The position numbers and the translations under genes were made by a program. The notes below the pieces were generated by a model. That model had not been told where the DNA came from. It worked only from the letters and a program-made list of their open reading frames with translations, and made no database searches. A stretch of DNA of 64,000 nucleotides from Limosilactobacillus pontis (lineage in GTDB: Bacteria; Bacillota; Bacilli; Lactobacillales; Lactobacillaceae). Each line of letters begins with the position of its first letter. Positions within the stretch are counted from its first letter, which is position 1. Positions 1-64,000 of the stretch are shown piece after piece. The stretch is from positions 10,982-74,981 of the forward strand of contig NZ_PNFV01000008.1 of NCBI RefSeq assembly GCF_002940945.1, given 5' to 3'.

Positions 1-532
1 AGCGGAAACGGATGATCTGGAAAAGGTCATCGGCCGGGTGCAAAACCAAGTTGGCCCGCTGGTAGATCGAGATAGCAGTCCCGATGAATGCCACCCCGAG
101 GAAGTTGATCAGCACGTAGAGGATGATCATCGGCAGGGTTGTGGCATCAGGCATGATCCGGTTGAAGATGTTTGAGAACCACTGAATGAACAGGGAGAAT
201 GGCAACATGAAGATAAAGTTGCCGCCGATTCGCCGCCAATCCCATTTATGCATCAGGATGGCGTTTAAAACTGAGGTCAGCATCCCCAGGGTCATGAAGG
301 CCCAGAACAGGGTTGTTGGCCGGTTTCCCAGGACAGCTATCCCCAGGTTATTTTCCGCAGCGGTCCAGTAAGCGGACCCCAGGAATTGGGGGTGAATGTG
401 GGAACTAGTTACCAGGGTCAGAACGTTCCCCATTGAGTTAATGACAATTGAAAATGCAAAAAAGGCCCAGCTAGCCGTCAGCGAAATTGTTCGCTTGGCG
501 ACTTTGCCATGGACTGGAATTTCTTTATCCAT
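1..532 (-). CDS. Partial YczE/YitT-like integral membrane protein (C-terminus off the left edge)
   Basis: The frame is open on the minus strand from an ATG at 532 to the window edge, giving 177 codons without a stop. The protein begins MDKEIPVHGKVAKRTISLTA and has at least four hydrophobic segments: about residues 20-42, 66-90, 104-120 and 130-150. Its general look resembles the YczE/YyaS/YitT group of uncharacterised membrane proteins. That is family resemblance judged by eye, and the substrate or role is unknown. A good promoter lies upstream at 609-637, and the gene diverges from yaaA. The C-terminal part is missing, so length and domain boundaries cannot be judged. Confidence 0.6.
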   Translation of the reverse strand, partial: MDKEIPVHGKVAKRTISLTASWAFFAFSIVINSMGNVLTLVTSSHIHPQFLGSAYWTAAENNLGIAVLGNRPTTLFWAFMTLGMLTSVLNAILMHKWDWRRIGGNFIFMLPFSLFIQWFSNIFNRIMPDATTLPMIILYVLINFLGVAFIGTAISIYQRANLVLHPADDLFQIIRFR

Positions 533-608
533 AAAATAAACACTCCTTCTCTTACTCTTAATCTCTCTCAATCAGTTCGTGAATTTTTTCACTCACGTTA
601 CGAATGGT

Positions 609-637
609 AATTTACAACGTCCACCCACTGATGTCAA
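609..637 (-). promoter_or_regulatory. Sigma-A-type promoter of the partial membrane protein gene
   Basis: Read on the minus strand, TTGACA (632-637) is followed after 17 bases by TAAATT (609-614), about 75 bases before the ATG at 532. The rest of the 533-788 gap is AT-rich. It must also hold the yaaA promoter, for which only a weak TGATAGGAT (756-764) is visible. Confidence 0.6.
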
Positions 638-788
638 TAATAGTTGCTACTACTATTTGATTATTATAATTATATTTATTGAAGCATATGCTAACCGGTT
701 GACATACACGTGACTATATACACGAATAAAAAGTTTTAAATAAATTTGTTAAACATGATAGGATCTTAATTAGAGAGGAGGTGTTGAG

Positions 789-1532
789 ATGAAGATTATT
801 ATTTCCCCAGCTCGGACGATGCGGGTTGATACTGACTCGCTGCCATACCAAGACCTGCCGAAATTTCTGCCCCAGACCAGGAAGATCCTGGACTGGATGC
901 GGGGCCAGACTTATGACGAGCTCCATCGGCTTTGGTGGAACTGCAGCACCAAACTGGCTTCTCTCAACTATCGGCGGGTTCAGGAGATGGATCTGACCCG
1001 TCAGCTGACCCCAGCGATCTTGGCCTTCTGTGGCCTTCAGTACCAATACATGGCACCAGACGTTTTTAGCGATCAGGGACTGGTATATGTTGAGAACAAT
1101 CTGCGGATTCTCTCCGGTTTCTATGGCCTCTTACGACCATTTGATGGGGTCGTTCCCTATCGATTAGGGATGGGGGACCACGCCCAGATTGATGGCAGCA
1201 AGAATCTTTATGCATTCTGGGGATCCCGGCTTGCCGACGATTTGTATCGTGATGACCAGTTGGTGCTCAACCTGGCCTCCAAGAAGTACGAGCGGGCGGT
1301 GACTCCCTACCTGACTGAGCATCGGCGTCTGGTGACTTGCGTGTTCGGTGAGTTGGTTAGCGGTCGGGTAAAGCAAAAAGCCACCTTGGCAAAGATGGCT
1401 CGGGGAGAGATGGTCCGCTACCTGGCGGAGAATGATATCCATGATCTAGCGGGAGTAAAGGCCTTTAGAGTTGCCAATTACCGATATCGGCCTGAGTACT
1501 CGACAGCCGACCAACTAACCTTTACCAAATAA
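789..1532 (+). CDS. yaaA: Peroxide stress protein YaaA (UPF0246/DUF328)
   Basis: A 247-residue protein that opens with MKIIISPARTM, the N-terminal signature of the YaaA/DUF328 family. It is full length for the family. Established knowledge: in E. coli YaaA lowers free iron and limits Fenton damage during peroxide stress. Its molecular activity in lactobacilli is not defined. A GAGAGGAGG Shine-Dalgarno lies just before the ATG. The gene is monocistronic, facing away from the upstream membrane protein gene and towards rpsD, with which it shares a terminator. Confidence 0.9.
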   Translation: MKIIISPARTMRVDTDSLPYQDLPKFLPQTRKILDWMRGQTYDELHRLWWNCSTKLASLNYRRVQEMDLTRQLTPAILAFCGLQYQYMAPDVFSDQGLVYVENNLRILSGFYGLLRPFDGVVPYRLGMGDHAQIDGSKNLYAFWGSRLADDLYRDDQLVLNLASKKYERAVTPYLTEHRRLVTCVFGELVSGRVKQKATLAKMARGEMVRYLAENDIHDLAGVKAFRVANYRYRPEYSTADQLTFTK

Positions 1533-1564
1533 AAAAGCAGCTCCACAAGGGGGCTGCTTTTTTA
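1533..1564. terminator. Bidirectional terminator between yaaA and rpsD
   Basis: A GCAGCTCC/GGGGCTGC-type hairpin is flanked by A-run and T-run on either side. It can therefore end both the rightward yaaA and the leftward rpsD transcript. Confidence 0.85.
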
Positions 1565-1578
1565 TGAGTAAGTCAATC

Positions 1579-2184
1579 TTACTTGTTGTAGTATTCAACG
1601 ATGAGGGCTTCATCGATGTCGGCATCCATGTCTTCACGGGCAGGGATCCGGTTCAGCTTACCTTCGAGCTTGTCAGCATCGAAGTCAACGTAAGATGGAC
1701 GTGAAACAACGGCGTCAACCGCGTTCTTGATGATGTCCAGGTTCTTGGACTTTTCACGAACACCGATGACCTGGTTAACATCAACTTCGTATGAAGGGAT
1801 GTCAACGCGCTTGCCATCAACAGTGATGTGACCATGGTTAACCAGTTGACGAGCTTGCCGACGAGTAGTGGCCAAACCTAACCGGTAAACCATGTTATCC
1901 AGACGACGTTCCAGCAGAGCCATGAAGTTAGCACCGTGGGTACCTTCCTTGATCTTGCCGGCACGAACGAACAGGTTAGCGAATTGCCGTTCCGTCATCC
2001 CGTACATGAAACGCAGCTTTTGCTTTTCACGAAGTTGCGTACCATATTCGGAAAGCTTACCATGACGATCACGACCGTGGTCACCAGGAGCGTATGGACG
2101 ACGTGCTAATTCCTTACCAGTACCTGAAAGTGAAACACCAAGACGACGAGATACACGCCAACTTGGACCAGTGTAACGAGACAT
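1579..2184 (-). CDS. rpsD: 30S ribosomal protein S4
   Basis: A 201-residue protein beginning [20 protein letters not shown], the expected length and sequence of Gram-positive S4. S4 is a primary 16S rRNA-binding protein that nucleates 30S assembly. The S4-type RNA-binding domain lies around residues 90-155 ([24 protein letters not shown]). It is a single-gene operon divergent from ezrA, the usual isolated position of rpsD in Firmicutes. A leader of about 165 bases separates the promoter from the start, which fits autogenous control. Confidence 0.98.
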
Positions 2185-2351
2185 AAATAAATTCCTCCAA
2201 TATATTTAGTTGGAGTAAAATAATCCGATGTGAGCTTGGCATTCGTGCAGGCTGATTTGAATCTTTCACCCTTGCAGCTGGGTTACTAAAAACACCATTC
2301 GGCATCAGTCTGTTGACGAGCTTGCCCCTCACTGCTGCATTATTTTACACA
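2185..2351 (-). promoter_or_regulatory. Long 5' leader of rpsD, candidate S4-binding autoregulatory RNA
   Basis: The untranslated stretch between the predicted start point (near 2351) and the rpsD ATG is about 165 bases long and contains no open frame. In other Firmicutes S4 represses its own synthesis by binding a structured rpsD leader. The position and length suggest the same here. I have not folded the RNA or matched it to a known leader model, so this is an inference from context. Confidence 0.45.
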
Positions 2352-2357
2352 AAAATA

Positions 2358-2387
2358 AGTATACAATGGTTGGTCGGCCGACGTCAA
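2358..2387 (-). promoter_or_regulatory. rpsD promoter
   Basis: On the minus strand TTGACG (2382-2387), an 18-base spacer and TATACT (2358-2363) form a strong sigma-A-type promoter, placing the start near 2351. Confidence 0.75.
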
Positions 2388-2438
2388 TTAATTTGTAGGA
2401 AATTGCGGATTTTTTGTAATTCCTCCCTGGATAACCTA

Positions 2439-2447
2439 TGGTATAAT
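2439..2447 (+). promoter_or_regulatory. Extended -10 promoter of ezrA
   Basis: TGGTATAAT lies about 53 bases before the ezrA start. No convincing -35 is seen, so the extended -10 is the main support. Confidence 0.55.
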
Positions 2448-2500
2448 TTTCTTAGTATTAGCTGATATTAAGGCAAATTTAATTGTAGGTGGAGATTTTA

Positions 2501-4198
2501 ATGTTTCAAGTTTTAATTGTAATTTTGATCGTGATTCTCATCATCCTGGGTGGCATCGTTTGGTATCAGCACCGGGTCCTCAAGCAGATACAGGGAATGG
2601 TGGTCGCCTGTCAACAGCTTCATGATAAGAAGATTGAAGAGCAGTTAAAGCAGGCTGACCAGCTCCAGTTAACTGGGGACGCCAAGCAGGAATTTGATAA
2701 GTTAAGGAGTCGTTATAATGATAAGATCGTTCCTCAATTGAAGGCGATCCGTGAGACCGGTCAAGACCTCCAGCAGGCTGCCCGGACCACAAAGCTGCTG
2801 ACAATCAGTGGCCCGGTCAATGACCTGCGCGCCGACCTGGCTGCGGCTACGACGGCTCTCCAGCAGGTTGAGCAATCCCTGCAACACATTGAGCGGCAGA
2901 GCAAGACCCACCGGCAGGCCATCGACCGGATCAAGAAGAACTACCAGAAGTTTCACCAACAATTAAATGAAAAGAGCTTTGAGTATGGTGACAGTGTCAA
3001 GAAGCTGAATGAAAAGCTAACCGAATTAGAGAAACAGTATGACCACTTCGTTGAGTTAACCAGGAAGGGGGATCAGGATGCCGCCCAGGAGGTACTCACC
3101 GACCTCCAGCAGGATAACCAGAAGCTGGCGACACAGATCAAGCGGGTACCGCCTCTTTATAAGCCGCTAGTAACCGAGTTCCCTGACCAGTTGCAGGAAC
3201 TGGCTAGTGGTTATGAGACCCTGACGGCGGAGCACTATCATTTCACTGAGGACGACCTTGATGAGCAAATTAAGCGTCTGCAGACCAAGGTTGACGCAAC
3301 ACTGAAACAGCTCAATGACCTTCAATTAGACGTGGTTAAGCAGGCCAATGATGACCTGGCTGCGCAGATTGACCACGTCTACGCGGTGATGCAAAAGGAA
3401 ATTGATGCTCAAGATGAGGCTCGCCACCTGGTTGAAATGATGGGGCGCTTTACCCAACATGCTCAGCGTCAGAATAACGAACTGATTGGCGAGCTGGATC
3501 GGCTGAGCCTCAGTTATACCATGAACAACAACGAGTTTGAACAGGCTCGTCAGCTGAATGAGCAGATCAAGACAATCGTTAAGCAGTACAATGCGGACCA
3601 ACAGGCGATTCGTGATCAGCAGGCAGTGTATAGCCAAATCGTCGACCGGGAAAAGAATAACCGTGATAACTTGACCGCTATTGAGCAGGAACAGGGTAAG
3701 ATTAACGATGCTGTTGCCAAACTCCAGACTGATGAGCAACGGGCCCGTAAGATGCTCCGACAGTATTCTGTCCAGATTCGAACGATTCGCCGCCAGGTTG
3801 AACAGCTCAACCTTCCAGGGGTCGGCCAGGAGTATATGGATTACTTCTTTGGGGTTAGCGATGAAATCAAAAAGCTGGCCAACGAACTTAACGAGTACAA
3901 GATTAATATGGATAATGTAACCAAGCAGCTGATTATGGTCGAGGCGGACCTGGAGAAACTTCAGGACAAGACCAACGACCTGCGCGACAGTGCTGAACTG
4001 ACCGAGCGACTGCAGCAATACGCTAACCGGTTTGCGGGTAATACCAAGGTAGCCGCCGCCGCTAAAAAGTCACGGCAGCTATTTGACCAGTATAACTACG
4101 CCGGCAGTCTCGAGGCTATCGCCACGGCCCTAGAAGAAACTGAGCCGGGTAGCTACAAGCGGATTGAGGATAGCTATTATCAGGAAATCAATGAATAA
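2501..4198 (+). CDS. ezrA: Septation ring formation regulator EzrA
   Basis: A 565-residue protein with one N-terminal membrane segment (about residues 3-24) and a cytoplasmic body rich in Gln, Glu, Lys and Leu heptads (coiled coils). This is the architecture and length of EzrA. In B. subtilis EzrA binds FtsZ, prevents extra polar Z-rings and links division to cell-wall synthesis. An in-frame GTG at 2489 exists, but GGTGGAG at 2487-2493 fits the ATG at 2501 with 7-base spacing, so I chose that. The gene stands alone, divergent from rpsD and followed by its own terminator. Confidence 0.95.
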   Translation: MFQVLIVILIVILIILGGIVWYQHRVLKQIQGMVVACQQLHDKKIEEQLKQADQLQLTGDAKQEFDKLRSRYNDKIVPQLKAIRETGQDLQQAARTTKLLTISGPVNDLRADLAAATTALQQVEQSLQHIERQSKTHRQAIDRIKKNYQKFHQQLNEKSFEYGDSVKKLNEKLTELEKQYDHFVELTRKGDQDAAQEVLTDLQQDNQKLATQIKRVPPLYKPLVTEFPDQLQELASGYETLTAEHYHFTEDDLDEQIKRLQTKVDATLKQLNDLQLDVVKQANDDLAAQIDHVYAVMQKEIDAQDEARHLVEMMGRFTQHAQRQNNELIGELDRLSLSYTMNNNEFEQARQLNEQIKTIVKQYNADQQAIRDQQAVYSQIVDREKNNRDNLTAIEQEQGKINDAVAKLQTDEQRARKMLRQYSVQIRTIRRQVEQLNLPGVGQEYMDYFFGVSDEIKKLANELNEYKINMDNVTKQLIMVEADLEKLQDKTNDLRDSAELTERLQQYANRFAGNTKVAAAAKKSRQLFDQYNYAGSLEAIATALEETEPGSYKRIEDSYYQEINE

Positions 4199-4206
4199 TT
4201 ACTAAG

Positions 4207-4245
4207 GTACGGGTGTGAGCATGATTGCTTGCCCCGTGCTTTTTT
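4207..4245 (+). terminator. ezrA terminator
   Basis: A GC-rich hairpin (about GTACGGGTGTGAGCA paired with TGCTTGCCCCGTGC, with some G-U pairs) is followed by a run of T. Confidence 0.8.
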
Positions 4246-4267
4246 CGATGCCTAGTGTTTGATTTTC

Positions 4268-4276
4268 TGCTATAAT
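4268..4276 (+). promoter_or_regulatory. Extended -10 promoter of the cysteine desulfurase-thiI operon
   Basis: TGCTATAAT has the extended -10 form without a clear -35. It implies a transcript leader of about 115 bases (4283-4398) that matches no riboswitch or T-box I recognise. Confidence 0.55.
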
Positions 4277-4398
4277 ATAATGTCGTTTTAAGAAGAGTCG
4301 AACTATTCAATGGCATGCTCGCCAATCCTGCGGTACGTCACTAGCTCATTTGCCAGTGTCCCCGCTCAATACTACTTATCATGAAAGGAACAGAGTTA

Positions 4399-5547
4399 AT
4401 GATTTACTTTGACAACAGTGCTACAACGAAGGTGGCACCGGAAGTTTTGCAAACTTACGATACGGTCAGTCAAAAGATCTGGGGTAACCCGAGCAGCCTC
4501 CATAACTTCGGCGAAAACGCCTGGAACTTGTTGGAACAGGCCCGGCAGCAAATTGCTAAGCTAATGGGGGTCAAGCCCAGTGAGATTATTTTCACCAGTG
4601 GTGGCTCCGAGGGTGATAACTGGGTAATCAAGGGAACCGCGATGGCCAAGCACCGCTTCGGCAAGCACATCATTACTACCAGTGTAGAACATGCGGCGGT
4701 CCACAACCCGATGGAGCAGCTGAGGGAGTTAGGCTTTGATATTACCTATCTGCCGGTTGACCGAGCGGGCCGGATTAATCCGGCCGATGTCAAGGCTGCC
4801 ATCCGTCCCGATACCATCCTAGTTTCAATCATGGCGGTTAACAATGAAATTGGGACAATCCAACCGATTAAAGAGGTTGGTGAGATCTTGAAGGATTACC
4901 CTAATATCCACTACATGGTGGATGCAGTGCAGGCTATCGGCAAGGGAATCGATGACCTGGTCTTCAGCGATCGGGTTGACTTTGCCACCTTCTCTGGTCA
5001 TAAGTTTCACGCCCCGCGTGGTACGGGCTTTGTCTACATGAAAAGCGGGCGGAAGCTGGCTCCACTAGTTGCCGGTGGTGGTCAAGAGCGAACAATGCGC
5101 AGTGGTACTGAAAACACGCCGGGGGACGTCGCCATGGCCCGGGCTATTCGATTGGTCAAGGAGAATGAGGCGGCGGCCGTTAAGCGTGAGCAAGCCATTA
5201 AGGAACGGATTTACGACCACCTTCGTCGTTTTGATCATGTCGAGCTGATCTCCGGTCGGGATAAGGGCTTTGCTCCACATGTTCTTTGCTTCGCCATTCC
5301 CGGTGTTCGGGGCGAGACAATCGTTCATGCCTTCGAAGATAAGGGTATCTACATTTCTACGACCAGCGCCTGCTCTTCGAAAAAGCATTCTGAGGCGGGG
5401 ACTCTGGCTGCGATGAAGGTCCCTGAGGAGATTGCTACCAGTGCAGTTCGGATCAGCCTCGGTGATCAGAATACCCTGGCGGAAGCTGACCAGTTTAATC
5501 AGGTTTTCGATGAGCTTTATGCTGGTTTTCAAAAGATTATTGATTAG
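4399..5547 (+). CDS. Cysteine desulfurase, NifS/IscS-like (thiI partner)
   Basis: A PLP enzyme that takes sulfur from cysteine as an enzyme-bound persulfide. The family start MIYFDNSATTK is clear. The PLP lysine lies in SGHKFHAPRGTG (about Lys202) and the catalytic cysteine in TSACSSKK (about Cys325). Of two in-frame ATGs, 4399 is preferred because AAAGGA at 4383-4388 is correctly spaced from it. The result is 382 residues, normal for the family. It lies 33 bases before thiI, as nifZ does in B. subtilis, so its main job is probably sulfur supply for 4-thiouridine in tRNA. It could also serve other sulfur acceptors. Confidence 0.93.
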   Translation: MIYFDNSATTKVAPEVLQTYDTVSQKIWGNPSSLHNFGENAWNLLEQARQQIAKLMGVKPSEIIFTSGGSEGDNWVIKGTAMAKHRFGKHIITTSVEHAAVHNPMEQLRELGFDITYLPVDRAGRINPADVKAAIRPDTILVSIMAVNNEIGTIQPIKEVGEILKDYPNIHYMVDAVQAIGKGIDDLVFSDRVDFATFSGHKFHAPRGTGFVYMKSGRKLAPLVAGGGQERTMRSGTENTPGDVAMARAIRLVKENEAAAVKREQAIKERIYDHLRRFDHVELISGRDKGFAPHVLCFAIPGVRGETIVHAFEDKGIYISTTSACSSKKHSEAGTLAAMKVPEEIATSAVRISLGDQNTLAEADQFNQVFDELYAGFQKIID

Positions 5548-5580
5548 TTAGAAAATAACGCTTGAAAGGAGGAATTACAC

Positions 5581-6801
5581 ATGCAATATACCGAAATTAT
5601 GGTTCGTTATGGCGAGCTATCCACCAAGGGTCATAATAAGAAGTCATTCATCGACCGTTTGGGTGACAATGTTCGGCACGCCCTGCATAGCTTTGATCAG
5701 GTCAAAGTTCACGCCCAGCGAGATCGTTTGCACGTTGAGCTCAACGGTGCGGACTATGACCAGGTGATGGACCGGTTAAAGCTGGTCTTTGGGATCCAGA
5801 ACTTTTCGCCATCGATCCGGGTGGAAAAATCTTTTGACGCCACAGCCAAGGCGGCTGCCCAGATGATCGAAGAACAGGTCGATCATCCAATCACCTTTAA
5901 GGTTGAGACACGGCGGTCAGATCACCACTTTGAATTAGACACCTTCGGAATGAACAACCAACTAGGGGGGTACCTGTTGGCGAAGTTCCCCGATAAGCTG
6001 AAGGTTGATGTTCACCACCCGGACTTGACACTGCGGGTTGAGATTCGGCTTAACGGAATCTACCTATCCAGTGAGACGATCAAGGGGGCTGGTGGAATGC
6101 CGGTTGGTACCGCTGGCAAGGGCATGATGATGATGTCCGGAGGGATTGACTCTCCAGTGGCTGCCTACCTGGCGATGAAGCGGGGCGTTTCCTTGGAGAT
6201 GGTCCACTTCTATAGTCCGCCGTACACCAGTCCACAAGCGTTGGCCAAGGCTCAGCAGCTGACGGAGCGGTTGGCTAAGTATAGTGGTAACATCCGCTTT
6301 ATCCAGGTACCATTCGCCGAAATCCAGGAAACCGTTAAGGAGAAGGTTCCTGAGGGTTATCTGATGACGGTTCAGCGACGAATGATGCTTCGTTTGGCAG
6401 CTGCCCTAATGGTTAAACGCCACGGTCTGGCAATCTTTAATGGGGAGTCTCTCGGTCAGGTGGCTTCCCAGACAATGGAGAGTATGTTAGCAATTAATGA
6501 CGTTACGACCTACCCAGTGTTGCGGCCGGTCCTTTCCTATGATAAGACTGAGATTATTAAGATCGCCGAGCAGATCGGCACCTATGATCTTTCTATTCTG
6601 CCATATGAGGACTGCTGTACGGTCTTCACGCCGCCATCGCCAAAGACTCGGCCAAGCGTAGAGCGGGCTCGCAAGTACGAGCAGCGTCTGGATATCGACG
6701 GTCTGATGAAGCGGTCGCTGGATGGTATCAAGATCACCAACATCCACCCAGGTGAGGACTTCCTCAATCAAAACGAGGACGTTTTTGCTGAATTGCTATA
6801 A
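5581..6801 (+). CDS. thiI: tRNA 4-thiouridine synthetase ThiI
   Basis: A 406-residue protein with an N-terminal ferredoxin-like/THUMP region (about 1-165) and a PP-loop ATP pyrophosphatase domain with the SGGIDSP motif (about residues 187-193). It adenylates U8 of tRNA for thiolation. As in many Firmicutes, it stops at about 400 residues and lacks the C-terminal rhodanese domain of E. coli ThiI. Sulfur transfer must therefore come straight from the adjacent cysteine desulfurase. The Shine-Dalgarno is GAAAGGAGG. The gene is cotranscribed with the desulfurase. Confidence 0.95.
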
Positions 6802-6808
6802 TCGGCGC

Positions 6809-6837
6809 TTGACGCTCAGCAATAATTTAGCTATGAT
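6809..6837 (+). promoter_or_regulatory. Promoter of the valS T-box transcript
   Basis: TTGACG (6809-6814), 17 bases, then TATGAT (6832-6837), starting transcription near 6844 just before the T-box leader. Confidence 0.75.
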
Positions 6838-6843
6838 ACAAGC

Positions 6844-7088
6844 ATAATATAAGCGATGACCGAAATAGTAACGGAGTACTACGATTCACCAGAGAGGGTT
6901 GCTGCTGGAAAGACCTGGATCAGCTTCGCGAATGTAGCTCGGGAGCTGGTTTGTTGAAATTCAGTAGGCAGACCCGGTTCATTTACCGTTATTAAATGAA
7001 CAAGGGGGGCAGTCCACTAAGACTGCTCAACGTAGGTGGTACCGCGAAATCAATCGTCCTATCTGTTTAGATAGGGCGATTTTTATTT
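6844..7088 (+). promoter_or_regulatory. T-box riboswitch leader of valS (specifier GTA, valine)
   Basis: The T-box element GGTGGTACCGCG is at 7035-7046, followed by a Rho-independent terminator (7052-7088). In stem I, AGTA (6868-6871) faces GAA (6930-6932). The helix CGGAG/CTTCG lies above them and CCGA/TCGG below. The triplet after GAAT is GTA (6934-6936), a valine codon followed by G, which fits valS. The variable base of the UGGN bulge is U, able to pair with A73 of tRNA-Val. Uncharged tRNA-Val should favour the antiterminator and allow valS expression. Confidence 0.9.
7052..7088 (+). terminator. Regulated terminator of the valS T-box
   Basis: AATCGTCCTATCT pairs with AGATAGGGCGATT across a short loop and is followed by T-rich sequence. 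Confidence 0.85.
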
Positions 7089-7146
7089 GGTTACCGTTTT
7101 TATACTCAGAAACTTAACTTTGTAATTTGAAAGGAGCGATTATACG

Positions 7147-9804
7147 ATGACAGCCGATAAGGAAATGTCAACAAAGTATGATCCGACCGCCGTTGAAGCC
7201 GGTCGTTACCAATGGTGGATTGACCAAGGCCTCTTCAAGCCGAGTGGCAACAAGAAGGCTCACCCATATTCGATTGTTATTCCACCGCCGAATGTTACTG
7301 GAAAGTTGCACCTGGGCCATGCCTGGGACACCACCCTGCAGGATATGCTGATCCGTCAGAAACGGATGCAGGGTTATGATGTCCTCTGGTTACCGGGGAT
7401 GGACCATGCCGGGATTGCTACTCAGGCGAAGGTTGAGGCCCGCTTACGCAAGCAGGGAATTTCCCGTTACGACCTCGGTCGGGAAAAGTTTGTTCAACAG
7501 GTCTGGGACTGGAAGGACGAGTACGCCGATATTATCCATAAGCAGTGGGCCAAGCTCGGGATTTCCGTTGACTACGACCGTGAACGCTTTACCCTGGATG
7601 AAGGGCTGAATAAGGCGGTACGCAAGGTCTTTGTTGATCTCTATAACAAGGGTCTGATCTACCGGGGAACCTACATTATCAACTGGGACCCGCAAGCACG
7701 AACGGCCCTATCTGACATTGAGGTTATCCACAAGGATGATAAGGGGGCGTTCTACCACGTTAAGTACCCATTTACCGACGGGACGACCTTTAACGGCAAG
7801 GACTACATTGAGATTGCCACGACCCGGCCGGAGACCATGTTTGGTGATGAAGCTGTTGCTGTCAACCCGAATGACGACCGTTATAAGGAACTGGTCGGTA
7901 AGCACGTCCGGGTTCCACTGGTTGACCGGGAGATTGAAATTATCGCTGACGATTATGTAACACCGGACTTCGGGACTGGGATGGTTAAGATCACCCCGGC
8001 ACACGACCCGAATGATTTTAAGGTTGGGAAGCGTCATAATCTGCCAGAACTGAACACAATGAATGAAGACGCCTCGATGAACGAGAACGCTGGTAAGTAC
8101 CAGGGGTTGGATCGGTTTGCGGCCCGCGAGGCAATGGTTAAGGATCTGACCGACCAGGGCTACATGCTCAAGGTTGTTCCAATCGTCCATTCCGTTGGTC
8201 ACTCTGAGCGGACCGGCGTCCAAGTGGAGGCTCGTCTGTCTACCCAGTGGTTCGTCAAGATGAAGCCACTGGCTAAGCTGGCCCTTGATAACCAGAAGAC
8301 GGCCGACAAGGTTAACTTCATTCCAGGGCGGTTCGAGCACACCTTCACTCAATGGATGGAAAATGTTCACGACTGGGTTATTTCACGGCAGCTCTGGTGG
8401 GGGCACCGAATCCCGGCTTGGTACCACAAGAAGACTGGCGAAGTCTATGTTGGCATGGAAGCACCAAAGGATGCCGAGAACTGGACTCAGGATACCGATG
8501 TGCTGGATACATGGTTCAGTAGCGGTTTGTGGCCATTCTCAACGATGGGCTGGCCAGACACCGATTCACCGGACTACAAGCGTTACTTCCCGACTAGTAC
8601 CCTGGTTACTGGCTATGACATCATCTTCTTCTGGGTATCCCGGATGATCTTCCAATCCCTGGAATTCACCGGCAAGGCCCCGTTTAAGAATGTCCTCCTG
8701 CATGGTTTGATCCGTGACGAGCAGGGCCGGAAGATGAGTAAGTCTCTGGGTAACGGGATCGACCCAATGGACGTTATCAAGAAGTACGGGGTCGATGCTC
8801 TACGGTGGTTCCTGATCACCGGATCGACACCGGGTCAGGACATCCGTTTCTCCTACACCAAGATGGATGCGGCCTGGAACTTCATCAATAAGATCTGGAA
8901 TGCTAGTCGTTATGTCATCATGAACCTTGGTGACATGGCGGCACCGGTTCTGCCCGACAAATCTAAGTGGGACCTGGCTGATCGCTGGATCCTCAGCCGG
9001 TTGAACGCTACTATTAAGCAGGTCAACGAGCAGTTTGACAAGTTTGAATTCGGCGAGGCTGGTCGGGCCCTGTACAACTTCATCTGGAATGACTTCTGCG
9101 ACTGGTACATCGAAATGACCAAGGAGAAGCTCAACAATGGAACGGATGAAGAGAAGGCCGACACTAAGAATATTCTAGGTTACGTCTTAGATCAGACCTT
9201 GAAGCTGATGCACCCGATCATGCCGTTCGTTACCGAAAAGCTTTGGTTATCGATGCCACACGAAGGCAAGTCGATCATGGTGGCCAAGTACCCAGTGGCA
9301 GATGCCGCCCTTAATGACCCTGTTGCCACCGAGCAGATGAGCAACCTGATTGCAATGATTAAGGCCGTTCGGAACATCCGGAATGAGGCCAACGCACCGA
9401 TGTCTAAGCCGGTCGACATTCTGGTCAAGGTTGATAATCAGCACCTTGGTGACATGCTTAATGCCAATCGGGACTACATCGACCGCTTCTGTCATCCGGC
9501 TGAGCTGACCATCAGTACCGATGTTCAGGCTCCAAAACTGGCTATGTCTGGTATCTTGGCTGGGGCTGAGGTATACATCCCAATGGCCGAATTGGTCGAC
9601 TTGGATGAAGAACGGGCTAAGATGAAGAAAGAGATTGCTAAGCTTGAAAAGGAAGTGCAGCGCTCCCAAAAGAAGCTGGGCAACGAAAAGTTTGTCAACA
9701 ACGCGCCAGAAAAGGTTGTTGAAGCAGAGAAGCAAAAGGCCGTTGAATGGCAGCAGAAGCTTGATTCGGCCAAGGAACGCCTCGCTTCGCTAGAAGAAGC
9801 CTAA
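7147..9804 (+). CDS. valS: Valyl-tRNA synthetase
   Basis: An 885-residue class I synthetase that charges tRNA-Val. Visible marks are [15 protein letters not shown] with HLGH (about residues 55-58), an editing domain in the middle ([10 protein letters not shown]), KMSKSLGNG (about 529-533), and the C-terminal coiled-coil arm rich in Lys and Glu (about 815-885) typical of ValS. Length is normal for the family. Expression is controlled by the T-box leader just upstream and ends at the hairpin before folC. Confidence 0.98.
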
Positions 9805-9810
9805 CCAACT

Positions 9811-9857
9811 AAAAGATGATTGTGGTACCATTTCAGTATTACAACCATCTTTTTTTA
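9811..9857 (+). terminator. valS terminator
   Basis: AAAAGATGATTGT pairs with ACAACCATCTTTTT around a 17-base loop and is followed by T-rich sequence. It may be leaky, since folC follows within 20 bases. Confidence 0.7.
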
Positions 9858-9874
9858 TTGAAGGGGATAAGATA

Positions 9875-11188
9875 ATGATTCAAAACTACGCCGACGCCCT
9901 TGCTTTTATTCACGGGCGGACGAAATTCAAGAAGATTCCCACCCTCAAACGGATGCGGCGCTTTTTAGCTGAATTGGGTAACCCTCAGGCTGGCCTGCAC
10001 TACATCCATGTGACCGGGACTAACGGAAAGGGATCGACAGTGGCGATGCTGCGGGCAATGCTGCTCGATTGTGGCCTGACGGTCGGTAGCTTTACCTCAC
10101 CCTTCATCACTCGCTTTAACGAACGGATTGAGTACAACGCTACCCAGATCAGTGATGCTGATTTGGTGCGGTTGACCCAGCGCTTGGAGCCGATAGTCGC
10201 CAAGCTGGACCGTGAGCTGCCGACTGGTGGACCAACTGAGTTTGAGATCGATACTGCCTTGATGTTCTGCTATATGGCCGAGAAAAGACCGGATGTTGTC
10301 CTGCTAGAGGTTGGCATCGGTGGGCTGTATGACTCTACCAATGTAATCATTCCTGACGTCAGTGTGATCACCACGGTTGGTTGGGACCATATGAAGTATC
10401 TTGGCAATACCCTGTCAGCGATTGCGGCTCAGAAGGCCGGAATCATCAAGCCGGGAGTTCCGGTGGTTATTGGGGCGCTGCCGGCGTCTGCTCGTAAAGT
10501 CGTTGCTCAAACGGCTCAACGGCTAGGTGCACGACTATACGAATTTGGTGAAGACTTCGCGGCACTCAAGCTTAACGGTCATGGCTTGCGGGCCCAGTTA
10601 CAGTACGACGGTGGGTCAATCCACCACGGTCACTTTCAACTTGGCCTGGCGGGGGATTACCAGGTAGAAAACGCGGCAATTGCCCTGACAGCGGCCCAGC
10701 TTTTTCTGAAGGCTATCGGGGTGCCACTTGATCAGGCAGCCTTGCGGCAGGGACTGGCCGCTAGTCAATGGCCAGGCAGGATGGAGATCGTCAACACCAC
10801 GCCACTGGTTCTTCTTGATGGGGCTCACAACCTGCCGGGAATGCAGGCACTGGTAGCGTCGATCCGGGATGATTTTGCCGATCGTGACGTCTACATCTTG
10901 GTTGCCATTTTGGCCGATAAGCAGTATGACCTGATGCTGGGTGAGTTAGCTAGTCTGGGCAATGTCCACCTGACCGTCACTAATTTTGCTGGCCCTGGGC
11001 CCAAACGGCCCAGTGCCGATCTAGCAGCGGTGGCTGACCGCTTATCCAGCCGCTACCCGATCCACGTGGCGACTAACTGGCAGGCTGGCTTTTCGCAGGT
11101 TGCTAGCCAGCTTAGTGCAGAAGACGTTATGATTGTGACGGGGTCGCTCTACTTTATCTCGGATGTGCGCCGCTTATTTGACGACTAA
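9875..11188 (+). CDS. folC: Folylpolyglutamate synthase / dihydrofolate synthase
   Basis: A 437-residue Mur-ligase-like enzyme that adds glutamate to folates (and possibly to dihydropteroate) using ATP. The P-loop is HVTGTNGKGST (about residues 47-57). The central motif GWDHMKYLGNT and the C-terminal ligase motif LLDGAHN are present. The start is supported by GAAGGGG spaced 10 bases before the ATG. Location directly after valS is common in lactobacilli and other Firmicutes. Whether this one has both activities cannot be told from sequence alone. Confidence 0.95.
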   Translation: MIQNYADALAFIHGRTKFKKIPTLKRMRRFLAELGNPQAGLHYIHVTGTNGKGSTVAMLRAMLLDCGLTVGSFTSPFITRFNERIEYNATQISDADLVRLTQRLEPIVAKLDRELPTGGPTEFEIDTALMFCYMAEKRPDVVLLEVGIGGLYDSTNVIIPDVSVITTVGWDHMKYLGNTLSAIAAQKAGIIKPGVPVVIGALPASARKVVAQTAQRLGARLYEFGEDFAALKLNGHGLRAQLQYDGGSIHHGHFQLGLAGDYQVENAAIALTAAQLFLKAIGVPLDQAALRQGLAASQWPGRMEIVNTTPLVLLDGAHNLPGMQALVASIRDDFADRDVYILVAILADKQYDLMLGELASLGNVHLTVTNFAGPGPKRPSADLAAVADRLSSRYPIHVATNWQAGFSQVASQLSAEDVMIVTGSLYFISDVRRLFDD

Positions 11189-11243
11189 TTGTCCTGTTGC
11201 CGTATTTATCTAGTGAGCAGATAAATATAAAGGAGCGATGAAC

Positions 11244-11840
11244 ATGAATGAATACCAGGAATTGTTGAGGTATAGCATTCCCAATGCAACAATCGGTGAT
11301 GAGCCTGGCTATCGCTATATACTGGACCATTACCCGACGCCGCTGGCCCTCCGCGAGATGACTGAAGACGAGCGAATCAGCCTTTGTCAGGGCAGTACAA
11401 CCCTGACGGCATTCTTTGCCGCCGTTCAGCTGGGAGAATTGCTGGCTCGGGCTCACCCAGCTGTGGAAGGGTATGCCTATTCCAGCATGGAATTGGGCCA
11501 GGCGATGATTGATCATTTTACCGGTGATGAGCAGGAGAGCGTCTGTGTGGCCTTCACTAATGTTCATAACGAAATTATCAAGTTCAAGCGGATGTTTATC
11601 GGTGGGTGCAGTGAGTGTGTCTTATACCCGGATCAGATTTTCAAGCAGGCCCTGCGTTGTTCGGCCAGCGGCCTGGTGATGATTCATAACCATCCATCAG
11701 GGGACGTCAAGCCCTCAGCACAGGACCTGGCTTTTGCAAAGCGTCTTGAGCAGGGGGGCCATCTTTTGGGAATCCAGGTGCTGGATTTCATGATTGTCGG
11801 TCATGACTGCTACTACAGTTGGCGTGAACAGCAACACTAG
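11244..11840 (+). CDS. radC: RadC-family JAB1/MPN domain protein
   Basis: A 198-residue protein with the JAMM-type metal signature HNHPSGDVKPSAQD (about residues 151-164) that defines the RadC MPN domain. Despite the name, a DNA-repair role for RadC has not held up well, and its biochemical role is unsettled. Two ATGs are possible; the one at 11244 has proper spacing from AGGAG at 11231-11235, while 11238 is too close. It is somewhat shorter than B. subtilis RadC and reduced in the N-terminal helix-hairpin-helix part. Its place directly before mreB is the classic Gram-positive arrangement. Confidence 0.88.
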   Translation: MNEYQELLRYSIPNATIGDEPGYRYILDHYPTPLALREMTEDERISLCQGSTTLTAFFAAVQLGELLARAHPAVEGYAYSSMELGQAMIDHFTGDEQESVCVAFTNVHNEIIKFKRMFIGGCSECVLYPDQIFKQALRCSASGLVMIHNHPSGDVKPSAQDLAFAKRLEQGGHLLGIQVLDFMIVGHDCYYSWREQQH

Positions 11841-11934
11841 GGTGTAAAGTTAAAGAAAACTTTAATTTCTCTAGAAAAATCTCTTTCCTAGGTGCCGATA
11901 ATGTATATTAATGTTCGTATGTCGTTACTGGCTA

Positions 11935-11943
11935 TGGTATAAT
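11935..11943 (+). promoter_or_regulatory. Extended -10 promoter of mreBCD
   Basis: TGGTATAAT lies about 52 bases upstream of the mreB start. No clear -35 is seen. Confidence 0.55.
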
Positions 11944-11995
11944 ATCCACGATATTAAATTGAATTTATCAGTTAAAAACGAAGGGAAGAAGTAGA

Positions 11996-13000
11996 TTGCT
12001 AGGAATTGGAACCAAAAATCTAGGAATCGACCTGGGGACTGCCAACACAATCGTTTACCTTGAGGGTAAGGGAATTGTGCTGCGTGAGCCATCGGTTGTT
12101 GCGCGTAATGCCAAGACTAATGAAGTGATCTCCGTCGGTTCAGACGCTCGTGACATGATCGGTCGGACACCTGAGAGCATCGTGGCTATTCGGCCGATGA
12201 AAGACGGGGTTATTGCTGATTACGATACGACCGTTGCTATGATGAAATACTACATTGAAAAGGCCCTGGGCGGTAGCAATGGCAAGCCATACGTGATGGT
12301 TTGTGTTCCAAGTGGTATCACCGAGGTCGAAAAGCGGGCGGTCATTGACGCTACCCGGGTGGCTGGTGCCCGTGATGCCTACGTCATCGAGGAACCGTTT
12401 GCGGCCGCTATCGGTGCTGGTCTTCCCGTAATGGATCCAACTGGTAGTATGGTTGTTGATATTGGTGGCGGGACCACTGATGTTGCTACGATCTCACTGG
12501 GAGGAATCGTTTCGAGCCGGTCTATTCGGATGGCTGGTGACAAGATGAACGATGCCATTGCCCAATATGTTCGCCAAAACAAGAACCTTTTGATCGGTGA
12601 ACGGACGTCCGAGAAGCTTAAGTGGGACATCGGTTCAGCCTCCGTTGAAGCTGCTGATGAGATGGGTACGACTGAGATTCGCGGACGGGATCTGGTTACC
12701 GGCCTGCCAAAGACGATGGAGGTTTCAGCTAAGGATGTTTCCATTGCCCTTCAAGACGTGGTTGAAAATATTATTACCGCTATCAAAGGGACGCTGGAAG
12801 AGACGTCGCCAGAAATTGCCGCTGATGTAATCGATCATGGGATTGTGCTCACCGGTGGGGGTGCGTTGTTGAAACACCTGCCAGATGTAATTGCGGATGC
12901 CACGAAGGTCCCAGTCTTTATTGCCAACGATCCGCTTGATTGTGTGGCAATTGGGACTGGTGAATCCCTTAAGAGTATTGACGTAATGAAGAAGAAGTAA
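11996..13000 (+). CDS. mreB: Rod shape-determining protein MreB
   Basis: A 334-residue actin-like ATPase that forms short membrane-bound filaments and directs lateral wall synthesis. The phosphate-1 loop [10 protein letters not shown], the [10 protein letters not shown] phosphate-2 motif (about residues 158-167) and [13 protein letters not shown] (adenosine motif) are all visible. The start is TTG, placed 8 bases after AAGGGAAG; no ATG fits the N-terminus. It is first of the mreB-mreC-mreD set, downstream of radC. Filaments act with MreC, MreD and RodZ, the last encoded about 7 kb downstream. Confidence 0.97.
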
Positions 13001-13005
13001 TCAAA

Positions 13006-13076
13006 ATCGGGTAGTGGTCTGCCCGGTAAGTAGGCGGGGCTGGTCGCAAAACGATTTGTTTTGTCTAGCCGCGCTT
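13006..13076 (+). terminator. Hairpin pair between mreB and mreC (attenuator-like)
   Basis: A small hairpin (CGGGTAGTGGTCTGCCCG) is followed by a larger one containing GCAAAAC/GTTTTGT and GGCT/AGCC, ending in TTTTGTTATTT. It may reduce read-through into mreC or protect the mreB end. A complete stop is unlikely because mreC follows without a clear promoter. Confidence 0.5.
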
Positions 13077-13110
13077 TTGTTATTTGGTAAATTGCATTTG
13101 GAGGATTATC

Positions 13111-13965
13111 ATGCGCAAGTTCTTTTCCAATCGCCGGTTGGTTATCATTGTGATAATTCTGGTGGTCTGCTTTGGCCTGATGGCGGGGTCGGTTGCTATG
13201 CGTAACCGGCGGAATACGCCGCCATTGATCCAGCAGTTTGGCAATGACATTATCGGCTTTGCAGATAGTGCCGTTGCCCTACCGGTTAATTGGCTCCAGA
13301 CCAGTTTCAGTTCGGTCAACGACCTGATGAATACTTACTCAGAAAACCGGGAGCTGAAGCAACAGGTTACGGACCTCGCCCAGACAAAGGTGCGGAACCA
13401 GGCCTTGGCTCATGAAAATAAACAACTAAAGCAAGAGCTCAAACTTAACAGTTCAATGACTGATTACGATACGGTTACGGCTGCTGTTCTGATGCGGACC
13501 CCGTCGGCCTGGCAGCAACAGCTTGTGATCAACAAGGGTCAGTCCAGTGGCATTAAGAAAAATATGCCGGTTATGAGTGATGGCGGCCTAATCGGTCGAG
13601 TGGCCGAGGTTAACAAGACTAACAGTAAGGTCGAATTGCTCAGCGACACTAGCGAATCATCTAATCGGTTCGCCATCTCCATTCACGGTACGGACGGGGT
13701 TGTTAATGGGATCATCACTGGCTATAACGCCTCCCGCAATGAACTGGTTATGGGGCAGGTCAGCTCCAAGGCTAAGATCAAGAAGGGGGCTCGGGTAACC
13801 ACCAACGGTATGGGTGGAATTACGCCTAAAGGTCTATACGTCGGCAAGGTTTCTCGGATCGGCAAGGATGATTATGGCCTGGCTCAGAAGGTTTATATTA
13901 CTCCGGCAGCAAACTTTAATGATATTAACATCGTTACGGTTGCTGAATCGGCATCTCAGGAGTGA
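13111..13965 (+). CDS. mreC: Rod shape-determining protein MreC
   Basis: A 284-residue protein with one N-terminal membrane segment (about residues 9-29), a coiled-coil stretch (about 75-112) and a beta-rich extracellular domain, the standard MreC layout. MreC bridges MreB filaments to the wall synthases outside the membrane. The start at 13111 follows GGAGG with 6-base spacing; an in-frame ATG at 13084 lacks such a site and is rejected. It is followed by mreD after 6 bases. Confidence 0.95.
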   Translation: MRKFFSNRRLVIIVIILVVCFGLMAGSVAMRNRRNTPPLIQQFGNDIIGFADSAVALPVNWLQTSFSSVNDLMNTYSENRELKQQVTDLAQTKVRNQALAHENKQLKQELKLNSSMTDYDTVTAAVLMRTPSAWQQQLVINKGQSSGIKKNMPVMSDGGLIGRVAEVNKTNSKVELLSDTSESSNRFAISIHGTDGVVNGIITGYNASRNELVMGQVSSKAKIKKGARVTTNGMGGITPKGLYVGKVSRIGKDDYGLAQKVYITPAANFNDINIVTVAESASQE

Positions 13966-13971
13966 TGAAGC

Positions 13972-14508
13972 ATGTATCGATTATCACGATTAAAATACGT
14001 TTTTCCCGTGGGCTTGTTTGTGTGCCTGTTTCTGGATGGTGCGCTAAGCCACGTCTGGGCACCGCTGTTTTTCCACTATCCCTATTCAATGGCCAGTGAA
14101 CTGGTTCTTTTATGGCTGACTTTGGCCTATTTCTTTGAGAATGGCATTGAGATTCCACTGATCCCGTTCGCAGCGGCCGCAGGGATTGTGGCAGACTTGT
14201 ATGGGTCGGGAATCCTCGGCTTGTATATGTTCCTATTTCCGTGCATTGTGGGGCTGACGACCATCCTGTCGAAGTACTTTTCCTCGTCGTTTCTGTCGAT
14301 GATCATGATTTTCTTCATTGACTTGGTTGTTTTTATCACCCTCAATTACTGGGCTTACTCGCTAGTCGGGATTACGTCAACCACGTTCGGTGATTACTTA
14401 GTCTATGTCCTGGCACCAACCCTGGCATTAAACCTAGTGTACTTTGTGGTTCTCTATTGGCCCATCCGAGCAATCTTTAACTGGGCTACCAGCGAAAAAA
14501 CGGCCTAA
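13972..14508 (+). CDS. mreD: Rod shape-determining protein MreD
   Basis: A 178-residue, very hydrophobic protein with about five to six membrane segments, length and position as expected for MreD. It forms part of the elongation complex with MreC and the RodA/PBP synthase. Sequence conservation in this family is low, so the call rests on hydropathy and on its place directly after mreC. Confidence 0.9.
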   Translation: MYRLSRLKYVFPVGLFVCLFLDGALSHVWAPLFFHYPYSMASELVLLWLTLAYFFENGIEIPLIPFAAAAGIVADLYGSGILGLYMFLFPCIVGLTTILSKYFSSSFLSMIMIFFIDLVVFITLNYWAYSLVGITSTTFGDYLVYVLAPTLALNLVYFVVLYWPIRAIFNWATSEKTA

Positions 14509-14514
14509 ACGGTC

Positions 14515-14543
14515 TTGACAAGTTACTGAGAAGCGTGTAAGAT
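14515..14543 (+). promoter_or_regulatory. Promoter of the ABC importer T-box transcript
   Basis: TTGACA (14515-14520), exactly 17 bases, then TAAGAT (14538-14543). It begins just after the mreD stop and fixes the start of the leader near 14550. Confidence 0.8.
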
Positions 14544-14780
14544 ACAAAACAATCAATATCACGAACGACAATGAACAGACTAGTAGGGTAGCATTAGTTG
14601 TCAAGCGAGTCCCGTTAGATGGGAAGGGACCTTCTAAGATGCCTGAATCACATCTGTGAGTTGGTTTCCTGAAGCGACAGTAGGGGAACCCGGGGAAGCC
14701 CGTTATAGCACGGAGTTTAATTTTGAACTCGCTAAGGTTGATACTCGTGAGGGGTCAACAAGATGAGGTGGAACCGCGGA

Positions 14781-14817
14781 AACGCCCTCGTAGCCATTTG
14801 GCTCGAGGACGTTTTTT
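14781..14817 (+). terminator. First regulated terminator of the importer leader
   Basis: AACGCCCTCG...GCC pairs with GGCTCGAGGACGTT around an ATTT loop, followed by a T run. Confidence 0.85.
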
Positions 14818-14899
14818 GTTTAACGGTTATAAAATTGAACTTACCGAGGTGGCAGCTGTGAGGCGGTCACGAACATGGGGTGGTACCACGATTGATTCG

Positions 14900-14932
14900 T
14901 CCTCTAGGATTTAGGTCCTAGGGGATTTTTTG
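14900..14932 (+). terminator. Second regulated terminator of the importer leader
   Basis: TCCTCTAGGA pairs with TCCTAGGGGA around TTTAGG, followed by TTTTTT. It lies about 40 bases before the permease start. Confidence 0.85.
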
Positions 14933-14973
14933 TTTACTGTCGTTTGGCGCTTGAAGATGAAGGAGGATTTGAT

Positions 14974-15615
14974 ATGCAATACGTTACTGAGATTTTGCCA
15001 TCATTATTACAAGGGGCGGGACTAACCCTCCAGATTTTCTTCTGGACCCTGGTTTGTTCGCTGCCACTGGGGATCCTGGTCAGCCTAGGGTTAATCTCTA
15101 AGATTCGGCCTCTGCAATGGGTTCTTGAGATCTATGTTTGGTTGATGCGGGGGACACCGTTGCTGCTACAGCTGATCTTTGTCTTCTACGGCCTGCCGAT
15201 TATTGGGATCGTCTTCCAACGTTACGATGCCGCCTTAGTGGCCTTCATCCTTAACTATGCGGCCTACTTTGCTGAGATCTTCCGCGGTGGCTTTCAGGCC
15301 ATCGACGAAGGGCAGTTTGAGGCAGCCCGAGTTCTACGGTTGAGCTATTGGCAGACCCTGCGTAAGATAGTGATTCCTCAAGTGGTCAAAATCGTTATTC
15401 CGTCCATTGGGAACGAGGTCATCAACCTGGTTAAGGATTCATCCTTGGTTTACGTCATTGGTCTGGGCGACCTGCTGCGGGCCGGTAACGTTGCCACTGC
15501 CCGGGATGTCACCCTGGTACCGCTGCTCCTGGTCGCTGTAATCTACCTGATTTTAGTGGGAATCTGCACCTTGGTTCTGCGGAAGGTTGAACAGCGTTAT
15601 TCGTACTTCAAGTAA
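14974..15615 (+). CDS. Amino-acid ABC transporter permease, HisM/GlnP type
   Basis: A 213-residue membrane protein of the polar amino-acid permease family. It carries the RGTPLLLQL motif (about residues 62-70) and the EAA loop EAARVLRLSYWQTLRKIVIPQ (about 118-138), where the ATPase docks. The start at 14974 follows AAGGAGG. It is the first gene of a permease, ATPase and binding-protein set, so the transporter would use a homodimer of this one permease. The leader's His-type specifier suggests histidine import; the sequence of the permease itself does not fix the substrate. Confidence 0.92.
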   Translation: MQYVTEILPSLLQGAGLTLQIFFWTLVCSLPLGILVSLGLISKIRPLQWVLEIYVWLMRGTPLLLQLIFVFYGLPIIGIVFQRYDAALVAFILNYAAYFAEIFRGGFQAIDEGQFEAARVLRLSYWQTLRKIVIPQVVKIVIPSIGNEVINLVKDSSLVYVIGLGDLLRAGNVATARDVTLVPLLLVAVIYLILVGICTLVLRKVEQRYSYFK

Positions 15616-15632
15616 TGTAGGAGGAATTGCCA

Positions 15633-16310
15633 ATGTTAGAAGTTAAGAATTTATACAAGAGTTTCGGTGACCGGGTCATCTTAGATAACGTTAACTTAAC
15701 GGTTAAGGATGGCGAAATCCTCAGCATCGTTGGTCCATCTGGGGCCGGAAAGACGACCCTGCTGCGTTGCATCACGGGGTTAGAAACGGCTGATAAGGGT
15801 GAATTTCTGATTGATGGCAAGCCCTTTGACCCTCAGGGAACGGCGGAATCCGACCGGGTGATCGGGGTTGTCTTCCAGGACTATAATCTCTTTCCCAACC
15901 TGTCCGTGATGGAGAATATCACTCTGGCACCGACCCTGGTTTTGAAGAAGTCTAAACAAGCGGCTGTCAAAGATGCCCAGGACTTGCTTGAAGAACTGGG
16001 GCTGAACACCAAGGGTGACCTCTACCCGTGGCAGTTATCCGGTGGACAAAAGCAGCGGGTGGCTATCGCACGTGCCCTGGCGATGAGCCCGAAGATTCTT
16101 TGCTATGATGAACCTACCTCCGCTTTGGACCCCGAGATGCGCAAAGAAGTTGCTAAAATCATTATGGGACTCAAAAAAGACGGGATGACTCAACTGGTGG
16201 TTACCCACGATGTTGACTTTGCTAACGAGATCGCCGATGATATTTTGAAGGTCAGAGCCCTCGATAAGTCCTTCAATCAGATTCAAGACGTTGATAAGAA
16301 ACAGTCATAG
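15633..16310 (+). CDS. Amino-acid ABC transporter ATP-binding protein
   Basis: A 225-residue ABC ATPase of the HisP/GlnQ class. Walker A is GPSGAGKTT (about residues 34-42), the signature LSGGQKQR (about 135-142), Walker B ILCYDEPTSALDPEM, and the switch histidine lies in VVTHDVDF. The ATG at 15633, 8 bases after GTAGGAGG, is preferred over an in-frame TTG at 15627. It is somewhat shorter than typical members (about 240 residues), with a modest C-terminus. It is cotranscribed with the permease and the binding lipoprotein. Confidence 0.95.
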   Translation: MLEVKNLYKSFGDRVILDNVNLTVKDGEILSIVGPSGAGKTTLLRCITGLETADKGEFLIDGKPFDPQGTAESDRVIGVVFQDYNLFPNLSVMENITLAPTLVLKKSKQAAVKDAQDLLEELGLNTKGDLYPWQLSGGQKQRVAIARALAMSPKILCYDEPTSALDPEMRKEVAKIIMGLKKDGMTQLVVTHDVDFANEIADDILKVRALDKSFNQIQDVDKKQS

Positions 16311-16327
16311 AAGGGAAGGGGAAGCAT

Positions 16328-17176
16328 ATGAAAAAGTTCAAAGCAATTTGGCTATTATTACTGCTGCTAATTCCCACCTTGTGCCTGACTGGCTGTGAAA
16401 GTGTCACGACGCGAGCCAACCACCAGGATACTTGGTCTCGGATTGAGCGTCGCAAGAAAGTTATCATCGGCCTCGATGATAGTTTCGTACCGATGGGCTT
16501 CCGGCAGAAGAACGGGAAACTGGTCGGCTATGATGTTGATTTAGCCCGGGCTGTCTTCAAGCAGTACGGGATCAAGGCGGACTTCCAGCCGATCGATTGG
16601 TCGATGAAGGAGACTGAGCTGAAAAACGGGACAATTGACCTCCTCTGGAATGGTTACTCTGTCAACGCCAGCCGCCGCAAAAAGGTCGCTTTCTCTCGTT
16701 ATTACCTTGCCAACCGGCAGGTCCTGGTAACCTTGAAGCGTGACCACATCAATAACCTCAACGACATGCGGGGCAAGACCCTCGGCGTACAGACCGGCTC
16801 AACCGGAGATACGGTCTTAAACGAACACCCTAAGTTATTGAAAAATAAAATTAAGGGTAAGACCCCGGTTATGTATGATACCTTCCCCAACGCCTTTATC
16901 GACTTGAACGCCGGACGGATTCAGGGGATCCTGATGGACGAGGTCTACGCCAACTACTATGTCAAGCACCAGAAGGATCCGGGTGCCTACCGGGTCGAGG
17001 TCAATAAACAGTTCCCGGTAGAATACTTTGCGGTTGGTATGCGTAAGGGCGACAAGACATTACGGACTAAGATCAATGATGGGCTTGGTCGCCTGCAACG
17101 TGATGGCCAGTTAAAAGCGATTAATGAAAAGTGGTTTGGGACGGATAGCACCTTCCTGGGCCCCGATAACAACTGA
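16328..17176 (+). CDS. Amino-acid ABC transporter substrate-binding lipoprotein
   Basis: A 282-residue solute-binding protein of family 3. It has a lipoprotein signal MKKFKAIWLLLLLLIPT with lipobox LTGC, giving a lipid-anchored Cys23. The body has the bilobal family pattern: VGYDVDLARAVFKQYG, MKETELKNGTIDLLWNGYS, and GKTLGVQTGSTGD. It captures the amino acid outside the membrane and delivers it to the permease. The substrate is probably histidine if the T-box reading is right, but this family also binds Gln, Arg, Cys and others. Confidence 0.93.
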   Translation: MKKFKAIWLLLLLLIPTLCLTGCESVTTRANHQDTWSRIERRKKVIIGLDDSFVPMGFRQKNGKLVGYDVDLARAVFKQYGIKADFQPIDWSMKETELKNGTIDLLWNGYSVNASRRKKVAFSRYYLANRQVLVTLKRDHINNLNDMRGKTLGVQTGSTGDTVLNEHPKLLKNKIKGKTPVMYDTFPNAFIDLNAGRIQGILMDEVYANYYVKHQKDPGAYRVEVNKQFPVEYFAVGMRKGDKTLRTKINDGLGRLQRDGQLKAINEKWFGTDSTFLGPDNN

Positions 17177-17190
17177 TATTTAATGCATGT

Positions 17191-17223
17191 AAAGCTGGTG
17201 GAATGAAAAATCACCAGCTTTTC
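17191..17223 (+). terminator. Terminator of the amino-acid importer operon
   Basis: AAAGCTGGTG pairs with CACCAGCTTTT around an A-rich loop. Confidence 0.85.
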
Positions 17224-17256
17224 TGTGTCAATTTGTCCCAAAATTTGGGGATCAGT

Positions 17257-17285
17257 TTGTAATTTAAGACGGTTTAACGTATCAT
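17257..17285 (+). promoter_or_regulatory. Promoter of the ymfF-ymfH operon
   Basis: TTGTAA (17257-17262), 17 bases, TATCAT (17280-17285). A CCCAAA-A-TTTGGG inverted repeat at 17237-17249 lies just upstream. Confidence 0.65.
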
Positions 17286-17370
17286 TAACCAGTATGACTA
17301 ATTCGGCAAAAATGATGAGCGTTATTCCATTTTATTGACGCTTATCCTAATGGAAAGGAGAACATCGATA

Positions 17371-18621
17371 GTGCACTTTGATCTTGCCAGTGGCGTGGCT
17401 CTCCACGTTATCCCCACCAAGCAATTTAAGATGACACATGTTCTGATCACTTTTACCACGCCCCAGACACGTGATAACGCAACGGCTCGCAACCTTCTGG
17501 CCAACCTTCTTGAGACCAGTACCCATCGTTACCCGACTCAAACAGCCTTGGCCCGGCAACTGGCCAAGCTTTATGGGGCTTATGTTGGTATGGGAGTTGG
17601 TCGGGTTGGCCGCTTACATACGGTACGCTTACGAGCCAGTTTCGTCAACGACCAGATCGCCGGTACTAACCTCTTTGCTCAGGTGATTGACTTGATCAAT
17701 GAGATCCTCTTTCATCCCCTGATTGATGATAATGAGTTCGATGGCCCGACCTTTCGAATCCAGGCCCATAACCTGGAGCAGACCATCACTGCTATGTACG
17801 ATGACAAGCAGTTCTACGCTAACCGGCAACTGATGAAACTCTACTACCCATCGGATACCGTTATGCGGGTCCCTAGTTTCGGCCGGGTGGCTGACCTCAC
17901 CGACCTGACGGCACAGAACCTCGTTCCGGTATACCGGGATATGATTACGCATGACCGGGTTGATATCTTTGTGCTTGGCGACGTCGATCCAAATATGGTT
18001 AGGGATGAGATTGGTTTGTTGCCGTTTGCTGACCGGGAGATTCCATCGATGCGTCCTTACTACCAACAACCGCTCTTCCCAGCTGTTCAGCAACGGGTGG
18101 AACACCAGCCCGTTGTTCAGGCAAAGCTTAACCTGGGCTACCAGCTGCCGGTTTACTATCACGACCGCAACTATTACGCTGGGTTGGTCTTTAACGGCCT
18201 TTTTGGCGGTACGCCATATTCTAAGCTTTTTACCAATGTTCGGGAGAAGGCTAGTCTAGCTTACTATGCGACGAGCCGTCTTTTACCATTCACTGGCTTT
18301 TTAGGGGTTCAGACGGGAATCCAGTCCGCCGATGCTCAGCGGGTGGAGGATCTAATTGCCCAGCAGCTGGCTGATCTCAGTGTGGGAAAGTTCACGACCG
18401 AGCAACTGGTTGAGGTTCAGGATAGCCTGATTAACCAATACCGGGCTAGTCATGATTTGGCAAACAATATTCTAGGTCGTGAGCTCCTGCGGGCCTTGCT
18501 TAATCTGCCACCGGCAACCGCGGTTGCAGCGAAGATTAATGCGGTGACTCCCGAAGATGTCTCTCGGGTGGCCCAGATGGTGAAAATGCAGGCGATTTAC
18601 TTATTGAGTGGTGAGAAATAA
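17371..18621 (+). CDS. ymfF: M16-family (insulinase-like) protein YmfF, probably the non-catalytic partner
   Basis: A 416-residue protein of the pitrilysin/insulinase fold. The position where active M16 enzymes carry HxxEH reads LLANLLETSTHRYP, so the zinc site appears missing. It probably forms the substrate-guiding half of a pair with the downstream YmfH-like protein, as in other two-gene M16 peptidases. The start is a GTG at 17371, 10 bases after AAAGGAG; an in-frame TTG at 17335 lacks a ribosome site. The order ymfF-ymfH-rodZ-pgsA-cinA-recA matches B. subtilis. Its substrate is unknown. Confidence 0.88.
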   Translation: MHFDLASGVALHVIPTKQFKMTHVLITFTTPQTRDNATARNLLANLLETSTHRYPTQTALARQLAKLYGAYVGMGVGRVGRLHTVRLRASFVNDQIAGTNLFAQVIDLINEILFHPLIDDNEFDGPTFRIQAHNLEQTITAMYDDKQFYANRQLMKLYYPSDTVMRVPSFGRVADLTDLTAQNLVPVYRDMITHDRVDIFVLGDVDPNMVRDEIGLLPFADREIPSMRPYYQQPLFPAVQQRVEHQPVVQAKLNLGYQLPVYYHDRNYYAGLVFNGLFGGTPYSKLFTNVREKASLAYYATSRLLPFTGFLGVQTGIQSADAQRVEDLIAQQLADLSVGKFTTEQLVEVQDSLINQYRASHDLANNILGRELLRALLNLPPATAVAAKINAVTPEDVSRVAQMVKMQAIYLLSGEK

Positions 18622-18625
18622 ACAG

Positions 18626-19924
18626 ATGGATAGACAAACGTATCAAGAATTCAACCGGACTATATACCGACAGCGACTAGCCAATGGACTCCTCGTTCAG
18701 CTTCTGCCGATGCCGGGTTTCCAGAAGACCTACGCAACTTTCTCGACGGACTTCGGCTCAATTGATAACCACTTCATCCCGTATCACGAGCAAGAACCGG
18801 TTCGAGTGCCCGATGGGGTGGCCCACTTTCTTGAACATAAGATGTTTGAGAAGGCCGATCACGATGCCTTTGACCTCTTTGGCAAACTGGGTGCGGACTC
18901 TAACGCCTATACCAGCTTTACCCAGACCAGCTACCTCTTTGCTACGACCAGTTACCTTCATGAAAACTTGGACGTCCTGCTCAACTTCGTACAGGATCCC
19001 TACTTCACTGCCCAGACGGTACAAAAAGAGCAGGGGATCATTGGTCAGGAGATCAAGATGTATGACGATGATGCCGACTGGCGCCTCTATCTGGGACTGA
19101 TTGGGAACCTCTATCCACATGATCCAATGAGGATAGATATTGCCGGGACGGTGGAGTCGATTGGACAGATCACCCCGGCAATCTTAATGCAGAGTTACCG
19201 AACTTTCTATCAGCCGGCTAACATGAACCTTTTCATCGTCGGTAACCTGGATCCTCAGCAAACCCTGGAATGGATCGAGGAGAACCAGGGGGCTAAGGAA
19301 TTTTCACCGACCGAGGCTCCACGGCGTTTGTTTGAGTTGAATGACCCGACCGCCCACGACGTTATCCCATTTCGATCGCTGACGATGAATATTGCCCGGC
19401 CAAAGGTGATGGTCGGGCTGCGCGGGATCAAGCAGTTTAATGACGGCCGTGAACGGTTGCGCTACAAACTAGCCGTGGACCTACTTTTGGACGTCCTATT
19501 CGATGATACGTCTGATAACTACCTGCGTCTCTATAACAATGAGGTTCTTGACGACTCCTTTGGGTACAATTTTGAGATGCAACGGGGCTTTCACTTTGCC
19601 TACTTCAGTTCAAACACCGACCAGATGGAACGCTTCGCCGACGAGGTTGTAGCTATTTTGGAAAGTGCTGATAAGCAGATTGATGCTGCCCGGACCCGGT
19701 TTGCTGGAATCAAACGGGCCGAGCTTGGCCGTTTGATTGGCTTGCTGGATACTCCAGAGGCAATCGCCAATCGCTATGCTGGCCGTCTATTTGATTGTGC
19801 CAACCTGATGGATGAAATTCAGGCCTTGAAGACCATCACTCTGGACGACCTTTATCAGGTAGCGGCGGAGTTTATCACTCCACAGGGAATCTCGGTTTAC
19901 CAGGTAGTTCCACATCACCAGTAA
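18626..19924 (+). CDS. ymfH: M16-family zinc peptidase YmfH
   Basis: A 432-residue insulinase-fold peptidase with the active zinc motif HFLEH (in GVAHFLEHKMFE, about residues 69-73) and a second glutamate further on. Unlike YmfF it should be catalytic. The ATG at 18626 starts 5 bases after the ymfF stop; earlier GTG codons at 18608 and 18611 are in frame but would overlap ymfF, and GTGGTGAG there looks like the ribosome site. Substrates are not established. Confidence 0.9.
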   Translation: MDRQTYQEFNRTIYRQRLANGLLVQLLPMPGFQKTYATFSTDFGSIDNHFIPYHEQEPVRVPDGVAHFLEHKMFEKADHDAFDLFGKLGADSNAYTSFTQTSYLFATTSYLHENLDVLLNFVQDPYFTAQTVQKEQGIIGQEIKMYDDDADWRLYLGLIGNLYPHDPMRIDIAGTVESIGQITPAILMQSYRTFYQPANMNLFIVGNLDPQQTLEWIEENQGAKEFSPTEAPRRLFELNDPTAHDVIPFRSLTMNIARPKVMVGLRGIKQFNDGRERLRYKLAVDLLLDVLFDDTSDNYLRLYNNEVLDDSFGYNFEMQRGFHFAYFSSNTDQMERFADEVVAILESADKQIDAARTRFAGIKRAELGRLIGLLDTPEAIANRYAGRLFDCANLMDEIQALKTITLDDLYQVAAEFITPQGISVYQVVPHHQ

Positions 19925-19960
19925 TGTTCCCTTTTCTTAACTTCTGTTCTTAAGAGAACA

Positions 19961-19969
19961 TGATATAAT
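19961..19969 (+). promoter_or_regulatory. rodZ-pgsA promoter (extended -10) with an adjacent inverted repeat
   Basis: TGATATAAT is the extended -10. Immediately upstream, TGTTCT-taag-AGAACA (19945-19960) forms a 6-bp inverted repeat covering the spacer and -35 area. Confidence 0.6.
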
Positions 19970-20008
19970 GTCCAAGGATAAGTGAAAAAATAAAATGGAG
20001 ATAGGCTA

Positions 20009-21058
20009 ATGAGTGAAAACAATAGCGAACAAAAGCATATTGAGATCGGTAAGAAGCTGCAGGCAGCCCGTCAGGCCAAGGGATATACGCTTGACGACCT
20101 CCAACAGATCACTAAGATCCAAAAGAGGTACCTGATTGCAATCGAGGACGAAAAGTTTGATGAGCTTCCTGGCGACTTCTACGTCCGGGCCTTCGTCAAG
20201 CAGTATGCCGACACTGTCGGTTTGAACGGGGAGGACCTGCTCAAGGAGTACGAGGATGACCTGCCCAAGGCTAAAACGGCCGAGTACTCCGACCATATTG
20301 CCCAGGCAGTGGAGTCACGGGCCAGTCAGCACAAGACCATCGGCAACCAGGTCAATAAGACACGAAAGTATATGCCAACGATCATCATCACCGTGGTGAT
20401 CATCTTAGTCTTGGCGGCTATCTGGTTTACTGCAATTGCCCGGAGCCATCGGGACTCCTCAACGCGGATCGACAACAGCTCCGTTTCCGTTTCGGGTGAG
20501 AGTCGAAAGAAGGCCTCTTCATCCAGCAAGAAGGTGACTAAGAAGCCAGCTTCGACCGCACTTAAGCTCACGCAGGCCAGTCGAAATGAGACTAGTGTTA
20601 CCTACACGGCCGAACAACTGAAGGCTGACACAACGTTACAGATCAACCCGACCGACCGGGCTTGGATGCAGGTACGGGCTAATAACAATACCCTATTGAA
20701 CCAGACTCTGAATGCCAACGATAAGGCTAAAGTCAAGGTAGCTAAGGATACCACTAGCCTGGTCATCACGGTCGGCAATGCTCGGTCCACCAAGTTGAAA
20801 ATTGGCAACCGGACCATCGACTTCACTGATAATGGCCGTTACCAAAACACCCGGACGGTAACGATTAACTTCGGCAGCCAACAGGGCAGCAGCTCAATGG
20901 CTTCGTCCAGCAGCGCAACGAGTACTAACGGTCAGCGGACGACGACCAGCAGTAGTGCTGCTAGCCAGCAAACGACTAACAATGATGCCAACCGTCAGTC
21001 CACAACGGCAACCTCAAATGCCAATAACCGGCAGCAGACAAATACGCAGACACGATAA
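20009..21058 (+). CDS. rodZ: RodZ-like membrane protein with N-terminal helix-turn-helix
   Basis: A 349-residue bitopic protein. Residues about 8-75 form a Cro/CI-like helix-turn-helix (IGKKLQAARQAKGYTLDDL), which in RodZ binds MreB rather than DNA. A membrane segment follows at about 120-141 and an extracellular DUF4115-like domain at about 190-295. The C-terminal 55 residues are low-complexity Ser, Thr, Asn and Gln. RodZ couples MreB to the elongation machinery. It corresponds to ymfM of B. subtilis, also located just before pgsA. Confidence 0.92.
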   Translation: MSENNSEQKHIEIGKKLQAARQAKGYTLDDLQQITKIQKRYLIAIEDEKFDELPGDFYVRAFVKQYADTVGLNGEDLLKEYEDDLPKAKTAEYSDHIAQAVESRASQHKTIGNQVNKTRKYMPTIIITVVIILVLAAIWFTAIARSHRDSSTRIDNSSVSVSGESRKKASSSSKKVTKKPASTALKLTQASRNETSVTYTAEQLKADTTLQINPTDRAWMQVRANNNTLLNQTLNANDKAKVKVAKDTTSLVITVGNARSTKLKIGNRTIDFTDNGRYQNTRTVTINFGSQQGSSSMASSSSATSTNGQRTTTSSSAASQQTTNNDANRQSTTATSNANNRQQTNTQTR

Positions 21059-21073
21059 TTGGAGGAGTAGACT

Positions 21074-21658
21074 TTGAATTTACCTAATAAGTTAACCGTT
21101 GTGCGGTTGATTATCATTCCCTTTTTCTTGATACTGATGGTGGTTCCACTGTCATGGGGCAGCGTGACTTTCTGGGGCGCCACAATTCCAGTTGCCCAGC
21201 TAATTGCAGCAATTCTCTTTATTGCGGCGACGATTACCGATAACCTCGATGGTCGGATCGCCCGGCGCGACCATCTGGTGACCAACTTTGGTAAGTTTAC
21301 CGATCCGCTGGCTGATAAACTTCTGGTCATGACGGCCTTTATCGTCCTGACTGGTAGTCAGATAGTGCCGGCCTGGGTCACCGCTATCATCATTTGGCGT
21401 GAGCTGGCTGTAACCGGTCTTCGCCTCCTGTTGGTTGAACAGAGCGGAATTGTGTTGGCGGCCAAAATGCCTGGCAAGATCAAGACGACGACCCAGTTCA
21501 TCGCAATTATCTTCCTATTGCTGAACAATGTCATCTTTGCTATCTGGGGGATTCCGTTTGGTCAGATCATGCTCTACATCTGCCTGTTCTTCACGGTGTA
21601 CTCCGGAGTGGACTACTTCATCCAAGGCCGGGGTGTCTTTGCCGATGGTTTCAAATAA
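21074..21658 (+). CDS. pgsA: CDP-diacylglycerol-glycerol-3-phosphate 3-phosphatidyltransferase
   Basis: A 194-residue membrane enzyme making phosphatidylglycerol phosphate, the committed step to phosphatidylglycerol and cardiolipin. The CDP-alcohol phosphatidyltransferase motif DNLDGRIARRDHLVTNFGKF with the following DPLADK lies at about residues 56-80. Several hydrophobic segments surround it. The start is TTG at 21074, about 7 bases after GGAGGAG; the protein then reads MNLPNKLTVVRL, the usual PgsA beginning. It is cotranscribed with rodZ and followed by a terminator. Confidence 0.96.
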   Translation: MNLPNKLTVVRLIIIPFFLILMVVPLSWGSVTFWGATIPVAQLIAAILFIAATITDNLDGRIARRDHLVTNFGKFTDPLADKLLVMTAFIVLTGSQIVPAWVTAIIIWRELAVTGLRLLLVEQSGIVLAAKMPGKIKTTTQFIAIIFLLLNNVIFAIWGIPFGQIMLYICLFFTVYSGVDYFIQGRGVFADGFK

Positions 21659-21667
21659 AAAATAATC

Positions 21668-21697
21668 AAGCTGGTGAGTTCTTCTCCCAGCTTTTTT
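21668..21697 (+). terminator. pgsA terminator
   Basis: AAGCTGG...AG pairs with CT...CCAGCTT, followed by TTTTTT. Confidence 0.85.
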
Positions 21698-21749
21698 GAA
21701 CTGGCAAGTTATAATTTACGTATTAACTATATAGGGGTGGATAAGTAAA

Positions 21750-22997
21750 ATGGATGCTGAGATTATATCCGTTGGTACCGAGATTGTGCTCGGCCAGATT
21801 GTAAATACCAACGCGCCGTTTCTTGCTCGTCAGCTGGCGACACTGGGGATCACCGCCGACCGCCAACTGGCGATTCCAGATCGGCAGACCTTGATGGTCG
21901 ATTCAATTCAGGCGGCCTGGCAGCGGTCACCGCTGGTCTTTGTCTGTGGCGGTCTGGGGCCAACCGCCGATGATGTGACCTTGGCAGCCGTGGCCAAGGT
22001 CCTGGGAACAAGCCTGACCCTCGATCAGAATCACTGGCAATGGATTCAAGAGACCTTTGCTCAACGCCATAAGCAGATGATGCCGGAGAATATCCAACAG
22101 GCCAAGTTCTTGTCTGGTGGCCAGCCACTTCCTAACGCCGTGGGGCTGGCACTGGGGAGTTGGTACGAGCGGGACGGCCACCGGTTGGTAGTTTTGCCGG
22201 GTCCACCCCGTGAATTTGTCCCGATGCTTACCGAAGAGGTTATGCCGCGTCTAACCAAACTCGTGGGGCAACGAGTTCAGATCACCAGTCGCACCTTAAA
22301 CTTCTTTGGTCGGCCGGAATCACAGCTGATGGACGAGATTGCTGCTGTAACTGCTGACCTAGCTGGGGTGACGATTACCTCCTACGTTCAGCCGGATGCC
22401 ATTCAGGTGCGGATGACCGTGCGCAATCAGCCGCAAGCTGTCGCTGATCGTCTGCTGGATGCTGCTCAGAAGACAATTATCAATGAAGAGGCTCCATTTT
22501 TCTTTGGGATTGGTGATGATTGTCAGTTAGCCAAGGTAGTGGTCGGCCAGTTACGGGAACGCGGCTGGCGAGTGACGGCTGCAGAGAGTCTGACTGGCGG
22601 GATGTTCCAGAGTACAATCTGCTCGGTACCTGGTGCCTCCAATGTCTTTGACGGGGGTCTGGTTACCTATGCGGCTCGGGCCAAGGAGCAGCTACTGGGG
22701 ATCGATCCCCGGATTATTGCTAAACACGGGGTAGTTAGCGCTCAAACGGCCGCCCAAATGGCTGAGAAGAGTCGGAATAAGCTTGGCGTTCAGGTCGGAC
22801 TCGGGTTTACTGGGGTGGCCGGACCTGACGATCTCGAGGGGCAGCCAGCTGGTACCGTCTGGGTTGGCTTGGCGATTACCGGTCAGCCAACGACGACCCG
22901 GCTCCTCCACCTCGGCGCTTATCGTGGCCGTCAAGCGGTTCGCCGACAGAGTGTCCAGGCGGGACTGCAGATGCTCTACCGGGCCCTTCAAAAATAG
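21750..22997 (+). CDS. cinA: CinA: competence/damage-inducible protein, NMN amidohydrolase domain
   Basis: A 415-residue two-domain protein. The N-terminal MoaB/MogA-like (COG1058) domain spans about 1-170, with the motif VFVCGGLGPTADDVT. The C-terminal PncC-type amidohydrolase domain (about 255-413) carries AESLTGGMFQST and FTGVAGP. The C-terminal domain recycles NMN from DNA ligase reactions in other bacteria. CinA is induced with recA in competent streptococci, and here it lies directly upstream of recA, though recA has its own promoter. Confidence 0.95.
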   Translation: MDAEIISVGTEIVLGQIVNTNAPFLARQLATLGITADRQLAIPDRQTLMVDSIQAAWQRSPLVFVCGGLGPTADDVTLAAVAKVLGTSLTLDQNHWQWIQETFAQRHKQMMPENIQQAKFLSGGQPLPNAVGLALGSWYERDGHRLVVLPGPPREFVPMLTEEVMPRLTKLVGQRVQITSRTLNFFGRPESQLMDEIAAVTADLAGVTITSYVQPDAIQVRMTVRNQPQAVADRLLDAAQKTIINEEAPFFFGIGDDCQLAKVVVGQLRERGWRVTAAESLTGGMFQSTICSVPGASNVFDGGLVTYAARAKEQLLGIDPRIIAKHGVVSAQTAAQMAEKSRNKLGVQVGLGFTGVAGPDDLEGQPAGTVWVGLAITGQPTTTRLLHLGAYRGRQAVRRQSVQAGLQMLYRALQK

Positions 22998-23020
22998 GGG
23001 AACCACTGTTCGCATTTTTC

Positions 23021-23048
23021 TTGTTTTTTTATGTAAAACTGGTATCAT
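23021..23048 (+). promoter_or_regulatory. recA promoter
   Basis: TTGTTT (23021-23026), 16 bases, TATCAT (23043-23048). I see no Gram-positive LexA box (GAAC-N4-GTTC) in the cinA-recA gap. Confidence 0.6.
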
Positions 23049-23087
23049 TAGTTATCGGACATTTCGATGCAAAGGAGGAATTTTGAT

Positions 23088-24161
23088 TTGGCTGATCAGC
23101 GAAAGGCAGCACTAGATGTTGCCATCAGAAAGATCGAAAAGAATTTCGGTAAGGGCTCTATCATGCGGATGGGGGACGCTGCCGACATGAAGATCGCAAC
23201 GGTTTCCAGTGGCTCATTGGCGATTGATAAGGCACTTGGGGTTGGCGGCTACCCACGTGGCCGGATTGTGGAAATCTACGGTCCCGAAAGTTCTGGTAAG
23301 ACGACGGTGGCCCTGCATGCCGTGGCAGAGGTTCAACGGCAGGGCGGCACGGCGGCTTACATCGACGCTGAAAACGCCCTGGATCCGCAGTATGCCGAGG
23401 CCCTCGGGGTTGATGTTGACAACCTCCTCCTCTCCCAGCCAGATACCGGTGAAGAGGGGCTGGAAATTGCTGATGCCTTGATTTCCAGCGGAGCCGTCGA
23501 CCTAGTCGTGGTTGATTCCGTGGCTGCCCTGGTTCCTCGGGCTGAAATTGAAGGTGAGATGGGTGACGCCCATGTTGGACTGCAAGCACGGCTGATGTCA
23601 CAGGCCCTGCGAAAGCTCTCAGGAGAGATTAACAAAACCAAGACTATCGCCATCTTTATTAACCAGATCCGTGAAAAGGTTGGCGTGATGTTTGGTAATC
23701 CTGAGACAACAACGGGTGGCCGGGCCTTGAAGTTCTATTCCACGATTCGGATGGAGATCCGACGGGCCGAGCAGATCAAAAATGGCACCGATGTCATTGG
23801 TAATCGGGCCAAGGTTAAGATCGTTAAAAACAAGGTAGCGCCACCGTTCAAGCGTTGTGAAGTCGACATCATGTATGGCGAAGGAATCTCCAAGACAGGG
23901 GAATTGCTGGACATGGCGGTTGAAAAGGACCTGGTCAACAAGAGTGGGGCCTGGTATTCATATGGCAGTGAACGGATTGGTCAGGGACGTGAAAATGCTA
24001 AAAAGTGGCTGGCCGAACACCCTGATCAGATGGCTGAGTTGATGAACAAGGTTCGAGTTGCCTATGGAATGGCCCCACTGGAGGATACCAAGAATGCCGA
24101 CGGTGAAGGTCAGCCAGGTGAACAAAAGCAGGATACAATTGAAGAAGCAAGCAAGAAGTAA
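23088..24161 (+). CDS. recA: Recombinase RecA
   Basis: A 357-residue recombinase. Walker A is GPESSGKTT (about residues 65-73), Walker B the hydrophobic run LVVVDSV, and the highly conserved [20 protein letters not shown] lies near residue 200. The acidic tail ends in EEASKK. The start is TTG at 23088, 9 bases after AAAGGAGG, giving the familiar [10 protein letters not shown]; the in-frame ATG at 23067 lies before that ribosome site and is rejected. RecA drives homologous recombination, including transformation with ComG-imported DNA. Confidence 0.98.
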
Positions 24162-24182
24162 ATTTGCTTTATAATTTTAGAC

Positions 24183-24213
24183 GGGATTGGCACGTGCCAG
24201 TCCTTTCTTTTTT
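24183..24213 (+). terminator. recA terminator
   Basis: GGATTGGCACGTGCCAGTCC forms a strong hairpin followed by TTTCTTTTTT. Confidence 0.88.
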
Positions 24214-24234
24214 AGGTCCGAATGCATTCAGTGG

Positions 24235-24263
24235 TTGACACCTATCTTGGGCAAGCTTAGAAT
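24235..24263 (+). promoter_or_regulatory. rny promoter
   Basis: TTGACA (24235-24240), 17 bases, TAGAAT (24258-24263). A second candidate, TTGACA at 24281-24286 with TTAATT after 18 bases, lies closer to the gene. Confidence 0.75.
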
Positions 24264-24346
24264 TTAATTTGTGTGATGTTTTGACATGACACGGTGAAAT
24301 TAATTTAATTAACCAACAACAGAATAGTTGAAGCGGAGGTGAAATG

Positions 24347-25900
24347 ATGAACGTATTAATTTTCGCCGCGCTTGCTATGGTTGTCGGGATTATTATCGGC
24401 TATGCAGTTCGCAAGCTTTCCTATGAAAAAAAGATTGCGGAAGCTCAACAAAATGCTGCTGGAATTATCGCGGATGCAAAGAAAAAGGCGGCGACGGCGA
24501 AAAAGGAGGCTATCCTGGAGGCTAAGGAGGACAGTCACCGCTATCGCGAAAGTGTTGAGGATGAACTCAAACAGCGGCGCAATGAGATTCAGCGTCAGGA
24601 AGACCGGCTTTTGCAACGCGAAACATCCCTTGACCGTAAGGATGATGCTCTTGAGAAACGGGAGAACACGGTTGGGGCACGTGAACACAAGCTTGATCAG
24701 CGAACGGAACAACTTCAGCAATCACAAAAAAAGGCTACGGCATTGGTGGAACAACGGCAACAAGAATTAGAAAGAATTGCCGAGATGTCTCATGAGGATG
24801 CTAAAAAGCAATTATTAAGTGAAATGAAAGATCGGTTAAAGACCGAGCGTGAAGTAATGATTCGGGATAGTGAACAAGAGGCCGAGCTGACGGCCGATCG
24901 GAATGCCAAGAAACTAATCGTTGAAGCGATCCAGCGCAGTGCAGCTGATGTAGTTTCTGAGGCGACGGTTTCGGTGGTTAACCTGCCAAATGACGACATG
25001 AAGGGTCGGATCATTGGCCGTGAGGGTCGTAATATTCGTACTTTGGAGACCCTGACTGGGATTGATCTTATTATCGATGACACTCCTGAAGCGGTAGTAT
25101 TGAGTGGCTTTGATCCTGTCCGGCGGGAAATTGCTAAGATCGCCTTGGAAAAATTAATCCAGGATGGTCGGATTCACCCAGCCCGGATTGAGGAGGCTGT
25201 TGAGAAGGCTCGCAAGGAGATGGATGCCCAACTCCGTGAAACTGGGGAACAGGCTCTCTTTGACCTCGGAATCCATGCCATGCATCCGGATCTGATCAAG
25301 ACGGTCGGTCGGATGAAGTATCGGACCAGCTATGGGCAAAACGTCCTCAACCACTCGATTGAGGTGGCCAAGCTGGCCGGCATTATGGCAGCTGAACTGG
25401 GTGAGGATGTTACTCTCGCCAAACGAGCTGGTTTACTTCATGATATCGGGAAGGCAGTTGACCACGAGGTTGATGGCTCTCACGTTGAATTAGGAGTAGA
25501 ACTGGCGCGCAAGTACAAGGAAAATAAGGTGGTTATCAATACGATTGCCTCCCACCACGGCGATGTTGCCCCAACCTCAATCATTGCGGTTCTGGTTCAG
25601 GCGGCGGATGCCATTTCCGGTGCTCGGCCTGGTGCTCGGAGTGAATCGCTTGAGCAGTACATCCAGCGCCTCAAGAAGCTGGAAAGCATAGCAAATAATT
25701 ACGATGGTGTTGACCATAGTTACGCAATTCAGGCAGGTCGTGAACTGCGGGTAATCGTCAAGCCGAAGAAGATTTCGGACTTGCAAGCCACTACTTTGGC
25801 CCATGATATCAAGCGGCAAGTTGAACAGCAGCTTGAGTATCCGGGGCACATTAAGGTGACGGTAATTCGGGAAGTACGCGCGGTTGACTATGCTAAGTGA
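24347..25900 (+). CDS. rny: Ribonuclease Y
   Basis: A 517-residue membrane-anchored endoribonuclease that starts decay of many mRNAs in Firmicutes. Domains in order: one N-terminal membrane helix (about 1-20), a long charged coiled coil (about 25-200), a KH domain with [15 protein letters not shown] (about 222-236), and an HD domain with [10 protein letters not shown] and [12 protein letters not shown] (about 335-375). Two adjacent ATGs exist (24344, 24347); the second has better spacing from GGAGG. It is downstream of recA as in B. subtilis. Confidence 0.97.
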
Positions 25901-25901
25901 G

Positions 25902-25932
25902 AAGAATTGGGGGAGGCCCCAGTTCTTTTTTG
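25902..25932 (+). terminator. rny terminator
   Basis: AAGAATTGGGG pairs with CCCCAGTTCTT around GAGG, followed by a T run. Confidence 0.88.
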
Positions 25933-25949
25933 TTTAGCAGTGTTTACTG

Positions 25950-26215
25950 ATGATGTTGGGCAGAAAGTCCGTGACTTTAGTCGTGGGATGAGCGCCCATT
26001 CTTGATATAATTAATATATAGTGGCAAAAAAACGTTAGAAATTCGTGAATGGACATGTCCAAAGTGTAGTGTTCATCACGGCTGTTGGTTAGGGACTAAT
26101 CATACTAAGGGAGTGGAGTTTTGCAAATTAGGTAGCGTAAATACACGTGTAAGATCTTAATCCTACTTTGCTTTCCTGGAAACCACTGCCTTTAAGCGGT
26201 GTGTAGTTCATTTGC
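25950..26215 (+). mobile_element. Degenerate IS200/IS605-type remnant, MITE-like
   Basis: This piece between rny and mutS holds no intact gene but keeps three features of an IS200/IS605-group element. A left-side imperfect hairpin spans 25958-25997, with inner stem CCGTGAC/GTCGTGG around TTTA and outer GGGC/GCCC. A fragment encoding a TnpB-like zinc ribbon lies at 26026-26160. A right-side hairpin CACTGC/GCGGTG (26184-26201) is followed by GTAGTTCA. Most of the transposase is gone, leaving about 265 bases. The exact ends are inferred. Its 3' part resembles the region where TnpB guide RNAs end. Confidence 0.65.
26026..26160 (+). pseudogene. tnpB C-terminal fragment (zinc-ribbon remnant)
   Basis: Without a proper start, this frame reads KKTLEIREWTCPKCSVHHG and then runs to a stop at 26158-26160. 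The pattern EWTCPxCxxxHH is the zinc-ribbon of IS605 OrfB/TnpB proteins. The expected following D-R-D-x-N-A-A-x-N-I is lost, and no RuvC-like catalytic part remains. It is non-functional as a nuclease. Confidence 0.65.
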
Positions 26216-26318
26216 ACCGAATGGGGTCAGAAAATATAATTGAACTATGTAAAAAAACATGAACAAATAAAGAGCTACCGTATTATTTAATTAGTGAATA
26301 TTTGATGAGGTGAGACAT

Positions 26319-28973
26319 TTGACAAAAAAACTGACACCAATGATGGAACAATATCAAAAGGTAAAGGACCAGTATCCGGACGCCTTCCTGTTCTACCGGT
26401 TGGGAGACTTCTATGAGCTCTTTAATGATGATGCGGTGAAGGGGGCCCAGCTGTTGGAGCTGACCCTGACGACCCGTAACCATAGTGCGAAGAACCCAAT
26501 TCCAATGTGTGGGGTGCCTCACCGGGCAGTGAAAAACTACGTTGACATCTTGATTGATAAGGGCTACAAGGTCGCTATTTGTGAACAGATGGAGGACCCA
26601 AAGAAGGCTAAGGGGATGGTCAAGCGGGCAGTTACCCGTTTGGTCACGCCGGGAACCCAGATGGACATGACCGGCGATGCTGCCCGTCAGAATAACTATT
26701 TGACGGCGATCAGTGTGGCGCAGGGGAAGTTTAACCTCGCTTACACCGACCTCTCGACTGGTGAACTGAAAACTACCACTCTCGATAGCGTCAGTGCGAT
26801 TGTCAACGAACTGGTCAACCTGCGCAGCAAGGAGACGGTCGTCGATGACCACTTGCCGGACGCACTGACTAACCAGCTGACTAAACGCAACATTCTCCAG
26901 TCCCACCAGCCGAAGATCCTCAAGAACGCTGAGGTGAGCTACCTAACTCAGGACCTGGCTTCTGACGATCAGCAGCATGTGGTGGCATTGCTGGTGTCCT
27001 ACCTGTTGACAACTCAGAAGCGTTCTCTGGCCCACATGCAGCGGGCCGTAGCTTACCAGCCGAGTGCCTTTATGAAGATTGATCACTATTCTAAGACCAA
27101 CTTGGAGCTAATGACCAACATGCGGAGTGGCAAGCGTCAGGGGACCCTATCATGGCTGCTGGACGAGACGAAGACGGCGATGGGGAGTCGTCTACTGAAG
27201 CGCTGGTTGGACCGGCCCCTAATTGATCCGGACCAAATCAGTGCGCGTCAGGATAAGGTTCAAGAGCTCCTCGACCATTACTTCGAACGTAGCAATCTCC
27301 AGCAGGAGTTGATCAAGGTTTATGACCTGGAGCGCCTTGCCGGTCGTGTGGCCTACGGGAGCGTCAACGGGCGTGATTTGATCCAGCTGAAGACCTCTCT
27401 TCAGCAGGTTCCCAAGATCAAGTATGTCCTGGAGACCCTTGATTCACCGGTCTTCGAATCCCTGGAGAAACGTCTTGACCCATTGAGCGACGTGGCTAGC
27501 CTGATCGATTCCGCCATCGTTGATGACCCGCCGATTGCCGTTACCGATGGCGGGCTGATTAAGCCAGGTTATAACAAGCAGCTTGACCAGTATCGGGACG
27601 CGATGAATAACGGGAAACGCTGGATCGCCGACCTTCAAGCTCACGAGCGTGAAGTCACTGGGATCAATAACCTAAAGATTGGTTATAATCACGTCTTCGG
27701 CTATTACATTGAGGTCACCAAGGTCAACCTGAGCAAGATTCCCCAGGATCGTTATGAACGCAAGCAAACCTTAGTTAATGCCGAGCGTTTCTCGACTCCG
27801 GAATTGAAGGAGAAGGAGGCCCTGATTATGGGGGCTCAGGAGAAGTCTACGGCCTTAGAATATGACCTCTTTGTTGATATTCGTGAACGAGTCAAGAAGG
27901 AGATTAAACGGCTGCAACGGCTGGCCCAGGCCTTATCCGAGTTGGACGTCCTGCAGAGCTTTGCGGTGGTTAGCGAAGATTATCACTTCGTCCGGCCACG
28001 GATGAATACCGGCCATACCCTAAAGATCAAGGATGGCCGTCATCCGGTTGTCGAGAAGTTTATGGGTCACCAGGAATACGTTCCCAACGATGTTATGATG
28101 GATGATCAGACTGATATCCTACTGATCACCGGGCCTAACATGTCCGGAAAGAGTACATATATGCGTCAGCTGGCCCTGACAGCGGTGATGGCGCAGATGG
28201 GGTGCTTTGTACCAGCCAAGTCGGCTGAGTTACCGATTTTTGACCAGATCTTCACCAGGATTGGGGCGGCTGATGACTTAATCTCCGGGGAGAGTACCTT
28301 CATGGTTGAGATGATGGAGGCCAACAATGCCCTCGTTCATGCAACTGACCATAGCCTGATTCTCTTCGATGAAATCGGGCGGGGGACCGCGACCTACGAC
28401 GGGATGGCCCTGGCTCAGGCGATTATCGAGTATGTTCACCAGCATGTCCGGGCCAAGACCCTCTTTTCAACCCACTATCACGAATTGACGGCTCTGGAGA
28501 ACACCCTATCCCGGTTAAAGAACGTCCATGTGGGAGCTACTGAGAAGAATGGCGAACTGGTCTTCCTCCATAAGGTTAGTGCCGGTCCAGCGGACAAATC
28601 CTACGGGATCCATGTTGCTAAATTGGCGGGGATGCCGGATACTCTGCTGAAACGGGCTGACCAGATTCTCCAGAAGCTGGAGAAGAAGGCAACCACCCTG
28701 CCAACTCCAACTAAAGCAAATACGGCGGTCTATAAATCAGCCACGTCGGCGGACCGGGTAAAGGAAACAACCGGGACGCCAAGTGTTCCTACCAGTAATA
28801 GCCCGGCGGTTGACGCCAATGGGCAGATGGAGCTGTTTACCCCAGTCCCGCCGAAGCGCCGGTCCAATAAGGGGGATAAGATCCTCCACCAGCTCAAGGA
28901 GCTCAACCTGATGGGGATGACACCGATGGAAGTAATGAATCAGATTTATCAATGGCAGGAAAAACTGAAGTGA
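26319..28973 (+). CDS. mutS: DNA mismatch repair protein MutS
   Basis: An 884-residue mismatch sensor. The N-terminal F-Y-E mismatch-contact motif (residues 31-33 in LGDFYELF), the Walker [14 protein letters not shown] (about 605) and the ABC signature region ESTFMVEM are visible. The start is TTG at 26319, 6 bases after AGGTG; an upstream GTG at 26310 lies inside the ribosome site. Residues about 800-850 form a Thr, Pro and Ser-rich linker before the C-terminal tetramerisation helix. It precedes mutL by 10 bases and shares its transcript. Confidence 0.97.
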
Positions 28974-28983
28974 GGTGAATAGT

Positions 28984-31005
28984 GTGGGAAAGATTCACGA
29001 GCTAGACACGGTCTTGGCCGACCAGATTGCTGCCGGGGAGGTGATTGAGCGGCCGGCCTCAATTGTTAAGGAACTGGTTGAAAATGCCTTAGATGCTCAT
29101 AGCCGACGGGTTGACATCATCGTGGAAAACTCGGGACTTGACAGCATCCGTGTAATCGATGATGGTGAGGGGATCGCCAATGATGACGTGCAATTGGCCT
29201 TCCAACGGCACGCAACTAGCAAGATTGCTAGTCGCAAGGACCTTTTTAAAGTGCAGACAATGGGCTTTCGGGGTGAGGCCCTACCCAGCATTGCCTCTGT
29301 TGCTGATGTCAGGATGGTGACCGCTCAGGCTGGCCAGGACGCCGGTACCCAGATTCACATCCGGGGTGGCGAGACCCTAGATAAGAAACCCGCCGCTGCC
29401 CGGCAAGGGACCGATGTCCGGGTCACTGACCTCTTTTTCAATACTCCGGCCCGTCTGAAGTATCTCAAATCGCCCCAGACAGAACTGACCAGAATCACAG
29501 ATATTATTAATCGATTGGCCTTAGCTAACCCAGCTGTTGCCTTCAGCTTTACCCACAACGATAAGGAAATCTTCCGTTCGGCCGGTAATGATAATCTCCA
29601 ACAGGTTATTGCTGCCATCTATGGAATCAAGGCTGGGCGTAAAATGCTATCAATTGCTGGCCAAGACGATGATTTTGCGGTCACTGGCTTTGTCTCGTTG
29701 CCTGAGTTGACCCGGGCATCACGCCAGTACATCACGATTACGATCAATCACCGTTATATCCGTAACTTCGAACTGACTAAGGCGATTATTCAGGGCTATG
29801 AATCCAAGTTGATGGTTGGTCGTTACCCGATTGCGGTTGTTAATGTCGAACTCGATCCGGTTCTGGTTGATGTGAATGTTCATCCGGCTAAGCGGGAGGT
29901 CCGACTGAGTAAGGAAGATCAGCTTACCAAGCTCATTGCCAGAACGATTCGGCAACGACTTGCCGGTGAAAACCTGATTCCCGATGTTGGTCCGGCCACA
30001 TTGGGACCAAGCGCCGACGACATTGCTGCCCTTGACCAACGTCTGAATGAGGCCGCCAGTCACTACCAGGTCGGTGGGGCGACACACTTCCAGCCGGATG
30101 AAGCAGCACCGCAGAGTGCTCAGTCGGCTACCAGTCCAAGTGCCGGACCAGCCAATGCTGATGCTGACGACAGTCAGGTGGCAGCACCGGTGGTTATCCA
30201 TCACGTTGCTGAATTGGAAGGTCCGGCAATGCAAGCCTTCGATCAACGTTACCGAACGGAGGGGGATGCCCAGCCATTTGGCTATCCCATGGATGATACT
30301 CTAGCCTCAAGCCAGTCAGTGCACTCGGCCCAGAATCTAGAGCTTGACGTCCACGATAAGAGCGATGAGGCTAAACAGCGTTTCCCGGATCTCCAATACA
30401 TTGGCCAGCTCCAGGGGACCTTTCTCCTGGCCCAGGCCGGGGACGGACTCTACATCGTCGATCAGCACGCTGCTCAGGAGCGGATCAACTACGAACGTTA
30501 CCGCAAGGAGGTTGGTCAGGTCAGCGGTGCCCAACAGGCCTTTCTGGTGCCACTGGTACTGAACTACTCGACAGTTGATGCGATGACCATCAATCAGCAC
30601 CGCGATACCCTGGCCGGAGTAGGGCTGAACCTGGAACCATTTGGGCAGAACAGTTTCATTCTCCGCTCTCACCCAACCTGGTTTAAGGAGGGGCAAGAGG
30701 AGGACACTGCTCGGGAGATGATTGAGTGGCTACTTAAGAATGGCAAGATCACCGTCCGGGAGTTTCGAATGAAGACAGCAATCATGATGAGTTGCAAGCG
30801 GGCGATCAAGGCTAATCACCACCTTGATGATCGTGAGGCTAAGGCTCTCCTGCACCGCCTGCCACAGTGTGAAAATCCTTTCAACTGTCCCCATGGGCGG
30901 CCGGTGACAGTCCACTTCAATGATCAGGACCTGGAGAAGATGTTTAAACGGATCCAGGACAGTCACACTCCATTTGCTGACGAGTTTGACGATCACGAAT
31001 TTTAA
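28984..31005 (+). CDS. mutL: DNA mismatch repair protein MutL
   Basis: A 673-residue GHKL ATPase with a C-terminal endonuclease domain. N-terminal motifs are ELVENALDAHS, DDGEGI and GFRGEALPSI. The C-terminal part carries DQHAAQERINYE, the DQHA(x)2E(x)4E metal site of nicking MutL proteins, and later CPHGRP. A poorly conserved Ala, Ser and Asp-rich linker joins the halves (about 355-465). The GTG at 28984 sits 6 bases after GAGGTG and yields MGKIHELDTVL; an in-frame GTG at 28975 is within that site. Confidence 0.97.
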   Translation: MGKIHELDTVLADQIAAGEVIERPASIVKELVENALDAHSRRVDIIVENSGLDSIRVIDDGEGIANDDVQLAFQRHATSKIASRKDLFKVQTMGFRGEALPSIASVADVRMVTAQAGQDAGTQIHIRGGETLDKKPAAARQGTDVRVTDLFFNTPARLKYLKSPQTELTRITDIINRLALANPAVAFSFTHNDKEIFRSAGNDNLQQVIAAIYGIKAGRKMLSIAGQDDDFAVTGFVSLPELTRASRQYITITINHRYIRNFELTKAIIQGYESKLMVGRYPIAVVNVELDPVLVDVNVHPAKREVRLSKEDQLTKLIARTIRQRLAGENLIPDVGPATLGPSADDIAALDQRLNEAASHYQVGGATHFQPDEAAPQSAQSATSPSAGPANADADDSQVAAPVVIHHVAELEGPAMQAFDQRYRTEGDAQPFGYPMDDTLASSQSVHSAQNLELDVHDKSDEAKQRFPDLQYIGQLQGTFLLAQAGDGLYIVDQHAAQERINYERYRKEVGQVSGAQQAFLVPLVLNYSTVDAMTINQHRDTLAGVGLNLEPFGQNSFILRSHPTWFKEGQEEDTAREMIEWLLKNGKITVREFRMKTAIMMSCKRAIKANHHLDDREAKALLHRLPQCENPFNCPHGRPVTVHFNDQDLEKMFKRIQDSHTPFADEFDDHEF

Positions 31006-31024
31006 CGAAAAGTAGGTTGAATCA

Positions 31025-31618
31025 ATGTATGAATATTTGACGGGGTTGGTTACTAGCGTGACTCCCCAGTATGTTGTCCTAGAAGTCGGTGGGGTCGGCT
31101 ACCAGTTATTTGTGGCAAATCCCTACCGCTTTCAGGAAGATGCAGAGAAAAAGGTCCGAATCTACGTTTACCAAGCAGTACGTGACGACGCCATCACACT
31201 GTTTGGTTTCATTGACCGGGCCGAGAAACAGCTCTTTTTACAGCTGATTAACGTTTCCGGAATCGGGCCGAAAAGTGCCTTGGCAATTCTGGCCAATCCT
31301 GACCACCAGGGATTGATTGACGCGATTGCCAACGATAACGTTGGCTACTTGACCAAATTCCCTGGGATTGGCAAGAAGACGGCCTCCCAAATTGTTCTGG
31401 ACCTCAAGGATAAGGTGGCCGGTATGACAAGTACCGCCCTGTTTTCCCCGGCAGTCCCAGTGGAGGCGGATAATCCGGCCCTGCAAGATGCCTTATCCGC
31501 TTTGTCTGCCCTAGGCTATAAGGAGCGGGACATCAAACGGATCAAGAAGCAATTATTAAAGGTGGACGCTAATACGACCCAAGAGTACCTGAGTCAGGCG
31601 TTAGCCCTGATTAACTAG
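31025..31618 (+). CDS. ruvA: Holliday junction branch migration protein RuvA
   Basis: A 197-residue protein with an OB-fold N-terminus ([20 protein letters not shown]), two helix-hairpin-helix motifs ([13 protein letters not shown] and [13 protein letters not shown], about residues 75-125) and a C-terminal RuvB-binding domain. It holds the Holliday junction so that RuvB can drive branch migration. It lies between mutL and ruvB, the usual Firmicutes order. Confidence 0.97.
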
Positions 31619-31633
31619 TTAGGAGGCGATTAG

Positions 31634-32647
31634 ATGGCTGAGGATCATGGACTGATGTCCGATCATTCCCAAAACGACGCGGAGGAACAGATTGAGATGA
31701 CATTGCGTCCACAACGTCTGCGTGACTATATCGGTCAGGATAAAATTAAACATGAACTGAGTGTTTATATTCAGGCAGCACAGGCGCGTGAGGAAGCGTT
31801 AGACCATGTCCTGTTGTATGGCCCCCCGGGCCTGGGAAAGACAACCCTGGCAATGGTGATTGCCCACGAGATGGGGGTTAATATCAAGACCACCAGTGGG
31901 CCAGCGATCGAGAAGCCTGGTGACCTGGTGGCTATGCTTAATGAGCTTAAGCCTGGCGATGTCCTTTTCATCGACGAGATTCACCGCCTGCCCAAGGTAG
32001 TCGAAGAGATGCTCTATTCGGCGATGGAGGATTACTACATTGATATTGTGGTCGGGGAGGGGCCAACCGCCCACCCGGTTCATTTCCCCTTGCCACCCTT
32101 TACCCTGATTGGGGCCACTACCCGAGCCGGAATGTTATCTGCCCCACTACGGGATCGCTTTGGTATTGTCGAGCATATGAACTATTACAACCAGGATGAA
32201 CTCAAACAAATCATCTTTCGTTCGGCTAAGATCTTTGAAACCCAGATCGAGGATGAGGGGGCTCATGAGTTAGCACTGCGATCCCGAGGGACTCCTCGAA
32301 TCGCCAACCGTCTGCTCAAGCGAGTTCGCGACTTTGCTCAGGTAGCGGGGAAGCCCAGCATTGACTCTGCTACTGTCAGCAAGGCCCTTGACCTGCTCCA
32401 GGTAGACCGTCAGGGGCTCGATGAGATTGATCGTAAAATGCTATTGACAATGATCAACTACTACCATGGTGGCCCAGTCGGCCTGAAGACGATCGCCGCC
32501 AACATCGGCGAAGAAACCAACACGATTGAGGAAATGTATGAACCCTACCTGCTGCAGATTGGCTTTATCAGCCGAACACCACGGGGGCGGGTGGTTACGC
32601 CAGATGCTTACCGGCACCTGGGAATCAGCTATCCAACGGATAAATGA
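31634..32647 (+). CDS. ruvB: Holliday junction branch migration ATPase RuvB
   Basis: A 337-residue AAA+ motor. Walker A is [11 protein letters not shown] (about residues 60-70), Walker B FIDEIHRL, sensor 1 lies in GATTRAG and the arginine-finger region in PLRDRFG. A C-terminal winged-helix DNA-binding domain ends the protein. The ribosome site GGAGGCG precedes the ATG. Its stop overlaps an ATG of the next gene's frame (ATGA), but that gene more likely begins at 32659. Confidence 0.98.
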
Positions 32648-32658
32648 AGGAAGAGACG

Positions 32659-33729
32659 ATGAGTAAGAAGTTAACCTTTCAGATCAAACAGCAATACCGG
32701 AATATGCGGGTCGGTACGGTGACGGTTAACGGCCGTCAGTTGACGACCCCGGCAATCGTCCAGACGGGGAGTGCCCTGACTATCCTGACTCCGACAGAGC
32801 TGAAGGCGTGCGGGGTTCAGGCCATCAAGCAGGATGCTATCGATTACTGGTGTGATAGTCAGTCCGGGGACCTACACGATTTGCTCGGCTGGCCCGGGAT
32901 TCTGGTGACATCTTCTGGGGCTGAGCGGGCTTATCAATGGGCTAAACCCCGTGGTCGTAAACAGGATGGAGTCAGTTTCCATGACCCTAATAGCGGCCAG
33001 CTGAAGTTTTACACCCCCGAGGCGGCCTTGACTATGCAGAAGGAACTCGGGACCGACATCAGTCAGGGTTTTGCTCGGGATGATGACTACTTTGCACCAG
33101 TCGACGACCTCAATGTGGCTGCTGAGCAAACAGCCGGGTGGCTGACCGCCCAACCGGCACTAGCTGGTGACCTGGCTCCGGTGGTCGGGGGAGGTTTGAA
33201 AAGGGTTCGCCAAGCCAGCCAGGCTGCTGTTCCGGCAACCGTGACCGGCTATAGTATTCTGGGGGTTGGTCCGGATGTGCCAACCGCTGAGCAAGTTCGC
33301 TTGCTCAGCGAGTTGATAGACATGCTGGAGCCTGCTAAGCTGCGCTACCTGCCGACGACCGGCGACTTTCATCAGTTGGTCGCCATGCTGTTAGGTGGGG
33401 TTGACATGATCGATAGTGATTTAGCTGGTCGTGAAGCCGCGATGGGAAACGCCCTGGTTGGCCTGGAGCGGCTCCACCTTGATCGGGAGCGTTTTGCTGA
33501 TGACGGTCACCCACTAGCGGAGCGGTGTAGTTGTCCAACCTGTCGCGCTGGAGTTTCTCGGGCGACAATTCACCACTTCTTGATTACCGGTCAACCGGTC
33601 GGGGAGCGTTATCTGCTCCTCCATAACCTCTTCGCCGTCAATCAATTAGTTGCACATGTGCGGTCGATGATTGCGAGAAAACAGGTATCAGACGACCTGC
33701 GTAAATTTGCTGAACAGCATGACCAATAG
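32659..33729 (+). CDS. Divergent TGT-family protein with an altered active site
   Basis: A 356-residue member of the tRNA-guanine transglycosylase fold, at the position (ruvB-yajC) where lactobacilli usually have queA-tgt. The zinc site is kept: Cys290, Cys292, Cys295 and His305 in ERCSCPTC...SRATIH. So is an Asp at the nucleophile position (Asp252 in VDMIDSDLAGRE). The canonical TDSGGFQ has become VTSSGAER (83-90), replacing the catalytic Asp with Ser85. The AFDE base-recognition stretch reads GFARDD, GIVQGG reads APVVGGG, and GGLSVGE reads SILGVGPD. Guanine exchange of the normal kind therefore looks doubtful. The start at 32659 fits AAGGA. Whether it is an enzyme for another base, an RNA-binding relic or something new is open. 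Confidence 0.85.
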   Translation: MSKKLTFQIKQQYRNMRVGTVTVNGRQLTTPAIVQTGSALTILTPTELKACGVQAIKQDAIDYWCDSQSGDLHDLLGWPGILVTSSGAERAYQWAKPRGRKQDGVSFHDPNSGQLKFYTPEAALTMQKELGTDISQGFARDDDYFAPVDDLNVAAEQTAGWLTAQPALAGDLAPVVGGGLKRVRQASQAAVPATVTGYSILGVGPDVPTAEQVRLLSELIDMLEPAKLRYLPTTGDFHQLVAMLLGGVDMIDSDLAGREAAMGNALVGLERLHLDRERFADDGHPLAERCSCPTCRAGVSRATIHHFLITGQPVGERYLLLHNLFAVNQLVAHVRSMIARKQVSDDLRKFAEQHDQ

Positions 33730-33793
33730 TGGCTTTTTATAATAAAGTTTGTTACAGTTATTGGTGAGTATTTTTGAAGGGATGGATATTACT

Positions 33794-34267
33794 GTGAATA
33801 GTTTAACTTTTGGAATTTTAGGTGCCGCTAGTGCGGGAGCAAGTAGTTACTCCGGAATCATCCTAATCCTGTTGATGATTGCTCTGATGTACTTCTTCAT
33901 GATTCGGCCACAACAGAAACAACGTAAGCAACACCAAGATATGATGAGTAACCTGCATCCTGGGGATGAGGTTGTCACCATCGGTCGGCTGCACGGTAAG
34001 ATCGATTCGATCAACGAAACTGACCGGACGGTAACCTTAGACTGTGAAGGAATTTACCTTACCTTTGATATGGTAGCCATTGCCAGGGTTGTTAAGACCG
34101 ATAGCAGTAAGGAAAATACCGCCGATCAACCAGCTTCAGCTGCACCAGCGGCTGACACCAGCGACCAACCGACTGCTGACGAGAAGGCTTCAGCAGCAGA
34201 TAAAGCAGCCACGGATGATTCCGCGGCCGACTCCGCTAGCGACCAGGCTGCCGATCAGGAAAAGTAA
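33794..34267 (+). CDS. yajC: Preprotein translocase accessory subunit YajC
   Basis: A 157-residue protein with a membrane segment (about residues 16-37), the typical MIRPQQKQRKQHQDMMSNL stretch after it, and the YajC core GDEVVTIGRLHGKID. YajC associates with SecDF and the translocon. It is longer than usual (about 85-115) because of an acidic tail of Ala, Asp and Ser residues from about 105 on. The start is probably GTG at 33794 after GGATGGA; an ATG at 33782 lies too close to its purine-rich stretch. A TATAAT at 33737 may promote it separately. Confidence 0.9.
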   Translation: MNSLTFGILGAASAGASSYSGIILILLMIALMYFFMIRPQQKQRKQHQDMMSNLHPGDEVVTIGRLHGKIDSINETDRTVTLDCEGIYLTFDMVAIARVVKTDSSKENTADQPASAAPAADTSDQPTADEKASAADKAATDDSAADSASDQAADQEK

Positions 34268-34421
34268 TTGACTAATCCTGTAAAAAGTGGGAAACTTTTA
34301 ACGGAAGTTTGATTAAATGCGCTTACCGCCCGTTTTCTCAGACACGACGTTTACGCGTCTTTATCCCTTGCTGAGGGCTGCATTTCCTTAGTGAGACTGT
34401 AAATACAGGAGGGAAATTCTA

Positions 34422-35327
34422 ATGCAAATCGGATTGATTGGTTTAGGTAAGATGGGTATCCACCTTTGCCAAAACATGTTGCGCAATGACAACCAAGTGG
34501 TTGCCTTTGACCTTGACAAGAAGTTAGTTGAAGAAGCTGCTTCTTATGGTGCCGAGCCTGCCTACACCCTGGAAGAAATGGTTAAGAAGCTTAACCAGCC
34601 ACGGACCGTTTGGGTCATGGTTCCAGCCGGCAAGCCAACTGATTCTACGATGGACCAACTAGCAGACCTGCTCGATGCTGACGATACGGTTATCGATGGT
34701 GGAAACACTTTCTGGAAGGACTCCGTACGTCATAACCGTATGTTCACCGAAAAGGGTATTCACTACTTCGACTGCGGTTCTTCCGGTGGTTGGAAGGGTG
34801 CTCTTAAAGACGGTAATTTCATGATCGGTGGGGATGACGAGGACATCTTCAACGAACGTCTTGCTCCATTATTCGACGGTATTGCTAAGAAGGATGGTTA
34901 CCTTTACACCGGTAAGGCTGGCTCTGGTCACTACCTTAAGATGGTTCACAATGCCATTGAATACGGAATGATGGAAGCCATTGGTGAAGGTTTCGAAATT
35001 CTGGAAGCTTCTGACTTCGACTACGACAATGCAGCCGTTTCCAAGATGTGGAACCATGGTTCTGTTATCCGTTCCTGGCTGATGGAACTGGCTCAAGAAG
35101 CCTTTGAAAAGGACCCACACCTGGATAAGATTGCCGGTCGGATGCACAGTTCTGGTGAAGCTCACTGGACCCTGATGGACGCAATGGACAAGCAAATACC
35201 AACACCAGTCATCTACGAAGCATTAAGTCAGCGGTTCCGTTCAATGCAAGACGACTCCTTCGATGGAAAGGTTGTTTCTGCATTGCGGAACGGTTTTGGT
35301 GGCCACGCAATGGACGCTGCCAAGTAA
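34422..35327 (+). CDS. gnd: 6-phosphogluconate dehydrogenase, decarboxylating (short form)
   Basis: A 301-residue oxidoreductase converting 6-phosphogluconate to ribulose-5-phosphate and CO2. The Rossmann motif GLIGLGKMGIHL opens the protein. The substrate motif reads DCGSSGGWKGAL (about residues 116-127), and the catalytic lysine lies in GSGHYLKMVHNAIEYGMM (about 168-185). The length matches the short GntZ/YqeC-type enzymes rather than the 470-residue form. In heterofermenters it feeds the phosphoketolase pathway. The 154-base gap before it shows no promoter I trust. Its own terminator follows. Confidence 0.93.
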   Translation: MQIGLIGLGKMGIHLCQNMLRNDNQVVAFDLDKKLVEEAASYGAEPAYTLEEMVKKLNQPRTVWVMVPAGKPTDSTMDQLADLLDADDTVIDGGNTFWKDSVRHNRMFTEKGIHYFDCGSSGGWKGALKDGNFMIGGDDEDIFNERLAPLFDGIAKKDGYLYTGKAGSGHYLKMVHNAIEYGMMEAIGEGFEILEASDFDYDNAAVSKMWNHGSVIRSWLMELAQEAFEKDPHLDKIAGRMHSSGEAHWTLMDAMDKQIPTPVIYEALSQRFRSMQDDSFDGKVVSALRNGFGGHAMDAAK

Positions 35328-35356
35328 ACTAATGATTTTCTATTAGTTTCTTTAAT

Positions 35357-35396
35357 AAATACCTCTCGCCAATTAGCGGGAGGTATTTATTTTTTA
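35357..35396 (+). terminator. gnd terminator
   Basis: AATACCTCTCGC pairs with GCGGGAGGTATT around AATTA, followed by TATTTTTT. Confidence 0.88.
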
Positions 35397-35399
35397 AAA

Positions 35400-35428
35400 T
35401 TGGCCCGCTTGACGATTACTGGTATACT
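35400..35428 (+). promoter_or_regulatory. nrnA promoter
   Basis: TTGGCC (35400-35405), 17 bases, TATACT (35423-35428) with an upstream TGG extended -10. Confidence 0.6.
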
Positions 35429-35467
35429 TAATTATTAGAACAATTTTGGATAAGAGGGTAAATAATC

Positions 35468-36424
35468 ATGGCTGATCAATTAGCAGCAATTTTTGCACAA
35501 ATCAAGAAATACAATAAAATTATCATCCACCGGCATCAGCGTCCCGACCCGGATGCCATCGGCTCCCAGGTAGGGTTAGCAGAGATCTTGAAGGCCTCCT
35601 TCCCTTATAAGCAGATTTATGTGGTCGGTAAACATATTCCAGGATTCGACTGGATTGGAACGATGGACGAGATCGATAATGAAACCTTTGACGATGCTCT
35701 AGTAATCGTTACTGACACCGCTAACGCACCGCGAATTGACGACCGACGCTTCAATAACGGGGACGAGCTGATCAAGATTGATCACCATCCAAATGACGAG
35801 CCCTTCGGTGACCTGATGTGGGTCGAACCGGATGCATCCAGCTGTTCGGAGATGATCTACGCCTTCTACCAGCACTTTGCCAAGGAGCTGAAATTGCCAA
35901 GGAATGCCGCTAGCGCTCTTTACGCTGGAATTATTGGTGATACTGGTCGCTTCCTTTATCCAGCGACGACCCCACGGACAATGCTGGTTGCTGGGGCTCT
36001 GATGGCGGCCGGGGCAGATGCAGCTGCTATCAGCCAGCGGGAGAATGAGATTACCCTGCCCCTGGCACGTCTGTCGGCCTACGTTTACGAACACTTGACC
36101 ATCCTGGACCACGGGGCGGCCTACGTCGTGCTGACCAATGATCTGCTGACCAAGTTTGGATTGAGTGAGGCTGGGACCTCTGCAGTGGTCTCCCTGCCAG
36201 GGCGGATCAAGGATGTGACTGCCTGGGCGATCTTTGTTGAGCAGGAGGAAGGGCACTATCGGATCCGGCTACGCTCCAAGGGGCCATCCATCAATGGACT
36301 GGCTAAGAAACACAATGGTGGGGGGCACGCCCTGGCCAGCGGGGCCAAGGCCCAGGATCAGGATGAGATCAAACAGGTGATCGCTGAGCTAGATCAGCTG
36401 ACGACCGATTACGCAACGAAATAA
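35468..36424 (+). CDS. nrnA: DHH-family phosphoesterase NrnA (oligoribonuclease / pAp phosphatase)
   Basis: A 318-residue DHH/DHHA1 enzyme. Metal motifs are HRPDPDAIGS-like HRHQRPDPDAIG (about residues 22-33), VTDTAN (about 81-86) and KIDHHPND (about 102-109). The DHHA1 end has NGGGHALASGA. NrnA degrades 2-5 nucleotide RNAs and dephosphorylates pAp in B. subtilis. A c-di-AMP-related function is seen in relatives with extra domains, which are absent here. It is followed after 18 bases by a DEAD-box helicase gene, suggesting a shared RNA-turnover operon. Confidence 0.93.
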   Translation: MADQLAAIFAQIKKYNKIIIHRHQRPDPDAIGSQVGLAEILKASFPYKQIYVVGKHIPGFDWIGTMDEIDNETFDDALVIVTDTANAPRIDDRRFNNGDELIKIDHHPNDEPFGDLMWVEPDASSCSEMIYAFYQHFAKELKLPRNAASALYAGIIGDTGRFLYPATTPRTMLVAGALMAAGADAAAISQRENEITLPLARLSAYVYEHLTILDHGAAYVVLTNDLLTKFGLSEAGTSAVVSLPGRIKDVTAWAIFVEQEEGHYRIRLRSKGPSINGLAKKHNGGGHALASGAKAQDQDEIKQVIAELDQLTTDYATK

Positions 36425-36442
36425 CGGAGAGGAACTGACTAA

Positions 36443-37816
36443 ATGACCGAAAATAAGTTTAAGAACTTCAAGCTGCCACCGTACTTAATCAAGGCGGTGC
36501 AGGCGATCAACTTTTACCAACCGACGCCGATTCAAGAACGGGTTATCCCGGACATTCTGAAGGGGCAGAGTGTTGTTGGCCAGTCAGCAACCGGAAGTGG
36601 GAAGACTCATGCCTTTCTATTGCCGCTCTTTGCCCGGATTAATCCTGATGTTCAAGCGGTGCAGGCAGTCATTACCACCCCAAGCCGGGAACTAGCCTAC
36701 CAGATCTATAGTGCCGCCAAGCAGCTGAATAAGTTTGCCCCACAAGCACTAACGATTCATAACTACGTTGGTGGTACCGATAAGCAGCATCAGCTTGATC
36801 AGCTGGCCCGTAAGCAGCCGCAACTGGTTATCGGAACCCCGGGACGGGTGCTTGATCTGATCAAGAGTCAGGCCCTAGATATCCATACGGCAACAATGTT
36901 TGTTGTTGATGAGGCTGATATGACCCTCGACATGGGCTTCTTAGAGCAAGTTGACCAGATCGCCAGTAACTTCCCAGCGGATCTTCAGATGATGGTCTTC
37001 TCAGCAACGATCCCAAAGAAGCTGCGGCCATTTTTAAAAAAGTATATGGCTAATCCCGAGGTTGAGGAGATTCCGACGCAGGCGGTCATCAACCCCGACG
37101 TGCAAAATTGGCTGATGTCGACCAAGGGTCAGGATAAGAATCAGTTGATTTACCGTCTTCTGACGATGGGTGAACCTTACCTGGCGCTCGTTTTCGCTAA
37201 TACCAAAGAGCGGGTCGAAGAGTTGACTCACTATTTGGAAGAGCAAGGGCTTAAAGTTGCCATGATTCACGGTGGACTGGAAGCACGTCGACGAAAGCGG
37301 ACGATGCGGCAAGTACGAAATCTGGATTACCAGTATGTAGTAGCCACTGACCTGGCTGCTCGGGGGATTGATATCGACGGGGTTTCCCTGGTGATCAATG
37401 ATGATATTCCGACTGACCTGGAATACTTCATCCATCGCGTTGGCCGGACAGGCCGCAACGGGATGACTGGGACAGCGATTACCCTTTACGCTCCGGCTGA
37501 AGATGACCTGATTGCTAAGTTGGAAGAACGGGGGATCAAGTTTGTTCCCAAGGTACTACGCAATGGTCGGCTGGTTACAACTCATGACCGGAATCGGCGG
37601 AAGAATTACCGTCGCAAGCGGGCCGAACTGGATCCATCCATGAAGGGCTTTGTTAAAAAGACCAAGAAGCGGGTTAAGCCGGGCTATAAGAAACGGATCA
37701 AACGGGCCATCAGAGAGGACGAACAGGAAAAGCACCGACTCGAGCTTCGTCACAAGATTCGTAAAGCCAAGCGGCAACGCCAGCGGCAGCACCGTCGGGA
37801 ACGGAATGCCCGTTGA
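36443..37816 (+). CDS. cshB: DEAD-box ATP-dependent RNA helicase, CshB-like
   Basis: A 457-residue RNA helicase. In order: Q motif (INFYQPTPIQERVIP), motif I ATGSGKT (about residue 50), TPGRVLD, DEAD in VVDEADMTLDMGF, SAT, TDLAARGIDI and HRVGRTGRNG. The C-terminal tail (about 375-457) is very rich in Arg and Lys, typical of CshB, which assists cold growth and ribosome assembly. It is cotranscribed with nrnA. The alaS promoter begins right at its stop codon. Confidence 0.93.
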   Translation: MTENKFKNFKLPPYLIKAVQAINFYQPTPIQERVIPDILKGQSVVGQSATGSGKTHAFLLPLFARINPDVQAVQAVITTPSRELAYQIYSAAKQLNKFAPQALTIHNYVGGTDKQHQLDQLARKQPQLVIGTPGRVLDLIKSQALDIHTATMFVVDEADMTLDMGFLEQVDQIASNFPADLQMMVFSATIPKKLRPFLKKYMANPEVEEIPTQAVINPDVQNWLMSTKGQDKNQLIYRLLTMGEPYLALVFANTKERVEELTHYLEEQGLKVAMIHGGLEARRRKRTMRQVRNLDYQYVVATDLAARGIDIDGVSLVINDDIPTDLEYFIHRVGRTGRNGMTGTAITLYAPAEDDLIAKLEERGIKFVPKVLRNGRLVTTHDRNRRKNYRRKRAELDPSMKGFVKKTKKRVKPGYKKRIKRAIREDEQEKHRLELRHKIRKAKRQRQRQHRRERNAR

Positions 37817-37841
37817 TTTTGGCGGACAAGTTCGCTATAAT
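37813..37841 (+). promoter_or_regulatory. Promoter of the alaS T-box transcript
   Basis: TTGATT (37813-37818), 17 bases, TATAAT (37836-37841). The -35 overlaps the cshB stop codon. Confidence 0.8.
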
Positions 37842-37847
37842 ATGACT

Positions 37848-38058
37848 CGTTTGGGACATGCCGGCCAGGTACGATTTTCAGAAACGGTTGGGTTGCTGTG
37901 ACGACCGATGAATACCTGGCGGGTGCTCCCCATTCATAAAATTTGATATTCAACTCGGCCAATGTCGAGAAATAAGAGGTAAACGAAATCCATCGTTGCA
38001 AGCAGAGTGGTACCGCGTCGTCCGGCGTCTCTGATCGCAAGGATGGATTTTGTTTTGG
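37848..38058 (+). promoter_or_regulatory. T-box riboswitch leader of alaS
   Basis: The T-box element AGTGGTACCGCG is at 38006-38017, with U as the variable base, able to pair with A73 of tRNA-Ala. Stem I shows GCCAGGTA (37864-37871) pairing with TACCTGGC (37913-37920). Just below it the sequence reads GGGTGCTCCCC with a GCT alanine codon at 37925-37927. Unlike the valS and importer leaders it shows no clear GATGA or AGTA motifs in stem I. A long stem, AAATCCATCGTTGC (37986-37999) with GCAAGGATGGATTT (38037-38050), encloses the T-box and is followed by TGTTTT. Confidence 0.85.
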
Positions 38059-38071
38059 AAAGGGAGATACT

Positions 38072-40726
38072 ATGAAAGAATTAAAGAAGCTGAATAGTGC
38101 TCAGGTTCGGCGGATGTATCTAAAGTTCTTTGAGGAACATGGGCATAAGATCATGCCAAGTGCGTCACTGGTTCCAGTCAATGACCCAACCCTGCTTTGG
38201 ATCAACTCTGGGGTGGCTACGATGAAGAAATACTTCGATGGCAAGGTTGTGCCGGAGAACCCACGGATGACTTCATCTCAGAAGAGTATTCGAACCAATG
38301 ATATTGAAAATGTGGGAAAAACTGCCCGTCACCACACCATGTTCGAGATGCTGGGGAACTTCTCCGTTGGTGATTACTTCAAGAATGAGGTTATTCCTTG
38401 GGCCTGGGAACTGTTGACCAGTGACAAGTGGTTTGGGTTTGATCCCGAACGGCTCTACATCACCTATTACCCAAAGGATCATGATGCTTACAACAGATGG
38501 CGTGAGGTTGGAGTAGCCAAGGATCACCTGATTCCGGATGAGGACAACTTCTGGGATATTGGTCAAGGGCCATCTGGTCCAGATACCGAGATTTTCTACG
38601 ATCGTGGGCAGGAATTTAACAACCTGGCCGATGACGATCCTGAGAACTACCCAGGTGGGGAAAATGAACGTTACCTAGAGATCTGGAATATTGTCTTCAG
38701 TCAGTTCAATCATACCCCTGAAGATACCTACGAGCCGCTGCCCCACAAGAACATTGATACCGGAATGGGGCTTGAGCGGGTGGTTTCCATCTTTGAAAAC
38801 GCCCCAACTAACTTTGAAACCGACCTCTTTATGCCACTGATCAAGCAGACTGAGCAGTTCAGCGGGACGAAGAAATATGGTGAGAACAAGGAAGATGATA
38901 TCCAGTTCAAGATTATCGCCGACCACATTCGGACGATTACTTTTGCTATCGGGGATGGTGCCTTACCATCCAACATGGGTCGGGGTTACGTCATCCGGCG
39001 TCTGTTGCGGCGGGCCGTAGTGGCTGGCAAGAAGCTGGGCATCGACGAGCCATTCCTGGCCAAGATGGTTCCAACAGTTGGTAAGATCATGCAGGACTAC
39101 TATCCAGATGTTCTGGAAAATGCCGACTACATTGCTTCTGTCATCAAGTCCGAGGAAGATCGTTTTAGCGCAACCCTGAATGGCGGTCTGAACCTACTGA
39201 ACAACGTAATCGCTGAGGCCAAGAAGAATGGTACTAACGAGATCGATGGCAAGACTGCCTTTAAGCTCTACGATACTTACGGCTTTCCAATTGAGCTGAC
39301 CAAGGAATATGCTGGCGATGAAGGCCTGACGGTTGATCAAAAAGGATTTGAGGCCGCGATGATCGAGCAGCAGAACCGGGCTCGTAACGCTCGTGATATG
39401 GATAATGGAATGGGAGTTCAGACTGACCTGTGGACCGACTTTAAGGAAGCAAGTAAGTATGTCGGCTATACCGACCTGAGTGTTGATAACGCCAAGGTGA
39501 TCGGTCTTGCTCACGACGGTAAGCAGGCAGATTCTGCCAATGTTGATGATAAGAACATTGAGGTTATCTTTGACGTTACCCCATTCTACGCCGAGATGGG
39601 TGGTCAAGTAGCCGACACCGGTGATATCATCGATAATTATGGCAAGAAGATTGGCCGGGTTGTCGACGTTCAGCACGCTCCAAACCAGCAGAATTTGCAC
39701 CGGGTTGAATTGACGGCACCAATCAAGAAGGGGGCCCGTTACAAGCTGGTTGTTGACCGGCTCCGTCACCTGAAAATTGAGAAGAACCATACTGCTACCC
39801 ACCTGTTGGATCAGGCCCTGCGTAACGTCTTGGGTGGACACACCCAGCAGGCCGGCTCCCTGGTTGAAGAGCATTACCTGCGCTTCGACTTTAACCACTT
39901 CGGTCAGGTCACGGCCAAGGATTTGCGGGCGGTTGAACAGATGGTCAACGAGCAGATTTGGAAGGAAATTCCAGTCAAGACCGTTGAAACCGACATTGAC
40001 TCGGCCAAGGAGATGGGAGCTATCGCCCTCTTCTCTGATAAGTATGGTGACAAGGTTCGGGTTGTTAAGATTGGCGATTACAACACTGAATTCTGTGGTG
40101 GTGACCATGTCAAGAACACCAATGAGCTCGGTCTCTTCAAGATTGTCTCTGAAGGTGGGGTTGGTGCTGGCGTTCGGCGGATTGAAGCCGTTACTTCCAG
40201 CGACGCCTTCAAGTTCTTGCAGGATCGGGACAACCTGCTGAATCAGACGGCTGACGAACTGAAGACTGCCCAGATCAAGGAGGTTCCTCACCAGGTCGCT
40301 GCTCTTCAGGCGGAATTAAAGGAAACTCAAAAGAAGAGTGCGGCTCTTGAAGCTAAGATTGCGGCTCAGCAGGCCAACAACGTCTTCGAGAACGTTCAGG
40401 ATACCAAGCAGGGGACGCTAATTGCCGCCGAGGTCAAGGTAGCCGGGATGGGACAACTCCGGCAGCTGGCTGATAGCTGGCGGGCTAAGCAGCTCTCCGA
40501 CGTGCTGGTCCTTGGTACGGCCAACGACGGCAAGGCTAACCTGCTGGTTGCTGTCAGCGACGACAAGGTTAAGGGCGGCATGAAAGCCGGCGACTTGATC
40601 AAGTCGATTGCTAAAGCCATCAACGGTGGTGGCGGTGGACGGCCAAACCTTGCCCAGGCTGGTGGTAAGAACCCAGCCGGGATTCAGGATGCTCTGAAGC
40701 TTGCTAAGGAATACATGGATAAGTAG
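38072..40726 (+). CDS. alaS: Alanyl-tRNA synthetase
   Basis: An 884-residue class II synthetase. The catalytic core has HHTMFEMLGNFSVGDYF and GMGLERVVSI. The editing domain has HTATHLLDQALR (about residues 570-581) and the CGGDH zinc motif (about 675). The C-terminal oligomerisation domain ends with GGGGGRPNLAQAGG. Length is typical. It charges tRNA-Ala and clears Ser- and Gly-tRNA-Ala. It is preceded by its T-box leader and followed by a terminator, then ireB-ruvX as in most Firmicutes. Confidence 0.98.
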   Translation: MKELKKLNSAQVRRMYLKFFEEHGHKIMPSASLVPVNDPTLLWINSGVATMKKYFDGKVVPENPRMTSSQKSIRTNDIENVGKTARHHTMFEMLGNFSVGDYFKNEVIPWAWELLTSDKWFGFDPERLYITYYPKDHDAYNRWREVGVAKDHLIPDEDNFWDIGQGPSGPDTEIFYDRGQEFNNLADDDPENYPGGENERYLEIWNIVFSQFNHTPEDTYEPLPHKNIDTGMGLERVVSIFENAPTNFETDLFMPLIKQTEQFSGTKKYGENKEDDIQFKIIADHIRTITFAIGDGALPSNMGRGYVIRRLLRRAVVAGKKLGIDEPFLAKMVPTVGKIMQDYYPDVLENADYIASVIKSEEDRFSATLNGGLNLLNNVIAEAKKNGTNEIDGKTAFKLYDTYGFPIELTKEYAGDEGLTVDQKGFEAAMIEQQNRARNARDMDNGMGVQTDLWTDFKEASKYVGYTDLSVDNAKVIGLAHDGKQADSANVDDKNIEVIFDVTPFYAEMGGQVADTGDIIDNYGKKIGRVVDVQHAPNQQNLHRVELTAPIKKGARYKLVVDRLRHLKIEKNHTATHLLDQALRNVLGGHTQQAGSLVEEHYLRFDFNHFGQVTAKDLRAVEQMVNEQIWKEIPVKTVETDIDSAKEMGAIALFSDKYGDKVRVVKIGDYNTEFCGGDHVKNTNELGLFKIVSEGGVGAGVRRIEAVTSSDAFKFLQDRDNLLNQTADELKTAQIKEVPHQVAALQAELKETQKKSAALEAKIAAQQANNVFENVQDTKQGTLIAAEVKVAGMGQLRQLADSWRAKQLSDVLVLGTANDGKANLLVAVSDDKVKGGMKAGDLIKSIAKAINGGGGGRPNLAQAGGKNPAGIQDALKLAKEYMDK

Positions 40727-40735
40727 TATTGCTTG

Positions 40736-40780
40736 AAAGGCAATCAGCTGGTAGGGATGCCAGCAGGTTGCCTTTCTTTA
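40736..40780 (+). terminator. alaS terminator
   Basis: AAAGGCAA pairs with TTGCCTTT, with an inner GCTGG/CCAGC, followed by CTTTATT. Confidence 0.85.
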
Positions 40781-40800
40781 TTATTCATTGGGCCTCATAA

Positions 40801-40829
40801 TTGTGATTTATTGATATTTATAGTAGAAT
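40801..40829 (+). promoter_or_regulatory. Promoter of the ireB-ruvX-DUF1292 operon
   Basis: TTGTGA (40801-40806), 17 bases, TAGAAT (40824-40829), about 35 bases before ireB. Confidence 0.7.
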
Positions 40830-40863
40830 GTATAGCTAAGAGACTAGTCGGAGGTGACGATTA

Positions 40864-41133
40864 ATGACTACCAATAATGATGAAACGATGTTCTATGACT
40901 TTGGTCAGGAACGGCAAAAAAATATCAAGGAGACCCTCAAGACAGTATACGAATCCTTAGAGGAGAAGGGTTATAACCCAATCAACCAGATCGTGGGCTA
41001 TCTCCTTTCTGGTGACCCCGCATACATTCCCCGTTTAAATGATGCCCGGAACTTGATCCGTCAGCACGAACGCGATGAGATTATTGAGGAGTTAGTTGTG
41101 TCATATCTGAAGAATAATGGTGAGACTAAATGA
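40864..41133 (+). CDS. ireB: IreB-family regulatory phosphoprotein (UPF0297)
   Basis: An 89-residue protein with the family core [17 protein letters not shown] and [18 protein letters not shown]. In Enterococcus faecalis IreB is a substrate of the Ser/Thr kinase IreK and dampens cephalosporin resistance. The N-terminal Thr residues (MTTNNDET) are plausible phosphorylation sites, by analogy. The ribosome site is CGGAGGTG. Its stop overlaps the ruvX start (ATGA), and the three-gene order with ruvX and a DUF1292 gene is standard. Confidence 0.95.
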
Positions 41134-41573
41134 GATTGATGGGGCTAGATGTTGGCTCAAAGACGGTTGGGATCGCGGTTAGTGATCCTTTAGGCTGGAC
41201 AGCACAGGCAGTGGAGATTATCCCCATTGATGAGGATAACGCAGTCTTTGGGATTGATCGCGTTGCTGAGCTGGTGGTCAAGGAGCAGGTGGCCGGGTTT
41301 GTGGTTGGCCTGCCAAAGAACATGAACAACACGGAAGGGCCGCGAGTAGATGCTTCTAAGCACTATGGCGAGCTCCTCGCACAGCGCTTTCCTGATATTC
41401 CCATTGATTTCCAAGATGAACGTCTAACCACTGTCGAGGCGCACCGAATGCTGGTTGAGGAAGCCGATATCTCCCGGGCCAAGCAGAAAAAGGTGATCGA
41501 TGAAGTTGCAGCCACCTTTATCCTGCAGAGTTACCTGGATCGTCACGGCCGTTTAGTCCAGAAATTGAAATAA
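41130..41573 (+). CDS. ruvX: Holliday junction resolvase-like protein RuvX/YqgF
   Basis: A 147-residue RNase H-fold nuclease. The N-terminal motif [20 protein letters not shown], the central [13 protein letters not shown], and [13 protein letters not shown] with the last acidic residue in [10 protein letters not shown] are present. Family members process 16S rRNA ends, and a Holliday-junction role is inferred from structure. It starts inside the ireB stop codon, so translation is probably coupled. Confidence 0.96.
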
Positions 41574-41586
41574 GGATGAATTAATT

Positions 41587-41889
41587 ATGAGTAAACAACA
41601 AGCTAATAACGATGAAAACTTAATTACTCTGATCGACGAGAATGGCAACGAGCAGCTCTTTAAGGAACTGTTTACCTTTGACTCTGATGATTATGGCAAG
41701 TCCTACATCTTCATCTATCCTGCCGAACAGGAGAATGATGATTCAGTTGACATTCAGGCTTATATCGTGGCGGATAACGAAGACGGCGATGGACAAGACC
41801 TGGTACCAATCGAGGATGATAAGGAATGGGACATGGTTGAACAGGTCTTAAACACCTTTCTCGATGATGACGGGAACTTCAATGCTTAA
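41587..41889 (+). CDS. DUF1292-family protein (YrzB-like)
   Basis: A 100-residue acidic protein with the family pattern [28 protein letters not shown]. No activity is known for the family. It is the third gene in the conserved ireB-ruvX-DUF1292 operon, 13 bases after ruvX, and is closed off by a hairpin. Co-conservation is the only functional hint. Confidence 0.93.
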
Positions 41890-41905
41890 TAAATAGCGAG
41901 TAATC

Positions 41906-41942
41906 GGGAAGTGACAGCCGCGGCGCTGCTACTTCCCTTTTC
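41906..41942 (+). terminator. Terminator after the DUF1292 gene
   Basis: GGGAAGT...CAGC pairs with GCTG...ACTTCCC around CGCGGC and is followed by TTTTCT. Confidence 0.82.
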
Positions 41943-41960
41943 TATCAAACGGGTAATAAC

Positions 41961-42488
41961 ATGATTCTAACAACGTTGATTATTTTAATTATGATTGGCT
42001 GCTTCATTAATGGCCGTCGGCGTGGGTTACTGATGATGGTCCTGTACGCTGGAACCTACCTGATCAGCTGGTTAGTTGCTAAGTGGGGAGCACAGACAAT
42101 TGGTGGCGGATTGAGCGGGATGCTGCCCGATGTCAGCCATAGTGCGGCCTACTCGACGACTGTGCTGAAGGCGGTCGACAACAACGTCTTTTTCTACAAT
42201 GGGATTGCCTTTTTGGTGATCTTCACTTTGGTTTCAATCCTCTGTCACTGGGGAATCAGCAAACTACGCTGGATTAAGTGTCTGCCGGTGATCGGGACCT
42301 TTGACCAATTGGCCGGGGGAATTTTGTCGTTGGCGATTGGCTACGTGGTGATCTACGTGGCTCTGGTGATTCTCCAGCTATGGCCGGCTGGTTGGTGGCA
42401 GTTGCAGTTAGCCAACTCGGGCCTGGCCCAGTTCATGATTAACCAGACCCCAGGCCTGGCCCAGCTGATGCTTAATACGCTTAAATAA
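41961..42488 (+). CDS. CvpA-family membrane protein
   Basis: A 175-residue protein with about four membrane segments (about residues 1-17, 24-41, 80-99 and 118-140) and the CvpA-like pattern NGRRRGLLMMVLYAGTYLISW. In E. coli CvpA is linked to colicin V export and bile-salt tolerance. In Firmicutes its role is not defined. It lies 13 bases before mutS2, its usual neighbour (yshB-mutS2 in B. subtilis). Confidence 0.9.
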   Translation: MILTTLIILIMIGCFINGRRRGLLMMVLYAGTYLISWLVAKWGAQTIGGGLSGMLPDVSHSAAYSTTVLKAVDNNVFFYNGIAFLVIFTLVSILCHWGISKLRWIKCLPVIGTFDQLAGGILSLAIGYVVIYVALVILQLWPAGWWQLQLANSGLAQFMINQTPGLAQLMLNTLK

Positions 42489-42501
42489 AGGAAGAATGAG
42501 A

Positions 42502-44871
42502 ATGAATCACAAGATTACGGAAACATTAGAATTTGCGCGTGTCAAGGGGATGCTGGCCCGTTACCTGGTTTCAGCGGCCGGCCATCACGAACTGGAACAC
42601 ATGGCGCCTCAGGGGGATTATGACCGTGTCCAACGCTACCTGACGGAAACAACTGACGGAGCCGATATTCTGCGCCTGGAAGGCGGTATCCCGATTCCTA
42701 AATTGGCCGATATCCAGCCGCAGATGAAGCGGCTCAAGATTGGTGCCAACCTGAACGGGACGGAACTGGCCCAGATTACTAAGGTTTTGCAGACCAGCAT
42801 GAGCGTGAAAAACTTCTTCGACCAGATGCGGGAGAAGAAGATCAAACTCCGCGTTCTCGACCAGCTGGTGGATCGGTTGATAACTATTCCGTCGATCACC
42901 CAGCGCTTGGTTCGGTCGGTGGACCCGGATGGCCGGTTGAACGATGAGGCTTCTAGCAAGCTGCACGGGATCCGGCAGCTGATCGTTAAGACCGAGGGGG
43001 AGATCCATCAGCAGATGGAACATTACACTCGGGGGAAGGGGGCCAAGTATCTCAGTGAACCGGTAGTAACGATTCGAAACGATCGCTACGTTGTGCCAGC
43101 CCTGGCCCGTTACCGCAATAAGCTTGGTGGGGTCGTCCATGATCAAAGTGCCAGTGGCCAGACCCTCTACATCGAACCAGCTGGGGTGGTTGAGTATAAC
43201 AACCGTCTCCGCCAGGCTCAGATTGAGGAGCGCCAGGAAATGCTACGGATCTTAGCCGAACTGTCAGCCCTGATTGCTCCTTATCGTCACGACATTCAAA
43301 ACAATGAGCGGGTACTGGGAAAGCTTGACTTCATTAACGCTAAGGCAGCCTTGGCCCACGATATGAAGGCTAGTCTGCCCCTGTTGAGCCAGGAGAACCA
43401 TGTTAACCTCCGTCATGCCCGTCACCCCTTGATTGATCCACACAAGGTAGTGCCTAACGACATCAAGGTTGGCGACGACTACCAGGCAATTGTGATTACA
43501 GGTCCTAATACTGGTGGGAAAACGATCACCCTGAAGACGTTCGGGTTAATTCAGCTGATGGGACAATCGGGGCTCTTCATTCCTGCCGAGGAGGGGAGCA
43601 CGATTGGTGTCTTTGACAATATCTTCGCCGACATCGGGGATGAGCAATCATTAGAGCAGAACCTGTCGACCTTTTCGGGACACATGGACAATGTGAAGGC
43701 AATCCTCGAGCAGGTTACTAACCGGAGCCTGGTCCTGCTGGACGAACTAGGGGCTGGGACCGACCCGAAGGAGGGGGCGGCCCTGGCGATGGCAATTCTT
43801 GATCAACTCGGCAGCAAGGGGAGTACGGTCGTTATCACGACCCACTACCCGGAACTAAAGGTTTATGGTTACGACCGCGCTAAGACGATCAACGCCAGTA
43901 TGGAGTTTGACCAAGAAACTCTTCAGCCGACCTACCGGCTTCTATTAGGGATTCCCGGTCGGTCCAACGGGATTGAGATCGCCCAACGACTGGGAATTGA
44001 TTCGACTGTGATTGACGAGGCCCGTTCCCTAGTCAGTGACGATAGTCAGGAACTCAATCAGATGATTGGTGACCTGGTAGCCCAACGCAAGGCCGCTCGC
44101 GAAGAGAATGAGCGCCTGAGCAAGCTGGTGACGGCCAATGAACGGACCCAAAAGGAGCTGGATGAGAAGCTGAACCGGTTTAACGAGCAGCGTGATAAAC
44201 TCTTCGACCAAGCTCGTTCTCAGGCCAACCACCAGGTATCGATGGCCAAGCGCAAGGCTAACAGCATTATTCACCACCTCCGTCAACTGGAGGTTCAACA
44301 GGGGGCAAATGTTAAGGAAAATCAGCTGATCGACGCTCAAGGAGCCTTAAACGCCCTGCACCAGGAGAATCCGCACCTTAAGCATAACAGCGTTCTCAAG
44401 CGGGCTAAGGCCAAGCACGACCTTCATGTTGGAGATGCTGTCTTAGTCAAGTCCTATGGTCAATACGGTGAACTTCTTGACAAGCGGGGAAAGCATAAGT
44501 GGGAGGTTCAGATTGGAATCCTCAAGATGGAGATTGATGAGCATGACCTAGAGAAGGTTACCAAGAAGGAACTACCGAAGGAGAAAAACAAGCGGCGAAC
44601 GAGTGCCGTGCATACCACCCAGACCCGCCGTACGTCGGCCCGGCTCGACCTGCGTGGTCACCGCTACGAGCAAGCGATGAGTGAACTTAGCGACTTTATT
44701 GACCACGCCCTTTTGAACAACCTGTCCTCGGTCACCATCATCCACGGGAAGGGAACCGGGGCCCTGCGGAAGGGGACCCAACAATATCTGCAGAGCAACC
44801 CGCGGGTCAAGTCTTTCTCCTATGCTGCCCCGAATAATGGTGGCGATGGGGCGACGATTGTCAACCTATAG
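42502..44871 (+). CDS. mutS2: Endonuclease MutS2
   Basis: A 789-residue MutS-like ATPase without the mismatch-binding domain. Walker A is GPNTGGKTITLK (about residues 335-346) and Walker B LVLLDELGAGTDPKEG. A coiled-coil region spans about 520-635. The C-terminal Smr nuclease domain has RLDLRGHRYEQA and HGKGTGALRKG. Known roles are suppression of recombination and, in B. subtilis, splitting of collided ribosomes. Of two ATGs (42496, 42502), the second fits AAGGAAG with 7-base spacing. Confidence 0.96.
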   Translation: MNHKITETLEFARVKGMLARYLVSAAGHHELEHMAPQGDYDRVQRYLTETTDGADILRLEGGIPIPKLADIQPQMKRLKIGANLNGTELAQITKVLQTSMSVKNFFDQMREKKIKLRVLDQLVDRLITIPSITQRLVRSVDPDGRLNDEASSKLHGIRQLIVKTEGEIHQQMEHYTRGKGAKYLSEPVVTIRNDRYVVPALARYRNKLGGVVHDQSASGQTLYIEPAGVVEYNNRLRQAQIEERQEMLRILAELSALIAPYRHDIQNNERVLGKLDFINAKAALAHDMKASLPLLSQENHVNLRHARHPLIDPHKVVPNDIKVGDDYQAIVITGPNTGGKTITLKTFGLIQLMGQSGLFIPAEEGSTIGVFDNIFADIGDEQSLEQNLSTFSGHMDNVKAILEQVTNRSLVLLDELGAGTDPKEGAALAMAILDQLGSKGSTVVITTHYPELKVYGYDRAKTINASMEFDQETLQPTYRLLLGIPGRSNGIEIAQRLGIDSTVIDEARSLVSDDSQELNQMIGDLVAQRKAAREENERLSKLVTANERTQKELDEKLNRFNEQRDKLFDQARSQANHQVSMAKRKANSIIHHLRQLEVQQGANVKENQLIDAQGALNALHQENPHLKHNSVLKRAKAKHDLHVGDAVLVKSYGQYGELLDKRGKHKWEVQIGILKMEIDEHDLEKVTKKELPKEKNKRRTSAVHTTQTRRTSARLDLRGHRYEQAMSELSDFIDHALLNNLSSVTIIHGKGTGALRKGTQQYLQSNPRVKSFSYAAPNNGGDGATIVNL

Positions 44872-44898
44872 TTTACCGAATAAAAGTAAGCAGTAATC

Positions 44899-44927
44899 GT
44901 GACAGGCCTGCCTGTCTCTGCTAGAAT
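44899..44927 (+). promoter_or_regulatory. trxA promoter with a perfect 16-bp palindrome in its spacer
   Basis: GTGACA (44899-44904), 17 bases, TAGAAT (44922-44927) preceded by TGC. The spacer and the edge of the -35 hold GACAGGC-CT-GCCTGTC (44901-44916), a perfect 7-2-7 inverted repeat. No T run follows it, so it is more likely an operator than a terminator. Confidence 0.65.
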
Positions 44928-44959
44928 AAAAGTAATCAATTCGATAGGAGGACGAGCAA

Positions 44960-45274
44960 ATGGCTGTTAACGTAACAACTGACCAAAGCTTTGAACAGGA
45001 CACGGCCACCGGGGTTGCCTTGATCGATTTCTGGGCAACCTGGTGCGGTCCATGTCGGATGCAATCACCAGTAGTTGAGGCATTATCCGAGGAGATGCCA
45101 GAAGTTAATTTCTTCAAACTGGACGTTGACCAGAATCCGGCTACCGCTCAGCAATTCCGGATCATGAGCATTCCAACCTTAATGATTAAGAAAGATGGTC
45201 AGGTGGTTGACCAGATTGTCGGTTATCATCCAAAAGAACAGTTGCAGCAGATCCTGCAACAATACACAGCATAA
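44960..45274 (+). CDS. trxA: Thioredoxin
   Basis: A 104-residue thioredoxin with the redox motif WCGPC at residues 28-32 (FWATWCGPCRMQSP) and the cis-proline loop MSIPTLMI. It reduces protein disulfides, drawing electrons from thioredoxin reductase. It is monocistronic with a strong Shine-Dalgarno (ATAGGAGGA), and it is the usual gene after mutS2. Confidence 0.97.
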   Translation: MAVNVTTDQSFEQDTATGVALIDFWATWCGPCRMQSPVVEALSEEMPEVNFFKLDVDQNPATAQQFRIMSIPTLMIKKDGQVVDQIVGYHPKEQLQQILQQYTA

Positions 45275-45276
45275 GT

Positions 45277-45313
45277 AAAAGACCTGGTGAGCTAATTTCA
45301 CCAGGTCTTTTGC
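45277..45313. terminator. Bidirectional terminator between trxA and yslB
   Basis: AAAAGACCTGGTGA pairs with TTCACCAGGTCTTTT, a strong hairpin with A and T runs on both sides. Confidence 0.9.
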
Positions 45314-45859
45314 TTATTGTTTACGTTTCTTCAGCAGAGAGTGCTTGTGCTTCTTTTGGGGAGCCGGCTTATTGTCCTGCGGGGCGGCAACATGAATGAA
45401 GGTTACCAGCTCGCTGCGTTCGCTGTCGGCATCGCTCTTTGGGTCGTTCTTAACAGTGATATCGACGTATTCATGGTGACGATCAGTAATCTCTGCCTCG
45501 GCCACCGTACCGAGCTGGAACTCGATCTCCTGGGCCAGAAAGCCTAGTTCGAGACCAAAGGAGGTCTGTTCCTCATCACGCCGGATGCGCTCGACAACGA
45601 TCGGCCCGCCCAGCCGCCAGACCTGGCTGGTCTTATCGTGCCGGCGTAGCTGTAAGTCTCCGAGTCCCAGTTGGTGAGTCAAAATGATGAGATCATCATG
45701 AGTGGCAACCGGATATTCCCGGGCCAGATCCTTTCCAATCCAGTAGAGCATATCGTCGGCTTCCTTGCCGAGGATGCTTGGCAGGATTACGTCACGCAGG
45801 GTCCCGTTCATCAGGCCTTGGTGACTGGCTAGCAATTGATCATAACTTTTTTGACTCAT
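45314..45859 (-). CDS. yslB: YslB-family (DUF2507) protein
   Basis: A 181-residue protein with the YslB pattern LRDVILPSILGKEADDMLYWIGKDLARE and FGLELGFLAQEIEFQLG. The fold resembles V4R-type small-molecule-binding domains. Function is unknown. The C-terminal 30 residues are rich in Lys, His and Pro and are likely disordered. Its minus-strand position between trxA and murI is the one break in an otherwise rightward stretch; B. subtilis yslB also lies near murI (racE). Confidence 0.88.
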   Translation of the reverse strand: MSQKSYDQLLASHQGLMNGTLRDVILPSILGKEADDMLYWIGKDLAREYPVATHDDLIILTHQLGLGDLQLRRHDKTSQVWRLGGPIVVERIRRDEEQTSFGLELGFLAQEIEFQLGTVAEAEITDRHHEYVDITVKNDPKSDADSERSELVTFIHVAAPQDNKPAPQKKHKHSLLKKRKQ

Positions 45860-45938
45860 TAGACTTTTCGCTCCTTTATCGCAATCATTCCTATTATACT
45901 TAAAAATAGTGGTGGGAATAGTAAAAGTTCTAAAAAAC

Positions 45939-45967
45939 TTGCAAATTCTCTGCTGGAAAACGATAAT
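45939..45967 (+). promoter_or_regulatory. murI operon promoter
   Basis: TTGCAA (45939-45944), 17 bases, GATAAT (45962-45967), about 55 bases before murI. Confidence 0.65.
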
Positions 45968-46026
45968 ATAGTTTCAAGCAATTTTACGCAGATTAAGTTT
46001 AAATGTTAATTAATGAGGTGAAGGAA

Positions 46027-46818
46027 ATGGATGAACGGCCAATCGGCTTAATGGATTCTGGGCTCGGTGGTCTATCGGTGATGCGGGTCTTGCATAAGCA
46101 GCTGCCCCGCGAATCACTGATCTTCGTGGGTGACCAAGGTCACTTTCCCTATGGGACCAAGAGTCAGGAGGAGTTGCAGCATTTGGTACTAAACATCGGT
46201 CACTTTCTGGTTGACCAGGGCATCAAGATGATGATTGTGGCTTGCAACACCGCCACCGGGGCAGCCCTGCCCCTCCTGCAACGAGTGCTGCCGGTACCGG
46301 TGATTGGGGTGATTGAGCCTGGAGCCATAGCAGCCGTTCACCACCATTTGCAGACGGTCGGGGTGATCGGCACCGCATCGACGATTGCTAAGGGAGCCTA
46401 TCCAGCAACCATTCACCGTTTGGATCCCCAAATGAAGGTTTTCAGCCACGCCGCGCAAGAGATGGTGCCCATCGTTGAACACGGCCTGACCGGGACCCCT
46501 CAAGCCCAGACAACGGTCAACTCGGCACTGGCGTTCTTTGACCAGCACCCGGTTGACGGTCTGATCCTAGGATGTACCCACTTCCCGTTTTTGACCCCTG
46601 AGATCCAGCAAAAAATGAGTTCAGACGTTCTTTTGATTGACCCGGCCTATGAGACAATCAAGCAGGCCCAGACGACGCTGACAGACCGGGACTTGCTGGC
46701 AAATCAGGGTACGGGAACGATTAAGTTATTTACGACCGGTGAGCGGGCGGAGTTGGTGGCTGGCGCTGAACGGTGGCTAACTGGCCAGTTCACAAGCTGC
46801 GATCACGTTGACCTATAG
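46027..46818 (+). CDS. murI: Glutamate racemase
   Basis: A 263-residue cofactor-independent racemase making D-glutamate for peptidoglycan. The two catalytic cysteines lie in VACNTATGA (about 73) and LGCTHFPF (about 183), and the N-terminal DSGLGGLSV is present. An in-frame ATG at 46003 has no ribosome site, whereas GAGGTG at 46015-46020 fits the ATG at 46027. It opens the murI-rdgB-ysnB-cbpB operon. Confidence 0.97.
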   Translation: MDERPIGLMDSGLGGLSVMRVLHKQLPRESLIFVGDQGHFPYGTKSQEELQHLVLNIGHFLVDQGIKMMIVACNTATGAALPLLQRVLPVPVIGVIEPGAIAAVHHHLQTVGVIGTASTIAKGAYPATIHRLDPQMKVFSHAAQEMVPIVEHGLTGTPQAQTTVNSALAFFDQHPVDGLILGCTHFPFLTPEIQQKMSSDVLLIDPAYETIKQAQTTLTDRDLLANQGTGTIKLFTTGERAELVAGAERWLTGQFTSCDHVDL

Positions 46819-46842
46819 ATGCAGATAAGGAGGGCGATATAG

Positions 46843-47436
46843 ATGACCACGTTAGTAATTGCCACCAAGAACGCTGGTAAGGCCAGGGAATATCGGAAGA
46901 TGTTGGCCCCACATAATATCACGGTGAAGACACTTGCTGACTTTGCACCGATTGCTATCAATGAGAACGGAACCAGCTTTGAAGAGAATGCTACGATCAA
47001 GGCTCAAACGGTGATGAAGAACCTGAATCTGCCGGTGATGGCCGACGATTCAGGGTTGGCGGTTGATGCACTGGATGGGGCACCAGGCATCCACTCGGCC
47101 CGTTATGCTGGTGATCACGACGACGCAGCCAATAACGCCAAGCTCCTGCGAGCGCTTGCCAGTATTCCTGATGACCGGCGGACGGCCCACTTTCACACAA
47201 CGATTGTGGCCCTCAAACCGGACGGCGCTAAGCTAGTTGCCAACGGTCGGGTTGATGGACGAATTCTTCATGAGCGCCGGGGAGATAACGGCTTTGGCTA
47301 TGATCCCCTGTTTTTCATTGACTCGCTGGGCAAGTCAATGGCTGAATTGACGGCCGACCAGAAGAATGCTATCAGTCACCGGGGTGCGGCTCTGCGTGAC
47401 TTTATGTCCCAGTTCCCAGAATGGTGGCGAGCATAA
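46843..47436 (+). CDS. rdgB: XTP/dITP pyrophosphatase (non-canonical purine NTPase)
   Basis: A 197-residue HAM1-family enzyme that removes dITP and XTP from the nucleotide pool. Motifs are IATKNAGKAREYRKM, DDSGLAVDAL and the C-terminal GDNGFGYDPLF with SHRGAAL. Its stop overlaps the next start (TAATG at 47434-47438). The murI-rdgB-ysnB arrangement is conserved in Bacillus and lactobacilli. Confidence 0.96.
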   Translation: MTTLVIATKNAGKAREYRKMLAPHNITVKTLADFAPIAINENGTSFEENATIKAQTVMKNLNLPVMADDSGLAVDALDGAPGIHSARYAGDHDDAANNAKLLRALASIPDDRRTAHFHTTIVALKPDGAKLVANGRVDGRILHERRGDNGFGYDPLFFIDSLGKSMAELTADQKNAISHRGAALRDFMSQFPEWWRA

Positions 47437-47972
47437 TGAAGATCTTGATTATCAGTGACAACCATGGGGACCAGGAGATTCTTGAGCAGATTACCGCACG
47501 CTGGCAGGATCAGGTTGACCTCATGATTCATTGTGGTGATTCGGAAATGGCACCGACCCTTTCAGTGATGAAGCGGTTTAAGGTCGCTGTCTTAGGCAAT
47601 AACGATTTGGGCCTTGATTATCCGCTAGAACAGACGGTGGAGAAAGCTGGCCAGCGGGTCTATGCTACTCACGGCCACCGCTACCAGGTTAACTCTACCT
47701 TGACACCATTGATGCTGAAGGGACAGGAGCAGCAGGCGGCAATGGTTTGCTATGGTCACACTCACCAATTGGCGGTAACAGAAGCAGAGGGGATGTTGAT
47801 GATCAACCCTGGCAGCATTAGTTTGCCACGGGGGTCGTACGCCTATCTCGGTGGTACCTTTGCAGTGGTAGAGCTAAACCTTGACCGTTTTGTCGTTGAC
47901 TATTATGATCGCACTAGCCAGCCGGTTGACGACCTGCACTTCGTCTTTGACCGTAAGGAGGGACGTTCTTGA
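47436..47972 (+). CDS. ysnB: YfcE/MJ0936-type metallophosphoesterase (YsnB)
   Basis: A 178-residue calcineurin-like phosphoesterase. Metal motifs are ISDNHGD (about residues 6-12), HCGDSE, LGNND, YATHGH and YGHTH. Family members hydrolyse phosphodiesters, but the natural substrate is unknown. The start overlaps the rdgB stop by one base; an upstream in-frame ATG at 47421 lies inside rdgB and is unneeded. Translation is likely coupled. Confidence 0.93.
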   Translation: MKILIISDNHGDQEILEQITARWQDQVDLMIHCGDSEMAPTLSVMKRFKVAVLGNNDLGLDYPLEQTVEKAGQRVYATHGHRYQVNSTLTPLMLKGQEQQAAMVCYGHTHQLAVTEAEGMLMINPGSISLPRGSYAYLGGTFAVVELNLDRFVVDYYDRTSQPVDDLHFVFDRKEGRS

Positions 47973-48433
47973 TTGACCAACACCTGGAGCAGATGCTCTT
48001 GACTAATAAGCGAAAGTTTATGATTCCGGCCAGCCTGGTCGCCACCGTTAACGTTACCAACAGTCTTGACCATGCCTTTCTGGTGTTGACCAAGGACCAC
48101 TATGCCAAAATCGTGGTGGTTGATAATGACAACCACTACCGGGGACTAATTTCGTTGTCAATGATTACCGATCACCTCCTGGATACTCATAAGATCGCCA
48201 TTAACCGTCTTCAGAAGTTAGTAGTTGGCGATGTTATGCAGACGAACGCTCCAGTCATTACCAATCCTTTTGATGTCGAAGAGAACCTGCACTTGTTGAT
48301 TGACCAGTCTTTCCTAACGGTAGTTGATGATGATCAGCATTTCCGGGGAATTGTCACCAGGCGGGAACTTCTGAAAGCTGTAAACTATACTGTCCACAAT
48401 TTTGCACACTTCTATCAGGTTCAGAATAAATAA
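47969..48433 (+). CDS. cbpB: CBS-domain protein, CbpB/DarB-like (c-di-AMP receptor family)
   Basis: A 154-residue protein composed of two CBS motifs (about residues 12-70 and 80-140). Relatives in Listeria (CbpB) and Bacillus (DarB) bind c-di-AMP and, when free, act on the Rel synthetase and pyruvate carboxylase. The start is TTG at 47969, placed after AAGGAGG and overlapping the ysnB stop. The call is by domain make-up and length; c-di-AMP binding is inferred. Confidence 0.82.
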   Translation: MIDQHLEQMLLTNKRKFMIPASLVATVNVTNSLDHAFLVLTKDHYAKIVVVDNDNHYRGLISLSMITDHLLDTHKIAINRLQKLVVGDVMQTNAPVITNPFDVEENLHLLIDQSFLTVVDDDQHFRGIVTRRELLKAVNYTVHNFAHFYQVQNK

Positions 48434-48468
48434 AAAATGGCCGCCGAAAAAAGTTCGGTGGCCATTTC
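48434..48468. terminator. Bidirectional terminator between cbpB and the HAD phosphatase gene
   Basis: AAATGGCCGCCGAA pairs with TTCGGTGGCCATTT around AAAAG. Confidence 0.9.
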
Positions 48469-48472
48469 ATAT

Positions 48473-49309
48473 TTAGGCATCGTTCTTAAGTAGCTGCTCG
48501 ATTGTTCTGAGAACGCCGTCATGGTTATTATCAATGGCAGTGGTGTGAGCTGCCTGTAGTTTGATGACAGGGTTGGCATTTTGCATGGCGTAGCTACGGG
48601 CAGTCATCGCCAGCATCCCCAGGTCATTTTCGTTATCGCCAAACGTAACGATCTCGTCGTCAGCCAGGTGCAATTGATGTTGAAGGATGGCTAAAGCATT
48701 GCGTTTGGTTCCCCTGGCGTTTCCAATTAGGTCGGTGTTGAAGCCAGAGTTTTCAACGATTAACGATGGTGGCAGATAACCATCCATCACGGCAGCTACC
48801 CGATTAAGATCGATATGGGATGCAAAGTTGACCGAGATCTTGGTGAACTGTTCGTTAGGATACTGACTGAAGACCTGACGAATATCGGGCACTCGAACCA
48901 CCTTTTCATAGAAGAGCTTGATGACGGCAAAGTTTTTGGCGTCCATTTGTTGGTCAACGTAGGAGTTTGTTGGTCCGGAGACGACTAGCTGGTTGATGTC
49001 CTGGGGACCATAAAAACGGTCGAGAATATGCATTACCCGTTCTAAGGCGGTTACCTCGATTGGGTAAGCAGTTAGGAACTGGTGTCCATGGTGAATAACT
49101 GAACCGTTTTGCGAGATGAAGTCCATCTGGTCGACGTAGGGCTGAAATTCCCGGGCAAGGCGGGGAAAGCTAGACCCGCTCGCCGCCACAAAGCGGATAT
49201 GGCGCTTCTGTAGCTGGCGGAATATGTGTTTGAAAAGACGGTGGTTGTAGTGATGATCATCACGTAGAAAGGTGCCGTCCATGTCAGTGGCAATTAGTTT
49301 AATGCTCAT
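48473..49309 (-). CDS. Cof-type HAD-superfamily hydrolase
   Basis: A 278-residue phosphatase with the four HAD motifs: IATDMDGTFL (about residues 6-15), VAASGSSF, a lysine in the TKRNAL region (about 203), and VTFGDNENDLGML. The C2-type cap lies between. Likely substrates are sugar phosphates or FMN, but specificity cannot be read. It overlaps the end of the upstream MscS gene by 11 bases, so the two are translated from one minus-strand message. Confidence 0.92.
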   Translation of the reverse strand: MSIKLIATDMDGTFLRDDHHYNHRLFKHIFRQLQKRHIRFVAASGSSFPRLAREFQPYVDQMDFISQNGSVIHHGHQFLTAYPIEVTALERVMHILDRFYGPQDINQLVVSGPTNSYVDQQMDAKNFAVIKLFYEKVVRVPDIRQVFSQYPNEQFTKISVNFASHIDLNRVAAVMDGYLPPSLIVENSGFNTDLIGNARGTKRNALAILQHQLHLADDEIVTFGDNENDLGMLAMTARSYAMQNANPVIKLQAAHTTAIDNNHDGVLRTIEQLLKNDA

Positions 49310-50177
49310 TATAATGATTTCCTTCCCATGATAGCGGAATGTTCTTAGCGTGCAAGGCTTGAAGGTAGGCAGCCAGGAACCTGCTGGATACCTGCGATTG
49401 ACTGCCGTTGGCGACAGTAATCGTTACTCGAAAGACCAGCTGAGTACCAACAGTGACTGGGCCGACGATTACTGGCTGGTCACGTAACTGTGGGGTGGTG
49501 GCAACCAGCTTCTGGTTGACAGCCTTCACAGTGGCAGCGACCTCGCTGATCACCGCGTTTGGCGCGATATAGATATCAACGTTGGTGACCATGTCGTTGC
49601 GGGAAAAATTGCGGACAATTGTAATGTTGCGGTTGGGGATGTAGTTAAGGGTACCATCAGCGCTGGTTACCTTGGTAGTTCGGATTCCTAGGGCAGTGAC
49701 GGTGCCCTTTATCTGGTCGATTTCAACGATATCCCCCACGTCCAGCTGTTGTTCGAGCAGGATGAAAAAGCCATTGACAAGGTCGCTTACAAATCCTTGG
49801 GCCCCCAGGCCGAGGGCAATGCTGAAGATCCCGGCTCCAGCAATCAGGGTCCCTACCGGTACGCCGATTTCAGAGAGCAGGGCGTACAGAAAGAAGAAGT
49901 AACAGGTGTAGCGATAAATATTAAGGGTCAAGGCCCGGATGGTCGCTAGCCGGTTACTGTTCTTGAGCAACTGGTGTTTGTTGGATTCCAGGAATAAGTG
50001 GTTGATTACTAACCGCCCGATCCAGAAAATGATCGCAAACAGCAGGATTGTCAGGACAATCAGCAGAAGCTTGTTGAGACATTGCCGGAGAATCTGGTGC
50101 CAGGATAGGTCGGTAAAAGCCTTGCGCACCTCCTCAATTTGTTTGTTAAGCTGGGCATTGCTGGCAGCGATGACCAT
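49299..50177 (-). CDS. Small-conductance mechanosensitive channel, MscS family
   Basis: A 292-residue membrane channel (YkuT-like). Three membrane helices are seen (about residues 34-55, 82-104 and 108-130), the last being the pore helix with the glycine/alanine pattern GTLIAGAGIFSIALGLGAQGFVSD. The beta-domain follows with LEQQLDVGDIVEI and PNRNI. It releases solutes on hypo-osmotic shock. The Shine-Dalgarno is GAGGAGG on the minus strand. It is paired with the Cof-type phosphatase gene. Confidence 0.93.
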   Translation of the reverse strand: MVIAASNAQLNKQIEEVRKAFTDLSWHQILRQCLNKLLLIVLTILLFAIIFWIGRLVINHLFLESNKHQLLKNSNRLATIRALTLNIYRYTCYFFFLYALLSEIGVPVGTLIAGAGIFSIALGLGAQGFVSDLVNGFFILLEQQLDVGDIVEIDQIKGTVTALGIRTTKVTSADGTLNYIPNRNITIVRNFSRNDMVTNVDIYIAPNAVISEVAATVKAVNQKLVATTPQLRDQPVIVGPVTVGTQLVFRVTITVANGSQSQVSSRFLAAYLQALHAKNIPLSWEGNHYNEH

Positions 50178-50326
50178 ATTATCTTCCTCCTCGTTCGGCT
50201 AATTAGGTCAATTCTAACAAGGAATACCGTAAAATGTCGATAGGACAATTGTTGTTTGTGCCCATTTTGTGATATTCTTGTCTTAAATGAATGATGACAG
50301 ATAAACACTTAAGAAGGAGGGGTACC

Positions 50327-50767
50327 ATGACTTTTGGACAGTTAGCAGGTCTGATCGCTGCGATCGCCTTTTTAATCCTGGTTGTGTTCGCCTGTGTTGT
50401 ACTGACCCAACTGAGTAAGACTATGAAGGAAGCCAACGCCACAATTAAGGTTCTGACTCGTGACATGGATAACCTAAGCAAGGAGGTCGAGGATGTCCTC
50501 GGCAACACCAACACCCTGCTTGATGATATCAACAAGAAGTCAAGTCAGCTGGATCCGGCCGTCAAGGCAGTTGCTGATGTTAGCCAGAGCGTGATCGACG
50601 TCAACAACAGCTTGCATGAGATGACCGAGAAGGTTAACGCCCGCCGTGAGAAGGCTCAGTTAGGGATGGGACTATTGAGGACTGCTGGCAAGGCCGCCGT
50701 TGTTAACGGCCTTGCTCGTTTCAAGAAGCGACGTGCAGAAAAGAAGGGAGTCGATACTGATGAGTAA
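50327..50767 (+). CDS. DUF948-type membrane-anchored protein
   Basis: A 146-residue protein with one N-terminal membrane helix (about residues 5-28), followed by an amphipathic coiled-coil region (ANATIKVLTRDMDNLSKEVED) and a basic end. The pattern matches DUF948 proteins of Firmicutes, whose role is unknown. The ATG at 50327 lies 6-8 bases after AAGGAGGGG; earlier in-frame ATGs have no ribosome site. It overlaps the following gene by 8 bases. Confidence 0.85.
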   Translation: MTFGQLAGLIAAIAFLILVVFACVVLTQLSKTMKEANATIKVLTRDMDNLSKEVEDVLGNTNTLLDDINKKSSQLDPAVKAVADVSQSVIDVNNSLHEMTEKVNARREKAQLGMGLLRTAGKAAVVNGLARFKKRRAEKKGVDTDE

Positions 50768-51197
50768 AAAGGTATTACTTGGAACAATTCTGGGAAGTGT
50801 AGCTACTGTAGCAGCCTGGAAGCTTCTGCCAAGCGCGAAGAAGACGGCATTAAAGCAGCGGGTTAACGCGACGGCCACTGACTTTGCTGACCGAACCACT
50901 GATTACGCCTTGGATGCTTTGGACATTGTCGATGCCAAGATGGCAGAGAGCGAGGCCGACGAGAAGTTCAGCGGTGTGGTCGACAGTGTCAAGGGAGCCA
51001 AGGATAAAGCTAAGCAGACTGCTAGTCACCTGGCTGATCGGCTGACTAATGATGATTTTGATCGGGAAACGGCTGATATCCGTCAGGAGCTGGCTAACGC
51101 AATTCACCCAGACGACAACGACGACCAGGTAGTTGACGATGACATTGTGATCGATGCAACAGATGCTGATGATCAGGATGAGAAGACGGATAAATAA
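50760..51197 (+). CDS. YtxH-like envelope-associated protein
   Basis: A 145-residue protein with a short N-terminal hydrophobic segment (about residues 4-20), then alternating charged helices and a strongly acidic C-terminus (DDNDDQVVDDDIVID). It resembles YtxH/DUF948-linked proteins found in pairs in Firmicutes, with no known activity. It starts inside the end of the upstream gene (AAGAAGGGAG is its ribosome site), so the pair is probably translated together. A strong terminator closes the unit. Confidence 0.8.
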   Translation: MSKKVLLGTILGSVATVAAWKLLPSAKKTALKQRVNATATDFADRTTDYALDALDIVDAKMAESEADEKFSGVVDSVKGAKDKAKQTASHLADRLTNDDFDRETADIRQELANAIHPDDNDDQVVDDDIVIDATDADDQDEKTDK

Positions 51198-51233
51198 TTA
51201 AGATTGGTTTGCCAGTAATTGACCGATTGTTTG

Positions 51234-51284
51234 AAAAAGGGAGCGACGATAGTAGTGATGACTACTGTTACAGCTCCTTTTTTT
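51234..51284 (+). terminator. Terminator upstream of ccpA
   Basis: AAAAAGGGAGC pairs with GCTCCTTTTTTT, with an inner TAGTAGT/ACTACT stem. Confidence 0.88.
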
Positions 51285-51337
51285 GATGTGTGTTATTTTC
51301 AGAGAGAATAAAAGATCGCTAATTATCAATTTCTTGT

Positions 51338-51351
51338 TGAAAACGTTTGCC
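51338..51351 (+). promoter_or_regulatory. cre-like site (CcpA operator) overlapping the ccpA -35
   Basis: TGAAAACGTTTGCC matches the cre pattern TGWNANCGNTNWCA at all but two 3' positions. It overlaps the -35 of the ccpA promoter, so CcpA could repress its own gene. Confidence 0.6.
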
Positions 51352-51375
51352 ATTTGAGGGCCGATCTGCTATATT
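51347..51375 (+). promoter_or_regulatory. ccpA promoter
   Basis: TTGCCA (51347-51352), 17 bases, TATATT (51370-51375) with TGC before the -10. About 58 bases separate it from the ATG. Confidence 0.75.
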
Positions 51376-51432
51376 AGTTAAGTTATGAAAAACTATGAAA
51401 ACAGACAAGATCAATAAAGAAAGGGCTATCTT

Positions 51433-52440
51433 ATGGAGAAACAATCAGTAACAATTTACACCGTTGCACGTGAAGCACGGGTATCGATGGCAACTGTTTC
51501 GCGGGTTGTCAATGGTAATCCAAATGTCAAGCCAGCCACTCGTCAGAAAGTGATGGATGTCATCAAGCGGCTCAACTACCGGCCGAATGCGGTGGCACGG
51601 GGCCTTGCCTCTAAGAAGACGACCACGGTTGGGGTAGTCATTCCCCGGATTACCGACCCGTACTTTGCAGACCTGGCTCTCGGGATTGACGATATTGCTT
51701 CAATGTACAAGTACAACATTATCCTGACCAATTCCGATAACGATGATGATAAGGTCCTTAAGGTTGTTCGCAACCTCCTAGCTAAGCAGGTCGATGGGAT
51801 TATCTTCATGGGCTTCAACATGCCAGATGAGTTGAAAGAGGAGCTCAAGAGCAGCAATACACCAGTGGTGGTTGCTGGGTCAGTGGTTAACGATGATGAC
51901 TTGGCAACGGTCCGGATCGACTATCAAAACGCGGCTAAGGAGGCCACCCTTAAGCTTCTTGATAACGCCAAGGATAATGTTGCATTCGTTACTAGTTCCC
52001 TGAAGTACACGATTAACGGGCAGGCCCGGCTGAGTGGTTACCAGGCTGCCCTGCAGGAACGTCAAGTTGCCTTTGACGACCAGCTGGTTGTGGAAACCGA
52101 CGGTACTTACCAGTCTAGCTATGACCAGGCCAAGAAACTGGTGGCTGCTGGGATAAAGGGTGCCTACGTCAGTGATGATAAGCTAGCGGTCGGCCTTCTT
52201 AACGGTTTGACTGACAACGGGGTCAAGGTACCAGAGGAATTTGAGATTATCTCATCTAATGATACAAACTACACGAAGATTTCACGGCCAACGATTTCCT
52301 CAATCACCCAGCCGACCTACGACATTGGGGCAATTGCCATGCGGTTGTTGACCAAGCTGATGGATAGTAACGAGTCGACTACCGATGAGAAGGACGTTAT
52401 CCTGGATCATGGCTTCGCTAAGCGGCAGTCAACCCGGTAA
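51433..52440 (+). CDS. ccpA: Catabolite control protein A
   Basis: A 335-residue LacI-family regulator. The helix-turn-helix with hinge (TIYTVAREARVSMATVSRVV to NYRPNAVARGLASKKT) covers about residues 7-62 and matches CcpA closely. The sugar-binding-like core follows. CcpA with HPr-Ser-P binds cre sites to repress or activate carbon genes; ackA is a typical target, though I found no convincing cre site at ackA here. The ribosome site is AAAGAAAGG. Its own promoter carries a cre-like site. Confidence 0.95.
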   Translation: MEKQSVTIYTVAREARVSMATVSRVVNGNPNVKPATRQKVMDVIKRLNYRPNAVARGLASKKTTTVGVVIPRITDPYFADLALGIDDIASMYKYNIILTNSDNDDDKVLKVVRNLLAKQVDGIIFMGFNMPDELKEELKSSNTPVVVAGSVVNDDDLATVRIDYQNAAKEATLKLLDNAKDNVAFVTSSLKYTINGQARLSGYQAALQERQVAFDDQLVVETDGTYQSSYDQAKKLVAAGIKGAYVSDDKLAVGLLNGLTDNGVKVPEEFEIISSNDTNYTKISRPTISSITQPTYDIGAIAMRLLTKLMDSNESTTDEKDVILDHGFAKRQSTR

Positions 52441-52446
52441 TTTGTC

Positions 52447-53310
52447 TTGACAACACGTAGTGAATTACGGGCCCAGCGAACGGCCGCCCAAAGGACTGAA
52501 CCGACTCCGCAGCAAGTACCTGAACCGGATATGGCACCAGAGAAGAGTCACCACTTTTTCAACTTCTGGGGAACCATCTTCCTAATCCTCTTCGTGTTGA
52601 GTACAATTCTTAACGCAACGATTCTTAACCCGAAGTTTGTCCTGCACGAGGTTCGGGATTCGGTGGTGGAGACGACAATCACTGATCAGGTCAATGGGGC
52701 CTTAGAACGATACGGGGTACCAACCTCGCTTCTGACCGACAAGGATACCGATAACCTACTCAATCAGGCAGTCAATCAGGTCTATGCCGGCAAGAATATT
52801 CACCTTGACCTCAGCTCAGTTACTCAGCGGGCCGGAGCGACGACTGATAACGAGCTTGCTCAGTACGGTCTTGCAGGGATCGGCAATACAGTTTCGGCCA
52901 ACTTAGGACAGAGTGTCAATAATGTGGTTAACAGCCAGCTGAACACGCCTGGAGTGGCTCGGCTGGCCAACGGTATTCACCTTGCTCGTTTGACCAGTAA
53001 TGCCGTTTTTGCGTTAACTGGTATTGGCCTGTTGGTCCTGGCGGTGTTAGGGTTTCTTGGGCACCACTTTACCCGTAGCTTTAGTCGGATGGGAGTTTGG
53101 ACGGTGGTCATTGACGGTGCCATCTGTGGTATAGTTGGCAAGCTGGCCCCGCAGCTGGCAGCCGACCAGCCTGACTATACCGCCTTTGTTGCCCAGTTGG
53201 CGACCAGCTTCATGCACACGGCTTGGGCAACCATTGGCTTGGTCCTTGTGGTGACTATCGGCCTATTTATCTGGCGGGTATTCGCCGGGCGCTTGCTTTC
53301 CCGTCGGTAA
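52447..53310 (+). CDS. Conserved membrane protein of unknown function
   Basis: A 287-residue protein that I do not recognise. The first 35 residues are hydrophilic and rich in Pro, Gln and Arg. A membrane helix follows (about 42-62), then an extracytoplasmic Thr, Asn and Val-rich region (about 63-185) and three further hydrophobic segments (about 187-206, 216-236, 258-280). The TTG at 52447 is the best start, but the ribosome site is weak. Only 6 bases separate it from the ccpA stop, so it is probably cotranscribed with and coupled to ccpA. Confidence 0.75.
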   Translation: MTTRSELRAQRTAAQRTEPTPQQVPEPDMAPEKSHHFFNFWGTIFLILFVLSTILNATILNPKFVLHEVRDSVVETTITDQVNGALERYGVPTSLLTDKDTDNLLNQAVNQVYAGKNIHLDLSSVTQRAGATTDNELAQYGLAGIGNTVSANLGQSVNNVVNSQLNTPGVARLANGIHLARLTSNAVFALTGIGLLVLAVLGFLGHHFTRSFSRMGVWTVVIDGAICGIVGKLAPQLAADQPDYTAFVAQLATSFMHTAWATIGLVLVVTIGLFIWRVFAGRLLSRR

Positions 53311-53312
53311 CC

Positions 53313-53341
53313 TTGAATTAATCTCTAAACTTTGCTAAAAT
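53313..53341 (+). promoter_or_regulatory. yebC promoter
   Basis: TTGAAT (53313-53318), 17 bases, TAAAAT (53336-53341), about 40 bases before the start. Confidence 0.7.
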
Positions 53342-53382
53342 TTATCTGTTTATCACATTAATTAAGAAAAGAGGAGTCAGTA

Positions 53383-54132
53383 ATGTCAGGACATTCAAAA
53401 TGGCATAACATTCAAGGGCGGAAGAACGCCCAAGATGCTAAGCGTGGTAAGATTTTCCAAAAGATCTCACGTGATTTGTACCAAGCAGCTAAAGCAGGTG
53501 ATCCTGATCCAGCGAACAACGCACAACTGCGTTTGGTAATTGACAAGGCACATGCGGCTAACATGCCAAAGAAGAACATCGACCGGGCCATTGCTAAGGC
53601 TTCTGGTATTGGTGGTGCCAAGTTCGAAGAGGTAACCTACGAGGGTTATGCTCCAGGCGGTGTTGCTGTTATGGTTTCCGCACTGACTGACAACAAGAAC
53701 CGGACGGCTTCCGCAGTTCGTTCCGCTTTCAGTCACTCTGGCGGTTCCCTGGGTGCTAGTGGTTCCGTTTCCTACATGTTTGATCGCAAGGGATTGATTG
53801 AGATCCTTCGTGACGGTTTGGATACCAGTGAGGACGACATGTTGATGGACGCATTAGACGCCGGTGCCGATGATATGAAGGCCGACGACGAGAAGTTCCA
53901 GATCTTCACCGACCCAAGCAGCATGGCCAGCGTGCGTGATGCTCTGCAATCCAAGGGTTACGAACTTGATACGGCTGAGGTAACGATGATTCCACAAAAC
54001 CGGACCGCCGTTCCTGAGGACAAGGTCAAGCAATACCGGCACTTAATTGATGAATTGACTGCTAATGATGACGTTGCCGATATCTATGAAACTGGGATCC
54101 TGCCAGACGACGATGATGACGAAGAAGAATAA
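53383..54132 (+). CDS. yebC: YebC/PmpR-family protein
   Basis: A 249-residue protein with the classic start [20 protein letters not shown] and the three-domain family sequence ([20 protein letters not shown] in the middle). The C-terminus is acidic (DDDDDEEE). Family members have been described as DNA-binding transcription factors, and newer work ties some to translation of difficult sequences. Which applies here is unknown. It is a single gene with its own promoter and terminator, just upstream of comG. Confidence 0.95.
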
Positions 54133-54149
54133 TTAGGGTATTACCCCAC

Positions 54150-54183
54150 CAAGAGCTACCGAATTTTCGGTGGCTCTTTTTTC
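54150..54183 (+). terminator. yebC terminator
   Basis: AAGAGCTACCGA pairs with CGGTGGCTCTT around ATTTT, followed by a T run. Confidence 0.88.
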
Positions 54184-54231
54184 ATTTTAAACTGCCATTT
54201 TACCGTTCTTATTAAGTAGGGGGGATGGATA

Positions 54232-55209
54232 ATGGAAGCTTTTGAAAAGGATCTGAACGTAATTACCAGTCGGCGGATTGCCGACCTCTACGTCCTGCCA
54301 TTCAAGCACTACTACCGCTTGATGGTGGCTCAGCAAGGGCAATTAAAGCTGTTCAAGGAGGTGCCCACGGAGTACGGCTGTCGACTGATTGCTTACCTGA
54401 AATACCGAGCCGACATGGCCGTTAGTGAACATCGGCGACCACAATTGGGGGCAATGAGCTGGCACTGTGGCCCAGAGAAGATCAACCTACGCTTGTCCAG
54501 TGTTGGCGACTATCAGGGTCGCGAATCGCTAGTGGTACGTTTTATCTACCAGCTGACTGATGACCGTTACCACCTGCTTTTCCCACAGCAGTGGCAGGAA
54601 CTCAAGTCGCTGTTGCATCGCCGGGGACTTGTCCTGTTTGCGGGGCCAATGGGGTCGGGGAAGACTACGACAATGTACCAACTGGCACGTGAGCTGGCCC
54701 AGGACCAAATAGTGATGACAATCGAGGATCCAGTCGAGATCAATGAGCCCCGCTTCATTCAGTTACAGATCAACGAGCTGGCGGGGATGGGTTATCAGCA
54801 ACTGTTACGGTTGGGATTGCGTCACCGGCCCAACGTTTTTCTCATTGGGGAGATCCGTGATCCCCAGACAGCCATGATGACAGTTCAGGCGGCGCTGAGT
54901 GGCCACCTAGTGTTAGGGACGGTTCACGCCCGGGATGCCTACGGGGTGATCGCCCGTCTGGTTCAGCTAGGGGTGGAGCCGTATTATCTAGAACAGGTGA
55001 TGACCGGGATTTGTTACCAGCGTCTGCTGATGCGGACAGATGGTCGGCAGGCAGTTTTGTTTGACCTGCTGAGCGGTGCAGTTCTGGTTGATGAGATTAA
55101 ACAGCAGAAGGGGAGGGGGATGACTAATGCGTGGGCACGATACCTTGAGCAGGCAGTGGCGACGGCTCAGATTACACCTGAAGAGGCAACACGGTACCAA
55201 AACGGTTAA
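54232..55209 (+). CDS. comGA: Competence pilus ATPase ComGA
   Basis: A 325-residue secretion-type ATPase that powers assembly of the competence pilus. Walker A is GPMGSGKTTT (about residues 138-147), followed by the Asp box IEDPVEI, Walker B in FLIGEIRDPQT and the His box GTVHARDA. It lacks the tetracysteine zinc motif of some GspE relatives, as ComGA usually does. The start follows TAGGGGGGATGG. I see no sigma-A-type promoter in the 48 bases after the yebC terminator, which suits control by a competence regulator. Confidence 0.95.
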   Translation: MEAFEKDLNVITSRRIADLYVLPFKHYYRLMVAQQGQLKLFKEVPTEYGCRLIAYLKYRADMAVSEHRRPQLGAMSWHCGPEKINLRLSSVGDYQGRESLVVRFIYQLTDDRYHLLFPQQWQELKSLLHRRGLVLFAGPMGSGKTTTMYQLARELAQDQIVMTIEDPVEINEPRFIQLQINELAGMGYQQLLRLGLRHRPNVFLIGEIRDPQTAMMTVQAALSGHLVLGTVHARDAYGVIARLVQLGVEPYYLEQVMTGICYQRLLMRTDGRQAVLFDLLSGAVLVDEIKQQKGRGMTNAWARYLEQAVATAQITPEEATRYQNG

Positions 55210-56197
55210 ATTCTCGGCTGCCGAACAGGGGCGGTGGTTCCTTCTGCTTCACGATTTGCTGGCGGTAGGGTTCTCACTCCAGCACGCCCTCAGTTTTACG
55301 AAGACGGTGATGCCAGGCTTAATACCGATCCTAAGCGATGTTGAACGGCAGCTGGCGGCGGGTGAGATGCTGGCGACCGGTTTGCAGAAATACGTCAGTC
55401 AGGATCTCTACTACCAACTGCGTCTAGCCGAACAGCACGGTGCCCTGCCTCAGACATTAAGCGAGTTGGGGACCCTTCGAATGACTGCAGTTCGCCAGCG
55501 GCGCAAACTTCGCAGTCTGCTCCAGTACCCATTGATCTTGCTTGGGATGCTAGCAATGGTCGTTTGTGGCCTTATTATCTTTGTCTACCCAGAACTTCAC
55601 AGTTGGCAGGCCCGACCAGGAAGTGATCGTTGGCAGACGCTAACAATCAACCTGGGGATTTACCTATTGACCTGTTTATTGATTGTCGGTGGTCTGCATT
55701 GGTATCGGTGGCGGCGTCTGTCACCATGCCAACAGATGATCCGCCGGTGTCACTGGCTGATTGTGGGGCGCAGTTATCGGCTGTATTACAGTTACTATTT
55801 GACGTCTAACCTGGCGGGAATGCTCCGCCATGGCTTATCCCTCCAGGAAATTATTCGGGTGACAAATCAGTACGGGAAGCAGTCACTTCTTTACCAGTTC
55901 AGCGCGATCATCCGTCAGTTGGTAGCCGAGGGCGAGCAGTTTGATCGAGTAATTGTTCGCTACCCCTTTATCCCCAATGAGCTGGTGGTCTTCATCAATA
56001 AAGGGATCACCTTAGAGGAATTGGGTGATGAGTTGACTGTTTTTGCTCAACTCCAATTCAAGCGTCTGGTTTGTTCGATCGAGCGGCTGTTGGTTTGGGT
56101 ACAGCCAATGATTTTTGTTTTGATTGCTACGGTAATCGTCACCCTCTATCTGAGCATTCTCTTACCAATTTATCATTCCTTACAGGGGGTTGCCTAA
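55127..56197 (+). CDS. comGB: Competence pilus membrane protein ComGB
   Basis: A 356-residue GspF-type inner-membrane platform protein with two GspF domains (about residues 28-150 and 235-350) and membrane segments at about 132-155, 177-195 and 325-348. It links ComGA to the pseudopilins. The ATG at 55127 has a good ribosome site (GGGAGGGGGA) and places the first 27 codons inside the end of comGA in another frame, an 83-base overlap. The aligned N-terminus looks genuine. Confidence 0.92.
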   Translation: MRGHDTLSRQWRRLRLHLKRQHGTKTVKFSAAEQGRWFLLLHDLLAVGFSLQHALSFTKTVMPGLIPILSDVERQLAAGEMLATGLQKYVSQDLYYQLRLAEQHGALPQTLSELGTLRMTAVRQRRKLRSLLQYPLILLGMLAMVVCGLIIFVYPELHSWQARPGSDRWQTLTINLGIYLLTCLLIVGGLHWYRWRRLSPCQQMIRRCHWLIVGRSYRLYYSYYLTSNLAGMLRHGLSLQEIIRVTNQYGKQSLLYQFSAIIRQLVAEGEQFDRVIVRYPFIPNELVVFINKGITLEELGDELTVFAQLQFKRLVCSIERLLVWVQPMIFVLIATVIVTLYLSILLPIYHSLQGVA

Positions 56198-56198
56198 C

Positions 56199-56516
56199 AT
56201 GATGAGAAGATATCTGATGAAAAAACGTACTGGATTCACTTTGCTGGAAATGTCAATAGTTCTCTTTATTATCAGCCTGTTGATCTTGATCATCCTACCA
56301 AACCTAGCCCAGCAGCGGCAGAATGCTAACCGGATTCACCGGAATGCAATGGTTTCGGTTGTTCAGACCCAGGTAGATTCCTATGAGAACGAGACGGGAC
56401 ATGCCAGCGTGAGTTTGGACCAGCTTCAGGAACACAATTACCTGACTTCAGCCCAGGTTCAGAAAGCTAAAAAGGAAGGCATTACAATTGTCAACGGGAA
56501 GGCGGTTCACCGATGA
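56199..56516 (+). CDS. comGC: Major competence pseudopilin ComGC
   Basis: A 105-residue type IV-like pseudopilin. The prepilin signal has KKRTG|FTLLEMSIVLFIIS with cleavage after Gly and Glu at +5, followed by a long hydrophobic helix. ComGC forms the main fibre that captures DNA. Three ATGs are possible (56199, 56202, 56217); 56199 is best spaced from AGGGGG. The end overlaps the comGD start (ATGA). Confidence 0.95.
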   Translation: MMRRYLMKKRTGFTLLEMSIVLFIISLLILIILPNLAQQRQNANRIHRNAMVSVVQTQVDSYENETGHASVSLDQLQEHNYLTSAQVQKAKKEGITIVNGKAVHR

Positions 56517-56941
56517 GAAGCATGCGGGCTTTCACCAGTATTGAGATGATCGTGGTACTGGGGATGGTGGTGGTTATCTATTGCCTACTGGGGCCAAGCT
56601 TTAATCCGAGCCGGCAGGCAATCGTCGAACAGGAATTTTGGCACGGAATGCGGCAGGAGTGGCGTGCTGCTCAGGTTGCCGCCCAGGTTCATCACCAGAC
56701 AACGGTAATCGATTATCATCCTGCTAGCCAGCAAATTGAATTTGACCGCACTGGTAAAATAACCCGCCTAGCTATTCCCTCGACGCTCAAGGTTGATCGC
56801 TTCGGCAGGTTTGTGATTGACGACTCGGGCTATACGGCACCGCAGACGATGCGGTTTACATCACGGCGCGAGCATTGCTTTTATCTAATGAAGATTCAAT
56901 TGGCGTGGGGAGGCTATCGACTTGAAAAACTATCAGATTAA
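56513..56941 (+). CDS. comGD: Competence pseudopilin ComGD
   Basis: A 142-residue minor pseudopilin with the N-terminal MRSMRA|FTSIEMIVVLGM. Position -1 is Ala where Gly is usual, and Glu +5 is kept, so ComC processing should still be possible. It overlaps comGC by 4 bases. It helps to start or cap the competence pilus. Confidence 0.9.
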   Translation: MRSMRAFTSIEMIVVLGMVVVIYCLLGPSFNPSRQAIVEQEFWHGMRQEWRAAQVAAQVHHQTTVIDYHPASQQIEFDRTGKITRLAIPSTLKVDRFGRFVIDDSGYTAPQTMRFTSRREHCFYLMKIQLAWGGYRLEKLSD

Positions 56942-57212
56942 GGCGTTTGTGATGGCCGATAGCATTCTGGCTCTGGCGGTGGTTACCCTGGGAATTGTGA
57001 CCCTATTGACCACCCAGCAGCAATTGACCCGTCAGCAAGCCCGTCATGATACACATTTGATAGCAGCACGGCTGGCTAAAGAAAGCGGTGATCAGCTGGT
57101 GGCCACGGGGCGGCCAGCGACAATCGAACGTAATGGCTTTCGGGCAGTTGCTGCCCCAGGACGGATTACAGTCTATCAGGGTTCACGATTGGTGGTGCTA
57201 TTGAAGAGATGA
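56922..57212 (+). CDS. comGE: Competence pseudopilin ComGE
   Basis: A 96-residue minor pseudopilin. The N-terminus MKNYQIKA|FVMADSILALAVVTLG has a hydrophobic helix, but the residue at -1 is Ala and +5 is Asp instead of Glu. The start is TTG at 56922 and overlaps comGD by 20 bases. The family is weakly conserved, so the assignment rests on operon position, size and the prepilin-like start. Confidence 0.82.
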   Translation: MKNYQIKAFVMADSILALAVVTLGIVTLLTTQQQLTRQQARHDTHLIAARLAKESGDQLVATGRPATIERNGFRAVAAPGRITVYQGSRLVVLLKR

Positions 57213-57640
57213 AACGACTAACCGGCTTTACGATTATCGAGTGTGTTATCGCACTTGCAATCACTACCCTAACGATATTACTTGCGGGGTGGGGACTGAC
57301 TGCACTTTCGACCAGTAATCGTCATTCGTTGGACAGTTCGGTTGACTGGTACATTTTTTTGCAGGAAATGGAGGCCGACAGTCACCACTTTATCCTGAGA
57401 AAGGTAGCTGGAACCGAACTCCAGGTATATAGCCCCAGGACTGGATTTGTCTATACTCTTCAGGGGCGTGATGTCCTATATCTGAAGGCCTGGGGCCGGG
57501 GTGGCTATCTGCCACTGCTTGAAGGCATCCAGGGGAAGACCTGCCGGTTTAAACAATTGGTTGGTCAGCGAGTCCGTGTGGAGGTGGTACGAGAAAATGG
57601 CGAGAAATTGGTGGGGATTATTCAGTTCTATCATGCGTAA
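57209..57640 (+). CDS. comGF: Competence pseudopilin ComGF
   Basis: A 143-residue pseudopilin with MKRLTG|FTIIECVIALAITTLTILL, a canonical prepilin cleavage site with Glu +5. The rest matches ComGF length and its hydrophobic, aromatic-rich body. It overlaps comGE by 4 bases and comGG by 8 bases. Confidence 0.9.
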   Translation: MKRLTGFTIIECVIALAITTLTILLAGWGLTALSTSNRHSLDSSVDWYIFLQEMEADSHHFILRKVAGTELQVYSPRTGFVYTLQGRDVLYLKAWGRGGYLPLLEGIQGKTCRFKQLVGQRVRVEVVRENGEKLVGIIQFYHA

Positions 57641-57803
57641 ACGGTCCGGCTACGTCCTGCTGACAGCGATGATTATTCTGATGGTTATCTGTCTGACGGT
57701 GGTTTGGCAATACCATTATTACAGTCAGCAGTGGGCGATTGAGGATCAACTGGCCCGGCATTTTCTCCGGGAAGCGGCTCATAACTTGGCAAATAAAAAA
57801 TAA
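57633..57803 (+). CDS. comGG: Competence protein ComGG
   Basis: A 56-residue protein, MRKRSGYVLLTAMIILMVICL..., whose N-terminal basic stretch, Gly and hydrophobic helix mimic a pseudopilin, as expected for the last comG gene. The family is variable in sequence. The ATG at 57633 lies inside the end of comGF, with GTGGGGAT upstream as a likely ribosome site. It is short compared with B. subtilis ComGG (about 124), which is common in lactobacilli. Confidence 0.75.
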   Translation: MRKRSGYVLLTAMIILMVICLTVVWQYHYYSQQWAIEDQLARHFLREAAHNLANKK

Positions 57804-57825
57804 TTGTTTAGTGAACGGCGGATTC

Positions 57826-57854
57826 TTGAATTTGTCGGGTTTAATCGGTAAACT
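57826..57854 (+). promoter_or_regulatory. Promoter of the methyltransferase-ackA operon
   Basis: TTGAAT (57826-57831), 17 bases, TAAACT (57849-57854). It gives ackA an expression route separate from comG. Confidence 0.7.
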
Positions 57855-57894
57855 ATTAAGTGGAATGATTGTAATCTAACGGAGGTGACCAACA

Positions 57895-58905
57895 CTGGCA
57901 CAGCAAACACCACAACAATTATTTCAACTGTTTGACCAAGGGACGGAGATTCTGCAGGCAGCTTTGCGGAGTTCCTACTTGGATGCCATGCTTGAGAATA
58001 TTGAGAATGTCATTGACAATGAGGTTCAAGTTGAGGATGGGGTACCCGATCCGGCAACGGTTAAGAAGTTGCAGGATATTTACCGACAACTCGACATCGC
58101 TGCCGCGGATTCAGAGACCCTTCGTCAGCTGGTGCAGCTGAGTTTCTTGAAGGTAATTCGTAAGGATGCCATCCAGGCCAATCACCAGATGACACCGGAC
58201 ACGATTGGATTTTTGATGGCTTTCTTGATTGAGAAGGTTACAAGGCTTAATCGTCCATACACCATTTTTGATCCAGCGGTAGGGACTGCCAATCTGTTGA
58301 CAACGGTCGTCAATCAATTGCAGAAGGCCAGTGGGGAACCTGTCCATGGTTACGGAATCGATAACGATGCCGCAATGCTGGAGGTTGCTAGTGCCAGTGT
58401 CGCCCTGCAGAAGCTGGACGTGGACCTGTTTCACCAGGATGCGGTTAACGCGCTGGACATTCCACAATGTGACTTGGCCGTTGCCGACCTGCCGATTGGT
58501 TACTACCCACTGGATCAAAATACCCAAAACTACCAAACCCGGGCCAAGGAGGGGCATTCCTATGTTCATCACCTGTTGATTGAACAGTCGATGAATTACC
58601 TGCGGCCGGGCGGCTTTGGTGTATTTTTGGTGCCAAGTAACCTGTTTCAGACCAAGGAATCACAGTCATTTGTCAAATGGATTCAGTCGGTGGCCTATCT
58701 GCAAGGACTCGTCAACCTGCCTGCCGAATTATTTGCTAATCCCGCTGCACAGAAGGCTATCCTGCTCTTGCAGCGGCAAGGCGGTGACAGTAAGCAGGCG
58801 ACGAAAGTTCTTCTTGGTGAATTTCCGTCGTTCAAGGATACAAAGAAGTTCAGTGCCTTTGTGAAGGAAATCGACCATTGGGTTGCCACGAATTTAGTTC
58901 AATAA
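57895..58905 (+). CDS. YtxK-type SAM-dependent methyltransferase (apparent CTG start)
   Basis: A 336-residue protein of the N6-adenine-methylase-like group located between comG and ackA, as in B. subtilis (ytxK). The SAM motif reads FDPAVGTANLLT (about residues 124-135). The place of the catalytic NPPY reads ADLPIGYYP, as in YtxK, so base methylation is uncertain. A stop at 57886-57888 leaves no ATG, GTG or TTG before 57964. GGAGGTG (57881-57887) sits 7 bases before CTG 57895, and the residues after it (AQQTPQQLFQLFDQGTEILQ) look like a real family N-terminus. Confidence 0.83.
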   Translation: MAQQTPQQLFQLFDQGTEILQAALRSSYLDAMLENIENVIDNEVQVEDGVPDPATVKKLQDIYRQLDIAAADSETLRQLVQLSFLKVIRKDAIQANHQMTPDTIGFLMAFLIEKVTRLNRPYTIFDPAVGTANLLTTVVNQLQKASGEPVHGYGIDNDAAMLEVASASVALQKLDVDLFHQDAVNALDIPQCDLAVADLPIGYYPLDQNTQNYQTRAKEGHSYVHHLLIEQSMNYLRPGGFGVFLVPSNLFQTKESQSFVKWIQSVAYLQGLVNLPAELFANPAAQKAILLLQRQGGDSKQATKVLLGEFPSFKDTKKFSAFVKEIDHWVATNLVQ

Positions 58906-58921
58906 AAGGAGACAATTTATA

Positions 58922-60124
58922 ATGTCAAAAACAATTGCCGTTAACGCTGGTAGTTCAACGTTAAAGTTTAAGTTATTCGATATGCCAAGCGAAGACGTGG
59001 TTGCTGAAGGAACCATCGAACGGATTGGCGAAAAGATGGGCCACGCTAAGATTAAGTACGGTGACGGCCAGAAACACGAAGAAGAGAAGCCGTTTGCTGA
59101 CCATGGGGCAGCCGTTAACTATCTGCTGGACCAACTGATTGCCTTAGGGATTGTCAAGACCTATGATGAGATCACAGCTGTCGGTCACCGGGTTGTTGCC
59201 GGAGGTGAATTTTTCAAGGACTCTGCGGTTATCAATGATGACGTCATCAAGAAGATCGACGAATTGTCCGAATACGCACCGTTGCATGACCCTGCTGAGC
59301 TGGTCGGGATCAAGGCCTTTCGTAAGGTTCTGCCAAATGCTTTTGCAGTTGCCGTTTTTGACACCTCCTTCCACGTCAACATGCCAAAGATGAACGCTCT
59401 ATATAGCGTGCCATATGAGTGGTATGAAAAGTATGGTGCACGGAAGTATGGTGCCCACGGGACCAGTCACCGTTATGTTGCCGGCCGGGCAGCAGCTATG
59501 CTGGGCAAGCCGCTTAAAGATCTTAAGTTGATTACAATGCATATTGGGGCTGGGGCTTCCATCACAGCTGTTAAGGATGGCAAGTCTTTCGATACTTCGA
59601 TGGGCTTCTCCCCGCTTGCTGGGATCACGATGGCTACTCGTTCTGGGGATGTTGACCCATCACTAGTGGCCTTCGTCCAGGAAAAGCTGGGTGTCTCTTC
59701 GCAGGAAATGATTAACATTTTGAATCATAAGTCCGGTCTGCTGGGGATTTCTCAACTATCACCAGATATGCGTGATATCTTAGCCGCGGCCGATAAGGGT
59801 AACGATCAAGCCCAGCTGGCTCTTGATATGTACGTTAACCGGATCGTCCGTTACGTTGGTGCCTATATTGCTGAAATGGGTGGTGCTGATGCAATCGTCT
59901 TTACGGCCGGTGTTGGTGAAAATAGTATTCCGGTTCGGAAGATGGTTACCGACAAGCTGGCTTACTTTGGGATCAAGATCGATCAAGATAAGAACCAGTG
60001 TCACGGGGTTGAACGTGACCTGTCTACACCAGATGCTAAGATTAAGACCCTTTTGATTCCAACCAACGAAGAATTGATGATTGTTCGCGATATTGAGCGG
60101 TTGAAGAAGGAACAGAGCAATTAA
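58922..60124 (+). CDS. ackA: Acetate kinase
   Basis: A 400-residue ASKHA-fold kinase converting acetyl phosphate and ADP to acetate and ATP, a key energy step of the phosphoketolase pathway. Motifs are NAGSSTLKFKLF, the HGTSHRYV loop (about residues 180-187), TMHIGAGAS and FTAGVGENS. It follows the methyltransferase gene by 16 bases with AAAAGGAG as ribosome site, so both use the promoter at 57826. A terminator follows. Confidence 0.97.
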   Translation: MSKTIAVNAGSSTLKFKLFDMPSEDVVAEGTIERIGEKMGHAKIKYGDGQKHEEEKPFADHGAAVNYLLDQLIALGIVKTYDEITAVGHRVVAGGEFFKDSAVINDDVIKKIDELSEYAPLHDPAELVGIKAFRKVLPNAFAVAVFDTSFHVNMPKMNALYSVPYEWYEKYGARKYGAHGTSHRYVAGRAAAMLGKPLKDLKLITMHIGAGASITAVKDGKSFDTSMGFSPLAGITMATRSGDVDPSLVAFVQEKLGVSSQEMINILNHKSGLLGISQLSPDMRDILAAADKGNDQAQLALDMYVNRIVRYVGAYIAEMGGADAIVFTAGVGENSIPVRKMVTDKLAYFGIKIDQDKNQCHGVERDLSTPDAKIKTLLIPTNEELMIVRDIERLKKEQSN

Positions 60125-60147
60125 TTGTTGAATACTGATTAAGAAAA

Positions 60148-60187
60148 AATAACCTAAGACGGTGTGCAACCTGTCTTAGGTTATTTT
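60148..60187 (+). terminator. ackA terminator
   Basis: AATAACCTAAGAC pairs with GTCTTAGGTTATT around a 12-base loop, followed by TT. Confidence 0.88.
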
Positions 60188-60213
60188 GTATAGTGAAAGG
60201 AGAAGGTGATAAA

Positions 60214-60822
60214 ATGCAGTTTGTAACGGCTGACACCCATTTTTTCCATAGCGACCTGCTGGGGATCGATGACTTTGCGCCACGCCCTTTTCTCAACGTT
60301 CAGACGATGAACCAGGCCATCATTGATAATTGGAATTCCAAGGTCGGACCCAATGATACGGTCTATCACCTTGGGGATATCGCCCTTTATTTCACCAAGC
60401 CCGCGAAGAAGTCCCATGCCGCAGTCCTGGATATTTTAAACGAGCTTCATGGTCATCTGGTTCTAATTAAGGGTAATCACGATAGTCACGCGCTCTTTAA
60501 GTACTTGGCGGCTCATAACTATGACTTTGGTGGAAGTCCTAAGTTTAGTTTTCACGATGTTGGGGTCCTGCTAAAGTATGACCATCGTCAATATTACTTG
60601 ACTCACTATCCCATGATGCTGGGGATTGCGCCTCAAATCGTCAATCTCCATGGTCATATCCATCACTATGCAGTTCCGGTCAAGGAGAATATCAACGTCG
60701 GTGTTGACAGCCCGGAGCTTGATTATCTTACCAGCAAGCCAGCTTTCGGCGAACCATTGAGCTTTCGTGAGGTGGAACAGATGGTTAAATGTAAGGCAGT
60801 GGACCTTGCTAAGCGGCGGTGA
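60214..60822 (+). CDS. Calcineurin-like metallophosphoesterase
   Basis: A 202-residue phosphoesterase with the metal motifs TADTHFFHSD (about residues 5-14), HLGDIA (about 50), LIKGNHDSH (about 90), LTHYPM and LHGHIHH. The family includes hydrolases of phosphodiesters and phosphoproteins; the substrate here is unknown. The ATG at 60214 is preferred over one at 60193, since AAGGAG-AAGGTG lies between them. It opens a run of four rightward genes up to 62855. Confidence 0.88.
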   Translation: MQFVTADTHFFHSDLLGIDDFAPRPFLNVQTMNQAIIDNWNSKVGPNDTVYHLGDIALYFTKPAKKSHAAVLDILNELHGHLVLIKGNHDSHALFKYLAAHNYDFGGSPKFSFHDVGVLLKYDHRQYYLTHYPMMLGIAPQIVNLHGHIHHYAVPVKENINVGVDSPELDYLTSKPAFGEPLSFREVEQMVKCKAVDLAKRR

Positions 60823-60869
60823 GGACTTGTGGTATGATTTACAGAGATAGATTGTAAAGGGGAATTTGG

Positions 60870-61403
60870 ATGAACCGAGCAAGAATACAAGATTACATTG
60901 ACCAGCGTGAGGAACAGCGGGCGGACCTATACCACTTTGCGCCCCAGGATCACACCCACTTCACGCTCAATAATCATCCTTATGAGCTAGTTAAGGAATA
61001 CCGTGATGGCTTTAACGGTGCTGAGTTGGCTAAGCGTTACAGTAATATTCTTAGTAAATATGACTATATTGTTGGGGACTGGGGTTATGGTCAGCTTCGC
61101 CTGAAGGGTTTTTACGCCAAGGGCAACCCCCGTTATAGTCCTGAACAGGGGGTCGACACGATCGAAGACTATTTATATGAGGATTGTAACTTCGGCTGTG
61201 CCTATTTTGTTATTCACAATGATGATGTACACGTGCCTCGGCGTCGACGTCGGAAGAAGAGCCCAGTGATTAAGGAACGGCGTCGTAAACTCAAGCAGCC
61301 GGGGGTGCGTCACCGTCGTCACCAACATGCCGAACGGGTTAAAACGAGTAATCACCAGCAGAAGTTTGTTATTCATAAGCGTCGACAAGGAGCAGAAAAA
61401 TGA
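60870..61403 (+). CDS. yutD: YutD-family protein (DUF1027)
   Basis: A 177-residue protein whose middle part (YELVKEYRDGFNGAELAKRYSNILSKYDYIVGDWG begins the core) matches YutD. The last 55 residues are extremely rich in Arg, Lys and His, a likely nucleic-acid- or membrane-contacting tail. Function is unknown; in B. subtilis the gene also sits beside yutF. A GGGG-rich ribosome site (AAAGGGGAA) precedes the start, and the stop overlaps the next start. Confidence 0.9.
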   Translation: MNRARIQDYIDQREEQRADLYHFAPQDHTHFTLNNHPYELVKEYRDGFNGAELAKRYSNILSKYDYIVGDWGYGQLRLKGFYAKGNPRYSPEQGVDTIEDYLYEDCNFGCAYFVIHNDDVHVPRRRRRKKSPVIKERRRKLKQPGVRHRRHQHAERVKTSNHQQKFVIHKRRQGAEK

Positions 61404-62173
61404 AGAACTACCAGGGATACTTTATCGATCTCGATGGAACAACATACAAGGGAACCGAACGTATACCCGCTGCCGCTCGGTTTATTAAACGACTACAGGC
61501 AGCAGGTAAGACAGTGCTGTTTGTAACCAATAACAGCACGCGGACACCAGAATTCGTGGCTGACAATCTCCGTAACAACCATGGAATTGACGTCACGGCT
61601 GATAATGTTTACACAACTGCCCTAGCCACCGCTGACTATCTTGACCGGGTGGCTGAGGAACATCGACGGGTGTACATGGTCGGGGAGACCGGCCTACAGA
61701 CCGCCTTGCAACAGCGTCATTTTCAGTTAACTGATCAGCATCCTGATTACGTAGTTGTGGGGTTGGACTCAAAGGTTACCTATGCCAAATTGGAGACGGC
61801 TGTGTTACTGATTCGGGCCGGGGCTACTTTTATCGGGACCAACGCCGATAGCAACCTGCCTAACGAACGGGGAATGGTACCGGGGGCTGGTTCCTTGGTC
61901 AAGCTGGTTGAGTACGCAACTCAACAAAAACCGTTGATGATCGGCAAGCCCGAGGCTACCATTATGCAAATGGCTTTGCAGAGGACGGGGCTGACTCATG
62001 ACCAGGTAGTGATGGTTGGCGATAACTATAATACGGATATTCGAGCCGCTATCAATACAGGAATGGATAGTCTGCTGGTCTACACTGGTTTATCGACGCC
62101 AGAACAGGTAGCGAAGATGGCAGTCCAGCCGACCTATACGGTGAAGAGTCTTGATGAATGGACAATTGATTAA
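61400..62173 (+). CDS. NagD/YutF-type HAD phosphatase (TIGR01457)
   Basis: A 257-residue HAD hydrolase of the NagD group. Motif I is YFIDLDGTTYKG (about residues 6-17), motif II VTNNSTRTP, and the motif III/IV region GKPEATIM...VMVGDNYNTDI. It dephosphorylates small phospho-compounds; YutF is usually called a p-nitrophenylphosphatase-like enzyme. It overlaps yutD by 4 bases and the next gene by about 20, so the three are likely translated in series. Confidence 0.93.
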   Translation: MKNYQGYFIDLDGTTYKGTERIPAAARFIKRLQAAGKTVLFVTNNSTRTPEFVADNLRNNHGIDVTADNVYTTALATADYLDRVAEEHRRVYMVGETGLQTALQQRHFQLTDQHPDYVVVGLDSKVTYAKLETAVLLIRAGATFIGTNADSNLPNERGMVPGAGSLVKLVEYATQQKPLMIGKPEATIMQMALQRTGLTHDQVVMVGDNYNTDIRAAINTGMDSLLVYTGLSTPEQVAKMAVQPTYTVKSLDEWTID

Positions 62174-62855
62174 GAACGTGCGGGCAATCGTGACGGTCGT
62201 ACTATGTGTGCTGGCCGTAATAGGGATTGCCCTTTTTGTAACCGTTAACTTATCGACACTATTTATCCATCTGCCATCACGCGGTCAGCTTAACCTAAGC
62301 CCAGTGGCGATTCGGGCTGATTATCGCCGCTTATTGTTATATCTTCAGCAACCTTGGCCTGCCCATTTGTGCCTTCATAATATACCACTGAGTCCTCAGG
62401 CGGCCAGTCATTTTCGCGATGTCCGTCATCTCATGCTTGCCAGTGAGCTGATAGGTTTGGGTAGTCTAGTGAGTGCTGTCTGGCTGTTAAGAAAACAAAA
62501 ACGGCAAGGACAGCTGTGGCGCGTGCTCTTACCGTTAAAATGGCTGGTGTATTTATTTGTGATGGTGGTGTGGATACCAATAATTAATTTTTCAACGAAT
62601 TTTATCTGTTTTCACCAGTTGGTGTTTAACAATTATAACTGGGTCTTTGTGCCAGACCGGGACCCGATTATTATACTGATGCCGGAACAGTTTTTTTGGC
62701 AACTTTTTATAGCCTTTGTGGTGATCATACTTGTCCTGCTTGGACTTTTGTGGATTTGGATGACGTTTCAATTAGGATTTCTCAAGCTTCGAACGGATAA
62801 AGCCAACGATAGCCGGTATCAGTGTTACGATGATAATGGCCAGGATAATGACTGA
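62154..62855 (+). CDS. TIGR01906-type (DUF1461) integral membrane protein
   Basis: A 233-residue protein with four hydrophobic segments (about residues 11-33, 95-113, 128-148 and 180-205), the layout of the TIGR01906 membrane family that follows yutF in lactobacilli. Function is unknown. The start (ATG 62154, with TTG 62151 also possible) lies inside the upstream gene. Its last 84 bases overlap the 3' end of the opposing DedA gene. No terminator is seen between the two. Confidence 0.85.
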   Translation: MNGQLIKNVRAIVTVVLCVLAVIGIALFVTVNLSTLFIHLPSRGQLNLSPVAIRADYRRLLLYLQQPWPAHLCLHNIPLSPQAASHFRDVRHLMLASELIGLGSLVSAVWLLRKQKRQGQLWRVLLPLKWLVYLFVMVVWIPIINFSTNFICFHQLVFNNYNWVFVPDRDPIIILMPEQFFWQLFIAFVVIILVLLGLLWIWMTFQLGFLKLRTDKANDSRYQCYDDNGQDND

Positions 62856-63413
62856 GAAGTGCTCCTGAACAAAGGGAAGATTACCGAAGAAGTAGCCACA
62901 GGCACAACATAGGGCAACCCAACTGGTACAGCCGATGATGCTGTAACGGATGAAACGTCGGTAGGGGAACCCGGATCCTGCAGCTGCGAAGGGAGCAAAA
63001 GTCCGAATGATTGGCATATAGCGAGCCAGGATGATTGCCGGTGCTCCATGCTTTTCAAAGAAGCCCTCTGCTTTGGCGAGACTTTCTTTATTGATGAGTT
63101 TTCCAAATAGGGAATGGTTGGAGAGACTTTTACCGATCTTGTGTCCAATTAGGAAGTTGAGGGAGTCTCCAGCTAAACAGGCAAAGAGAAAGGTTAGAAC
63201 AAAGATCCAGATATTGAGATGGTAACGTGGATCAGCTGCTAGGGCACTAGCGGCAAAAAGCAGTGAATCTCCTGGTAAGAAGGGCATGATAACTGCTCCA
63301 GTTTCAATAAAGATAATTGCCAACAGGATAAAGTAGGTGCTGTTGCCAAATTGATTGACGATTTGAATTAGGTGGACATCAATATGGAGAATGAAATCTA
63401 TTAAAGTAGACAA
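62772..63413 (-). CDS. DedA-family (SNARE-associated) membrane protein
   Basis: A 213-residue DedA protein with ETGAVIMPFLPGDSLLFAA (about residues 36-54), GDSLNFLIGHKIG, and the family motif with basic residues RYMPIIRTFAPFAAAGSG (about 132-149). DedA proteins move lipid carriers or phospholipids across the membrane, for example undecaprenyl phosphate or phosphatidylethanolamine, and affect envelope stress. The TTG start follows AAAAGGAGC on the minus strand. A TTCACA-N18-TAAACT promoter candidate lies upstream. The 3' end overlaps its convergent neighbour. Confidence 0.93.
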   Translation of the reverse strand: MSTLIDFILHIDVHLIQIVNQFGNSTYFILLAIIFIETGAVIMPFLPGDSLLFAASALAADPRYHLNIWIFVLTFLFACLAGDSLNFLIGHKIGKSLSNHSLFGKLINKESLAKAEGFFEKHGAPAIILARYMPIIRTFAPFAAAGSGFPYRRFIRYSIIGCTSWVALCCACGYFFGNLPFVQEHFSVIILAIIIVTLIPAIVGFIRSKLEKS

Positions 63414-63670
63414 TTTTTGCTCCTTTTAATTTTTATTGTTAACAATATCTGAGTTTAGCAAGATTAATCCTCTTTGTGAACCATAATTTTAGAAATATAT
63501 AAAATAAATAAAAGAAAAGACTTGTGGTAATTGTTTGCCTTCAAGTTAATAGAGTGAGTAAGAATAGGTGGGATGTTAAAATTGATGAGTCATAAACCGA
63601 ACTTTAAAATTATAAGAAATATATAGTTCGGAATAAAGAAATAAGATTAAATTGATCGTTAAAAAAGTTA
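63414..63670. other. AT-rich intergenic stretch before the rrn promoters
   Basis: No gene is seen. The stretch contains the leader and promoter of DedA on the minus strand, a perfect 12-base palindrome ATTGTTAACAAT at 63434-63445, and A/T tracts that could act as UP-elements for the promoters to the right. Confidence 0.6.
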
Positions 63671-63699
63671 TTGACATTGAAAAGCGATCACGGTATAGT
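63671..63699 (+). promoter_or_regulatory. Putative rrn promoter P1
   Basis: TTGACA (63671-63676), 17 bases, TATAGT (63694-63699). Confidence 0.8.
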
Positions 63700-63755
63700 A
63701 ATTAACGTTGTCGATGACCGAAATGGTAATTTTAATTATTTGTTCAAATTGCTTG

Positions 63756-63784
63756 TTGACAGTCATTCGGTAACATGATATATT
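63756..63784 (+). promoter_or_regulatory. Putative rrn promoter P2
   Basis: TTGACA (63756-63761), 17 bases, TATATT (63779-63784). Confidence 0.8.
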
Positions 63785-63826
63785 ATCAAAGTTGCTTGTT
63801 GATTGCGTCGACTGATAAAAAAGTTC

Positions 63827-63856
63827 TTGACATTCAATTAGCGAGTATGATAAAAT
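63827..63856 (+). promoter_or_regulatory. Putative rrn promoter P3
   Basis: TTGACA (63827-63832), 18 bases, TAAAAT (63851-63856), preceding the leader directly. Confidence 0.8.
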
Positions 63857-63862
63857 GTTCTT

Positions 63863-64000
63863 GCTGGTTTTGGCCAGCACGGTAGACCTTTGAAAACTGA
63901 ACAAAGTTTTTGACGAACTAAATGTGTAGGGTCTTCAATCACTTCGGTGATTTGAAGCAAAACATTTGCGAAGTCAATTCGCTTAATTAATTTGATTTAG
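63863..64000 (+). other. Leader of an rRNA operon (16S gene beyond the right edge)
   Basis: There is no open frame. CCTTTGAAAACTGAACAAAG at 63890-63909 is the motif seen ahead of 16S genes in lactobacilli, and the end AATTTGATTTAG runs towards where the 16S sequence (AGAGTTTGATC...) should begin. Hairpin-forming repeats such as CAATCACTTCGGTGATT (63936-63952) fit antitermination and RNase III processing signals. The 16S gene itself is not in the window. Confidence 0.7.

What the first reader, a model, noticed from the sequence alone, without database searches (positions are those of the whole stretch)
32659..33729. TGT-family protein at the queA-tgt position with its catalytic pocket rewritten
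Seen: a 356-residue protein aligns along its whole length with bacterial tRNA-guanine transglycosylase. It keeps the zinc ligands (Cys290, Cys292, Cys295, His305), the nucleophile-position Asp252 and the dimer-region GERYLLLHNLF. The TDSGGFQ motif has become VTSSGAER (Asp to Ser85), AFDE has become GFARDD, and VQGG and GGLSVGE are also lost. queA, normally next to tgt here, is absent. Known: those motifs bind and activate the guanine/preQ1 base. Inferred: after loss of queuosine synthesis the protein may have been kept for another base, another RNA, or a structural role. The reading frame is intact, which argues against simple decay.
Basis: partly seen in the sequence, partly recalled or inferred. 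Interest (0 to 1): 0.75.

Follow-up and report, generated by a model that had tools for sequence, protein, structure and literature searches.

The report
Repurposed tRNA-guanine transglycosylase fold in limosilactobacilli
A gut-bacterium gene sits where a common tRNA-modifying enzyme gene normally sits and keeps that enzyme's overall shape, but the parts that read the enzyme's usual target are gone and other residues beside them have become fixed, so it probably now does a different and still unknown job.

Summary
Window 32659-33729 encodes an intact 356-aa TGT-fold protein between ruvB and yajC; no queA match was found in the window. S85 and A139 replace the base-binding Asp pair, V176 replaces the pocket Gln, and D252 keeps the nucleophile position. 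The fourth zinc ligand is H322, not H305.

It belongs to a family named in five Limosilactobacillus species. Among 58 full-length members (the window's own included) none keeps all nine canonical active-site residues tested; 23 of 23 sampled canonical Tgts do. The nucleophile Asp is missing in 8 of 58. Yet 34 columns are invariant: 17 are shared with most canonical Tgts and 17 are newly fixed (P97, G99, P147, V148 and L180 occur in no sampled canonical Tgt). Newly slowed and lost columns both favour the catalytic side of the barrel. The model (pLDDT 93) is a full TGT barrel.

Best reading: a tgt gene rebuilt in place, now an RNA- or ligand-binding TGT-like protein. Decay and normal queuosine insertion are unlikely. 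An altered-base transglycosylase and a partner subunit for a second Tgt remain open, because no genome of the host or of any Lactobacillaceae could be searched.

The parts
32659..33729 (+). TGT-fold gene, 356 aa, low-scoring relative of Tgt
   Evidence: SD-like AAGGA at 32647-32651, 7 nt before the ATG; an upstream in-frame ATG at 32644 overlaps the ruvB stop
31634..32647 (+). ruvB, upstream neighbour; its stop codon overlaps the upstream ATG of the gene
   Evidence: ORF, named by eye from its translation; blastn to annotated ruvB of L. curvatus
33749..34267 (+). yajC, downstream neighbour
   Evidence: TIGR00739 72.2 bits, cut-off 44.2
32911..32925 (+). S85-E89, at canonical D102-S103-G104-G105-F/Y106
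32941..32988 (+). residues 95-110, block AKPRGRK..GVSFHDP; ten residues invariant in 58 of 58; newly fixed: A95 K96 P97 G99 K101 P110; inherited: R98 G104 V105 F107
33073..33078 (+). A139-R140, at canonical D156-E157
33088..33111 (+). Y144-L151, YxAPVDDL block; Y144 P147 V148 D149 D150 invariant in 58 of 58 and in P0186/P0187
33184..33198 (+). V176-L180, VGGGL; V176 at canonical Q203; G178 G179 L180 newly fixed
33289..33300 (+). E211 and R214, invariant charged pair (present in 12 and 11 of 23 canonical Tgts)
33412..33414 (+). D252 at the nucleophile position (D280); D in 50 of 58 members
33526..33543 (+). zinc cysteines C290, C292, C295
   Evidence: C in 57 of 58
33622..33624 (+). H322, fourth zinc ligand position (H349)
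   Evidence: H in 58 of 58

Best explanation
The gene descends from a normal tgt at the ruvB-queA-tgt-yajC locus. queA is missing at this place (shown for the window), and I infer that queuosine was abandoned, so that selection on preQ1 exchange ceased. The protein then changed very fast, by about 2.6 changes per column on the branch that separates the family from the 23 canonical Tgts sampled (shown). The fold, the zinc site and part of the barrel core stayed, and further residues on or near the same catalytic side became fixed: A95, K96, P97, G99 and K101 of the hairpin, the YxxPVDD helix start, GGL after strand 5, and E211/R214 (shown). I infer that the protein no longer exchanges guanine for preQ1. 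It most likely binds RNA, possibly still a tRNA anticodon arm, or a small ligand through the rebuilt barrel mouth, as a binding protein rather than a base-exchange enzyme.
Against: The window protein keeps the nucleophile Asp, S103, G230, R286 and the zinc site. 14 of 58 members, mostly a clade with L. balticus and L. agrestis, keep D102, D156 and the nucleophile together, and P0171 scores 206 bits against Tgt, so chemistry may persist there. Half of the invariant columns are simply inherited from Tgt, R98 of the hairpin among them. The counts of rate-shifted columns (30 and 30) are not far above one control inside canonical Tgts (23 and 9). The face definition was written after I had seen the conserved blocks. 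Queuosine use elsewhere in the genome is untested, and PMC11130926 says that lactobacilli of dental plaque rely primarily on imported Q precursors (passage), so abandonment is not general in lactobacilli. No RNA or ligand binding is shown.
Confidence: 0.57

Rival explanations
1. An active transglycosylase with a changed base: it still attacks ribose 34 (or another site) through D252 but inserts a base other than guanine or preQ1.
For: Nucleophile Asp kept in 50 of 58 members and G230 in 50 of 58; 14 of 58 keep D102, D156 and D280 together; newly fixed polar residues near the old pocket.
Against: Nucleophile replaced by Gln, Glu or Tyr in 8 of 58; Q203 in 0 of 58; R289 in 7 of 58; D102 and D156 positions vary inside the family.
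Confidence: 0.2
2. A non-catalytic partner subunit, working like eukaryotic QTRT2, that pairs with a canonical Tgt encoded elsewhere and helps place the tRNA.
For: Zinc site kept while catalytic residues drift, as stated for the second eukaryotic subunit in PMC3660597 (passages); the dimer-interface positions 330 and 333 keep Tyr and His in only 17 of 58 members each, which could suit a heterodimer.
Against: No second Tgt in the window; the family profile scores QTRT1 chains (175 bits) above QTRT2 chains (71 bits); PMC6593275 reports that many Lactobacillus spp. lack all queuosine enzymes including qTGT (passages).
Confidence: 0.12
3. A decaying tgt relic with no function.
For: Thirteen canonical active-site columns lie at mean rate percentile 0.40 in the family against 0.16 in canonical Tgts.
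Against: 34 columns invariant in 58 members that are as little as 28% identical to one another, 17 of them newly fixed; intact full-length frames. The protein database lists only open frames, so pseudogene copies would be invisible.
Confidence: 0.05
4. A normal Q34-inserting Tgt that tolerates unusual pocket residues.
For: PF01702 match over the whole length, zinc site, nucleophile Asp.
Against: Fails the curated Tgt cut-off by 158 bits; 22-29% identical to the 23 canonical Tgts, while L. curvatus Tgt is 44-70% identical to the 12 sampled canonical Tgts outside its own group of 11; D102, D156 and Q203 all replaced.
Confidence: 0.06

Closest known systems
Bacterial Tgt (TIGR00430, tRNA guanosine(34) transglycosylase)
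   Same: Fold over the whole length, zinc Cys3His site, nucleophile-position Asp in the window protein, chromosomal position before yajC
   Different: Base-binding Asp pair, pocket Gln and most of the GGLSVGE loop gone; newly fixed blocks; far below the family cut-off; no queA beside it
Eukaryotic TGT accessory subunit QTRT2
   Same: Zinc site kept while catalytic residues are lost in part of the family
   Different: Family profile scores the catalytic subunit higher; nucleophile Asp still present in the window protein; no known partner
Archaeal TgtA (TIGR00432)
   Same: Same superfamily
   Different: 18.3 bits against a cut-off of 350; 356 aa, whereas the matched archaeal PDB chain has 582
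DpdA, TGT-like DNA-modifying proteins (recalled)
   Same: Same superfamily, and an example of a TGT fold moved to another substrate
   Different: No match in PADLOC-DB and none better than E 0.27 in PHROGs; sits in a housekeeping operon

Membership tests
TGT superfamily (PF01702) | Profile match above gathering score | tested here: met
   182.2 bits, cut-off 26.3
TGT superfamily (PF01702) | TGT barrel with zinc subdomain | tested here: met
Bacterial Tgt | Curated equivalog cut-off of TIGR00430 | tested here: not met
   148.6 against 306.75 bits
Bacterial Tgt | Base-binding residues D102, D156, Q203 | tested here: not met
   S85, A139, V176
Bacterial Tgt | Nucleophile Asp280 | tested here: met
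   D252 in the window protein; D in 50 of 58 members
Bacterial Tgt | Inserts preQ1 at G34 of GUN tRNAs | not testable with these tools
   needs enzyme assay or tRNA mass spectrometry
QTRT2-type accessory subunit | Zinc site kept, nucleophile lost | tested here: not met
   Zinc kept, but D252 present in the window protein; 8 of 58 members lack the Asp
QTRT2-type accessory subunit | Catalytic Tgt partner in the same genome | not testable with these tools
   No genome held for the window; none in the window
Archaeal TgtA | Cut-off of TIGR00432 | tested here: not met
   18.3 against 350 bits
DpdA | Match to defence-system or phage protein models | tested here: inconclusive
   No PADLOC match and only an E 0.27 match in PHROGs; I did not verify that a DpdA model is in those libraries

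The most novel reading that the evidence does not exclude
Limosilactobacillus turned its obsolete queuosine enzyme into a protein with a new active or binding site at the mouth of the same barrel (newly fixed K96, K101, Y144, D149, D150, E211, R214), acting on a substrate other than preQ1 and probably other than G34. A further branch (P0186, P0187) has dropped the zinc site as well and keeps the YYAPVDD, GGG and E..R core.
Probability: 0.32. Interest if true: 0.8.

Novelty: new variant of a known kind. Interest (0 to 1): 0.55.

Why it matters
TGT-fold proteins are named automatically as queuosine enzymes (members of this family are called 'queuine tRNA-ribosyltransferase family protein'), and surveys infer queuosine salvage from a tgt gene. 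This family could then be counted as queuosine users although its pocket cannot read preQ1 as known Tgts do. If the rebuilt site has a new substrate, it is a traceable case of an enzyme changing job in place within one genus, and of what becomes of a tRNA-modifying enzyme after its pathway is lost.

Tried and rejected
Genome-wide search for a second tgt, queA, queG, queT or queF: impossible, no genome held. The single genome-contig scan with P0001 returned 5 loci, all from Bacteroidota records and with the canonical TDSGG motif, so it gave no Lactobacillaceae genome; a scan with an alignment might have done better. Relatives in viral contigs: none (with A1, with L. curvatus Tgt). DNA of window 30500-38400 in phages and plasmids: 48 and 71 records, all below 90% identity and none covering 80% of the query; none of the 20 rows listed overlaps the gene, so I had no relatives' DNA for dN/dS. 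The protein search with canonical Tgt listed 120 of 7999 hits and says nothing on Limosilactobacillus. preQ1 riboswitch: Rfam at gathering score finds only a T-box in the window. Promoter and terminator scans near the gene: nothing convincing.

Literature: no paper held joins Limosilactobacillus with 'tRNA-guanine transglycosylase' (0 papers) or 'queuine tRNA-ribosyltransferase', nor the latter with Lactobacillus reuteri. 'queuosine' with Limosilactobacillus gives 5 papers and 'queA' with it 1; none looked relevant from the listing. Searches (2 papers; 31, 20 listed; 16, 15 listed; 2; 2) showed no report of this family in their listings. Passages were read in PMC11130926, PMC6593275 and PMC3660597 only. 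The library holds only openly licensed PubMed Central papers.

Mended while checking: I first counted 23 of the 34 invariant columns as new because they were not identical in all canonical rows; one search shows that 17 of the 34 are inherited (one canonical row lacks its N-terminus) and 17 are newly fixed.

Rows dropped: partial proteins P0018, P0041 and P0183 were left out of the 58; P0184 (partial, canonical) was left out of the canonical set; P0186 and P0187 were counted apart; L002, L003 and L006 were not used in the counts. The canonical set of 23 is 11 loci (3 Bacteroidota and 8 from plasmid-collection records), P0048, P0185 and 10 of the 120 proteins listed. L012 is translated from an internal Met and lacks its N-terminus.

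Full report
What is there. Window 32659-33729 (+) is an open frame of 356 codons with a Shine-Dalgarno-like AAGGA seven bases before its ATG. Upstream is ruvB, whose stop overlaps an alternative in-frame ATG at 32644; downstream is yajC (TIGR00739 72.2 bits). In Latilactobacillus curvatus the same stretch is annotated mutS, mutL, a Maf protein, a TIGR00730 protein, ruvA, ruvB, queA, a GNAT protein, tgt, yajC. In the window it reads mutS-mutL-ruvA-ruvB-gene-yajC (ORFs; mutS, mutL, ruvA and ruvB named by eye). L. curvatus QueA finds nothing in the window (best E 0.40), and L. curvatus Tgt finds this gene at 28% identity and otherwise only E 0.98 or worse. Thirty of the 63 window ORFs were scanned, and no row shown names a queuosine gene; the remaining ORFs were not scanned against these libraries, the gene itself apart. 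Rfam gives no preQ1 riboswitch at gathering score.

Relatives. Single-sequence search found 46 proteins and the profile search 64, of which 18 were new. Of these 18, P0184 and P0185 carry the canonical motifs. Of the 62 others, 12 carry an organism name: nine are Limosilactobacillus (pontis, kribbianus, frumenti, balticus twice, agrestis, sp. STM2_1 and two MAGs), one is a Lactobacillaceae MAG, one Lactobacillus sp. Marseille-P7033, and one a partial Corynebacterium sp. MAG, which I take for a binning error (inference). Both searches scored only the roughly 8,000 candidates sharing most words. The host of the window is most likely a Limosilactobacillus (inference; P0002 at 98% identity is unnamed).

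Active site. In 58 full-length members against 23 canonical Tgts: D102 is Asp in 27, D156 in 15; E157 is Arg in 48 and Gln in 10; Q203 is kept in none; G230 in 50; R286 in 26; R289 in 7. The nucleophile Asp280 is kept in 50 and is Gln in 4, Glu in 3, Tyr in 1. Each zinc Cys is present in 57 and the zinc His in 58. Residue numbers follow Z. mobilis Tgt; the anchors are motifs plus mutant names in the PDB titles. The roles of D102, D156, Q203, R286 and R289 are recalled; that of Asp280 was read in PMC3660597 (passages). None of the 58 members keeps all nine residues tested, and all 23 canonical Tgts do. The window protein keeps S103, G230, D280 and R286.

Is it decay or new constraint? On a tree of 83 proteins the 23 canonical Tgts are one side of a branch with 100/100 support and a length of 2.58 changes per column; no branch drawn inside the canonical group exceeds 0.68 (root at the midpoint, several long rows flagged by the tool). 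Despite that, 34 columns are invariant in 58 of 58, in members as little as 28% identical. Seventeen of the 34 hold the same residue in at least 80% of the canonical Tgts and are inherited. Twelve vary among canonical Tgts and are fixed here (A95 K96 K101 P110 Q127 Y144 D149 D150 G178 G179 E211 R214), and five hold a residue seen in none of the 23 (P97 G99 P147 V148 L180). Site rates of the family and of canonical Tgts correlate only at 0.28 (Spearman), against 0.62 between two family clades and 0.46 between two canonical groups. Columns slow in one set and fast in the other number 30 and 30; in the controls they number 12 and 8 (family split) and 23 and 9 (canonical split), so the excess is clear against the family control and modest against the canonical one. 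Of the 30 newly slow columns, 21 have a different majority residue, and 19 lie in loops at the C-terminal ends of barrel strands or in the 95-119 hairpin (106 of 356 residues; hypergeometric P 7e-5); of the 30 lost ones 16 do (P 0.004). I defined that region after having seen the conserved blocks, so these P values are descriptive. No coordinates were at hand, so the sides were read from strand order in the model, not measured. Thirteen canonical active-site columns lie at mean rate percentile 0.40 in the family and 0.16 in canonical Tgts.

Mechanism. Shown: an old tgt position, a full TGT barrel, loss of the base-reading residues, newly fixed residues that favour the catalytic side, and dispensability of the nucleophile (8 of 58). 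Inferred: no guanine or preQ1 exchange, and a binding role at the rebuilt barrel mouth, with RNA the likeliest partner because of the conserved basic hairpin and the ancestry. [quoted passage not shown] Against general abandonment, PMC11130926 states that lactobacilli in plaque primarily rely on imported Q precursors (passages). PMC3660597 states that both eukaryotic TGT subunits keep the zinc ligands while only one has the catalytic residues (passages). The decisive missing fact is whether genomes with this gene hold a canonical tgt elsewhere.

Noticed in passing
P0186, P0187: TGT-fold proteins without any zinc ligand or active-site Asp that keep YYAPVDD, GGG and E..R; host unknown, 20 member sequences for P0187.
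   Followed up: partly
L001, L004, L005 (tgt): Three Bacteroidota Tgts keep all nine active-site residues but lack two (L001) or all three (L004, L005) of the zinc cysteines; the zinc His is kept.
   Followed up: partly
L007 (CP117684.1): A 592-kb record named an L. curvatus plasmid carries mutS, mutL, ruvAB, queA, tgt and yajC, so it looks like chromosome.
   Followed up: no
phages collection, hits H46-H51: Unannotated records named phages hold a tgt-like gene; I suspect bacterial DNA in phage assemblies.
   Followed up: no
window 28975-31618: mutL is followed at once by ruvA; the Maf and TIGR00730 genes that lie between them in L. curvatus are missing here.
   Followed up: no
window 17335-18621: YfmF, named as associated with 5-aminopentanol modification of EF-P (NF047422, 421 bits), in the same window as thiI (5581-6801).
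   Followed up: no
window 6847-7064: T-box leader just before valS.
   Followed up: no
window 52447-53310: 287-aa ORF after a LacI-type regulator with no Pfam match at E 1e-6.
   Followed up: no
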